Positions 1 through 39,563 of a stretch of DNA of 39,563 bases are shown piece by piece (position 1 is the stretch's first letter; each line of letters begins with the position of its first letter). The notes beneath the pieces are model-generated. The model ran no database searches. It was given only the letters and a program-made list of their open reading frames with translations, and was not told the DNA's origin. The position numbers and the translations under genes were made by a program. This DNA comes from Moorena sp. SS36440bin_2 (GTDB taxonomy: Bacteria > Cyanobacteriota > Cyanobacteriia > Cyanobacteriales > Coleofasciculaceae), in NCBI GenBank assembly GCA_011524395.1, contig WTKN01000026.1:1-39563 (forward strand), in the 5' to 3' direction.

Positions 1-566
1 ATTACTTGATTTTCAGTCTATCAAGTTTTCGGATAATAGTGGGATAGGTTCATTACTATAGCTTTTTAAAAAAGTATTATCATTATCAAATATAAAGTGG
101 TGACAGTGGCGGGGTGCGGCATGTGGGTGATAAATTGATTGTCACTAATCAGCTAGTAAGCCTTCGTTCGCGTAGTTTCGGATATTCCCCATCGCCCTCT
201 AACAAATGGGGATCTCGGAGAGATACCCTTACAGGTTTTCTTCAAAGTATTTAATGCATAGTCTTAGTCATTTGTCAAAAAAAAGATGGGTTTGCCCTGG
301 GGGCTAAAGCCCTGCGTCTCCTTTTAACCAGGGACATGCAAAGCATCTATCCAGCCAGTCTTCTATAGATATGGTGTGATCGTTTGTTCAGGTTCAGCTG
401 CGAGTGAATGAAATTGTCTGTTGCCTTGTTTTAGACAACTGTCAAGGAATCTAAACATCACTATCTGGGCATACTGAGAGTTTCTTGCCCAATCAAATTC
501 TGAATATGCTACAAAGATGGTTACTTAAGCTAGGTAAACCTTAATCGAGAGGATAGTTTTAAACCC
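1..566. other. Intergenic region, no gene seen
   Basis: No convincing coding frame was found. The stretch holds a small palindrome GGGCTAAAGCCC at 301-312 and, at 166-175, the sequence GTTCGCGTAG, which is the reverse complement of part of a repeat core (CGCTACGCGAAC) found at 17800, 22420 and 37008. Otherwise it is ordinary AT-rich spacer. The promoter for the DUF4079-comEC pair presumably lies in its right half, but I cannot point to a specific box. Confidence 0.6.
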
Positions 567-1046
567 GTGGGAAATTTCAGTCAGCTCTTAGAACCAATCG
601 CTAACCAATTTAGGATTTTAGGGCTTCCTGAGCCAGTGGTGCATTGGGGACACCCATTGATGATGGGAATTGTAGTATTGGTTATGGGTAGCTTTGTGGG
701 AATAGCAGGATGGCGTGGCAGAGTAGTATCTGATCCTGAAATAGCACTACAGAGTCGCAGTAATCATCGAAAAATAGCACCCTGGATGTTCATTTTTATC
801 GCAGGTGGCTACACGGGTGGGGTTTTGTCTCTGGTAATGCAGTATCAGCCAATTCTGGAAAGCCCCCACTTTTGGACAGGATCAATCGTAGTGATTTTGC
901 TGGCTGCTAATGGGCTGATTGCCTTGACTGGCTTTGGCGGGAACAAAGCATTGGTGCGTAGCGTTCATGCCTACTTAGGAAGTACGGCACTTTGCCTGCT
1001 ATTGCTTCATGTCGTTTTGGGCTTAAAGCTAGGTTTATCGATCTGA
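567..1046 (+). CDS. DUF4079 family membrane protein
   Basis: A 159-residue integral membrane protein. Four hydrophobic segments are visible at about residues 28-50, 73-91, 102-125 and 133-157, with a charged stretch of Arg, Ser, Asn and His between the first two. The overall pattern fits the cyanobacterial and plastid DUF4079 family, a small four-helix membrane family of unproven function related in shape to cytochrome b561-type proteins. Histidines in the helices (HP near 29, VHAYLG near 133, LLHVV near 147) could be haem ligands, but that is inference. The start is GTG at 567. The stop TGA overlaps the ATG of the following comEC gene by one base, so the two are probably translationally coupled. 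Confidence 0.75.
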   Translation: MGNFSQLLEPIANQFRILGLPEPVVHWGHPLMMGIVVLVMGSFVGIAGWRGRVVSDPEIALQSRSNHRKIAPWMFIFIAGGYTGGVLSLVMQYQPILESPHFWTGSIVVILLAANGLIALTGFGGNKALVRSVHAYLGSTALCLLLLHVVLGLKLGLSI

Positions 1047-3406
1047 TGAAGCCTGCCAGTGGTACAGTAGTAAGTCTTGCTTATATTCTGGGCTTAGTTT
1101 CTACAGGGATTCTTAACTTACCGACTGGTGAGATTCCCTGGCAAGAGTACAGAGCTTTGGTGACAGGATTGGTTGTCACAGGGATAGTGGCTGCGATCGC
1201 ATTCCCTAGGTTCTGGCGCACAGGACCAAAACCAAGATTATGGGTAGCAGCAGGACTAATCTCTGCCTTGGCGGTGGTCTATTTTCAATTGCGGGTACCA
1301 CAACCAGAACTGAATGACATTAGCGAATATGTCCCCTCAACCAATAGCATTGCTCCAGAGCAACTGTTTAAAGTTGAAGGCAAAGTGGAGAGTATGCCTC
1401 GCCTGACCCGAACTCAGCGTACACAACTTTGGTTACAAACTACTCAGTTAACTGAAATTGAAAGTCGCGAAGATGGGGGAGCGGTCAGTCAAGGCGTGAC
1501 CGGCAAGTTGTATGTGACTGTGCCATTACTTCAAGGAACTGGTTTATACCCAGGTCAGATAATTAGCGTAACTGGGGTTTTATATAAACCCAAGCCAGTG
1601 ACTAATCCGGGAGCCTTTGATTTTGGAGCCTATCTTGCCCGTCAAGGGGCTTTTGCTGGTTTGAGTGGGCGTCAAATAAACTTTGATGAGGAAACTATTG
1701 ATAAACCCTGGGGATGGTGGAGACTGCGACAACGTATTATCCGTTCCCAGGTTCGCTTATTAGGCTCTCCCACAGGTCCGTTAGTCAGTTCAATGGTTTT
1801 GGGGCGTCGTGCTGTTGATTTGCCCTACGATATCCGCGATCAATTTATTCAGGCTGGGTTAGCCTATACCTTAGCAGCATCTGGATTCCATGTCTCTTTG
1901 CTGTTGGGTTTTGTCTTAGCCCTTACCAGGGGTTTAAACAAAGGAAAGCAGTTCAGTATTAGCTTGAGTGTACTTTTAACATACGTGGCATTAACTGGAC
2001 TGCAGCCATCGGTAATGCGGGCGGCTCTGATGGGGGTGGGTGCCCTAATTGCTTTAGTGACTGCACGGAAAGTGAAGCCTTTAGGGTCACTCTTGTTAGC
2101 AGCAACACTTTTACTCCTATTTAATCCTTTGTGGATCTGGGATTTGGGATTTCAGTTGAGCTTTCTGGCCACCCTTGGATTACTAATCACTGCACCAGAG
2201 ATTATCAAACGTTTGGATTGGTTGCCACCTGCGATCGCATCCCTAATTGCTGTGCCAATTGCAGCAGCAGTTTGGACTCTGCCCCTGCAACTGTATGTTT
2301 TTCAAGTTGTTGCCACCTACTCTATACCAGTTAGTGTTATTGCTACACCCCTAATTTCTATTATCACCTTGGGCGGAATTGTCAGCGCCTTGGCAGGACT
2401 AATTTGGCCAACAGCAGGAAGTAGCCTGGCTTGGTTACTGTATTATCCAACCCATGGACTGATGGGACTAGTGCAATTTTTCAATCAGTTGCCAAGCAGT
2501 TCTGTAGCGGTGGGCAAAATTTCCCTAGGGCAACTGTTATTTCTCTACGGGCTAATTGGTATAGCTTGCTTGATTAAATGGTTACATCCTCGTTGGTGGC
2601 TGATTAGTCTAGTTGCTGTCACTGTGGTGGTGTTGCCCCAATGGCAACAAGCGTCAAAATTGTTTCAAGTTACAGTGCTAGCTACAGGAAATAACCAAAT
2701 TTTAGTGATTCAAGACCAGGGACAAGTAACCTTGTTAAATAGTGGCAACCCTGATACAGTCAGGTTTACAGTGCTGCCTTTTCTGCAAAAGCAAGGTATC
2801 AATGATATTAATTGGGCAGTTGCTCTCGACAAGCAGCCCCAACTCAGAAGTGGTTGGGTTCAGGTTCTAGGTAGTTTACCGATCGAAACTTTCTACGATA
2901 ACACTGATTTACAACAACCATTGTCTCAGGCTCAAAATTGGAACAATATTGTTACCCGTAACTCTATCGCTAATGCAATAGCGTCTAGGGAGGGTAACTA
3001 CCAACCAATTCCACTGGGGGAAATACTCTCTGTTGGCTCTACTTCAATAGAATTAGTCAACACTGAACCACCAGTGTTACTGATGCGCATCATTGACCAA
3101 AATTGGTTACTCTTAGGAGATATCAAACCAGCCTTCCAAAAACAGTTAGCCAAAACCATCCGTTTCCCTGAGCTACAAGTACTTTGGTGGTCGGGAAAAA
3201 GTCTGAGGCCAGAATTTCTGGATGCCCTGCAACCGAAAATTGCGATCGCATCATCCAATGTCGTGGATTCCTACACGGCGAAGCTAATGCGCAATGCTAA
3301 AATGACCCTCTATTGGACAGGCCGTGATGGTGCTATCCAATGGACACCGGATGGTGGTTTTAAGACTACTGTTGAAGATATTGAGATAGACATTGATGTT
3401 CCTTAA
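1046..3406 (+). CDS. comEC: ComEC/Rec2-family DNA-uptake channel protein
   Basis: A 786-residue polytopic membrane protein of the ComEC/Rec2 family, which forms the inner-membrane channel for single-stranded DNA during natural transformation. I start it at ATG 1046, one base inside the upstream stop; the reading frame stays open further upstream to 992, but that would overlap the upstream gene. In order: two N-terminal hydrophobic helices and the DUF4131/OB-like soluble region (about 60-210), the Competence domain with many helices and the family motif ASGFHVS (about 230-520), then a C-terminal beta-lactamase-like region from about 550. The metal-binding HxHxDH motif expected in catalytic relatives is not visible there: the equivalent stretch reads NDINWAVALDKQPQ. 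This suggests a non-catalytic terminal domain. Confidence 0.9.
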   Translation: MKPASGTVVSLAYILGLVSTGILNLPTGEIPWQEYRALVTGLVVTGIVAAIAFPRFWRTGPKPRLWVAAGLISALAVVYFQLRVPQPELNDISEYVPSTNSIAPEQLFKVEGKVESMPRLTRTQRTQLWLQTTQLTEIESREDGGAVSQGVTGKLYVTVPLLQGTGLYPGQIISVTGVLYKPKPVTNPGAFDFGAYLARQGAFAGLSGRQINFDEETIDKPWGWWRLRQRIIRSQVRLLGSPTGPLVSSMVLGRRAVDLPYDIRDQFIQAGLAYTLAASGFHVSLLLGFVLALTRGLNKGKQFSISLSVLLTYVALTGLQPSVMRAALMGVGALIALVTARKVKPLGSLLLAATLLLLFNPLWIWDLGFQLSFLATLGLLITAPEIIKRLDWLPPAIASLIAVPIAAAVWTLPLQLYVFQVVATYSIPVSVIATPLISIITLGGIVSALAGLIWPTAGSSLAWLLYYPTHGLMGLVQFFNQLPSSSVAVGKISLGQLLFLYGLIGIACLIKWLHPRWWLISLVAVTVVVLPQWQQASKLFQVTVLATGNNQILVIQDQGQVTLLNSGNPDTVRFTVLPFLQKQGINDINWAVALDKQPQLRSGWVQVLGSLPIETFYDNTDLQQPLSQAQNWNNIVTRNSIANAIASREGNYQPIPLGEILSVGSTSIELVNTEPPVLLMRIIDQNWLLLGDIKPAFQKQLAKTIRFPELQVLWWSGKSLRPEFLDALQPKIAIASSNVVDSYTAKLMRNAKMTLYWTGRDGAIQWTPDGGFKTTVEDIEIDIDVP

Positions 3407-3525
3407 TAGTGATTCCATCATTGACCACCCAGCAATGCCTGAGTTTTCAACAGCAGACTTGACAAATTCCAGGATTTTGTGTTCAAATTTCAGATGAAGT
3501 CTGGGGTGCGGTTTGACTAGATCAT

Positions 3526-3612
3526 GGAGGGGTGTCCGAGTGGTTTAAGGTGGCAGACTCGAAATCTGTTATGGTGTCAAAGCCATCGGGGGTTCGAATC
3601 CCCCCCTCTCCG
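3526..3612 (+). tRNA. trnS-CGA: tRNA-Ser (anticodon CGA)
   Basis: The 87-nt sequence folds as a class II tRNA. The acceptor stem is GGAGGGG (3526-3532) with CCTCTCC (3605-3611), including one G-T pair. The anticodon loop is CTCGAAA with anticodon CGA at 3560-3562, reading UCG. A long variable arm follows, and the T arm is GGGGG-TTCGAAT-CCCCC (3588-3604). The discriminator is G at 3612, as is usual for serine tRNAs. The CCA end is not encoded (TAC follows), so it must be added by nucleotidyltransferase. Confidence 0.97.
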
Positions 3613-3800
3613 TACAAGGATTTAACTCAATTTTTGGTCAATCTTACTCATTAATGTGCTAGATACTGGTAGTAGGTAAGATCAGGTAACTTTCATCCCA
3701 GACAAGAAGTTGGGAAGATCGAAGAAGTTGGGGATATAGGCTTAGAATTAAATTATATTCATATATTGATTCATTTTTATCAGCTCGGGATTTAAGCCAA

Positions 3801-4190
3801 GTGACTTCTGCTGATTATTCTCCAAAATCGACATCAACTGTTGAACTCTCCCCAAGCTATACACTGCCTATAGTGTTGATTATTGCTGCAGTGACAATAG
3901 TGCTCATACAACCCTGGGTGAGTTTAGCGATGGCGTTGTTCGGCTTCTTTTTATTGTTTCAGGCCGTAACCATACGCCTGCAATTTACTGAAACCGCCTT
4001 GGATATTTATCGCTCCGAAACCCTGATCCGGCGTTTTCCTTATCAGGAATGGCAAAATTGGGAAATCTTCTGGACATCAGTACCGATTTTGTTTTATTTT
4101 TCAGAAGTCAAAAGCATTCACTTTCTACCAATTCTATTTGATCCAAAGCTGCTACGAACTTGCCTAGAAGAACGCATACCTAAAGGATAA
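3801..4190 (+). CDS. DUF3119 family membrane protein
   Basis: A 129-residue protein that begins at GTG 3801. It has a long hydrophobic hairpin at about residues 20-58, then a soluble tail rich in aromatic residues with the stretch EWQNWEIFW, which fits the cyanobacterial and plastid DUF3119 family. The tail resembles a small PH-like domain, but the function is unknown. It is followed 69 bp downstream by the DUF3086 gene and then plsY. I recall this neighbourhood as recurrent in cyanobacteria and it may hint at a membrane or lipid-related role. The start is somewhat uncertain because no strong ribosome-binding site is visible. Confidence 0.75.
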   Translation: MTSADYSPKSTSTVELSPSYTLPIVLIIAAVTIVLIQPWVSLAMALFGFFLLFQAVTIRLQFTETALDIYRSETLIRRFPYQEWQNWEIFWTSVPILFYFSEVKSIHFLPILFDPKLLRTCLEERIPKG

Positions 4191-4259
4191 CTGACATACC
4201 TCAAATTATAGAGTAGAGGTTACGTAGTTAGTGAATAAGTTATTAATAAACCAGTTTAA

Positions 4260-5498
4260 ATGAATTCCGAAGACCCACAAAACCCAGAACAAGAGCAAGA
4301 TAATAACCAAGCAAAGGGATTAGATAATTCACAGGAGTCAAATTTCCCAGATCAAGATAGGGCTACTCCCAGGGATAACTCTCAAGCTCCCGACCTTCCT
4401 CCCATTTCTCTGACCCTATCAGACCATGACAAAGCTAAACCAACACAGTCGAGTGAGCCGAATCGGGATGATAAAGTTAGTGAAATTCAACTAGGGGAGT
4501 CTTCAGAACAAGCAAAAAAAATGGTTAGCTTAGCTCAAACTGTGGCTGAACTTGAGCAAAAAGAACAGGAGTTGAGACACAGAATTGCCACTCTGCAAAA
4601 CCATGAACAGTCACTGGTTTCAAAGGAATTGGGAACTACCCAAGCAGTTGTGGAGCGGATGATACTTGAAGGTCTGACCGAACTGGAGCAACGCAAGCAA
4701 AAGTTGCAAATTTCTATTGAGCAACTAGAACGCCGCCGGGAACGCATTCGTGAAGAAATGCGCACCAGTTTTGCGGGTGTATCTCAAGAGCTAGCGATTC
4801 GGGTTCAAGGCTTTAAAGATTATTTGGTTGGCTCCTTACAAGACCTAGCTGCTGCTGCAGAACAACTGGAACTCTCCCAGCCGCCAAGGGAAGTACCACG
4901 CTCAGAATTAGAAAAAACCCCACCACCCCCGACCAGAGGCAACCCACAATTTTCCGAACAAGCATTTAAAGACGAAGTCCGACAGATTCGTCAGCTGTTG
5001 GATCAATATCGCAAAATGCCAGATTATTATGGTCCTCCCTGGCAACTGCGTCGTACCTTCGAGCCAATTCACGCTGAAAAAGTTTCTCAGTGGTTTTTTT
5101 CCCAAGGTGGTCGTGGTGCGTTGCAAACTATGGGCAGCCGCTTACAAAATGTTTTAATTGCCTCAGCGGTTATATCCGTGTTGCGGACACTGTATGACAA
5201 TCGCCTAAGTACTCTTGTGCTGGCCAACACCCCAGAACGACTGGGAGAATGGCGTAGAGGATTACAGGACTGTCTGGGAATCTCCCGCAGTGATTTTGGT
5301 CCAGAACGGGGAGTTGTTCTATTTGAAGATCCAATAGCCCTGGTTCAAAAAGCGGAACGACTGATCAAGCGGGATCAGTTAGCCTTAATCATTGTTGACG
5401 AAACTGAAGATAAGATCAGTTTGTCATTATTGCAATTCCCCCTATGGTTGGCGTTTGCACCTGATCCTCGGCAGATGTATACTTACGACGATTATTGA
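4260..5498 (+). CDS. DUF3086 family protein with N-terminal coiled coil
   Basis: A 412-residue soluble protein. Residues 1-85 are low-complexity and polar (Asn, Gln, Asp, Ser, Pro), probably disordered. Residues about 85-170 are a strong coiled coil rich in Glu, Gln and Leu (for example EQKEQELRHR and LEQRKQKLQ). After a proline-rich linker (TPPPPTRGNP), a conserved globular C-terminal domain spans about 235-412 and ends in YTYDDY. The layout fits the cyanobacterial DUF3086 family, whose function is unknown. ATG 4260 is the first in-frame start. The gene lies between the DUF3119 gene and plsY on the same strand, so a shared transcript is plausible. Confidence 0.8.
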   Translation: MNSEDPQNPEQEQDNNQAKGLDNSQESNFPDQDRATPRDNSQAPDLPPISLTLSDHDKAKPTQSSEPNRDDKVSEIQLGESSEQAKKMVSLAQTVAELEQKEQELRHRIATLQNHEQSLVSKELGTTQAVVERMILEGLTELEQRKQKLQISIEQLERRRERIREEMRTSFAGVSQELAIRVQGFKDYLVGSLQDLAAAAEQLELSQPPREVPRSELEKTPPPPTRGNPQFSEQAFKDEVRQIRQLLDQYRKMPDYYGPPWQLRRTFEPIHAEKVSQWFFSQGGRGALQTMGSRLQNVLIASAVISVLRTLYDNRLSTLVLANTPERLGEWRRGLQDCLGISRSDFGPERGVVLFEDPIALVQKAERLIKRDQLALIIVDETEDKISLSLLQFPLWLAFAPDPRQMYTYDDY

Positions 5499-5707
5499 AT
5501 TACTTGGTTGACTGGGTTTAATTTCAAAACAGGCGCAAAACTGCTGCCACTCGGGAGGTTCAGCGAACTGAAAAATCGATGTAGTTGGTCCGATGGCGGT
5601 TTCCACCACTTGCGCTTTACATCAAAACAGTTAGCAATGTTACAGCCGAGCTACCCGTCGCGGTGGTGATCGGGTAATTCTTGCGGGATCTTGTCACAAT
5701 TTTCAAC

Positions 5708-6388
5708 ATGACACCAATGGTACTTAACTTAACTTGGAGTGGGCTACTAGTAATCTCAGCCTATTTATTAGGTTCCCTGCCTACTGGTTACCTAGCAGGA
5801 CGCTGGCTTAAAGATATTGATATTCGCGAGCATGGCTCTGGATCAACCGGTGCCACCAATATATTGAGAACTGTGGGCAAAGGACCAGCAGTGGTGGTAT
5901 TGCTGATTGATGCTTTGAAAGGAGTAGCTGCTATTAGTCTAGTCAATGGCTTTTATACCCTGACAGACGTTTCCCTACTGCCTGAAACCTGGCAACCCTG
6001 GTTAGTGGCATTGGCTGCGTTTGCTGCTATCTTTGGTCATAGTAAATCCATTTGGCTAAACTTCACCGGAGGGAAATCCGTTGCGACCAGTATAGGTGTT
6101 ATCTTCACCATGTCTTGGCCTGTAGGGTTAGGAACCCTAGGTGTATTTGCAGTAGTCTTGGCAATTTCTCGTATTGTCTCTCTCAGTTCCATTGCTGGTG
6201 CGATCGCTGTTTCCCTACTGATGTACCTTACTAAAGCTCCTCTTGCCTATGAGTTATTTGGTATTGCTGCTGGCATATATGTCATCATCCGTCACCGCAG
6301 TAACATCCAGCGTCTACTTACAGGTACCGAACCCCAAATCGGGAAACCCCTTTCTCCAGCAGTATCCTTAGAGACTGGAACAGACTAG
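5708..6388 (+). CDS. plsY: Glycerol-3-phosphate acyltransferase PlsY
   Basis: Membrane acyltransferase that transfers the acyl group from acyl-phosphate to glycerol 3-phosphate, the first step of phosphatidic acid synthesis. About 226 residues with several membrane helices. Family motifs are clear: GSLPTGYLAGR followed by HGSGSTGATNILR (motif 1), FTGGKSVATSIG (motif 2) and HRSNIQRLL near the C-terminus (motif 3). The frame is open back to TTG 5681, but ATG 5708 (MTPMVLN) or ATG 5717 (MVLNLTW) is more likely, since family members usually begin just before the first helix. The gene closes the DUF3119-DUF3086-plsY group after a 182-209 bp gap. Confidence 0.93.
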   Translation: MTPMVLNLTWSGLLVISAYLLGSLPTGYLAGRWLKDIDIREHGSGSTGATNILRTVGKGPAVVVLLIDALKGVAAISLVNGFYTLTDVSLLPETWQPWLVALAAFAAIFGHSKSIWLNFTGGKSVATSIGVIFTMSWPVGLGTLGVFAVVLAISRIVSLSSIAGAIAVSLLMYLTKAPLAYELFGIAAGIYVIIRHRSNIQRLLTGTEPQIGKPLSPAVSLETGTD

Positions 6389-6700
6389 AACTGTTAAACA
6401 CAAATTCCTGGTCATGGATTGCTTGAGTACAAATTTAATTAAGGAGCGGACTTAGGCAGCGGTGCAACACCGCGCTTTTTGCGACGCGGTGCGAGCCCGG
6501 TCGGGTTTCCCGACAACCGTGAACGGGCACCAAGAGATATCGTTGTATGCTAGGTGTTGAATTGAGACAAAAATTCTGGTACTAGATTCCAGCAATTCTC
6601 ATTTTTAAACATTAGATTTGGAACGGGATTAGCCCAAAGTAGTAGCGGTAATCGCAATCGTTTACTTTGGTGATAGGAGATACATGAGGGCAAACTTCAC
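6389..6700. other. Intergenic region with a GC-rich palindromic repeat
   Basis: No coding sequence. Between about 6453 and 6530 there is a GC-rich island, unlike its AT-rich surroundings, containing nested inverted repeats, the clearest being GTCGGG-TTT-CCCGAC at 6500-6514. The sequence GCGGTG...GACGCGGTGCG resembles other GC-rich palindromic segments in this window, so it is probably a copy of a dispersed repeat. The remainder is presumably the folB upstream region. Confidence 0.55.
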
Positions 6701-7072
6701 ATGATAATGGACTGTATTAAACTGAGCAATATTCGCTGCTACGGCTACATTGGCTACCTACCCGAAGAACAGACCCTAGGACAGTGGTTTGAAGTAGACC
6801 TGACTATGTGGCTAGATCTAAACCCTGCGGGAGAAAGTGATGACCTTAGGGATACCATGGATTATCGGCAAACTATTGATACTGTCAAGGATTTGGTTAA
6901 AACCTCAAAATGTGCCCTGATCGAAAAATTGGCAGTTAAAATCGCTAATGCGATTCTAGAATTCGATCAGGTGGAGCAAGTCCAGGTGCAGTTAAGCAAA
7001 CCTGGTGCACCCATTCCGGATTTTGGAGGTAATATCACCCTGGAAGTGACTAGAACCCGTCACAATAGATAG
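6701..7072 (+). CDS. folB: Dihydroneopterin aldolase FolB
   Basis: A 123-residue enzyme of folate synthesis that splits 7,8-dihydroneopterin into 6-hydroxymethyl-dihydropterin and glycolaldehyde; the family is cytosolic and usually octameric. Family marks are the N-terminal strand with the GYLPEEQTLGQWFEVDL stretch containing the pterin-binding-site Glu region, the ALIEKLAVKIA helix, and the C-terminal LSKPGAPIPDFGG stretch with the conserved catalytic-region Lys. Length is normal for the family. Two ATGs lie at 6701 and 6707; I use the first. A patatin-like gene follows after 37 bp on the same strand, probably cotranscribed although not functionally related. Confidence 0.93.
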   Translation: MIMDCIKLSNIRCYGYIGYLPEEQTLGQWFEVDLTMWLDLNPAGESDDLRDTMDYRQTIDTVKDLVKTSKCALIEKLAVKIANAILEFDQVEQVQVQLSKPGAPIPDFGGNITLEVTRTRHNR

Positions 7073-7109
7073 GAGGAATAATTCAACATCGTGGGTTTTT
7101 AGGGGGATC

Positions 7110-8075
7110 ATGACTTTTCGTATACTCAGCTTAGATGGCGGTGGTATTCGGGGCGTTATCGCAGCAGTAATCTTGGCGGAATTAGAGAAAGATATTAACC
7201 AGCCCCTCAACAAGTATTTTGATTTAATTGCAGGTACTTCCACTGGTTCAATCTTGGCTGCCGGAATTGCCACTGGCATTCCCAGTCGGGAGATGATTAG
7301 ACTTTATGAACAGAAAGGGGAAAGGATTTTCCGCTACACCAGCCGTTTTTCACTAAAGCGGCTGAAGGTTATCCTTAAGTATGGTCTTTCTGCTCCTAAA
7401 CACTCCAATCAGGGGTTAATTGAGGTGATGAAAGAACAGTTTGGAACGACCAAGCTGTCGGATGTCTACGATTCACCTCGGCTGTTGATCACAGCCTACG
7501 ACACCATTAGTCGCATGCCGATTATCTTTAAAAGCTGGCGTGAAGACAAAGATTATTTTCATGTTCCCTTGTGGGAAGCCTGTGTCTGTTCCGCATCTGC
7601 CCCCACCTATTTTCCAGCCCATCAGCTCAAGACTCAAAGCAAGACTTACTCGGCAATTGATGGTGGGGTTGGGGCGAATAATCCCTCAAGCTGTGCATTA
7701 GCTGAAGCGATCCGCTTAAATCATTCCCTTGAGGAAATTTCTATCATCTCCATTGGCACAGGAGCATCCAACCGCCCCATTCCTTGGGAAAAAGCTAAAG
7801 GCTGGGGATTGGGACAATGGGGATGGCAAGGACGATTGATTGAAGTGCTATTTGATGCTCCTTCTGACATTCACCGGTATATTACCAAAGAGTTGATGAG
7901 TAGCTTAGAATCCGAGGATGGAACAGTTTCTCGTTACCTGCGTCTACAACCGGAAATCACTAGTGACGCAATGGATGATGCGACTCGGAGCAATATTGCC
8001 AAGTTAAAGCGTGTTGCCAAGAATTACGCCTGGCAAAACCAAGGTTCGTTCCAGAACTTCCTGGAAATAAATTGA
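7110..8075 (+). CDS. Patatin-like phospholipase
   Basis: A 321-residue lipid acyl hydrolase of the patatin family. The three expected elements are present: the oxyanion loop DGGGIRG (about residues 9-15), the nucleophile elbow GTSTGS with Ser44, and the catalytic Asp184 in DGGVGANNP. It is predicted to hydrolyse phospholipid or galactolipid acyl chains using a Ser-Asp dyad. No signal peptide or membrane helix is evident. It lies 37 bp after folB. Bacterial patatins also act as effectors of cyclic-oligonucleotide defence systems, but no nucleotidyltransferase or sensor gene lies beside it, so a housekeeping or storage-lipid role is more likely. Confidence 0.9.
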   Translation: MTFRILSLDGGGIRGVIAAVILAELEKDINQPLNKYFDLIAGTSTGSILAAGIATGIPSREMIRLYEQKGERIFRYTSRFSLKRLKVILKYGLSAPKHSNQGLIEVMKEQFGTTKLSDVYDSPRLLITAYDTISRMPIIFKSWREDKDYFHVPLWEACVCSASAPTYFPAHQLKTQSKTYSAIDGGVGANNPSSCALAEAIRLNHSLEEISIISIGTGASNRPIPWEKAKGWGLGQWGWQGRLIEVLFDAPSDIHRYITKELMSSLESEDGTVSRYLRLQPEITSDAMDDATRSNIAKLKRVAKNYAWQNQGSFQNFLEIN

Positions 8076-8309
8076 TGAACCTGTGAACTGCTGTTCGTCG
8101 GTTTAATACTGATAATTCAGGGAAATTGGTTACTTGTTAGTGGTTAATTAAACACTAACATTTATGGAATAAATGCCGATTAGACGTGATTAACCCAACT
8201 TGCTCTGATATCCTGTACAGTAGCATCAGTATTTTACTTCAGCAATCGGTAATTACGCGCTTTGGTGGTCAATTGGGTACCGAATTCAGAAATACTATAA
8301 AATTGGGCA

Positions 8310-9131
8310 ATGACCATAAAAGCACGTAAAAAATTTGCTCAACATTGGCTGCGTAGCGAGGAGGCACTGAACCAAATCGTGACAGCTGCTAATTTACAAA
8401 AAAGCGATCGCATTCTAGAAATTGGTCCGGGTACTGGCATTCTTACCCAGCGGTTACTGCCTTTTGTTCAGTCTGTAGTGGCGGTAGAAATTGACCGAGA
8501 CTTGTGCCGATTATTAGTTAAAAAACTCGGTAATATAGATAATTTTTTATTGCTGCAAGGGGACTTTCTATCCCTGGATTTAGATACCTTATTAGCTAAA
8601 TTTTCTAATTTCCAAAAACCTAATAAAGTAGTTGCCAATATCCCATATAATATTACCGGTCCGATTCTGGAAAAGTTGCTAGGTACCATTACTCAGCCAG
8701 CTGTGCCAGGGTTTGATTTAATCGTGCTGCTGGTGCAAAAAGAAGTAGCTCAGCGGTTATATGCAAAACCCAGTTGTAGACAATTTGGGGCATTATCAGT
8801 GCGGGTGCAGTATCTCGCTGAATGTGAATTTATTTGCGATGTACCTAGGTCGGCCTTCTATCCTCGACCTAAGGTAGATTCAGCTGTGGTCCGGTTACAT
8901 CCTAGCCTAGCCGAACCACCAGCTTCTGACCCCAGATGCTTGGAGACACTATTGAAACTGGGCTTTGGCAGCAAACGTAAAATGTTGCGCAATAATTTAA
9001 AATCTGTAATTGAACGCGATCGCATCACCCAATTGCTGGAACAATTAGAAATAAGCCCTCAAGGCCGAGCGGAAGACCTTAGTGTTGCTCAATGGATAGC
9101 CCTAGCTAATCACCTAGTTAAATCCCTGTAA
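8310..9131 (+). CDS. rsmA: 16S rRNA dimethyladenosine transferase RsmA (KsgA)
   Basis: A 273-residue S-adenosylmethionine methyltransferase that dimethylates two adjacent adenosines near the 3' end of 16S rRNA during 30S assembly. Motif I LEIGPGTGILTQ (about residues 36-47), the acidic VAVEID (57-62) and the catalytic NIPYNI motif (110-115) are intact, as is the C-terminal helical domain (GFGSKRKMLRNNL). Length is normal. In many cyanobacteria the next gene is ispE; here an iscB gene with its RNA is interposed. The stop codon lies in the left arm of a 9-bp inverted repeat (9128-9136 with 9149-9157). Confidence 0.96.
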   Translation: MTIKARKKFAQHWLRSEEALNQIVTAANLQKSDRILEIGPGTGILTQRLLPFVQSVVAVEIDRDLCRLLVKKLGNIDNFLLLQGDFLSLDLDTLLAKFSNFQKPNKVVANIPYNITGPILEKLLGTITQPAVPGFDLIVLLVQKEVAQRLYAKPSCRQFGALSVRVQYLAECEFICDVPRSAFYPRPKVDSAVVRLHPSLAEPPASDPRCLETLLKLGFGSKRKMLRNNLKSVIERDRITQLLEQLEISPQGRAEDLSVAQWIALANHLVKSL

Positions 9132-9157
9132 TTTTCTGGTAGTTTCCCGAAAATTAC
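9128..9157 (+). other. Inverted repeat overlapping the rsmA stop
   Basis: GTAATTTTC (9128-9136) and GAAAATTAC (9149-9157) are perfectly complementary with a 12-nt loop. There is no T-run after it, so it is a poor intrinsic terminator. It could instead be the left terminal hairpin of the inserted IscB element, or simply an rsmA 3' stem. Confidence 0.4.
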
Positions 9158-9189
9158 TAGCTAGGTTGCAGACTCAGGATTAACTTCCT

Positions 9190-9336
9190 ACGTTGTTTGA
9201 GTGATGATACCTACGAGTGAACGCCAGCTTGTAGCCCTATCGTTAGTAGTTAAGTTGAGGGAAAAATGTGCTGCTAGCCTAAAAAGCTCTTACAACATTG
9301 TCAAGGCACACATTACCAATTTTGAGGCATTTAACA
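9190..9336 (+). ncRNA. Candidate omega RNA (HEARO-type) of the IscB gene
   Basis: IscB guide RNAs of the HEARO class are encoded immediately upstream of the nuclease gene, which is where this segment sits. Paired elements I can see by hand: an enclosing helix GTTGT (9192-9196) with ACAAC (9292-9296), continued by GAG (9199-9201) with CTC (9287-9289) across a symmetric TT/TT loop; a 7-bp hairpin CTACGAG (9211-9217) with CTTGTAG (9228-9234); CCCT (9235-9238) with AGGG (9258-9261); and a possible pseudoknot AATGTG (9265-9270) with CACATT (9309-9314). The guide would be the roughly 16 nt just upstream of the structured part. The exact ends are not determined. Confidence 0.55.
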
Positions 9337-10596
9337 ATGCAAAACTACGTTTTTGTAATTGATACAAACTTTCAAGCACTCAACCCTATATCCCCCAAAA
9401 AAGCACGTAAACTTTTAGACAAAGGCAAGGCAGCAGTTTTCAGGATGTATCCTTTTACTATCATATTGAAAACGGCGATAGAGCATCCCTTGCTGTCACC
9501 ATGTCAGATAAAAATAGATCCCGGAAGTAAGTTCACGGGATTTTCATTAGTTCAGGATAATCAAGTTATCTGGGCTATGGAGCTACAACACAGAGGTTCC
9601 TTGATCAAAAAGAAGTTAGAAGCCAGGAAAGCCTTAAGAAGTAGCAGACGTGGCCGAAATACTCGCTACAGAAAACCCAGATTTATTAACCGTAGACGCA
9701 ATGATAACTGGCTTCCTCCCAGTCTGGAGCATCGGATATTAACGATTCAATCTTGGGTAGAACGTTTGATTAAGTTCGCTCCAGTATCGGAAATCTGGAT
9801 AGAGCGAGTTAAATTTGATCCCCAAAAAATGTCTAATCCAGAAATTAGTGGTATCGAGTATCAGCAAGGTTCCCTGGCTGGATATGAAGTGAGGGAGTAT
9901 CTACTCGAAAAGTGGGGTAGGAAATGCACTTACTGTGGCAAAAAAGATATTCCACTACAGATAGAACATATTAAACCAAAGTCTAAGGGCGGAAGCAACC
10001 GAGTGAGTAACTTGTGCTTGTCCTGTCAAAAGTGTAACCAAAAGAAAGGAAATAAATCTGTCGAGGATTTCCTCAAGAATAAACCTGGATTACTCCAGAA
10101 GATTAAGTCATTAGCTAAAAAGCCTCTTCAAGATTCAGCCGCCGTAAATGCGACCAGAAACAAATTGGTCAAAGTAATGAATGGTATTTTACCTGTGATC
10201 ACTGGCACCGGCGCTCAAACTAAGTACAATCGCACCCGATTGGGTCTACCCAAACAACACTGGATCGATGCAGCATGTGTCGGTGAAGTTGAGTTTGTGG
10301 AACTATTGACCTTGCAACCGCTGATAGTCACCTGTAAGGGTCAAGGAGGAAGACAAAAAGCCGCACTAAATAAATACGGCTATCCCATCAGGCATAATCC
10401 TCTCAAGCCAATCAAAGGTTGGTGTAGTGGGGATATTGCTAAAAATTTATTAACTGGTGATTTTGGTCGAGTTAATCCCAGAAGTAGTAGTAACTCATTC
10501 AATTTCATCGTTCCGGGGAGGAAAGCTGTAAATATCCACTGTAAAAACTTGATCAGAGTTCACCGGAAGGACGGATATATTTACAGCTTTTCCTAG
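9337..10596 (+). CDS. iscB: IscB RNA-guided endonuclease (RuvC with inserted HNH)
   Basis: A 419-residue member of the IscB family, the ancestor group of Cas9, carried by IS200/IS605-type elements. The N-terminal PLMP-type segment (VFVIDTNFQALNPI) is followed by the RuvC-I Asp61 in KIDPGSKFTG, the arginine-rich bridge helix (about 95-121), RuvC-II Glu156 in IWIERVKF, an HNH domain with CxxC pairs at 197/200 and 230/233 and IEHIKPKSKGG (His211), and RuvC-III HWIDAACVG with Asp311. All key residues appear intact, so it may be active. The frame is open to TTG 9298, but ATG 9337 is the better start. No TnpA transposase is nearby. It separates rsmA from ispE. Confidence 0.93.
   Translation: MQNYVFVIDTNFQALNPISPKKARKLLDKGKAAVFRMYPFTIILKTAIEHPLLSPCQIKIDPGSKFTGFSLVQDNQVIWAMELQHRGSLIKKKLEARKALRSSRRGRNTRYRKPRFINRRRNDNWLPPSLEHRILTIQSWVERLIKFAPVSEIWIERVKFDPQKMSNPEISGIEYQQGSLAGYEVREYLLEKWGRKCTYCGKKDIPLQIEHIKPKSKGGSNRVSNLCLSCQKCNQKKGNKSVEDFLKNKPGLLQKIKSLAKKPLQDSAAVNATRNKLVKVMNGILPVITGTGAQTKYNRTRLGLPKQHWIDAACVGEVEFVELLTLQPLIVTCKGQGGRQKAALNKYGYPIRHNPLKPIKGWCSGDIAKNLLTGDFGRVNPRSSSNSFNFIVPGRKAVNIHCKNLIRVHRKDGYIYSFS
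10520..10593 (+). repeat. Imperfect inverted repeat at the 3' end of iscB
   Basis: The segment at 10520-10537 (GGAAAGCTGTAAATATCC) has an imperfect reverse complement at 10573-10593, differing by a 2-bp and a 1-bp insertion, with about 35 nt between them. It lies inside the last codons of iscB and ends four bases before its stop codon is completed. It may be the right-end structure of the mobile element or a transcript-stabilising stem. Confidence 0.5.
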
Positions 10597-10644
10597 AAAT
10601 TACCTGGTTTTTGTTGTCCTCTTGTTAGCAGATCACCATAAAGA

Positions 10645-11595
10645 ATGCATTCTTATTCCCTAAATGCCCCAGCTAAAATCAATCTGTATTTGGAAATCCT
10701 CGGTGATGCGGGTGATGGTTATCACGAACTCGCAATGATTCTCCAAAGCATCGAATTAGCTGATCAAATCGACATCCGTGCCATTGGTACACAGGAGATT
10801 AAAGTCCACTGTAATCATCCCCAAGTCCCAACGGATGAAAGCAACCTCGCTTATAAAGCAGCTGCCTTGATGTGGGAGGAGTTTCCTGAGTGTTTTGCTA
10901 ACTTGGGTGGTGTGGAAATTACTATCCACAAGCGAATTCCTGTAGCGGCTGGACTAGCTGGTGGTTCGACGGATGCAGCGGCTGTGTTAGTAGGAATCGA
11001 TATGTTGTGGCAATTGGGATTAACCCACCCGGAATTACAACAATTGGCAGCACAGCTTGGATCGGATGTGCCGTTTTGCCTTGCTGGTGGCACCGCTCTA
11101 GCTCTGGGGAGAGGTGAGCGATTGTCTGCCCTACCGGGACTGGATTCTCTATATGTGGTTTTGGGGAAATACCGCAGTCTGATGGTTTCTACTGCTTGGG
11201 CTTATCAGACTTATCGGGCTCAGTTTGGGGAAACCTATATCCGGGAGCCTGAGGACTTAGAATACCGTGCTAATCGTGTTCATAGTGGTCCAATGGTTAA
11301 GGAAATCCTCAATAAGGATGGAGGACAGATTGGAAAACTATTACGCAATGATTTAGAGAAAGTGGTGTTACCCAATCACCCCCAAGTCTTGGAACTACGG
11401 AAAGCCTTTGAGAATAGTGGTGCCATAGGAACCATGATGTCTGGTTCCGGTCCGACGGTATTTGCCCTGTGTGAGTCCAAGGAGCAAGCCCAGGAAATTC
11501 AACAGAAAGTAAGCATTGACATTACTGACCCAGATTTGGAGTTTTGGGTGACCAAGTTATCGACTCAGGGGATTCAGGTGATGTCAACACCTTGA
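10645..11595 (+). CDS. ispE: 4-diphosphocytidyl-2-C-methyl-D-erythritol kinase IspE
   Basis: A 316-residue GHMP-fold kinase that phosphorylates the 2-hydroxyl of CDP-methylerythritol in the MEP isoprenoid pathway, feeding carotenoid, phytol and quinone synthesis. Seen: the N-terminal APAKINLYLEILG with Lys11, the ATP-binding glycine-rich loop PVAAGLAGGSTDAAA (about 99-113), catalytic Asp141 in GSDVPF, and the C-terminal MSGSGPTVFAL motif. Length is normal. The start is ATG 10645, 48 bp after the iscB stop. Its promoter may now lie inside the inserted element, or transcription may read through from rsmA. Confidence 0.96.
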   Translation: MHSYSLNAPAKINLYLEILGDAGDGYHELAMILQSIELADQIDIRAIGTQEIKVHCNHPQVPTDESNLAYKAAALMWEEFPECFANLGGVEITIHKRIPVAAGLAGGSTDAAAVLVGIDMLWQLGLTHPELQQLAAQLGSDVPFCLAGGTALALGRGERLSALPGLDSLYVVLGKYRSLMVSTAWAYQTYRAQFGETYIREPEDLEYRANRVHSGPMVKEILNKDGGQIGKLLRNDLEKVVLPNHPQVLELRKAFENSGAIGTMMSGSGPTVFALCESKEQAQEIQQKVSIDITDPDLEFWVTKLSTQGIQVMSTP

Positions 11596-11651
11596 GCCGT
11601 TAGCCCTGAGTTGGTTAGTCACTTTCGACTCAGGAGTAACCAGAGTTTGAA

Positions 11652-13433
11652 TCATTTATTATTCTTGAAATAAGCCTCCATCACCTGGCGCACAATTGGT
11701 CCTGCCACTGAACCGCCACCGCCGCCAGAATGTTCCACAAAAGCAACAACGGCAATCTCGGGTTTATCATAGGGGGCAAAACCACCAAACCAAGCATGAG
11801 CTTTTCCAGGAGGAGCCTCTGCTGTTCCACTCTTACCAGCGGAAGGAGGTAACTCTGGCACCCTCAATGCCGCTCCTGTTCCCCCAGTAACCACAGCTCG
11901 CAATCCTCGGCGCAGGGTCTGAATCGTTGATGGCTTCATATTGATGGACACTCGCCCTTTGATAGCATCCTGATTGTTCTTGAGCAAGTGCGGTTTAACC
12001 CGATAGCCCCCATTGGCAACTACAGAAAACATCACTGAGGATTGTAAGGGTGTTCCTAGGGTAAACCCTTGACCAATAGACATATTTATGGTATCTCCAA
12101 CGGTCCATCCCCAATTGTAGTTTTTCCGCTTCCAGGCATCATCCACTATCAAACCACGGGATTCCCCAGATAACTCAATACCAGTTTTTTCACCAAAGCC
12201 ATATTTACGAGCCCATTCAATCAGGGTTTTCCCCCCAACCCCTCGACCGATTTGACCAAAGAAGGTGTTACTGCTCCAAGCCATAGCACCCACAAATCCC
12301 ATTGGACCAAATCCGGCTCGATTCCACTCCCCAAAGGCATGACCACCGACATACAGGTAAGGATAAGTCTGTAAAACAGTTTTGGGAGAATACCGACCAG
12401 ATTCCATACCCGCCGAAGCCGTGACTACCTTAAATGTACTGGCTGGAGGAAACCCTCGCATTGCCCGGTTTATAAACGGATTCCCTCTGCCTTGTAGCTT
12501 TCGCCAGGTTTCTGAGGTGATGCGAGTCGAGAAAATATTCGGGTCAAAGGTTGGACGAGAAACCATTGCGAGGACAGCACCGGTGTTGGGGTCCATAGCC
12601 ACGACTGCCCCTTTGCGATCGCCTAATGCTGCCTCGGCTGCCTTCTGCACGTCTATATCGATGCTTATATGGATAGGTTTACCCGCTTTTGCCTGTTTCT
12701 GACCCAGAACCCTGACGACTCGTCCAGCACCATCAACTTCTACTTGCTGACCGCCCCATTCTCCCCGTAGCAGATGCTCATAAGACTTCTCCACTCCCAT
12801 TTTTCCCACCACATCACCGAGGCGGTAGCCATCAGGTTTACGCCGTTGCAGCTCTTCATAGTCTAACTCTCCAGTATAACCTAGAACGTGAGCCGATAGC
12901 TGTCCATGGGGATAGTACCGCACTGCATCAATATCCACCTCTATCCCCTGTAATTCATTGCTGTACTCAGCCAAAGCAGTAACTTGAGCGGGAGTAACAC
13001 CACGGGCAATCCGAAGTAGGTAAGGAGAGTTATAGCCCGCTTGTTCCAGACGCTTTTGAATCTCAGCGTCTGGTATCTTCAAAATTTGGGACAAGCGTTT
13101 ACGAGTTTGGGGCCATTGCTCCTGCCTAAGAACCAAGGGCCACACAAATACCGAGTGAGACAACCGATAGCTAGCTAATACTCTTCCCTTACGGTCAAAA
13201 ATATTGCCCCGTATAGGCGGCTTGGGAATCAGACGAATCCGGTTATTTTCTGCCAGCTGTCGGTTGCGTTCCCCTTGAACTAGTTGTAAATAGGCTAGAC
13301 GGAAACCAATTCCCCCCAGCAAGAATAGGCTAATCAGTAGCATAATCACTACAGATTGGTATTTACGTCCGACAGTGCGGGAATTAGATCGATATACTTT
13401 ATACGAAGATAAGGAAGGCTGAATTAATGTCAT
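11652..13433 (-). CDS. mrdA: Penicillin-binding protein 2 (class B transpeptidase, elongasome)
   Basis: A 593-residue peptidoglycan DD-transpeptidase with a short cytoplasmic N-terminus, one membrane anchor (about 28-48) and the PBP dimerisation domain starting near RGNIFDRKGRVLA. The transpeptidase domain has the three active-site motifs: Ser332-Thr-Phe-Lys335, Ser387-Ser-Asn389 and Lys534-Ser-Gly-Thr. This architecture matches PBP2/MrdA, which cross-links lateral-wall peptidoglycan with RodA. No rodA, mreB, mreC or mreD lies beside it. The gene converges on ispE with 56 bp between the stops, where a 7-bp stem (CCTGAGT 11605-11611 with ACTCAGG 11628-11634) could act as a weak terminator. Confidence 0.93.
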   Translation of the reverse strand: MTLIQPSLSSYKVYRSNSRTVGRKYQSVVIMLLISLFLLGGIGFRLAYLQLVQGERNRQLAENNRIRLIPKPPIRGNIFDRKGRVLASYRLSHSVFVWPLVLRQEQWPQTRKRLSQILKIPDAEIQKRLEQAGYNSPYLLRIARGVTPAQVTALAEYSNELQGIEVDIDAVRYYPHGQLSAHVLGYTGELDYEELQRRKPDGYRLGDVVGKMGVEKSYEHLLRGEWGGQQVEVDGAGRVVRVLGQKQAKAGKPIHISIDIDVQKAAEAALGDRKGAVVAMDPNTGAVLAMVSRPTFDPNIFSTRITSETWRKLQGRGNPFINRAMRGFPPASTFKVVTASAGMESGRYSPKTVLQTYPYLYVGGHAFGEWNRAGFGPMGFVGAMAWSSNTFFGQIGRGVGGKTLIEWARKYGFGEKTGIELSGESRGLIVDDAWKRKNYNWGWTVGDTINMSIGQGFTLGTPLQSSVMFSVVANGGYRVKPHLLKNNQDAIKGRVSINMKPSTIQTLRRGLRAVVTGGTGAALRVPELPPSAGKSGTAEAPPGKAHAWFGGFAPYDKPEIAVVAFVEHSGGGGGSVAGPIVRQVMEAYFKNNK

Positions 13434-13971
13434 CGTCAGAGGTCTGAGAATGGGGAATGGGACTTGGAGAACACGGGATTGGGCAATTAAGGCGAATAGT
13501 CACCTGATCAATGCAGTAACCTATTGGCTTGGATTCCCAATACGCCCCCCTTTTCAATTAAGAATTAAGGATTGACAATTGACAACTAAACAACAGAACT
13601 CACGCCCCAAGCTTGTCGGTTAAAACTGGATATGGGGTTTACGGTGACCGGGTGTAGTGAGCAGAATGGGAACATGCCCGATTAATTGCCCACACCAGTT
13701 TGGCTACAGCCGCCCCACATCCTTGATTAAGGAGGCTCTGATCTGCCCCTGTTCTAATAGGTCATACCATTAGCCTAATACCTAGTCACGCCTAATACCC
13801 AGCAATTTACTTCCGCACCTCAGCTACTGGATCAGTGCAGATCCGTTTAGCTACCGCAGGAGTATTTTTAGGTTGGAGGATAAAATAAACCCAAGGAGAA
13901 AAACCGTTTTGCACAGATGCAGACAGACGATGCATGACTCTGGGGGCATCACTACTGCTGAAATAACCACC
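13434..13971. other. Intergenic region between divergent mrdA and potA
   Basis: No supported gene. Near 13448-13464 there is a degenerate GGGAATGGGA-type heptamer repeat, and around 13555-13590 the A/T-rich motif AATTAAGAATTAAGG followed by two overlapping GACAATTGACAA-like units. Promoters for both divergent genes must lie here, but I could not assign -35/-10 boxes with confidence. Confidence 0.5.
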
Positions 13972-15126
13972 ATGTTTCAAACGACTGTTAAAGAACCACG
14001 TCCGACTGCTACGACTACAGCTAAACTTGATGTTGAACTCCGCAAGGTTTTTAAAGTGTTCGACACCGATACTGTTGTCCGTGGTGTTGACTTAAGTATC
14101 CGTCAAGGAGAATTTTTTAGCATTCTTGGTCCGTCTGGCTGTGGCAAAACTACAACCTTGCGTTTAGTAGCAGGATTTGAGATGCCTTCAGCTGGGGAGG
14201 TAATGATTCAGGGACGCTCGATGAATCATATTCCACCACACCGCCGACCTGTCAATACGGTCTTTCAAAGTTATGCTCTATTCAATCACCTGAGTGTATC
14301 CGAAAATATTGCCTTCGGTCTACGGCTAAAAAAGCTACCTTCATTGGAGGTTGAGGAACGAGTCAAAGCAGCCCTCAAACAAGTGAAACTAGAGGGATTG
14401 GCGAATCGGTATCCCCCTCAACTGTCTGGGGGTCAACAGCAACGAGTGGCATTGGCTCGAGCGTTAGTTAATCGACCAGCGGTGCTGTTGTTGGATGAAC
14501 CCTTGGGAGCGCTAGATTTCAAGCTACGCAAACAGATGCAGGTGGAACTTTCAAATCTCCATCAAGACCTGGGGTTAACCTTTGTGATGGTGACCCACGA
14601 CCAAGACGAAGCCATGAGTCTTTCTGACCGTATCGCTGTGATGCGTGCAGGTAAAATTGAGCAAGTTGGTTCCCCCAGAGAAATCTATGAAAATCCTCGG
14701 ACAACCTTTGTGGCCGACTTTATCGGTGATACCAATTTATTTAAAGGTCGTCTGCAACGGTCCGATGCCGACTCACTCGAAATTACCACCAAGACTGGTA
14801 TCAATATTGTGGTTGAATCTCCATCCGTTAGAGAAGTCCTGGATAATTCTAATGGTCAGGATATTGTAGTAGGTGTAAGACCAGAGAAAATTCGCCTGAG
14901 TCTTTCCCCGCCAACAGTAACAACAACTACTACTACTATGAATTGCTTTGAAGGACGTCTCAAAAACGCGATGTACCTGGGTACTCATATTCAATGTGTG
15001 GTGGAGTTACTCAGTGGCGACTTTCTGAGAGTCATACTTGCTAACACCAATAACAAGTTACCAGACCCTCACACAACAATTTATGCTCGTTGGGCACCCA
15101 CGGATTGTCGCGTGTTGGAAGAATAA
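13972..15126 (+). CDS. potA: Spermidine/putrescine ABC transporter, ATP-binding protein PotA
   Basis: ATPase subunit of a polyamine importer. Walker A GPSGCGKTT (about residues 53-61 from this start), Q-loop TVFQSYALF, signature LSGGQQQR, Walker B VLLLDEPLGALD and H-loop VTHDQDEAM are all intact, and a C-terminal TOBE-type regulatory domain follows (VVGVRPEKIRLS). I start at ATG 13972 (MFQTTVKEP), with ATG 13930 an alternative; the frame is open to TTG 13873, but that N-terminus does not look conserved. Genes for the binding protein and two permeases follow on the same strand, so the substrate call rests on the whole cluster. Confidence 0.92.
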   Translation: MFQTTVKEPRPTATTTAKLDVELRKVFKVFDTDTVVRGVDLSIRQGEFFSILGPSGCGKTTTLRLVAGFEMPSAGEVMIQGRSMNHIPPHRRPVNTVFQSYALFNHLSVSENIAFGLRLKKLPSLEVEERVKAALKQVKLEGLANRYPPQLSGGQQQRVALARALVNRPAVLLLDEPLGALDFKLRKQMQVELSNLHQDLGLTFVMVTHDQDEAMSLSDRIAVMRAGKIEQVGSPREIYENPRTTFVADFIGDTNLFKGRLQRSDADSLEITTKTGINIVVESPSVREVLDNSNGQDIVVGVRPEKIRLSLSPPTVTTTTTTMNCFEGRLKNAMYLGTHIQCVVELLSGDFLRVILANTNNKLPDPHTTIYARWAPTDCRVLEE

Positions 15127-15245
15127 TTTAAAGATTTCGGTAGTTTTTGAGCCTAGTTTGCCAGCAAACTAGTGCTCACTAAATCAAGAGATTTTTAGTT
15201 GTTTACTAAATCAATTATGGTAGATTAATTATCCTATCTATTTTG

Positions 15246-15272
15246 GGGTAATTGGTAATCGGTAATCGGTTT
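15246..15272 (+). repeat. Heptanucleotide repeat (GGTAATC type)
   Basis: About three and a half degenerate copies of GGTAATC/GGTAATT in tandem between the ATPase and binding-protein genes. Short heptameric tandem repeats of this kind (STRR) are typical of filamentous cyanobacteria. Confidence 0.6.
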
Positions 15273-15347
15273 TGAATAACTTTATTAAACCTACCATAAT
15301 TCGGACGCCTGGGCAAAAAGCAACCTCAACCTTCAACCTTTTCAATT

Positions 15348-16472
15348 GTGTTTTCACTGGATCGACAACAATTCCTAAAACGCCCTACAAGGCGCAACTT
15401 TTTACAGGTAGCCACGGTTGCTGCCCTATCAGGTCTAACCCTCTCTGGATGTGGCTGGACTCTAGCTGAAGTGAGACCAACAACTACTTCACCAGGTGAC
15501 AGAAATAAACTATTTATCTACACTTGGACTAACTATACCGATGATGAGCTACTAGACCGCTTTACCGAAATAACTGGAATCAAAGGTTTAGTTGATATCT
15601 TTGATTCCAACGAAGCTATGCTTGCTCGACTTCAGGCTTCTGGGGGCGGAGCCTATAGCATTATCTACCCCTCTGACTACATGGTGCGGAAGATGGTTGA
15701 GTTGGATCTTTTGCTCAAACTGGACTTTGAACGCATCATCGGAATGAATCGACTGTTTTCTAAGTTCCTCAATCCTATATATGACCCCAAGAATTTGCAC
15801 AGTATTCCTCTGAGCTGGGGAACAACAGGTTTGATTTACAATTCCAAAAAACTATCTAAGGTACCGGAGGATTGGAGCTATCTTTGGCAATATAAAGACA
15901 AATTATCGAGACGGATGACTTTGCTCAATGATGTGCGAGAAGTGATGGGTGCCACGTTGAAAATGTTGGGTTACTCGTACAACTCTACTAATCCCCAGGA
16001 GATCAAAAAGGCCTATGAAACTTTGGTGGAGTTAAAACCAAGTCTTGCTTCATTTTCTTCTGATGCTTGGCGATCGCAAATCCTGAGTGGGGATTTATGG
16101 ATTGCGATGTGTTACTCCTCCGATGCTGCTGAAATCATTTCAGAAAACCCAGATTTGCAGTATGTGCTCCCGAAAAGCGGTTCTTCCTTATGGACCGATA
16201 CCTTGGCAATTCCTAAAACAGCTCCCAATCTTGAGGGTGCCTATGCTTGGATTAACTTTATGTTAGAAGCAGATGTTGCTGCTCAAATTTGTGAGCGGTT
16301 GAGCTTCGCCACACCAAACCAAAAAGCCTTTAAGCTATTGTCCCGTGATATCCAAGAGGATCCAAGTTTGTTTCCAGAAGAATCAGCATTAGAACGTTGT
16401 GAAGGTCTTGCACCTGTTGACGAGGTTAGCGAACTTTATGACCGATACTGGACTCAGTTGACCAGTGGTTAG
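15348..16472 (+). CDS. potD: Spermidine/putrescine-binding lipoprotein PotD (Tat-exported)
   Basis: A 374-residue extracytoplasmic solute-binding protein of the polyamine family. The N-terminus shows a twin-arginine motif (Arg15-Arg16 in TRRNFLQ), a hydrophobic stretch (VATVAALSGL) and a lipobox LSGC with Cys35, so export by Tat and lipid anchoring are predicted. The mature part matches PotD/PotF: IYTWTNYTDDELLDRF, DIFDSNEAMLARL, YSIIYPSDYMVRKM and SSDAAEII in the ligand cleft. The start is GTG 15348, chosen because it places the twin arginines at a normal distance. It lies between the ATPase and permease genes. Confidence 0.9.
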   Translation: MFSLDRQQFLKRPTRRNFLQVATVAALSGLTLSGCGWTLAEVRPTTTSPGDRNKLFIYTWTNYTDDELLDRFTEITGIKGLVDIFDSNEAMLARLQASGGGAYSIIYPSDYMVRKMVELDLLLKLDFERIIGMNRLFSKFLNPIYDPKNLHSIPLSWGTTGLIYNSKKLSKVPEDWSYLWQYKDKLSRRMTLLNDVREVMGATLKMLGYSYNSTNPQEIKKAYETLVELKPSLASFSSDAWRSQILSGDLWIAMCYSSDAAEIISENPDLQYVLPKSGSSLWTDTLAIPKTAPNLEGAYAWINFMLEADVAAQICERLSFATPNQKAFKLLSRDIQEDPSLFPEESALERCEGLAPVDEVSELYDRYWTQLTSG

Positions 16473-16569
16473 AAGTTAGGAATTAGCCCTTTTAAACACC
16501 CTACAGTTTATAAAACTAGTACAGTGCAGCAATAAACCTACCATTAAAAATACCTCTTATAAATGTTAT

Positions 16570-16600
16570 CTATAATATTTATTATATTATAGCAATTTTT
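16570..16600 (+). terminator. Possible weak terminator/attenuator between potD and potB
   Basis: CTATAATAT (16570-16578), loop TTATT, ATATTATAG (16584-16592) form a 9-bp stem followed by CAATTTTTT. The stem is almost purely A/T and hence weak, but the T-run is well placed. It sits in a 243-bp AT-rich gap. It could lower permease expression relative to the binding protein. Confidence 0.4.
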
Positions 16601-16715
16601 TAATAAAAATTTAAAAAAAATACTCACATTTTAGTTTTAATTTTATATCAAAAAAAGCATTTATAGAATTTTTTTAGTAAATTGATATAACTCTTGGAAT
16701 AATGACTAAAAACTA

Positions 16716-17630
16716 ATGATAAATAACACTGAAAGCGTTACTGATAACATTGCTGAATCCCCAGTTATGCAAGATAAGAAACACTTACGATGGCAGTGGT
16801 TAGAACCCCTAGGATTGCTCACTCCAGCAGGTATATGGTTAGCTTTGTTGTTGGTGCTGCCAACCCTAGTGATTTTTGAGCTAAGTTTGGTACCCAACAT
16901 TAGACCAGGAGATGTGGTCAATCCGTCTGGTATTGATAATTATTTGCGGGTATTTGATCCAGTAATCTTGCAAGTGATGGGGCGATCGCTTTTTTTGGCC
17001 ATGGGAAGCACTGTGATTTGTCTTCTGCTAGGATTTCCTGTGGCTTATTGGATTGCTCAGCTAGCACCCAAGCGGTGGCAAAATTTACTGCTGCTTGGTT
17101 TTATCTTACCGTTGTGGACATCCTCTCTACTGCGTTCTTATGCCTGGATTACCATTCTGCGACCGACTGGGGTTCTCAATACAGTACTGACTAGTATTGG
17201 ACTACCAGCCTTGGATTTGCTCAATCGTAGTGCTGCTGTATTGATTGCCATGGCTTACAGCTTTCTGCCATATATGGTCTTGATTCTGTATGCGTCTATA
17301 GAAAAGTTAGACAAACGTTTGTTAGAAGCGGCAGCGGATTTAGGGGCAAATCCCTTTCAAACCTTTTGGAAAGTAACTGTACCTCAAACTCTACCAGGAA
17401 TTGCCGCAGGTTGTTTGCTAGTATTTATCTCTGGATTAGGGGATTTTATTAATCCCGAATTGCTAGGGGGAGCATCAAGTATGACTGGAGCCAGATTGAT
17501 TTATAACCAGTTTTTAGGAGCTACTCAAAACTGGGGATTTGGGTCAGCTTTGAGTATGATGTTTATTTTGGTGGTGAGTATCGCGATCGCACTTTTGATT
17601 AAGTACGGTGATCCCAAAGCACAAGCATAG
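16716..17630 (+). CDS. potB: Spermidine/putrescine ABC transporter permease PotB
   Basis: A 304-residue inner-membrane permease with six hydrophobic segments after a polar N-terminus of about 25 residues. The EAA loop that docks on the ATPase is visible as EAAADLGANPFQTFWKV at about residue 205. The sequence GDFINPELLGG after it is typical of PotB-type polyamine permeases. The start is ATG 16716. It is 243 bp downstream of potD, unusually far for an operon partner, with a possible attenuator in the gap. It pairs with PotC to form the channel. Confidence 0.92.
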   Translation: MINNTESVTDNIAESPVMQDKKHLRWQWLEPLGLLTPAGIWLALLLVLPTLVIFELSLVPNIRPGDVVNPSGIDNYLRVFDPVILQVMGRSLFLAMGSTVICLLLGFPVAYWIAQLAPKRWQNLLLLGFILPLWTSSLLRSYAWITILRPTGVLNTVLTSIGLPALDLLNRSAAVLIAMAYSFLPYMVLILYASIEKLDKRLLEAAADLGANPFQTFWKVTVPQTLPGIAAGCLLVFISGLGDFINPELLGGASSMTGARLIYNQFLGATQNWGFGSALSMMFILVVSIAIALLIKYGDPKAQA

Positions 17631-17983
17631 CACTATAGAAAAGGGAGTAGGGAGTAGCGTGATTTGCGCGGTCTTGGGGGTTCCCCCGGAGACGAAACCT
17701 GATTACGTTGAGCCTTTATGGTTGGTCGGCTATGCAGAAAAGGGGTAAAACTTATTGATTAAGGCGAGCCTGTCTTACGGTAACTATCGCCTTTGGCGAC
17801 GCTACGCGAACAAACCATGAGCGACTGCATCAAGACGGGAGTAGGTAAATTCTAATCAACAATTCTCACAATCCCTACACGGATACCGATAAAAATAAAA
17901 GGTTTGCATTCATAAAAATTGAAAATTTAAACTATAAAATTTCAATTAAGTAACAAGTAAAATTAACAAGTAACAATTGACGA
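17631..17983. repeat. Repeat-bearing gap between potB and potC
   Basis: No gene. It contains a GGGAGTA heptamer repeat at 17643-17658, then a dispersed repeat at about 17780-17841 with the core CGCTACGCGAAC at 17800-17811 and the tail GCGACTGCATCAAGAC at 17821-17836. The reverse complement of that tail recurs as CTTGATGCAGTCG at 34090-34102. An AT-rich stretch precedes potC. Such an intrusion inside a transporter cluster suggests repeat insertion into the operon. Confidence 0.65.
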
Positions 17984-18832
17984 ATGACTAATGAGCAACT
18001 CTACCATCAGCAGGAGGAGCTTCCCCTAGACATGGTAAATTCTCAACCAAAACTCCGGGTTTCTTGGCAGGGTATTTTCTCCCTGGTGATGTTCTTTTAT
18101 ATGTACTTACCCCTGCTGGTACTGACGTTTTATAGCTTCAATGACTCTAAATACAGCGCTCAGTGGCAGGGATTCACCTTTAAGTGGTACCTAAAACTAT
18201 GGGAGGACGATAGTGTAAAGACCGCACTATTCAATAGTCTCACGGTAGCGCTAGTGGCAGTAGGGATTTCTGCGGTATTGGGTACCATGATGGCAGTCGG
18301 TTTAGCCCGTTACCAGTTTCCAGGCAAACGCTTGTATCGAGGGATATCCTACTTACCCGTGATTATCCCAGATATTGCGATCGCAGTCGCAACTCTCATC
18401 TTTTTGGCAGTTATGGCTATTCCTCTGAGTCTTTGGACTATCATCGCAGCTCATATAGTTTTCTGTTTGGCTTATATTGCCATTGTTGTTTCCTCTCGTA
18501 TCACCCAGCTTGACCCTCACCTAGAAGAAGCAGCCCTTGATTTAGGAGCAACGCCCCTACAAGCTTTTCTAAAAATCTTACTACCGGAATTGATGCCAGC
18601 CATTATTGCCGGTTGTTTATTATCTTTTGTCCTAAGTATGGATGATTTTCTGATTTCTAGTTTTACGGCTGGGACTGGTGCAACTACCCTACCCATGGAA
18701 ATCTTTAGCCGCATCCGCATTGGTGTTAAGCCAGATATAAATGCTCTTAGTGTTTTGCTAATCCTGGTATCAGGTGCAATTGCTTTTATAGGTGAATGGC
18801 TCCGTTATCGGAGTGCGGAAAATCAGCAATAA
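17984..18832 (+). CDS. potC: Spermidine/putrescine ABC transporter permease PotC
   Basis: A 282-residue permease with six hydrophobic segments. The first starts near residue 30 after the polar N-terminus, and the EAA loop EEAALDLGATPLQAFLKI lies near residue 183. The stretch SMDDFLISSFTAG is characteristic of PotC/PotI permeases, including the Asp pair found in polyamine transporters. The start is ATG 17984. It follows potB after 353 bp of repeat-containing DNA, so coordinated expression may depend on readthrough or a second promoter in the AT-rich 17880-17980 region. A GGGAATC-type heptamer repeat follows its stop. Confidence 0.92.
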   Translation: MTNEQLYHQQEELPLDMVNSQPKLRVSWQGIFSLVMFFYMYLPLLVLTFYSFNDSKYSAQWQGFTFKWYLKLWEDDSVKTALFNSLTVALVAVGISAVLGTMMAVGLARYQFPGKRLYRGISYLPVIIPDIAIAVATLIFLAVMAIPLSLWTIIAAHIVFCLAYIAIVVSSRITQLDPHLEEAALDLGATPLQAFLKILLPELMPAIIAGCLLSFVLSMDDFLISSFTAGTGATTLPMEIFSRIRIGVKPDINALSVLLILVSGAIAFIGEWLRYRSAENQQ

Positions 18833-18833
18833 T

Positions 18834-18862
18834 CAGGAATCGGGAATCGGGAATCGGAAATT
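18834..18862 (+). repeat. Heptanucleotide repeat (CGGGAAT type)
   Basis: Three to four tandem degenerate copies of CGGGAAT directly after the potC stop codon, in the convergent gap with the pyruvyl transferase gene. This is a cyanobacterial STRR-type repeat. Confidence 0.65.
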
Positions 18863-18942
18863 TATAACTAATACAAGGTTACTTTATATTATTTGATTTC
18901 TTAGTTCAGCAACATCGAAATTTATCATTAATCCTTCATAAT

Positions 18943-19884
18943 TTATCCTTGATAATTTATTCTTGATTTCAATTTATATAACCTTTCTTCTAATTCAGTA
19001 GTAAGTTGCTCGATCCGATGATCATTACTTAAGTAGGGAGAGGTAGTTTGAGCGATTCTGAATAGTTGAGTGGCGATTAATTGTTGTTTTTCACCCCAAA
19101 GTGTCTTGACTGAATGCAACTGATCTTGTTTGAGCCAATTGAAGCAAAAGTGAGCATAACGGATTGATGAACGAATTCCCCGTGCTGTTCTAGGATATAA
19201 ATCCCACAGAGGTATGATATATTGGGGTTGGTATTTCAAACCCACAGATAAGCACCAATCCTGCCATTTAAATGCCAAGATACTCGAATTAGTGCAGATG
19301 GGAATCCAAGGAATTCGTAGCGCATCGGCTACAATTGCTCCATGCATGGCTTCTGTTAGTAAGATGTTGGTTTTGCTGATAGCAGATAATACTTGCTCGA
19401 CAGGCAAACAAGGGTCAATATACTTAAAGCCGATTTGTTCACAGATTTGATGCCAGGCTTGACCGCCATATCTGGCAGATTTAGCATGGGGCATAACGGC
19501 AAATTGATGGATTTTTTGACTGGTTGGATGGAAGAGTAGTCTGACTAACAGTGCTCCATCGGTAACGGCTAATTGAGGGGAAATGCCTAAGGCTTTGGCG
19601 GAGAGGGGTCCTCTTACACAGTAAATTGTCCAGGAATCTTGGAGTTTTGGTAACTTTTCATAACCGACTCCGGTACTAAAAATGATGATTCGGCGAGCAT
19701 TGGGTAAACGCTTGGGGAGTAAATTATTTAGGAGGGTACCGATTCCAACAAAGGCGGTGCTTTCATCGTCATTTAGTAAGTTAGGGATTAACTGTTGCCA
19801 TAGCCAAGGGTTTAGATCATCGCCAAAGTTATTGAGACCACCAGGGAATCGTTTGGGTGAGTATTGGTAGTAGAATAGTTTCAT
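18943..19884 (-). CDS. Polysaccharide pyruvyl transferase family protein
   Basis: A 313-residue protein of the polysaccharide pyruvyl transferase (CsaB/WcaK) family, which adds ketal-linked pyruvate from phosphoenolpyruvate to cell-surface polysaccharide sugars. The N-terminal signature NNFGDDLNPWLWQ, the GIGTLLNN and FSTGVGYE strands, the VRGPLSAKALG motif and the later LTEAMHGAIVADALRIPWIP stretch are typical of this fold. Length is normal. It is leftward and converges on potC; the Uma2 gene starts 46 bp upstream on the same strand and a glycosyltransferase lies beyond, suggesting a small exopolysaccharide-modification cluster. Confidence 0.85.
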   Translation of the reverse strand: MKLFYYQYSPKRFPGGLNNFGDDLNPWLWQQLIPNLLNDDESTAFVGIGTLLNNLLPKRLPNARRIIIFSTGVGYEKLPKLQDSWTIYCVRGPLSAKALGISPQLAVTDGALLVRLLFHPTSQKIHQFAVMPHAKSARYGGQAWHQICEQIGFKYIDPCLPVEQVLSAISKTNILLTEAMHGAIVADALRIPWIPICTNSSILAFKWQDWCLSVGLKYQPQYIIPLWDLYPRTARGIRSSIRYAHFCFNWLKQDQLHSVKTLWGEKQQLIATQLFRIAQTTSPYLSNDHRIEQLTTELEERLYKLKSRINYQG

Positions 19885-19930
19885 TGTCCCCTAATATGTC
19901 GCATTTTTATTAGGTAAAGCCACCAAAGGT

Positions 19931-20545
19931 TTATGTTCCGGCCTTGACCAGCTGGTCAACAGTCAGTTTTATTTCTGGGAAGGTTGGTGATTCAATAGAA
20001 TCACATCCCCTAAAGATTTGGCCTTCTTTATATTCATTATCAGCTAACTGGTATATCCAAACTGTAGGAATCTTAGGAGACCCAATGTATCGGGTTCCTC
20101 CCAGGGCTTTATAGTCAACAATCCAGTATTCTGCAATACCAAATTTTTCGTATTCAGCTAGTTTGGTTAGATAGTCATCTTGCCAGTTGCTACTAACGAC
20201 TTCCACGATTAACTTAGCTGATTTACCGATTGAGATACTTGATTTTCTTTTCCAGTATGGATCTTCCGTAACAGTTTGTTGATCCAAGACAATGATATCT
20301 GGTAAATAGCCTTCTCCCTGTTGATAGGGTTTGACAAGACAAGTTCGAGGAATAAAGTAGGGTAGTGAAAGTCTCTCAATTTCAACATCTATCTTTCTGG
20401 CAATGAGAGCTGCTACTTGTTCGTGTAAACCGGTGGGACGCATAGCTACAATTCTACCCTGGCGAAGTTCATAGTTTCCTCCATCCTCTGGATACTGTTC
20501 TAAGAATTCGTCAAAGGTTAATAGTTTTGATACTGCTTGAACCAT
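19931..20545 (-). CDS. Uma2 family protein (DUF820, PD-(D/E)XK fold)
   Basis: A 204-residue member of the Uma2/DUF820 family, highly expanded in cyanobacteria and with a PD-(D/E)XK nuclease-like fold. Visible marks are TFDEFLEQYPEDGGNYELRQG at the N-terminus, the Asp of YLPDIIVLD, KLIVEVVSSNWQDDYLTKLAEYEKFG containing the Glu and Lys of the putative active site, and IAEYWIVDYKALGG. Its biological role is not established. It sits between two sugar-modification genes on the same strand. ATG 20545 is used as start. Confidence 0.88.
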   Translation of the reverse strand: MVQAVSKLLTFDEFLEQYPEDGGNYELRQGRIVAMRPTGLHEQVAALIARKIDVEIERLSLPYFIPRTCLVKPYQQGEGYLPDIIVLDQQTVTEDPYWKRKSSISIGKSAKLIVEVVSSNWQDDYLTKLAEYEKFGIAEYWIVDYKALGGTRYIGSPKIPTVWIYQLADNEYKEGQIFRGCDSIESPTFPEIKLTVDQLVKAGT

Positions 20546-20743
20546 AGTTGGGACTGGTTAATAAGTACTATTGGGTTAGTATCTAGTTTAAGTATAGCGT
20601 TTTATAATGATAGGTGAAACTATTTGTTGTTTTAAAAGGGCTGCATCTATACTCACTATTCCATAAAAACCAGCGATTTAAGTACATCAATAAATTGATA
20701 AATTCTATATCATAATGATACAAAATCCATTTACCATCGACTT

Positions 20744-21805
20744 TTATCTGGAATTGTTGCTAGCTAATAAAACTTTTGTTAGTTTATCTTTAACTCGATT
20801 TCCCTGAAAGCCAATATAACCCTGTCCCAAGGTTATCTGTTGAGACCAATGAGATTGATTGCACCAACGATCATAGGCAGGTAATGCAATAGTTTCTAAG
20901 AAATAACGCCACTTCTTCGTAGTACTTGAAGGGGTTATCGCTTTGGCACGAATTCGACCATTGTTAACCATAGCGCTACGTAAATTTGGCTCTTCTTTCA
21001 ACCGCTTAAGGGCTGAAATTAACGCGCTAGGGGTAGCCACTTCCACATAGTCTAGTGGGCTATAGCGTTCTGCTTGATAAGCAGCTTCACATCCGAGAAT
21101 TGCAGGAACCCCTGCTAGCCAAGCATTGTAGAGTTTGGTAGCTGGTTTACTCACGTAATTGCCGTGGAGGCAGCCTGTGTGACCCTCAAAGCTACGCACA
21201 GCCACAATAGCATCAATCTGACTGTAGTCATGCCAGCGATTGTCTAGGTTGCTATAGTCATGCCAATGATTGCGATTAATTACTGGTTGCCAAGATAACC
21301 CTAGTGCTTGGAGTTGTTGTTGCCAGGAGGGATGATAAAATTCTAGCGCTATATTATTTTCATGACCAAAGAAGGCGATGGTTTCAAAGCGATCGCATCG
21401 TGCTGGATGGCGCTGAATTAACCCTGGCTGAGTCCAGTGGGGTAAATAGTAACTATTGCGCAGATGCATTGTTTCCAGAGGATTTTGGACTACATGGAGT
21501 TGAGCATAGGGATAGGGTCTTTGTTCAGCTTTAATACAAATGAGCAATAACTTTGGTCCTGGCTTGAGCTGGTCATTGTGAGCTCGTAAGCAATTGCGGT
21601 GGATCAGGACAATCCCCTCTCTGGGCAATTCTGCTACTAGTTCGCAAGGGAAACCATCGGCTTTCAGGCGTAGATAGGTTTGTAATGTCCAGGCATAGAT
21701 ACCAATCCCAAAGCCTTTCCAGTTCTCATCGGCACTTTTGGGCATGGTGTCCGGCCATAAACCCTGAGGAATGTAGAAGTAAATTGGGGGTAATTTATTG
21801 GTCAT
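20744..21805 (-). CDS. Glycosyltransferase (GT-B type, putative)
   Basis: A 353-residue cytosolic protein. The C-terminal half looks like a GT-B nucleotide-sugar domain: KPATKLYNAWLAGVPAILGCEAAYQAER followed by ATPSALISALKRLKEEP, the usual Pro-Ala-rich donor-binding region and the helix after it. The N-terminal half begins IYFYIPQGLWPD and contains GIGIYAWTLQTYLRL. I cannot assign a sugar donor or acceptor. It is transcribed leftward, divergent from the sigma-like gene at 22163, and probably belongs with the pyruvyl transferase gene in surface-polysaccharide synthesis. Confidence 0.7.
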   Translation of the reverse strand: MTNKLPPIYFYIPQGLWPDTMPKSADENWKGFGIGIYAWTLQTYLRLKADGFPCELVAELPREGIVLIHRNCLRAHNDQLKPGPKLLLICIKAEQRPYPYAQLHVVQNPLETMHLRNSYYLPHWTQPGLIQRHPARCDRFETIAFFGHENNIALEFYHPSWQQQLQALGLSWQPVINRNHWHDYSNLDNRWHDYSQIDAIVAVRSFEGHTGCLHGNYVSKPATKLYNAWLAGVPAILGCEAAYQAERYSPLDYVEVATPSALISALKRLKEEPNLRSAMVNNGRIRAKAITPSSTTKKWRYFLETIALPAYDRWCNQSHWSQQITLGQGYIGFQGNRVKDKLTKVLLASNNSR

Positions 21806-22162
21806 TTATGGATAAAGAAGTAATATCAAGTCAGGTTGAATACCCATCATGAGAGGTAAGGTGGGAAGTCTGGGGAGATGGGGAAGATTTTTATTAAGGG
21901 TAATTATCCGGACATGATACAATTCCAAATTAATTTTAAATTTTATTGACTAATAAATATATGCTTTATAGGGTAATTGGTGATTGAGTAAACGGATTAC
22001 CCTTACCCAAAAATCCAAGAACTATTTAATAAGTGATTAATGGAACTTGATCTCAACTTTGCATTTATCTTGTGAACAAAAAAAGCTGAATTATAGCATA
22101 TCATCTTTTATAAAAAATTACCCGTTTGGGTACTGCGAACCTAAGAATCTGTATGAGACAAT
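21806..22162. promoter_or_regulatory. Divergent intergenic region upstream of the CHAT/DUF1822 locus
   Basis: No gene. The AT-rich gap separates divergent genes and must contain their promoters. Inverted repeats seen are GGGTAAT (21971-21977) with ATTACCC (21996-22002), and ACCC-GTTT-GGGT at 22119-22130, only about 32 bp before the start codon. Both share the GGGTAAT/ACCC theme, so they could be operator half-sites; this is a guess from pattern alone. Confidence 0.4.
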
Positions 22163-23779
22163 ATGGCACAGCTAAGTAAAAGTGTAAGGATGGTGCCTCT
22201 ATCGAGATATTGGGAAATTTTAAGACTTGATCCTGCTAGTGTTGGGTGTGGTTACAAAAAACTATTACTACCGCTGGCATGGGAGTTTTTTCAACAGAAG
22301 TGTCTAGAATTAGATGCTTCAGAAACGCGATTGACCGTTAGCGGCAGCGTCGGGCAAAGCCCGAGAGGTACGCGCCTCCAAGGCCGGGGCACTCGGCCTT
22401 GGGTCCCACCTCAAGGTCACGCTACGCGAACGGATTTGTCGGTGGAGCAGCATCGGGATATTCAAACCTTCCTATACACCTGGTTTCACCCTGAGGAATC
22501 GTCTGGGTCAGCTATAAGTCGTGCTAGAGCAGGACTTTGTCTTCGTTGCTATGTCTCTTACCCAATCCTGAAAGCTTGCAAGAAATTGGCTAGTTTATAT
22601 AGCGCTAGCCATGATTTCACCTATCGGGATTTGCTGCCATTTGTGCTTGATGATGATGGTAAAGTGCTAATTATCTTAGATCAGGATGGTACAACTCAAC
22701 TGATCCTCAATGGCGATAGGGAAACAAAAAAAACTGATTACCAATTTTTTACGGTTGAAGTATTACGGAAATATAACCTGAATTCCCCATCCAAATCTAG
22801 GTTAGATGATTGGGTCTACTATCAAACCAAACAAAATCCCAAACTTAAAGACTTCTTATCGGAGCGGGGACTTTGTTTTCTCAGTGACTGGGCTCTGCTC
22901 AATCGAGCTAGACCAACACAATTGGAACAACTCTTGCCACGCGATCGCAATATCCTAGAAGCCTTTCATGCAGTCTACCGTCGGGACAGACGCCAACAGC
23001 CAGAAAAAAAAGCTAGACGTTGTCTAGATCCCACTCAGTCTCAACTTGAAGAAATGAGACACCTCTTGCAGGAAAAATCGGTAATTGTCAACTCTCTAGC
23101 ACAGCTGAGCAATGAACTCAAACATCTGGCCAGACTGCTAAGGCAATATGACATATGGATTCGCAGCGGATTTCCGCCATCGGAATCCCTACAGGTGTCG
23201 GATTCGGATACTGGACGCGACCGAGAGTTACCAGATCCAAATTTCACCAACACTTTAGATGCGATCGCACGACAAGAATTACAGCAATTCTGTGGTCAGC
23301 AACTCATAGCCTGTTTGGATTTGGGGATAGAGCAAGGGCTAACTGACCGCATTACCAAGCTAGAGCGCAGTCGAAGTTATGCCCGTTTTGCATCAAAGGT
23401 TATATCAGGTCTTGAACTGATCTACTGTCATGGTAAATCTCAAGCCGAGATTGCCTCTATTTTAGGAATGACCAATCAGTCCCAAGTTAGCCGGGTACTA
23501 AATCCCAAGGAGCTGCTCAATCGGGTGCGGTTTTGGACAATAGACAAACTTTTCCACATTATCTCCCATGCAGCAGATCAGTTTAATCTGGCAAATATGT
23601 CTAGGGATCCAGACTATTTCAGAAACTTGATGGAACACCTAGAAGCTTTCGTGGATGCTGAAGTCTTCCAAGAAGCAGCTGCAGAAATCATGACAGGGAA
23701 AAAGTGTTCTACTAATAGCCTATATGCCCAGCGACTATGCCGCTACCTTGAGACACTGAAGCAGGAAAATCATGACTAG
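22163..23779 (+). CDS. Sigma-70-region-4-like protein of a CHAT/DUF1822 locus
   Basis: A 538-residue protein. Near residues 414-450 it has a helix-turn-helix resembling sigma-70 region 4 (ELIYCHGKSQAEIASILGM), and a middle region with LDDWVYYQTKQNPKL, SDWALLNRARPTQLEQLL and ILEAFHAVYRRDRR. From memory, cyanobacterial proteins annotated as sigma-70 family that neighbour DUF1822 genes share this layout. I see no convincing region 2, so whether it binds core polymerase is unclear. Residues 59-89 are encoded by an in-frame GC-rich palindromic repeat. Its stop overlaps the DUF1822 gene by eight bases, implying translational coupling. Confidence 0.7.
   Translation: MAQLSKSVRMVPLSRYWEILRLDPASVGCGYKKLLLPLAWEFFQQKCLELDASETRLTVSGSVGQSPRGTRLQGRGTRPWVPPQGHATRTDLSVEQHRDIQTFLYTWFHPEESSGSAISRARAGLCLRCYVSYPILKACKKLASLYSASHDFTYRDLLPFVLDDDGKVLIILDQDGTTQLILNGDRETKKTDYQFFTVEVLRKYNLNSPSKSRLDDWVYYQTKQNPKLKDFLSERGLCFLSDWALLNRARPTQLEQLLPRDRNILEAFHAVYRRDRRQQPEKKARRCLDPTQSQLEEMRHLLQEKSVIVNSLAQLSNELKHLARLLRQYDIWIRSGFPPSESLQVSDSDTGRDRELPDPNFTNTLDAIARQELQQFCGQQLIACLDLGIEQGLTDRITKLERSRSYARFASKVISGLELIYCHGKSQAEIASILGMTNQSQVSRVLNPKELLNRVRFWTIDKLFHIISHAADQFNLANMSRDPDYFRNLMEHLEAFVDAEVFQEAAAEIMTGKKCSTNSLYAQRLCRYLETLKQENHD
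22337..22429 (+). repeat. In-frame dispersed palindromic repeat inside a coding region
   Basis: A GC-rich island of 93 nt (31 codons) inside the AT-richer sigma-like gene. It contains CGGGC-AAA-GCCCG (22351-22363), AAGGCCG (22380-22386) with CGGCCTT (22394-22400), and ends in the core CGCTACGCGAAC (22420-22431) that also occurs in intergenic DNA at 17800 and 37008. The encoded residues are Gly/Arg/Pro-rich and look like an insertion. The length is a multiple of three and no stop is introduced. The exact boundaries are approximate. Confidence 0.7.
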
Positions 23780-25106
23780 TTATTCTGTTAATTCCACCGA
23801 CCTCAGGCTTGTGCAACCAGAATGTATTTGGTTAGACTCTGAACAGTTTGAGCAAGCAGTACAAATGAGCAATCAAGTCATCTCAGAACCACGCCAATGG
23901 CAAACCTATCTGAATGGACTAGCATTACTTAGTTTTACACAATGGTTACAAGAAAAGTTAGCTAATATCTTGATTTCTGATAATTGTTGTTCTTTACGAC
24001 AACCTAAATACGCTAATGTGATTGAAGCGGTATGTAATCTTATCGTAGGCGAATTTAAGCTTTGTTTAATTACCAGTGAGAGTTTACTTGATGAAGTGGT
24101 TACTGTACCGATAGCCGCCATTGATTTACCAGAATTTGCTGCTCATTTTTATGTTGTAATTGAAGTGCAAGAAGAGCTAAAAACTGCTATTATTCGAGGC
24201 TTTACACGTTACGACGAACTAATTAATTATCGACAAGTTTTTAATTTACATCCTGAAGTTGATTGGAACTATAGTTTACCTCTATCATTGTTTGATCCTG
24301 AGCCAAATCACCTACTATTTTATTTACGTTTTTTGGATTCCGCTGCTATTGAGTTACCAGTCAATTCCCCTAATTACCTCCCTAAGATATCTCTGAACTC
24401 ACCTGACTTAGAAACATTAGAAACATTATTAGATCGTCTACAATATCCTGAGCAAACTCTTTGGAAAACCTTAACCTGGGAGCAAGGGCTGACTATACTC
24501 CAAAGTCCTGAATTACTCGATTTGTTATATCAGTGGCAACTAACTACCTATAGAACAAGGTCTCTTTCTATTCGAATTACAGAAGTATTTACTATACTAA
24601 CTCAAAAGGCTATCAATACCCAGCAATGGCTGGAGGGTAAATTAGACGAATTTGCCCAAAGTTTAGGATTGTTCATCCGTGAACCATTGACTGGGAATTC
24701 ATCGATATTTCGGTCAATTGATAAATTCGATAATGTAATTAATGAGCTTAGACATCAAGGAATGGATATTCCTCCTGAACCAGGTCGATCTTATCAGGAC
24801 ATAGACATAGGCGAAACTGCTTTACGACTATGTGCCGTCACCTGGCCAATTGACTCTCCAATTCCTCCACCAAAATGGTCATTACTGCTAATTTTAGGAA
24901 CTCAAATGGGTACTCCTTTACCTGATGGATTCAAGCTACAAGTTAGTAATATAAGGTCTATTATACATGAGCCGATATCAGGGCTTGATGATCCATTTTT
25001 GTTTGCCCGTGTGGAAGGATACTCAGATGAAAAATTTGTGGTGACTATTATCCCACCAGATAGTTCAGCACAGACCTTATCTCCTTATGCCTTCGAGCCT
25101 AATTAA
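23772..25106 (+). CDS. DUF1822 family protein
   Basis: A 444-residue, largely soluble and acidic protein that I place in the cyanobacterial DUF1822 family from its N-terminal pattern (CIWLDSEQFEQAVQMS, QWQTYLNGLALLSFTQWLQE) and the C-terminal LCAVTWPIDSPIPPPKWSLLLILGTQMGTPLPDGFKL. No membrane helix, signal peptide or catalytic motif is apparent. The function is unknown. It overlaps the preceding sigma-like gene by eight bases and is followed 72 bp later by the CHAT/CHASE2 gene. From memory this three-gene order recurs in cyanobacteria, which points to a common system; a partner or substrate role is inference. Confidence 0.8.
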   Translation: MTSYSVNSTDLRLVQPECIWLDSEQFEQAVQMSNQVISEPRQWQTYLNGLALLSFTQWLQEKLANILISDNCCSLRQPKYANVIEAVCNLIVGEFKLCLITSESLLDEVVTVPIAAIDLPEFAAHFYVVIEVQEELKTAIIRGFTRYDELINYRQVFNLHPEVDWNYSLPLSLFDPEPNHLLFYLRFLDSAAIELPVNSPNYLPKISLNSPDLETLETLLDRLQYPEQTLWKTLTWEQGLTILQSPELLDLLYQWQLTTYRTRSLSIRITEVFTILTQKAINTQQWLEGKLDEFAQSLGLFIREPLTGNSSIFRSIDKFDNVINELRHQGMDIPPEPGRSYQDIDIGETALRLCAVTWPIDSPIPPPKWSLLLILGTQMGTPLPDGFKLQVSNIRSIIHEPISGLDDPFLFARVEGYSDEKFVVTIIPPDSSAQTLSPYAFEPN

Positions 25107-25178
25107 ATAGCATTTAAGTTATTAATTAAAAATAAAATAGGTAAAAATAATTACAATATTGGAAGATTTTTTTGGGTA

Positions 25179-27659
25179 ATGACTACTGTTTTTGAAATTA
25201 AAGTTTGGTATAAAACAGATGATAAATCTTGTTTCTTTTTGCTGCTATGGGATGACAAAAAAAGGCAGCTATCTGCCAGCATAAACTATTCCAATGAAAT
25301 ACAAAAATATTATAAATGCTGGCGACAGCGCTACAGTAGGTTTTACGAATTCCAGTCAGTGAAACCTATAGAAGATAGTGGCAGAATTAATCCTGGTTCA
25401 GGTGACCCATGTTATGATTTGATGGAGGCAGAAAGAGAGTTCGTCAATGCTTTCCAGCGTTGGTTAGGAGAAGGCGAAGTTCGTAAGATTCAAGAGCGGA
25501 TTCGAGACGAATTTACTGGTGTTGCTCAAGTGATATCGAAAGATAGCAAGGGGATTGGTACTAACCCCAGTGTTGATATTTTCCTAGCTTGTGACTCTAT
25601 CGAAATGGAACGGTTACCATGGGAAACTTGGGAACTTGCTCCTGAAGGCACACCCGTTGGTACAGTTCGCATTTTCAGAAGCGCTATGGATAATCCGGAT
25701 TCCATTGCTTGTAATAAACCTCTGAAAAGTTGGGGTGCGACCCCGGGCTTTTTGAAAGCGCTAGGGAACGCGCACCAAAGAAAAACCCGTATTCTAGCTA
25801 TCTTCGGAGATGATCCCAGACTACCGTTGCAGGATGATTGGAAAGCTGTGCGATCGCTTAAATCTATTGCTGAGGTCGAGCGAGTAACCTGGCAACCCCA
25901 TGAAAACCATGTGGATATCAAAACCAAAATTGCTAATGCTATCTGTGATCAACGAGGCTGGGATGTGCTGTTCTTTGCTGGACATAGCGATGAAACCACA
26001 ACTACAGGAGGAAGACTTGCGATCGCTCCTAATATATCCCTGTCGATTAGTGAACTGGAAGAACAATTAACTCAAGCTAGAGAACATAGATTGCAGCTGG
26101 CTATTTTCAACTCCTGCAGTGGCCTGAGCATCGCTAACTCTCTAGTTAAACTTGGGTTACAGGTAATAGTGATGCGGGAACCCATTCGCAATGATGTGGC
26201 TCAGAGTTTTCTCCAGCAGTTTTGTAAGCCCCTAGCTGACCATAAAGATGTTTACGATGCACTACTCGAAGCCTGTCAACATCTTCAATCTGTAGAGAAA
26301 TTTGCCTATCCCTCTGCCTATCTGCTGCCCTCTTTATTTAATCCTCCCGGTTTGATTCCCTATCGCATTGAGCGGTTTGATTGGAAGAAAATGCTGCAGC
26401 AGTGGTTACCGAGCAGACCAGAAGCGATCGCATTAGGAACAGTTTTACTGTTGAGTGTCATCCCAGCTATTCAAGTAGAATTATTGTTCGACATTCGAGC
26501 ATTAGTTCAAGCGGCCTATCGTAATTTGACGAATCAAATACCAGAGAATTCCTTAGCGCCTGTTTTCTTAGTTGCTATCGACCAGGAATCCCTAGATCAA
26601 GCTGATGAAGCAATAGAAAGCACACAAGGTAAGTTGACTGATTCCGAATACTTAGCCAAGTTGGTAAGACACCTATACGCCTTGAATGCTCAAGTAATCG
26701 GCATCTACTACAGTCGGCATATCTACCAACCTAGATACGACAATCTTGATCAAGCGATTCGCTCTGCTGTGGAAAAGGGGAATACCTGGTTTGTGCTAGC
26801 AACAGATAAACAAGATAAAGTCGCTAGCCCCAAATGGAGTTTAGAAGGGTACGTAGACTTTGAGCCTTGGACTATTGAACAGCCTCCAGATGCCAGCTGT
26901 ATCGATGAGTCATGTCCGTTTGCCTATCAGCTAGCAGTAGCTCATCTGCTCAATCAACAGTCATCTGAAGATAGTTTACCCCAACCAAAATTAAATAGTA
27001 CAGTAGATTTTCAGTTTCAAGTCAGTGATTATCTAAAGCAACGAAAGACTCACAATCAAGGGCTGATTTCTTTCAATAAATCTACTTTTTCCTTTAAACT
27101 AGCTTCTATTATAGACTTTTCTATTCCTCCTAGACAAGTCTATAAATCTATTACAGCTAAGGAACTTCTCAATTTTCCTGTACCTAATCCAGAACTACAA
27201 CACTATGTGATGAAGCAAGTTATTATTATCACTCATAGTGACTACAATGACACAGAAGATGACTTTTACTTTCCGTCAAGTGCTCGCTATTGGTGTCATT
27301 ACTATCAACCTGTAAAACAGGATCTAAATAAGTGCCTCGAAGTATTAACTAGAGGAGAAGTATTGGCTTATATGGTGAACCATATAATCCGGCAGCATCG
27401 GGTAGTTTTGATTCCTGATCAGTGGGTAATTTTCCTAGCCGCATTTATAGGAAAATGGACTACTATTATCTTACAAAAACAACTAATACAACGACACAAA
27501 AAGGTATTAACGTTAGGGATTATAACCGGAGTATACGGATTAGTTATATTGCAGGTTTATATATCAGCATTAGTATTGATTCCGTGGTTTTTACCGTCAA
27601 TACTAGTTTGCTTTTACTATAGTTTCGCTTTCCAAAAAAGTTTTTTAGCTAGGAGATGA
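25179..27659 (+). CDS. CHAT protease domain - CHASE2 sensor membrane protein
   Basis: An 826-residue fusion. After an N-terminal region, a CHAT (caspase-HetF-associated) domain spans about residues 120-375, with the His-Cys dyad His269 in FFAGHSD and Cys313 in FNSCSGL, and the family-typical LPWETWEL near 145. A membrane segment (about 415-437) follows, then an extracytoplasmic CHASE2 sensory domain (about 438-740, with VFLVAIDQESLDQ near its start), and two to three C-terminal helices (about 745-820). The predicted layout puts the protease in the cytoplasm and the sensor outside. Catalytic residues look intact. The stop overlaps the next small gene by four bases (ATGA). Confidence 0.88.
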   Translation: MTTVFEIKVWYKTDDKSCFFLLLWDDKKRQLSASINYSNEIQKYYKCWRQRYSRFYEFQSVKPIEDSGRINPGSGDPCYDLMEAEREFVNAFQRWLGEGEVRKIQERIRDEFTGVAQVISKDSKGIGTNPSVDIFLACDSIEMERLPWETWELAPEGTPVGTVRIFRSAMDNPDSIACNKPLKSWGATPGFLKALGNAHQRKTRILAIFGDDPRLPLQDDWKAVRSLKSIAEVERVTWQPHENHVDIKTKIANAICDQRGWDVLFFAGHSDETTTTGGRLAIAPNISLSISELEEQLTQAREHRLQLAIFNSCSGLSIANSLVKLGLQVIVMREPIRNDVAQSFLQQFCKPLADHKDVYDALLEACQHLQSVEKFAYPSAYLLPSLFNPPGLIPYRIERFDWKKMLQQWLPSRPEAIALGTVLLLSVIPAIQVELLFDIRALVQAAYRNLTNQIPENSLAPVFLVAIDQESLDQADEAIESTQGKLTDSEYLAKLVRHLYALNAQVIGIYYSRHIYQPRYDNLDQAIRSAVEKGNTWFVLATDKQDKVASPKWSLEGYVDFEPWTIEQPPDASCIDESCPFAYQLAVAHLLNQQSSEDSLPQPKLNSTVDFQFQVSDYLKQRKTHNQGLISFNKSTFSFKLASIIDFSIPPRQVYKSITAKELLNFPVPNPELQHYVMKQVIIITHSDYNDTEDDFYFPSSARYWCHYYQPVKQDLNKCLEVLTRGEVLAYMVNHIIRQHRVVLIPDQWVIFLAAFIGKWTTIILQKQLIQRHKKVLTLGIITGVYGLVILQVYISALVLIPWFLPSILVCFYYSFAFQKSFLARR

Positions 27660-27937
27660 TTTTGACTACTATCGATCCCATGACTAAGGTAATCTCACGA
27701 ATTACGAATAATAATACCCAAGTGCCAATGAATCAAACAGAAAAACGTCCAGGAAAAAAACAAAAGAGACCATGGTGGTGGCCCTCAGATAAACCGCTTT
27801 CTCCAAGCCTCGTTACCTCGACAGGAAATGAATTAGATCAGGAAAAGGGTTTGACATCAAAGTTATTCCTAATTTTCTTTATCCTTCTTATTATTTTTTT
27901 ACTCCCTTTTCTAACTCAGTTTCTATATTTTAAATGA
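27656..27937 (+). CDS. Small tail-anchored basic protein
   Basis: A 93-residue protein whose ATG overlaps the CHAT/CHASE2 stop by four bases, a strong sign that it belongs to the same translational unit. Residues about 30-50 are basic and aromatic (KRPGKKQKRPWWWPSDKP). A single hydrophobic helix closes the protein (FLIFFILLIIFLLPFL, about 72-87), so it is predicted to be tail-anchored with its N-terminus in the cytoplasm. I recognise no family. By position it may be a partner or substrate of the CHAT protease; that is inference. Confidence 0.65.
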   Translation: MILTTIDPMTKVISRITNNNTQVPMNQTEKRPGKKQKRPWWWPSDKPLSPSLVTSTGNELDQEKGLTSKLFLIFFILLIIFLLPFLTQFLYFK

Positions 27938-28083
27938 ATCACACTAATGCTGAGCTAAGCATATGCACGTAGCTTGGCCTTTGGCTGAATGCTTACAACT
28001 CAACACTGACGCCCTCAAATAAACAAGTGATACCAGAACTGCATAGCTAACTGCATAAGCTCAAAGCCTCTGCACCTATGGAT

Positions 28084-28109
28084 TGTAGTAGGTACCTGTA
28101 GTAGGTACC
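28084..28109 (+). promoter_or_regulatory. 13-bp tandem duplication upstream of the LuxR-type gene
   Basis: TGTAGTAGGTACC occurs twice in perfect tandem (28084-28096 and 28097-28109), each copy carrying the palindrome AGGTACCT at its end. It lies about 42 bp before the LuxR-type start codon at 28151, where an operator or activator site would sit. Binding is untested. Confidence 0.45.
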
Positions 28110-28150
28110 TGCTCTGTTGCCGATTCGTAATGTTCACATAGGTCTAGAGG

Positions 28151-28723
28151 ATGAATACTCAGGCAAAACAGTTTAACGGTGTTCTCTTACAAGGGGTAGT
28201 AGAAGGATTAATGGATGGTGTATTGATTTTGAACGCTCAGGGAGAGTTAGTTCATAGCAATTGTTATGGTCGCTTTATTTGTGCTCAACTAGCAGTGGGT
28301 AAGTCAAAATTTAACCTTGTTCCCAAAGAAATCAGGCGTGTTTGCCAAGCTGTGCTCGACAGCTGTGAGTTATATCCAAATCAGCCAATAGTTATCGAGT
28401 CTGAAATTATTACTGAACGCTCAACATCTTTTCGGATTCGAGCCGTTAAGCTCACCTTAGACTCTTTTGAAAATCCCTGCATTTTAGTAACACTAGAAAA
28501 TCACGATCAATATGCTGAGAGTTTAGCGATCGCAGAGGTGAATAAATATGACCTGACTCCTCGTGAGGCCGAAGTTTGGTTACTGCGTCGTGGTGATTAC
28601 AGCTATCAGGAGATTGCTGATGAATTGCACATTACTCTTAACACAGTGAAGAAGCACTTGAAAAATATTTATGCTAAAATAAAATTTCACCAACTCAAAC
28701 AGGAATTTTTACAAGCCAATTAA
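28151..28723 (+). CDS. PAS-like / LuxR-type response transcription regulator
   Basis: A 190-residue regulator. Residues about 15-115 look like a PAS-type sensory fold (GLMDGVLILNAQGELVHSN is the usual start of a PAS domain). Residues about 130-182 are a LuxR/GerE helix-turn-helix: LTPREAEVWLLRRGDYSYQEIADELHITLNTVKKHLKNI. There is no receiver domain. The gene follows the small tail-anchored gene after 213 bp, so it may be separately transcribed, and it has a 13-bp tandem motif upstream. It could read the state of the CHAT/CHASE2 system or simply be a neighbour. Confidence 0.85.
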   Translation: MNTQAKQFNGVLLQGVVEGLMDGVLILNAQGELVHSNCYGRFICAQLAVGKSKFNLVPKEIRRVCQAVLDSCELYPNQPIVIESEIITERSTSFRIRAVKLTLDSFENPCILVTLENHDQYAESLAIAEVNKYDLTPREAEVWLLRRGDYSYQEIADELHITLNTVKKHLKNIYAKIKFHQLKQEFLQAN

Positions 28724-28734
28724 ATTAGTTATAT

Positions 28735-28874
28735 AGCAAAGGGAATAGGGAGTAGCGATAAAGAAGTAAAGAAGTAAAGGTAATAAAAATTTTTGTGACT
28801 ATACCCAATTATCGAAAACTACTTCTTCGCTCTACCCACACTCTGTTTGCTATTCCCTATTCCCTATTCCTTTT
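28735..28874 (+). repeat. Inverted heptamer repeats in a convergent gap
   Basis: A run of GGGAATA/GGGAGTA units at 28735-28755 faces its complement (CTATTCC units) at 28850-28874, so the gap between the convergent regulator and HpsE-like genes can fold into a long stem. The right arm reaches into the last codons of the HpsE-like gene. It probably serves both genes as a transcript end. The heptamers are STRR-type. Confidence 0.5.
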
Positions 28875-29850
28875 CAGACATGCCAGCATTTTGCATTATT
28901 ATTAATGACTGATTTCCAATAATCCAATGATAAAATGGACTAAACAAGCTATTCAAAAAAAGTTCCAGTTCGCAAGCTGCTACTAAATCTGTCTTGAGCT
29001 GTTGGCGATATCTAATCAGGTGAAGCATAGTCTTGCCCAAATCATTGATTAGGTAAACTAGAATCATAACAGGCTTTTGCCAATGTTGAAAGCGCAACAT
29101 GCGAGTGGGATACCGACTTAACCCAACTCCTCGAAATAATTTTAATAAATAGTCTTTTTCCAAACGCCATTTTGGGATTTGATGATCAATACACATTTGA
29201 GGGTTATGCCAAATTTCCCAACCGGCGTTTTGAATATAGGATAAGGTTTCTATATCTTCTCCTTTAGCAGATAGGGATGTCGCACATACCCCCTTGAGCC
29301 AAGGCTGTTCAGGAACATTATTTAACCAGGCTTGCTTACGAATCACTAACCCCGCACCCACAGGAAACACCCCTTGACGAGGCTGATAACAAAATGGCTC
29401 TTGACCTCGTTCTATGATAGCAAGAAAACAAGCAATTCGCTTAAAGTTTTCCGGTGGTTTAACTTCATACTCTCCATAAATTTGACTACCATAAGCACCA
29501 GCTTGGGGATGGGAATTACCAAAATTATAAGCAGCACTAACCCAATCAGAAGTAGGTAGATTATCATCATCTAAAAAACCAACATACTCACCTTTAGACT
29601 CCTGGATAGCACGACGTCGGGCAAATGCTATCCCCTGTTTTGGTTCAAAGTAATATCGTATCCGATAACATTCTGGATGGGATTGATACTCCTTTACAAT
29701 TTTGGTGGTATTATCAGTACTATTATTATCAATAATCAGAATTTCCCAAGAAAAATCGTCGGTTTTAATTTGATACAGTAATCGTTTTAAAACTTTAGGT
29801 AGACGAGTTTCGCCGTTATAGGTACAGATAGCAACTGTGAAATCAATCAT
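28864..29850 (-). CDS. hpsE: Family 2 glycosyltransferase, HpsE-like (hormogonium polysaccharide)
   Basis: A 328-residue GT-A glycosyltransferase of family 2. Seen: the N-terminal FTVAICTYNGETRLPKVLKR, the LIIDNNSTDNT strand, the nucleotide-sugar and metal-binding DDD at residues 94-96 (GFLDDDNLPT), and an acceptor-side GEDIETLSYIQNAGWEIWH. The N-terminal wording and length match proteins named HpsE, which help make the extracellular polysaccharide used by motile hormogonia. In known hps loci HpsE sits with pseudopilin genes, which are absent here, so the symbol is tentative. The transcription is leftward and ends in STRR repeats. Confidence 0.7.
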   Translation of the reverse strand: MIDFTVAICTYNGETRLPKVLKRLLYQIKTDDFSWEILIIDNNSTDNTTKIVKEYQSHPECYRIRYYFEPKQGIAFARRRAIQESKGEYVGFLDDDNLPTSDWVSAAYNFGNSHPQAGAYGSQIYGEYEVKPPENFKRIACFLAIIERGQEPFCYQPRQGVFPVGAGLVIRKQAWLNNVPEQPWLKGVCATSLSAKGEDIETLSYIQNAGWEIWHNPQMCIDHQIPKWRLEKDYLLKLFRGVGLSRYPTRMLRFQHWQKPVMILVYLINDLGKTMLHLIRYRQQLKTDLVAACELELFLNSLFSPFYHWIIGNQSLIIMQNAGMSEKE

Positions 29851-30007
29851 TGGTAGTCAACCAGTACAGTCCCTTTTGAATGCGCGAATGTAGAATGCGC
29901 GAAGGTAAAATTTGGAATTCTACATTCTGCATTCTATATTCTGCATTCTGACAAACAACCTACCCTACACCAAACGCCAAAGGCGAACAACCTTCAAGTG
30001 CTCTGCC

Positions 30008-33000
30008 TTAAGCAATCAATACAAAAGTCGTAGCAGCATTATCGATCAGGGTTTCAGCCTGCACCTGATTCAGGATTGCTAAGGTTTCATCACCGAAGCT
30101 AATCACAGTGTTGTTACCTTCTTGAGTCACAGATAACTGACCAAAGGTTAACCCATCTGCTAAACCGATGAAGTCTTCACCGACTTCGAAATCCCCAATC
30201 GTATCAGTTCCTTCACCAGCAGCCAGGATGAAGGTATCACTACCATCACCACCAGAGCCATTATCACCAAATAGGGTATCATTGCCAAGACCACCCCGCA
30301 GTAGGTCATCCCCAGCATCACCCCAGATTTGGTCATCACCGTTCTGACCAAACAGGGAATCATTACCGGCTTTTCCACCAATGCGATCGCTTCCAGCACC
30401 CCCGTAAATTACATCATCCCCTCCAAGGGTATTGTTAGAGGAACGGCTGTTGAAGTCACCTCGTAACACATCATCTCCATTCCCCCCAAAGATAGTATCA
30501 TTACCATTACCACCAGCAACTGTATCATTCCCAGCTCCGGCAATGATTGTTTCATCAGCTTCGGTGCCAACTAGTTCATCATCTGATGAGGTTCCCGGAC
30601 CGGGGTTGACTGAAAAGACAGTAATGGTTTCACTGTCTTCTTGAGCCACTACCAGCAGGGGTTCACCATTGGGGCTGTCTTCCACAGGAATAAAGGTTAG
30701 CCCCTCAGGCTGACGGTCTACTGGATCATCTGGATTCCCACCATTATCATTGGGCAGATATTGGACAAATTCAGGAGCCGTGGGATTGGTCACATCGTAG
30801 ACCATTATGCCGCCTATTCGTTCGAGGCCGATAAACGTGTAAGTGCGATCATTAATAACCCCGGTGACAATTCCTTCTGGTTCTGGTCCTTGATTGTCAC
30901 TGCGATCGTCAAAACTATCAGGAGTGCCGTTAGAATTAAATAGTTCAGGAACTTGTTGAGCTGTAATTCGTTCAAAGTCATCACCACTATCAAAAACTAG
31001 GTTGCCAAACTGATCCCAAATTGAAAAGGAGCGCCCACCATAGGCGAATAGCTGGTCGTAATCACCATCATTATCTAAATCCCCATCAATGGTAGATACT
31101 CTCAAACGACCCAGTTGAGACTCTTGTTGCAGGAATTCAGCATTTGGAAAGGCCTCTGGGTCCAGGGTCAAGTCTGCAATCCGTTCCTCTTCATCCCTGA
31201 TATCCCCTTCATTGGCAGTCACGTAGTAGGTTTGACCGTTTGCTTCAAAGGATGCGATCGCATCCGGTTGGTATAGACCGAAAACGGGCCAATTTTGGAT
31301 GTTGATGGCATCATCCTCATTACTGGCATCGAGGGCATTGTTCTCACCCAGGTCGATCAGACCTAAGACCACAGGAGTTGGATTAGGGTTCAGAGGAACC
31401 GAGCCATCCACCGGAATCTCCTGATCGAGTAATCCAAAGTCATTGTCATTGAGTACAGCCAGTTTGCCATCATCCAGTAGCGCTAGACCTTCTGGTTTAT
31501 CACCAGCGAGATACCCAATGGAAGGCAGGTTTGTTACTTTAATCTTATTGACCGCCTTAATCCCAAGAGCATCTAGGTCATCTGCACTCAATTGCTCTAG
31601 AGTAGAGCCAGTAGGTAGTGTGGGGGCATCGGGAGCAAGTAAATTAGTCGCTGCTGTCAGGTCTATTTGAAAGATGAACTTCTTGGCTGTATCACCAACT
31701 GCGGAATCTCGCTCAATGACAAATAATTTGCCATCTTCAGCGTATACCGCATCACCAATCTTATCTACTCGTCCCCCACTACGGAAAGCAGGGTCTTCGA
31801 GCAAGTAAACATACTCGGCAACGGCATTCCCTGTGGTAGTATCAATTCCCAGAATGCGAATCACATCCGAGCTATCGGAGGTAGCACGGTCTGGATTCTG
31901 TAAAGGAGTTTGAATAAAGGCATAAAGGATATTCTCGTCTGGATCCAGAGCTACGGCCTCAAAGCCACGGTTACGGCGGCGATTGGCGTACTCTTCAGGT
32001 AAGGATTCAGTGCCAAAGGTTCCCACTGCTTCACCAGCTAAGGCAGCTGTTCCTTGGGGAACAAAGCGGTCAATCAGGACACCATTGGTATCAAAGTGGT
32101 AGATAGCTGGACGGTACTCATCCACCATCCAGAAGGTGCCATCAGCAGCGATTACTACTCCTTCCAGGTCAGCACCAAACTCATCTAAGGGCAGCAAATT
32201 GCCCGATAAGTCTACTGGTTCTTCATCCACCCCTGCAATATTCGGTAGTCCTGTGATTGGTGTGGTGCTATCTTGACGGGTCAAGAAAATGGTTTCTGTA
32301 ATGCTGATCTCCCCAGAGCTGGGATTTAACTCAAAGCGGATCACTTGAGCTTGGTAATCCGGTAAGGCAAAGGGTCGTTCGTTACTCCCATCTCCATCCA
32401 CATCAGTGGGTTCACCATTAGGTCCCCGGTCTGGAACCGTGACAAACTTCAAGTTGCCAGTTGCTGGATCTGTCCCTTCGTAGAATAAGCCAGACAGTCC
32501 GCCCAGTTTAATGTCCTGACCCCCTTCGGTAGTACCAAGTACAGGCAAGTCATTGAACTCAAATAGCTCTACGGTGGGCTGACCTTGGCTGTGGTCTTTC
32601 ACACCCAGAGGCAAGATATCTACTACTGTAGCGGACTCCAGGTCTACCACCCCAAAAGCATTGTTTTCCTGGAGGTTGACAAAGGCTGTAGTACCATCGC
32701 TTGAGACAGCAATGAACTCTGGTTCCACATCCTCAGCAACAGTCTTGTCTGGGAAAATACGTACACCCTTTGCCCGGAATTCCGCTTCACGACCATTGAA
32801 GGCGCTGAAGTCTGCTGTGGCGACATTGTCTTGGGTTAGAGTTGCTATCCCACTGGACACATCAATAATACTGATCGATCCTTCAGGATCAATGCCATCA
32901 TCAGCTACTCCTTCATTAGCAACCAGTATTTTGGTGCCATCAGGGGTAAAGGTGAGCATATCCGGTAGGGGCCCCGCTTGCACTACCTTTAGGGCATTGG

Positions 33001-33322
33001 GGTCAACCGGATTGTTCCGAAACGCAGCAATATCTATAATTGCTACTTTCCCCGGATCAGTAGAAGTGCTAGCTTCTAACGCTAGCGCCAGTAAACCATT
33101 GCTATAGGCTACGCTATTTGCTCCGTCAATGTCAGGTATTAAAGCAGCCAAATCAATTGGTGGTATTGCCTGAGTTGGATTGCTCGGATCACTGAGGTCT
33201 ATCACTTGCACCTCAGTGTCACCAGAAACTACAAATAACTCTTGACCTATTGGATCGTAGGCGGTAATTTCAGCGCCAATCTCACTAGAAAAGCTGCCAA
33301 TTTTCTCTAATATATCTGCCAC
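30008..33322 (-). CDS. Secreted RTX protein: choice-of-anchor I propeller with inserted esterase/phytase-like domain
   Basis: A 1104-residue extracellular protein with no N-terminal signal peptide, as expected for type I secretion. Residues 1-245 and about 660-905 together form one choice-of-anchor I beta-propeller (AEITAYDPIGQELFVV, LPDMLTFTPDG, PEGIVTG, FIGLERIGGIMVYDVT). Between them, about 246-655, lies an esterase-like-activity-of-phytase domain (VPDRGPNGEPTDVDGDG, FGADLEGVV, NRGFEAVALDPDE). Residues about 915-1025 are RTX calcium-binding nonapeptides (GAGNDTVAGGNGNDTIFGG), followed by a DTF-containing tail typical of the secretion signal region. It may release phosphate from organic esters outside the cell. 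Confidence 0.85.
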   Translation of the reverse strand: MADILEKIGSFSSEIGAEITAYDPIGQELFVVSGDTEVQVIDLSDPSNPTQAIPPIDLAALIPDIDGANSVAYSNGLLALALEASTSTDPGKVAIIDIAAFRNNPVDPNALKVVQAGPLPDMLTFTPDGTKILVANEGVADDGIDPEGSISIIDVSSGIATLTQDNVATADFSAFNGREAEFRAKGVRIFPDKTVAEDVEPEFIAVSSDGTTAFVNLQENNAFGVVDLESATVVDILPLGVKDHSQGQPTVELFEFNDLPVLGTTEGGQDIKLGGLSGLFYEGTDPATGNLKFVTVPDRGPNGEPTDVDGDGSNERPFALPDYQAQVIRFELNPSSGEISITETIFLTRQDSTTPITGLPNIAGVDEEPVDLSGNLLPLDEFGADLEGVVIAADGTFWMVDEYRPAIYHFDTNGVLIDRFVPQGTAALAGEAVGTFGTESLPEEYANRRRNRGFEAVALDPDENILYAFIQTPLQNPDRATSDSSDVIRILGIDTTTGNAVAEYVYLLEDPAFRSGGRVDKIGDAVYAEDGKLFVIERDSAVGDTAKKFIFQIDLTAATNLLAPDAPTLPTGSTLEQLSADDLDALGIKAVNKIKVTNLPSIGYLAGDKPEGLALLDDGKLAVLNDNDFGLLDQEIPVDGSVPLNPNPTPVVLGLIDLGENNALDASNEDDAINIQNWPVFGLYQPDAIASFEANGQTYYVTANEGDIRDEEERIADLTLDPEAFPNAEFLQQESQLGRLRVSTIDGDLDNDGDYDQLFAYGGRSFSIWDQFGNLVFDSGDDFERITAQQVPELFNSNGTPDSFDDRSDNQGPEPEGIVTGVINDRTYTFIGLERIGGIMVYDVTNPTAPEFVQYLPNDNGGNPDDPVDRQPEGLTFIPVEDSPNGEPLLVVAQEDSETITVFSVNPGPGTSSDDELVGTEADETIIAGAGNDTVAGGNGNDTIFGGNGDDVLRGDFNSRSSNNTLGGDDVIYGGAGSDRIGGKAGNDSLFGQNGDDQIWGDAGDDLLRGGLGNDTLFGDNGSGGDGSDTFILAAGEGTDTIGDFEVGEDFIGLADGLTFGQLSVTQEGNNTVISFGDETLAILNQVQAETLIDNAATTFVLIA

Positions 33323-33472
33323 AAATTTCTCCTAGGTAGTAGACGACGAGTACCTATAACAGTTATTAGCTATCAACTTATTGAAAGTTTTATAGCAATG
33401 ATTATGTACTCACAACCCTGTTGCAAAGGAACCGCTTCGCAAACAGCCAAATGCTAAAAAAATAATTTATAC

Positions 33473-33510
33473 CAAATAAGTAAGCTTATTTTAATTAGCT
33501 TACTTATTTG
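33473..33510. repeat. 14-bp inverted repeat
   Basis: CAAATAAGTAAGCT (33473-33486) and AGCTTACTTATTTG (33497-33510) are perfect reverse complements with a 10-nt AT loop. It lies about 150 bp upstream of the RTX start codon at 33322. There is no T-run on the coding side. Confidence 0.65.
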
Positions 33511-33574
33511 ACATTTTTCACTTCAGTTGGTAGTTTATTAGCGTCATAACCAAGTTTTTGTATTGTTTAATTTA

Positions 33575-33613
33575 CTTTAGTTTAAGGGTTGATTGTCAAC
33601 CCTTAAACTAAAG
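33575..33613. repeat. Perfect 18-bp inverted repeat
   Basis: The arms at 33575-33592 and 33596-33613 are perfectly complementary across all 18 bp with a 3-nt loop TTG; the core is TTTAAGGGTTGA / TCAACCCTTAAA. It is about 250 bp upstream of the leftward RTX start. Perfection over 18 bp in otherwise AT-rich spacer is unlikely by chance. An operator, a transcript hairpin or a small mobile repeat are all possible. Confidence 0.7.
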
Positions 33614-34086
33614 GCTATTACGTTAATTTTTTACCTACTTAGTTAGGGGTTGCGTCTGAACTCTACAGCTAGTGTTGATCATTAACCTCTAATCTGGAGA
33701 TAGTTTGGCGATGGCTGAATAACGCAAATCATGATAATAGCAAGATAACAGCAAGATAACAGCAAGCAATCTCTGCTGTGCGTGAAGGTGATCGGCTAAG
33801 CTATTTGCTCAATTTGATCTTCGCGAACGGAACAATGAACCTTCCATTGAGTCTAAAACAATTCAAAAAAAACAGCTAATGGAATTACCCACTCATACTA
33901 GCCTGATGACTAGCATGATCATAGTTATTACCTTGACTCCATCTAGATATAAGGATTTAACTTGATAATCCAGTCACATCAAAACGGACTTTATTTATCT
34001 AGTTACCCATAACCTTTTTCTGGTGCTCCAAGGACTCTAGATAAGCCGATGTTCGATTCATTCTCAAGTAGATTTTACCCTTTCCC

Positions 34087-34142
34087 TGTCTTGATGCAGT
34101 CGGTAATGGGGGAAACCCCCGCAGGTCGCCGCTGCATCGCTG
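34087..34142. repeat. Dispersed GC-rich palindromic repeat
   Basis: Contains CTTGATGCAGTCG (34090-34102), the reverse complement of which occurs in the potB-potC gap, then GGGGG-AAA-CCCCC (34108-34120) and CGCCGCTGCATCGC. It stands out as a GC-rich island in AT-rich DNA. Confidence 0.6.
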
Positions 34143-35050
34143 ATCTGATGGCAATTACTAGTTCAGCAACAACGACTTAAAGTTTTATTGAATTTTACTG
34201 TCTTGGATTTGATAGTCTCTGATTAGCAAACTAAATCCAAATCATTTGTCTTTGATCTAAGCAACTGGGCTATAGATGACCCCTAGCTAAGCACCGTTTT
34301 TAGAAATGACCAAAGGTATATAGGTAGCTTTAACCTCTAAGTCGATCCTATCCGTCAGACTAATTAAGCCATAGGTTACTTGACTCAATAGCTTTTTGGT
34401 TTTAAATAAAACTATACTATAAAATATCCTACTATAGTAACCTTTACATAATCTTACAGAATTTGGTATTTTTGTTACGTCAGCTTTACTTAAAATTTAC
34501 ATGAGTAGCTACAGATTTGGGCTTGAATTCACAATTGGGTGGGTGTAGGGTCTTACCCTCTTATATGAAGCTTTTCACACTCCCTCCTCTTCTTACTAAT
34601 CCCGATTAAGAATTAAATTCACCACGGGTCGAATCTAAAAGCGATGCAGCAAAGAAACGGGAAGTTTCCCGCACTCGCACTTTGCATTAAGATACTGAGA
34701 TGCACTACCCTAATCCTAAGATATTACCCCTTTAATTAAACGTTATAAAATTTAGGATAATAAATTCAGACTATTTGATTAAAATTAACTATTAATTAAT
34801 ATCAATTATAGCTATTTCACGTTTTCTATGATTCAGTAAGTAGTTTTATAAAAGAGTAGGTAACAGGTAAGTCAGGAGAGGAAATAATGATAATTTATCG
34901 ATAATTACTCTTAATACAAATTTCCTCTACTCCCTAATTTTATAATTGCTAAGCTGGTGTGCATTTAAATTGGTGATTCCCTGTTTTCAGATCCGCTGTT
35001 CCCTATTCCCTTTGAACAATTTAGGTATCCCAATCTAAATACTGAACAGC

Positions 35051-36811
35051 TTATAAGATAACGAAATCGCTTTGAGCAAGGGTTGTTACTCCTAACACTA
35101 CTGCTAGGGTTTCATCTCCAACATTGATTAGAGAATTATTACTATCGGAGGTGATAGACACTTGACCAAAGCTCAAACTATTCCCTAAACTAATGAAGTC
35201 AGTGCCCAGCTCGAAGTCTGTAATGGTGTCAGTACCTTCCCCAATCTCTAGGACAAAGGTATCACTGCCACTACCATTAGAGAAGTTATCTCCAGTCAGA
35301 GTATCATTACCCAGACCACCAGTTAATAGGTCATCCCCAGCATCACCCCAGAGTTGATCATCCCCGAAGCCACCATAAAGCGAGTCATTACCAGATTTAC
35401 CGCCAATGCGATCGCTTCCTGAACCACCGTAGATAATATCATCCCCACCAGCCTTACCACCTACGGACTTGCTGTTTTTATCTCCGCGCAGGATATCATC
35501 ACCATTGCCACCAAATAGGATATCATTACCCAATCCCCCAGCAATGGTATCATTTCCATCAAAGCCATTGATCAGATCAGCGTCAATAGTTCCAATCAAC
35601 TGGTCAGCCCCTTGAGTACCGTTAATCTCGGAGGTAGTTTCTACTATTGCTGTCGGGGATTGAATAGTATCGAGGTCTAACCCAAATGCTAGGAATTGGG
35701 TAATCTGGCTGTTACGGAAATTGTTATCGCTAGCAACAATTAGGGATTGTCTGCCATCAGGTAAGGTTGGACCAAATGCGATCGCTTCACTATTGTCCAG
35801 ACGAATGCCTAAGTCATCGAAATCCAACAGTAACCGTTTCTCAGCAACTTGCTCAACCTCTAACAGTTCACTGTCTGGGTCAGTGGGGTCACTCAAGAGG
35901 TTATCAACATCACTGATATCTTTAGCGCCTTGGAGGCGGACTTCATATAGCCTAAGATTATTACCGACACCAACGGCAAAGGATCGCTCTAGGGCTAGTA
36001 AGGTTCCACTATTATCTAGCGCTAGTAATTCTACTAAACCATTGTCAGCAAAACTACCAGGAGGGTCAGGCTGATTGGGAATGGTGTCAGTGAAGTAGAG
36101 GAATTCTTGAGCCGGTGCCCCAGTTTGTAAATCGTACTGTAAAATCCGAACCGGGCTTTTGTCTTCTAGTGTCGAAGCCCGGCCATCTTGAATCAGAGCA
36201 TTCTCGACTGCAGTATACAGGAAGCGCTCATCTGGGGTAATGGTCAGACTTTCAAAGGCAAGATTGTTACGAATGCCCTTTGTTCCATCTGAGGTAGGTA
36301 AGAACTTATCCGGTACCGTCAGCTGATTAAACTCTTGTCCTGCTAGAGAGAATTCATTGACGAAGGGATTAAGAAGATTTTTAGCATCCCCTTCAGAGGA
36401 GATAAACAAGGTTCCAGCACTAGTAAAGGCAATGCCTTCTGGATCAATAGCCCGTTCTGGGAAAGGCTCACCGCTAGCATTCCGTAGAGTAGTGACACCT
36501 GTAAACCCGACATCACCATCGTCTAGACTACCATCACTTAAATCAATATCAATAGTATAGAAACGAGCGGGAGCATTTTCGCTGCGGTCATCAGACAGAC
36601 CATAGTAGACACCATTAGCAGGATCGTAGGCTAAACCAGAGATACCACCAACTTCTGTATTCTCAAACTGCAATCCAGTATTAAAACTAACTTCTCCAAG
36701 AAAGTTAATACCAGTGACAACTTTCGAGTTATTATCTACCACTGTCGGCTCTACCTCAACATCAACATATACTAAACGGTGATCAGAACTAGGAAAGGGA
36801 AAATTACCCAC
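35051..36811 (-). CDS. RTX esterase/phytase-like protein, probably 5'-truncated
   Basis: A 586-residue frame read from GTG 36811. Residues about 35-385 are an esterase-like-activity-of-phytase domain (VGGISGLAYDPANGVYYGLSDD, PEGIAFTSAGTLFISSEGD, LAFESLTITPDERFLY, LLALERSFAVG). Residues about 395-510 are RTX nonapeptides (FDGNDTIAGGLGNDILFGG), with a tail that closely resembles that of the RTX gene at 30008. The first residues (FPFPSSDHRLVYVDVEVEP) look like the end of an endonuclease/exonuclease/phosphatase domain whose main part is missing; the frame continues upstream to 36862 without ATG, then meets TAA. I read this as a remnant of a longer secreted protein, possibly no longer expressed. 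Confidence 0.75.
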   Translation of the reverse strand: MGNFPFPSSDHRLVYVDVEVEPTVVDNNSKVVTGINFLGEVSFNTGLQFENTEVGGISGLAYDPANGVYYGLSDDRSENAPARFYTIDIDLSDGSLDDGDVGFTGVTTLRNASGEPFPERAIDPEGIAFTSAGTLFISSEGDAKNLLNPFVNEFSLAGQEFNQLTVPDKFLPTSDGTKGIRNNLAFESLTITPDERFLYTAVENALIQDGRASTLEDKSPVRILQYDLQTGAPAQEFLYFTDTIPNQPDPPGSFADNGLVELLALDNSGTLLALERSFAVGVGNNLRLYEVRLQGAKDISDVDNLLSDPTDPDSELLEVEQVAEKRLLLDFDDLGIRLDNSEAIAFGPTLPDGRQSLIVASDNNFRNSQITQFLAFGLDLDTIQSPTAIVETTSEINGTQGADQLIGTIDADLINGFDGNDTIAGGLGNDILFGGNGDDILRGDKNSKSVGGKAGGDDIIYGGSGSDRIGGKSGNDSLYGGFGDDQLWGDAGDDLLTGGLGNDTLTGDNFSNGSGSDTFVLEIGEGTDTITDFELGTDFISLGNSLSFGQVSITSDSNNSLINVGDETLAVVLGVTTLAQSDFVIL

Positions 36812-36862
36812 TACCTCAAAGGAAGGGTCATCACTTTCCGGCCAGAAAACCGTTGCGTCAGT

Positions 36863-37522
36863 TTAATTTCATAAAATCCTGAAATTAACGATACTAAAAC
36901 TCTCGAATTTAGGGTTTTGATATCTAGAGACTTATAAGCACAGAAACTAGCCAAATTATTGTATCAGCTAATGCGCTACTTCACAGGCTAGAAGCCTGTG
37001 CCACGCACGCTACGCGAACAGCTAATACCTTATACGCAATTTTTACCAACCTTCAAAAGCATTGGCATAGGTTTACGTGATGATTGAAACTAGCTGAACT
37101 CCCTTAGTCAGGGTTTCATTTCCCGGTTAAATTTTGATTGTAGTTATATAAATTTAATTATAAGGTTTGGTTAATAGTTGTTTTTGAACTTTATGTAAAT
37201 GTTTAGTGTAATTTTATCTAGCTAGCGTATAAAGATTTTGTTAAGTTTACCTATAATTCACCTAAAATTAACGTTTTCATTTTATTCTTAACCTTGAGGC
37301 GAGAGATTTTGTAGAAAACTGCTAACTAAGTAAGGGGTCGGCAAGGATGTTTGTTATCAACGATTTTAAGAACTAATATGCAAGGAAAGGGAATAGGGAA
37401 CAGGGAACAGTGTAAAAAAAATACCAATTAAAGTAGGGTGTGCAAATTTATATTATCTAGAATACTCACCCATAACCAAACGCTTTTTGCCCACCCTACA
37501 AGCTTTAGTTGCTGCGGTAAGC
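36863..37522. other. Intergenic region with a palindromic repeat
   Basis: No gene seen. A dispersed repeat lies at 36977-37022: the hairpin CACAGGCT-AGA-AGCCTGTG (36982-37000) followed by the core CGCTACGCGAAC (37008-37019). The AT-rich stretch 37140-37300 has no detectable frame. A GGGAATAGGGAACA heptamer repeat at 37388-37410 adjoins the left copy of a 23-bp direct repeat (37412-37434). Whatever lay upstream of the truncated RTX frame is not recognisable here. Confidence 0.55.
37412..37434 (+). repeat. 23-bp direct repeat, left copy
   Basis: It begins GTAAAAAAAATACC and ends AATTAAAGT. An identical 23-bp copy stands at 39168-39190, and the two bracket the LuxR-type and rhodanese genes. Confidence 0.75.
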
Positions 37523-38242
37523 TTATCGTTGGGTGTTGGGCATCGAGTCAAATCGAGATAATTCTTGATTTGATAAGTAAGCTTTTTTAACCCAAAGTTG
37601 TGCAACCATCTCAGCACGGGATGAAACTCCCAGCTTACGAAACATGCGCTTGAGAGCTTGCTTGACTGAATTCTCTGTAATCCAAAGTTCAGTCCCAATT
37701 TCTGCGTTAGTGCGTCCCAATGCAACTAATTCGGCAATTTGCAATTGACGAGGCGTTAAGCGTTCGCTTTTGAAAGATTGGTGTTGGGAGCGCACGGTTG
37801 TAGCCCAAACAGACAAGTGCAAACAGACTGCACTCATATCCGCTAGATTCTGTGTATTGAAAGCAGACATTGACCGTTCACGAGTGCAGCCTAGGGCACC
37901 TACTAATTGACCACTACTGATGATTGGTCCTGCCATCACATGCCAATGATCTGGCCGAGGACAAATCAAGGCCCAAACCTTGGGGGATGCTACCAATGAT
38001 TCATGGGCAGGAGCGTGATGCTCAACGAGATAGCGTAAAACAGGGTTATGGTCGATAGATAGCGCGATTTGTAGGGATTCTTGAAGCTTTTGATTAACTG
38101 GAGGCAATTGATCAAAGAAAAAAACGCCCCATCGCTTTGCCACAAAATGCTCACCAATTTTTGGGACAATGCGCGATCGCAAGTCTGCTTCATCCTTGAC
38201 CTGATGAATGGCTTTAAATAAACACTGCAAGGAACTCGTCAT
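37523..38242 (-). CDS. LuxR-type transcription regulator, GAF-like N-terminus
   Basis: About 239 residues from ATG 38242 (MTSSLQCLF); the frame stays open to 38284, but that extension is unlikely. Residues about 10-160 look like a GAF-type sensor domain (VFFFDQLPPVN, HWHVMAGPIISSGQLVGALGCTRE). Residues about 165-225 are a LuxR helix-turn-helix (LTPRQLQIAELVALGRTNAEIGTELWITENSVKQALKRM). It is divergent from the rhodanese gene across a 95-bp gap and probably regulates it. The signal is unknown; the partner gene suggests a sulfur or redox-related cue, as inference. Confidence 0.85.
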   Translation of the reverse strand: MTSSLQCLFKAIHQVKDEADLRSRIVPKIGEHFVAKRWGVFFFDQLPPVNQKLQESLQIALSIDHNPVLRYLVEHHAPAHESLVASPKVWALICPRPDHWHVMAGPIISSGQLVGALGCTRERSMSAFNTQNLADMSAVCLHLSVWATTVRSQHQSFKSERLTPRQLQIAELVALGRTNAEIGTELWITENSVKQALKRMFRKLGVSSRAEMVAQLWVKKAYLSNQELSRFDSMPNTQR

Positions 38243-38337
38243 AACCGTGATGACCAAAAGTGTACTCGATCGGGTACTGGGCAAGGTAAACTGCCTCCCC
38301 TAATCTTACCTTTAGCGTCAATATTAGGAAAAAACCA
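38243..38337. promoter_or_regulatory. Divergent promoter region of LuxR-type/rhodanese pair
   Basis: 95 bp between the two divergent start codons. It must contain both promoters. I could not assign a clear inverted repeat operator in it. Confidence 0.45.
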
Positions 38338-39171
38338 ATGTCTCAATACGCTCACCCTGAAGTTTTGGTCAATACAGAATGGCTGATGGATCATCTCAAA
38401 GATCCGATGGTGCGTGTGGTTGAACTTGATATGAGTCCAGAATCTTACAAAGATACTCATATTCCGGGGGCTATTTTCTGGAATTTCTCTACGGATCTCT
38501 CCATGCCCGAGTTAGGAATGAATTTAGACCCCACTGCGATTGAGGAACTGTTGTCGCGCTCAGGAATTTCCCAAGAAACGACTGTCATTGCCTATGGTAG
38601 TTACCCAGGCACAGGAGCTTTTATTTTCTGGTTTCTGAAGCTTTTTGGACATCAAAAAGTGTATGTCCTTAACGGTGGTCATCAGAAATGGGTGGCAGAA
38701 GGTCGTCCAGTAACATCAGACTTGTCAAACTTTTCGCCCACCTCTTATCAAGCAACCTCTCCCAATCCTGACTTACGAGTTCTCGAGCCAGAGGTGCAAG
38801 CATCTTTAGAGAAAACAGATTGTGTGGTGCTAGATGTGCGGACTCCTCAAGAGTATTCTGGCGAGATATTTATGATCAAACCGCCAGAAGGAGCTGAACG
38901 TGGAGGGCATATTCCAGGTGCGGTGCATCTTGAGTATACTCATACCTTGAATAAGGACGGTACATTTAAGTCAGTAGAAGAGTTACATGCTCTTTACAGC
39001 AGCCAAGGTGTTACAGCTGACAAGGAAATATTTCCTTATTGCGCGATTGGTGCACGCTCTGCATACACTTGGTTCGTGTTGAAGTATTTACTCGGCTATC
39101 CCAAAGTGAGAAATTATGATGGATCGTGGAATGAGTGGAGCCGTCTGCCTCATGGGCTGATTGAGCGGTAA
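38338..39171 (+). CDS. Sulfurtransferase (two rhodanese domains)
   Basis: A 277-residue tandem-rhodanese protein of the thiosulfate/3-mercaptopyruvate sulfurtransferase type. The N-terminal domain (about 1-120; VRVVELDMSPESYKDTHIPGAIFW) has no Cys at the active-loop position (IAYGSYPGTGA), as usual for the inactive half. The C-terminal domain (about 145-270; VVLDVRTPQEYSGE, GHIPGAVHLEY) carries the persulfide Cys235 in YCAIGARSA. It transfers sulfane sulfur to cyanide or a thiol acceptor; the true substrate cannot be told. No signal peptide. Its TAA stop lies inside the right 23-bp direct repeat. Confidence 0.92.
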   Translation: MSQYAHPEVLVNTEWLMDHLKDPMVRVVELDMSPESYKDTHIPGAIFWNFSTDLSMPELGMNLDPTAIEELLSRSGISQETTVIAYGSYPGTGAFIFWFLKLFGHQKVYVLNGGHQKWVAEGRPVTSDLSNFSPTSYQATSPNPDLRVLEPEVQASLEKTDCVVLDVRTPQEYSGEIFMIKPPEGAERGGHIPGAVHLEYTHTLNKDGTFKSVEELHALYSSQGVTADKEIFPYCAIGARSAYTWFVLKYLLGYPKVRNYDGSWNEWSRLPHGLIER

Positions 39172-39190
39172 AAAAAATACCAATTAAAGT
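39168..39190 (+). repeat. 23-bp direct repeat, right copy
   Basis: Identical to the copy at 37412-37434 and overlapping the last base of the penultimate codon and the stop codon of the rhodanese gene. Confidence 0.75.
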
Positions 39191-39246
39191 TTCAAAGTCC
39201 GACACGTGATTTGTGGCGAGGTGGGGAGATAGGGAGATAGGGAGAT

Positions 39247-39302
39247 AGCGGTGCGACCTGTGGCGTATTTAATAAGCCACAGGTCGCACCTCTGCATCGC
39301 TG
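39247..39302. repeat. Palindromic repeat with 15-bp perfect stem
   Basis: GGTGCGACCTGTGGC (39250-39264) and GCCACAGGTCGCACC (39276-39290) are perfect complements with an 11-nt AT-rich loop, preceded by AGCG and followed by CTGCATCGCT. It is preceded by a GGGAGATA heptamer/octamer run at 39223-39248 and borders the tandem array that begins at 39301. Confidence 0.7.
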
Positions 39303-39563
39303 CAATAGTTTTTGATGACCCTTTTATTCCATTAAACTCATTAATCCCAGTTGCCCCTACTGCTTGAGATTGTGAAAATGCAATAGTTTTAGAGCATCCT
39401 CTTCTCTGTATTACTTTATTTATCCCATTGCACCCATAAAGTAATCCTTTAAATTGCGATAATGTCTTGATGCAATAGTTTTTATAACACTTTTATCCCA
39501 CTAATCCGATTAAACTCATTAATCCCAGTTGCCCCTACTGCTTGAGATTGTGAAAATGCAATA
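39301..39563. repeat. Degenerate tandem repeats (78-92 bp units) reaching the window edge
   Basis: Units start with TGCAATAGTTTT at 39301, 39379 and 39471, with a further TGCAATA at 39557, giving lengths of 78, 92 and 86 bp. A 55-bp segment at 39331-39385 is repeated exactly at 39509-39563. The middle unit is diverged but keeps TTTATCCCA-like and TGCAATAG features. The lengths are not a common multiple of three, so this is not a coding repeat. It probably continues beyond the window. Nothing else seen between 39191 and 39246 except the heptamer run. Confidence 0.7.

Follow-up and report, generated by a model that had tools for sequence, protein, structure and literature searches.

The window analysed here, a 39,563-nucleotide stretch from a Moorena-type cyanobacterium, contains between positions 22163 and 27937 a cluster of four open reading frames, all on the forward strand (Table 1). 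The tight packing described in the first-pass annotation agrees with the frame coordinates, genes 1 and 2 overlapping by 8 nucleotides and genes 3 and 4 by 4; a gap of 72 nucleotides between the DUF1822 and CHAT genes (2 and 3) was absent from that annotation. Purifying selection acts on genes 1-3 within Moorena, with dN/dS values of 0.11-0.39. A scan for promoters and terminators returned no clear surplus over shuffled sequences (16 versus a mean of 17.6 and 7 versus 5.2).

Table 1. Genes and features of the cluster (positions in the window).
Feature	Position	Strand	Remarks
Sigma-like protein P0001, 538 aa	22163..23779	+	diverged long-type sigma-70 relative, C-terminal region-4-like HTH
In-frame dispersed genomic repeat inside sigma-like gene	22366..22417	+	repeat matches; alignment A6
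Region-4-like stretch, aa 417-438	23411..23476	+	sub-threshold Sigma70_r4_2 match
DUF1822 protein P0002, 444 aa	23772..25106	+	Pfam E=8.7e-48, aa 19-288
CHAT-CHASE2 receptor-protease P0003 (putative), 826 aa	25179..27659	+	CHAT 4e-9, CHASE2 1.4e-9
Catalytic His269 codon (FAGHS)	25983..25985	+	conserved in family
Catalytic Cys313 codon (NSCSG)	26115..26117	+	conserved in family
CHASE2 extracytoplasmic sensor domain, aa 423-754	26445..27440	+	Pfam; flanking hydrophobic segments
Basic tail-anchored protein P0004, 93 aa	27656..27937	+	accessory; Moorena-type copies only

The resemblance to sigma-70 region 4 noted earlier for the first gene product emerges more clearly for its family than for P0001 itself, in which the sole Pfam match, to Sigma70_r4_2 (E=0.0035), scores 17.4 bits and thus falls short of the cut-off of 25.7, and region 2 was not found by Pfam. 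P0001 belongs to a family whose wide profile (A1) matches regions 4 (1l0o, 3.9e-9) and 2 (8b3z, 9.7e-5) of solved sigma factors in the PDB, and also non-sigma HTH regulators. At E<=0.01, Sigma70_r4_2 is recognized in 24 of the 54 members of this long-type family and Sigma70_r2 in seven; among ten members scanned singly, region 2 precedes region 4 in the four in which both were found. The profile of the narrow subfamily (A6) recovered no sigma factor from the PDB, its best match being an HTH regulator (E=0.01), and the structure model of the sigma-like protein is poor (pTM 0.49), with no significant fold match. The repeat embedded in the gene has seven more matches elsewhere in the same genome and is shorter or missing in the three Moorena relatives.

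The status as sigma factors of a second, short class of sigma-like proteins is weakly supported by sequence: Sigma70_r4_2 was detected in 6 of 33 such upstream genes and Sigma70_r2 in two, the class profile found no match in the PDB, and hhalign related the short to the long class with a probability of only 12%. There is also a CHAT-less sigma group of 390 aa, a size similar to that of SigJ. Its identification as SigJ was dropped because sigJ appears to be monocistronic according to passages of PMC6495340; SigI was likewise considered, and information on its gene context was not found in the corresponding passages of PMC2758279.

The second gene had been correctly recognized as encoding a DUF1822 protein. 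P0002 has no evident transmembrane segment, and its structure model (mean pLDDT 81) predicts an alpha/beta N-terminal part, a helical middle and a C-terminal beta-sandwich. The best fold matches are all weak, ApaG-type domains being among them; a profile search against the PDB gave nothing useful, and no resemblance to anti-sigma factors is seen among the matches listed in either search.

P0003 matches both the CHAT (aa 236-374) and CHASE2 models of Pfam above their cut-offs, and the earlier description of an intact His269/Cys313 dyad fused to CHASE2 is borne out: the positions are right, and of 62 family members 60 can be aligned at the dyad, every one of which retains it (alignment A3, from which two of 64 matches, fragments in L059 and L098, were left out). 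By this dyad P0003 is a putative cysteine protease. Hydrophobic segments lie at about residues 419-437, 742-760, 777-795 and 793-811. In the family, a conserved N-terminal stretch precedes the CHAT domain and the receptor domain varies, with CHASE2 in 47 of 62 members and Peripla_BP_6 in six. Kinship to HetF (NCBIfam E=0.15) was not accepted. An intact dyad combined with a variable receptor is what would be expected of protease-coupled membrane signalling.

The order of genes 1-3 is shared across cyanobacteria. Our census covers 62 DUF1822 genes from 60 loci in 48 cyanobacterial genomes, several loci coming from one genome; the loci were drawn among the DUF1822 matches listed, down to about E=1e-55, as every third listed row outside the genome of the window (48 loci) and 12 more for other families and genera, so that near-identical loci (e.g. 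L080/L095 and L075/L079) are included and weak DUF1822 matches of small-genome cyanobacteria are left out. A sigma-like gene lies upstream of 56 of the 62 DUF1822 anchors (33 of the long and 23 of the short type), and a CHAT-family gene, defined as a match to our own CHAT-family profile on the same strand within 1.5 kb, lies downstream of 37 and is missing downstream of 24, with fragments counted as partners (sigma in L082, L095 and L098; CHAT in L098). In the reverse direction, DUF1822 is found downstream in 28 of 30 long sigma-like loci, taken from 52 listed places and including the window itself. The neighborhood conservation for which the first-pass annotation had called thus holds for the sigma-like, DUF1822 and CHAT genes, and these three constitute a true conserved module. 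Fortuitous adjacency of four unrelated genes, to which the gap between genes 2 and 3 and the failure to find gene 4 beyond Moorena-type genomes might point, can practically be dismissed, being refuted for genes 1-3 by their strong co-conservation in both search directions.

A phylogenetic tree of DUF1822 (85 rows) places all 48 long-type rows within clades of 22 and 28 rows and all 31 short-type rows within one clade of 35 rows, with supports of 100/100, 96/99 and 100/100, respectively. DUF1822 and CHAT distances, the latter computed on the first 400 residues, correlate at 0.93 over 26 long triads and 0.83 over 23 short triads; with the two closest loci removed, a test on paralogues from the window's own genome weakens to r=0.56 (p=0.09). 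Fragments were kept out of the tree and of the distance sets, as were the cut loci L015 and L086, and L016 and L094, whose DUF1822 was dropped for overlap; alignment A4 leaves out one of 40 sequences, the short sigma-like gene in L090.

The absence of CHAT is scattered over the DUF1822 tree. In three CHAT-less loci the next gene codes for another protease, namely a TPR-CHAT protein in L043 (scored as CHAT-less despite this gene) and a double trypsin in L070 and L072, while seven of ten downstream proteins scanned, hand-picked from nine CHAT-less loci and in part not directly adjoining DUF1822, are unrelated genes. L016, the closest relative outside Moorena (54%), has a histidine-kinase relative as the next gene. 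As CHAT is missing in 24 of 62 anchors, the triad is not obligatory and, together with the case of L016, this indicates that DUF1822 has a role without CHAT. Since CHAT is so often missing or replaced, the sigma-like gene and DUF1822 look like the core of the system and the protease like a plug-in. We consider it very probable that the locus represents one of several copies of a signalling cassette of cyanobacteria, with a sigma-DUF1822 core and a plugged-in receptor-protease.

The window's genome has ten loci of the cassette kind, with CHASE2 or periplasmic-binding sensors, a multiplicity that resembles environmental signalling more than a module for cell death or defence against phages, with CHAT as the killing protease and the sigma-like factor confined to regulation of the operon. 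CHAT is indeed a caspase relative, and related systems have been proposed as conflict systems; against this, PADLOC returned nothing convincing for the four proteins, its sole weak match being DinG-like (E=0.0078), and we hold such a function to be improbable.

The gene grouping and the idea of a protease acting on a sigma factor were already published in 2021: Kaur et al. (eLife; PMC8195603) describe neighborhoods of an EACC2-caspase with an ECF sigma factor and DUF1822, and our locus adds a new instance. In the passages of that paper concerned, these systems share with the locus the three gene types, the option of a C-terminal CHASE2, the independence of the grouping from TRADD-N and the protease-sigma coupling, provided that its "caspase" is read, as we do, to cover CHAT. 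The systems of the paper carry EACC2, an alpha+beta domain, at the N-terminus, where the family of P0003 has its conserved stretch ahead of CHAT. At the locus we find the neighboring DUF1822, a caspase-superfamily domain with a variable C-terminus (CHASE2) and, via the family profile, the sigma gene, P0001 alone having a sub-threshold region 4. The paper labels DUF1822 a TPR protein, in a remark rather than as a defining trait, whereas P0002 has neither a TPR match in Pfam nor a helical-repeat fold in its model. New with respect to these passages are the counts, the sigma-DUF1822 core, the correspondence of two sigma classes with clades of DUF1822, the loss or replacement of CHAT, the frequent presence of DUF928 in the next gene, and the small protein of Moorena-type copies. 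Among the papers listed for DUF1822 and EACC2, of which PMC9679502 is one with DUF1822, no title or opening of an abstract revealed an experiment on either, and "CHAT" is absent from the main text of a survey of cyanobacterial sigma factors (PMC11119718).

The mechanism put forward in PMC8195603 is auto-proteolysis, not anti-sigma cleavage: the caspase-type domain would cleave its own chain when a stimulus is sensed, the sigma factor providing an additional output and, in a clause that we add, DUF1822 serving as a scaffold rather than a substrate. Published for the same grouping, it agrees with the conserved N-terminus, the dyad and the variable receptor, and we rate it as somewhat unlikely; it leaves unexplained why DUF1822 tracks the sigma type and stays with the sigma gene where CHAT is missing.

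A cleaved inhibitor has a precedent in the CASP system of type III-E CRISPR (PMC10028731), where Csx29 (TPR-CHAT), Csx30 and CASP-sigma are encoded together and the third protein is a sigma inhibitor that is cut; the locus likewise combines a CHAT protease, a sigma-like factor and a third protein. As described in passages of that work, CASP is activated by target RNA through Cas7-11, whereas activation at our locus, if any, would come from a membrane receptor domain. Kinship of DUF1822 to Csx30 is unsupported: none of the 50 fold matches listed (from a total of 851) and none of the PDB profile matches listed bears the name Csx30, a result that is telling only if these libraries contain a Csx30 chain. 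In the DegS/RseA/RpoE system, the sensor-protease and the membrane anti-sigma factor are separate proteins, whereas DUF1822 is a candidate inhibitor only, with no evident transmembrane segment. This example of regulated proteolysis is also mentioned in PMC10028731. A Trichodesmium metacaspase-CHASE2 protein shares with P0003 an N-terminal caspase-family domain, four transmembrane helices and an outward CHASE2; the text of PMC3501461 as retrieved offers no link of it to sigma factors or DUF1822, the latter term occurring 0 times.

We propose that DUF1822 may keep the sigma-like factor inactive until a signal at the outer CHASE2 domain switches on the inner CHAT domain of the same polypeptide, which would then cut DUF1822, or itself first; the cut would free the sigma-like factor and thereby alter transcription. 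Such a scheme would be analogous to RseA/RpoE or Csx30/CASP-sigma, except that a single protein would be both receptor and protease. We rate the entire explanation at somewhat less than an even chance, and the identification of DUF1822 as the cleaved inhibitor as tentative, about equally so. DUF1822 might instead assist a diverged sigma-like DNA-binding protein as its positive adaptor or co-factor, e.g. as a bridge to RNA polymerase or the membrane, which the CHAT receptor tunes by removal. The retention of DUF1822 by sigma-like genes without CHAT, the predicted C-terminal beta-sandwich with ApaG-type domains among its weak fold matches, and the lack of a detectable region 2 in P0001 are consistent with this role; a sigma gene followed by the gene of its regulator, however, often represents an anti-sigma pair, and we consider an adaptor rather unlikely.

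More doubtfully, the proposed inhibitory role might extend to DUF1822 at large as a sizeable and so far unrecognised cyanobacterial family of sigma inhibitors, each pairing with one or the other sigma class and served by swappable proteases (receptors with CHAT and CHASE2 or periplasmic-binding domains, TPR-CHAT proteins and tandem trypsins), of which the CHAT-receptor form would sense outside and cut the inhibitor inside, a membrane-spanning receptor-protease thus reaching transcription by a route distinct from two-component and RseA-type signalling. If the proposed relay is real, some filamentous cyanobacteria would possess about ten parallel one-protein receptor-protease routes to sigma-like factors. 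DUF1822 offers a concrete candidate substrate and Cys313 a concrete residue for mutation.

The proposal of a protease-coupled signalling module is partly supported, namely for the sigma-like/DUF1822/CHAT triad as a conserved module; it is not supported for the small tail-anchored protein, which does exist as annotated, with one hydrophobic segment at residues 72-90. Its only Pfam match is an implausible, sub-threshold one to Nrf1 (E=0.035). P0004 was found in two of 119 genomes of the order, the source genome and a congeneric one, tblastn over 128 loci found none beyond L013 and L014 at E<=0.1, and it evolves fast (dN/dS 0.63-0.93); its rarity and fast evolution led us to reject it as a conserved core part. 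In other loci the gene 3' of CHAT matches DUF928 in 18 of 39 cases.

ORF and Pfam analysis bore out the layout that the first-pass annotation had given the cassette, recovering the four open reading frames, their overlaps, the dyad of the CHAT protein and its CHASE2 domain; a 72-nt gap separates DUF1822 from the CHAT gene. The grouping of sigma-like, DUF1822 and CHAT genes is already known, because the accessible sections of PMC8195603 present an EACC2-caspase protein that is constant except for its varying C-terminus, with CHASE2 as one option, and is encoded next to DUF1822 and an ECF sigma factor; the authors suggest that it is activated as an autopeptidase and has a transcriptional output. 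The window cassette is a true member of this published family. The suggestion that cleavage of DUF1822 frees the sigma-like partner drew on the anti-sigma cleavage described in the accessible part of PMC10028731; in the accessible text of the literature on this grouping we met neither an anti-sigma role for DUF1822 nor an exchangeable protease slot, and full-text searches, in which DUF1822 occurs in two papers and EACC2 in three (two of these with titles on unrelated subjects), retrieved no experimental test of the DUF1822/EACC2 family. The core idea is already published, and the window cassette makes a clear hypothesis testable.

Features of the cassette and of related loci
Sequence	Coordinates	Feature	Remark
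Window	22163-27937 (+)	Cassette
Window	22366-22417	In-frame stretch of the sigma-like gene	Matches a dispersed genomic repeat
Window	28151-28723	LuxR-type HTH gene	3' of the cassette; same position in Moorena loci L013 and L014
L016	3278-5486	736-aa open frame	Metagenome contig; follows sigma-like and DUF1822 genes
L035	11272-11751	159-aa DUF1822 fragment	5' of intact DUF1822 gene
L036	8717-11440	CHAT protein with Peripla_BP_6, a periplasmic-binding receptor	Own genome
L070	8012-9775	Two-trypsin-domain protein	In the CHAT slot after DUF1822
L072	3182-6130	Two-trypsin-domain protein	In the CHAT slot after DUF1822

Across the phylum, 188 of 292 genomes have a DUF1822 match at E<=0.001, and in 177 it is over the cut-off; small-genome cyanobacteria (family f31) show single weak matches (E about 1e-4 to 1e-17). 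Among 62 DUF1822 anchors (60 excised loci, 48 genomes), a long sigma-like gene lies within 1.5 kb upstream of 33, a short one of 23 and none of six, two of which (L054, L055) have a short-type gene farther upstream. A CHAT protein, counted as a same-strand match to the profile of this family within 1.5 kb, follows 37 anchors and is lacking after 24, the sequence being cut at the remaining one. Of the gene grouping proposed earlier, the sigma-like gene, DUF1822 and CHAT recur (56/62 and 37/62), while the small protein falls out: a search of 119 genomes of the order found it in two, each belonging to the same genus as the window. A reverse search with the profile of the window's own long sigma-like subfamily matched 52 places in 36 of the 119 genomes, with DUF1822 downstream in 28 of the 30 loci given.

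With the window proteins as phmmer queries, all 17 loci found with DUF1822 have a sigma-like gene and 13 a downstream CHAT protein; two sequences (L015, L028) stop inside DUF1822, and no CHAT was found downstream in L022. The closest DUF1822 relatives are three Moorena loci (89-94% identity), which assigns the window to a Moorena-type cyanobacterium; outside Moorena, L016 (54%) and L017 (52%) follow. L017 holds the complete triad; the L016 frame has no match to the CHAT profile and resembles phytochrome-type sensors and histidine kinases in a PDB search.

In a DUF1822 tree of 85 rows, all 48 long-type rows fall in clades of 22 and 28 rows (support 100/100 and 96/99) and all 31 short-type rows in one 35-row clade (100/100); six rows have no sigma-like gene seen. 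CHAT absence among the long-type rows needs six changes, at least four of them forced by starred branches. Based on these clades by sigma type and the repeated CHAT changes, sigma-DUF1822 looks like an inherited unit with an exchangeable protease slot. Of ten proteins encoded downstream in nine loci that lack this CHAT, seven are products of unrelated genes; a TPR-CHAT protein stands in its place in L043, and the trypsin-domain loci represent two sister DUF1822 lineages.

Distance correlations, which across genomes blend common descent with pairing, are highest for DUF-CHAT (0.93 in 26 long triads, 0.83 in 23 short), followed by sigma-DUF (0.85, 0.57) and sigma-CHAT (0.81, 0.54). Among own-genome paralogues, where species history does not confound, DUF-CHAT gives r=0.70 (p=0.0015, n=10), and r=0.56 (p=0.09, n=8) minus the two closest. 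In this 7.75-Mb, 441-contig assembly, 13 DUF1822 matches correspond to ten loci with a CHAT-profile protein, nine of them (L030-L038) besides the window; eight of its 14 CHASE2 matches lie on contigs carrying these loci. The DUF1822 fragment in L035 is perhaps a decayed duplicate. His269 and Cys313 are retained in 60 of 62 CHAT proteins, the remaining two being gapped there; 47 of the 62 carry CHASE2 as their C-terminal module and six a periplasmic-binding domain, and the L033 protein yielded no Pfam domain.

'Sigma-like' is a fair name for the upstream proteins. The long-family profile (54 proteins) separately matches solved sigma factor region 4 (1l0o, E=3.9e-9) and region 2 (8b3z, E=9.7e-5), its region-4 part also being matched by non-sigma HTH regulators from 9.1e-6. 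Pfam detects Sigma70_r4_2 in 24 of the 54 and Sigma70_r2 in seven; among ten members scanned singly, four have both, one r4 only, one r2 only and four neither, and where both occur r2 precedes r4 across a long linker (e.g. L044, 86-144 and 305-352). The window's subfamily is more diverged, with a sub-threshold Pfam match to region 4, no region 2 detected by Pfam in the window protein, and no sigma factor among PDB matches to its profile (top match an HTH regulator, E=0.01). By sequence comparison, the short family's sigma identity is weaker: r4_2 and r2 occur in six and two of 33 upstream genes, some of which are not members, and the profile search returned no PDB match. The repeat within the window's sigma-like gene recurs at seven other own-genome places (77-88% identity); the stretch is reduced or missing in three Moorena relatives.

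The DUF1822 model (mean pLDDT 81, 19 sequences) predicts an alpha/beta part at the N-terminus, helices in the middle and a beta-sandwich at the C-terminus, and is not TPR-like, unlike a remark on DUF1822 in the accessible text of PMC8195603. The fold search gave 851 matches with E<=10, just one of which, PDIP38 (TM 0.17 by query), reaches E<=0.001; the best 50 further include ApaG-type and other beta-sandwich proteins, the matched part being our inference, and no Csx30-named entry.

Among 128 loci, the small protein has matches below E=0.1 in L013 and L014 only. Across three Moorena copies its dN/dS is 0.63-0.93, against 0.11-0.39 for the sigma-like, DUF1822 and CHAT genes and 0.21-0.34 for the conserved LuxR-type gene, all from short sequences with low power; the latter could be part of the pathway or only its neighbor. 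Elsewhere DUF928 follows CHAT in 18 of 39 loci, a neighbor unmentioned in the accessible text of section 9 of PMC8195603. Plasmids, too, carry DUF1822 relatives, in 23 records of which those with a name are cyanobacterial; as five are rated conjugative and eight mobilizable, cassettes of this type may move.
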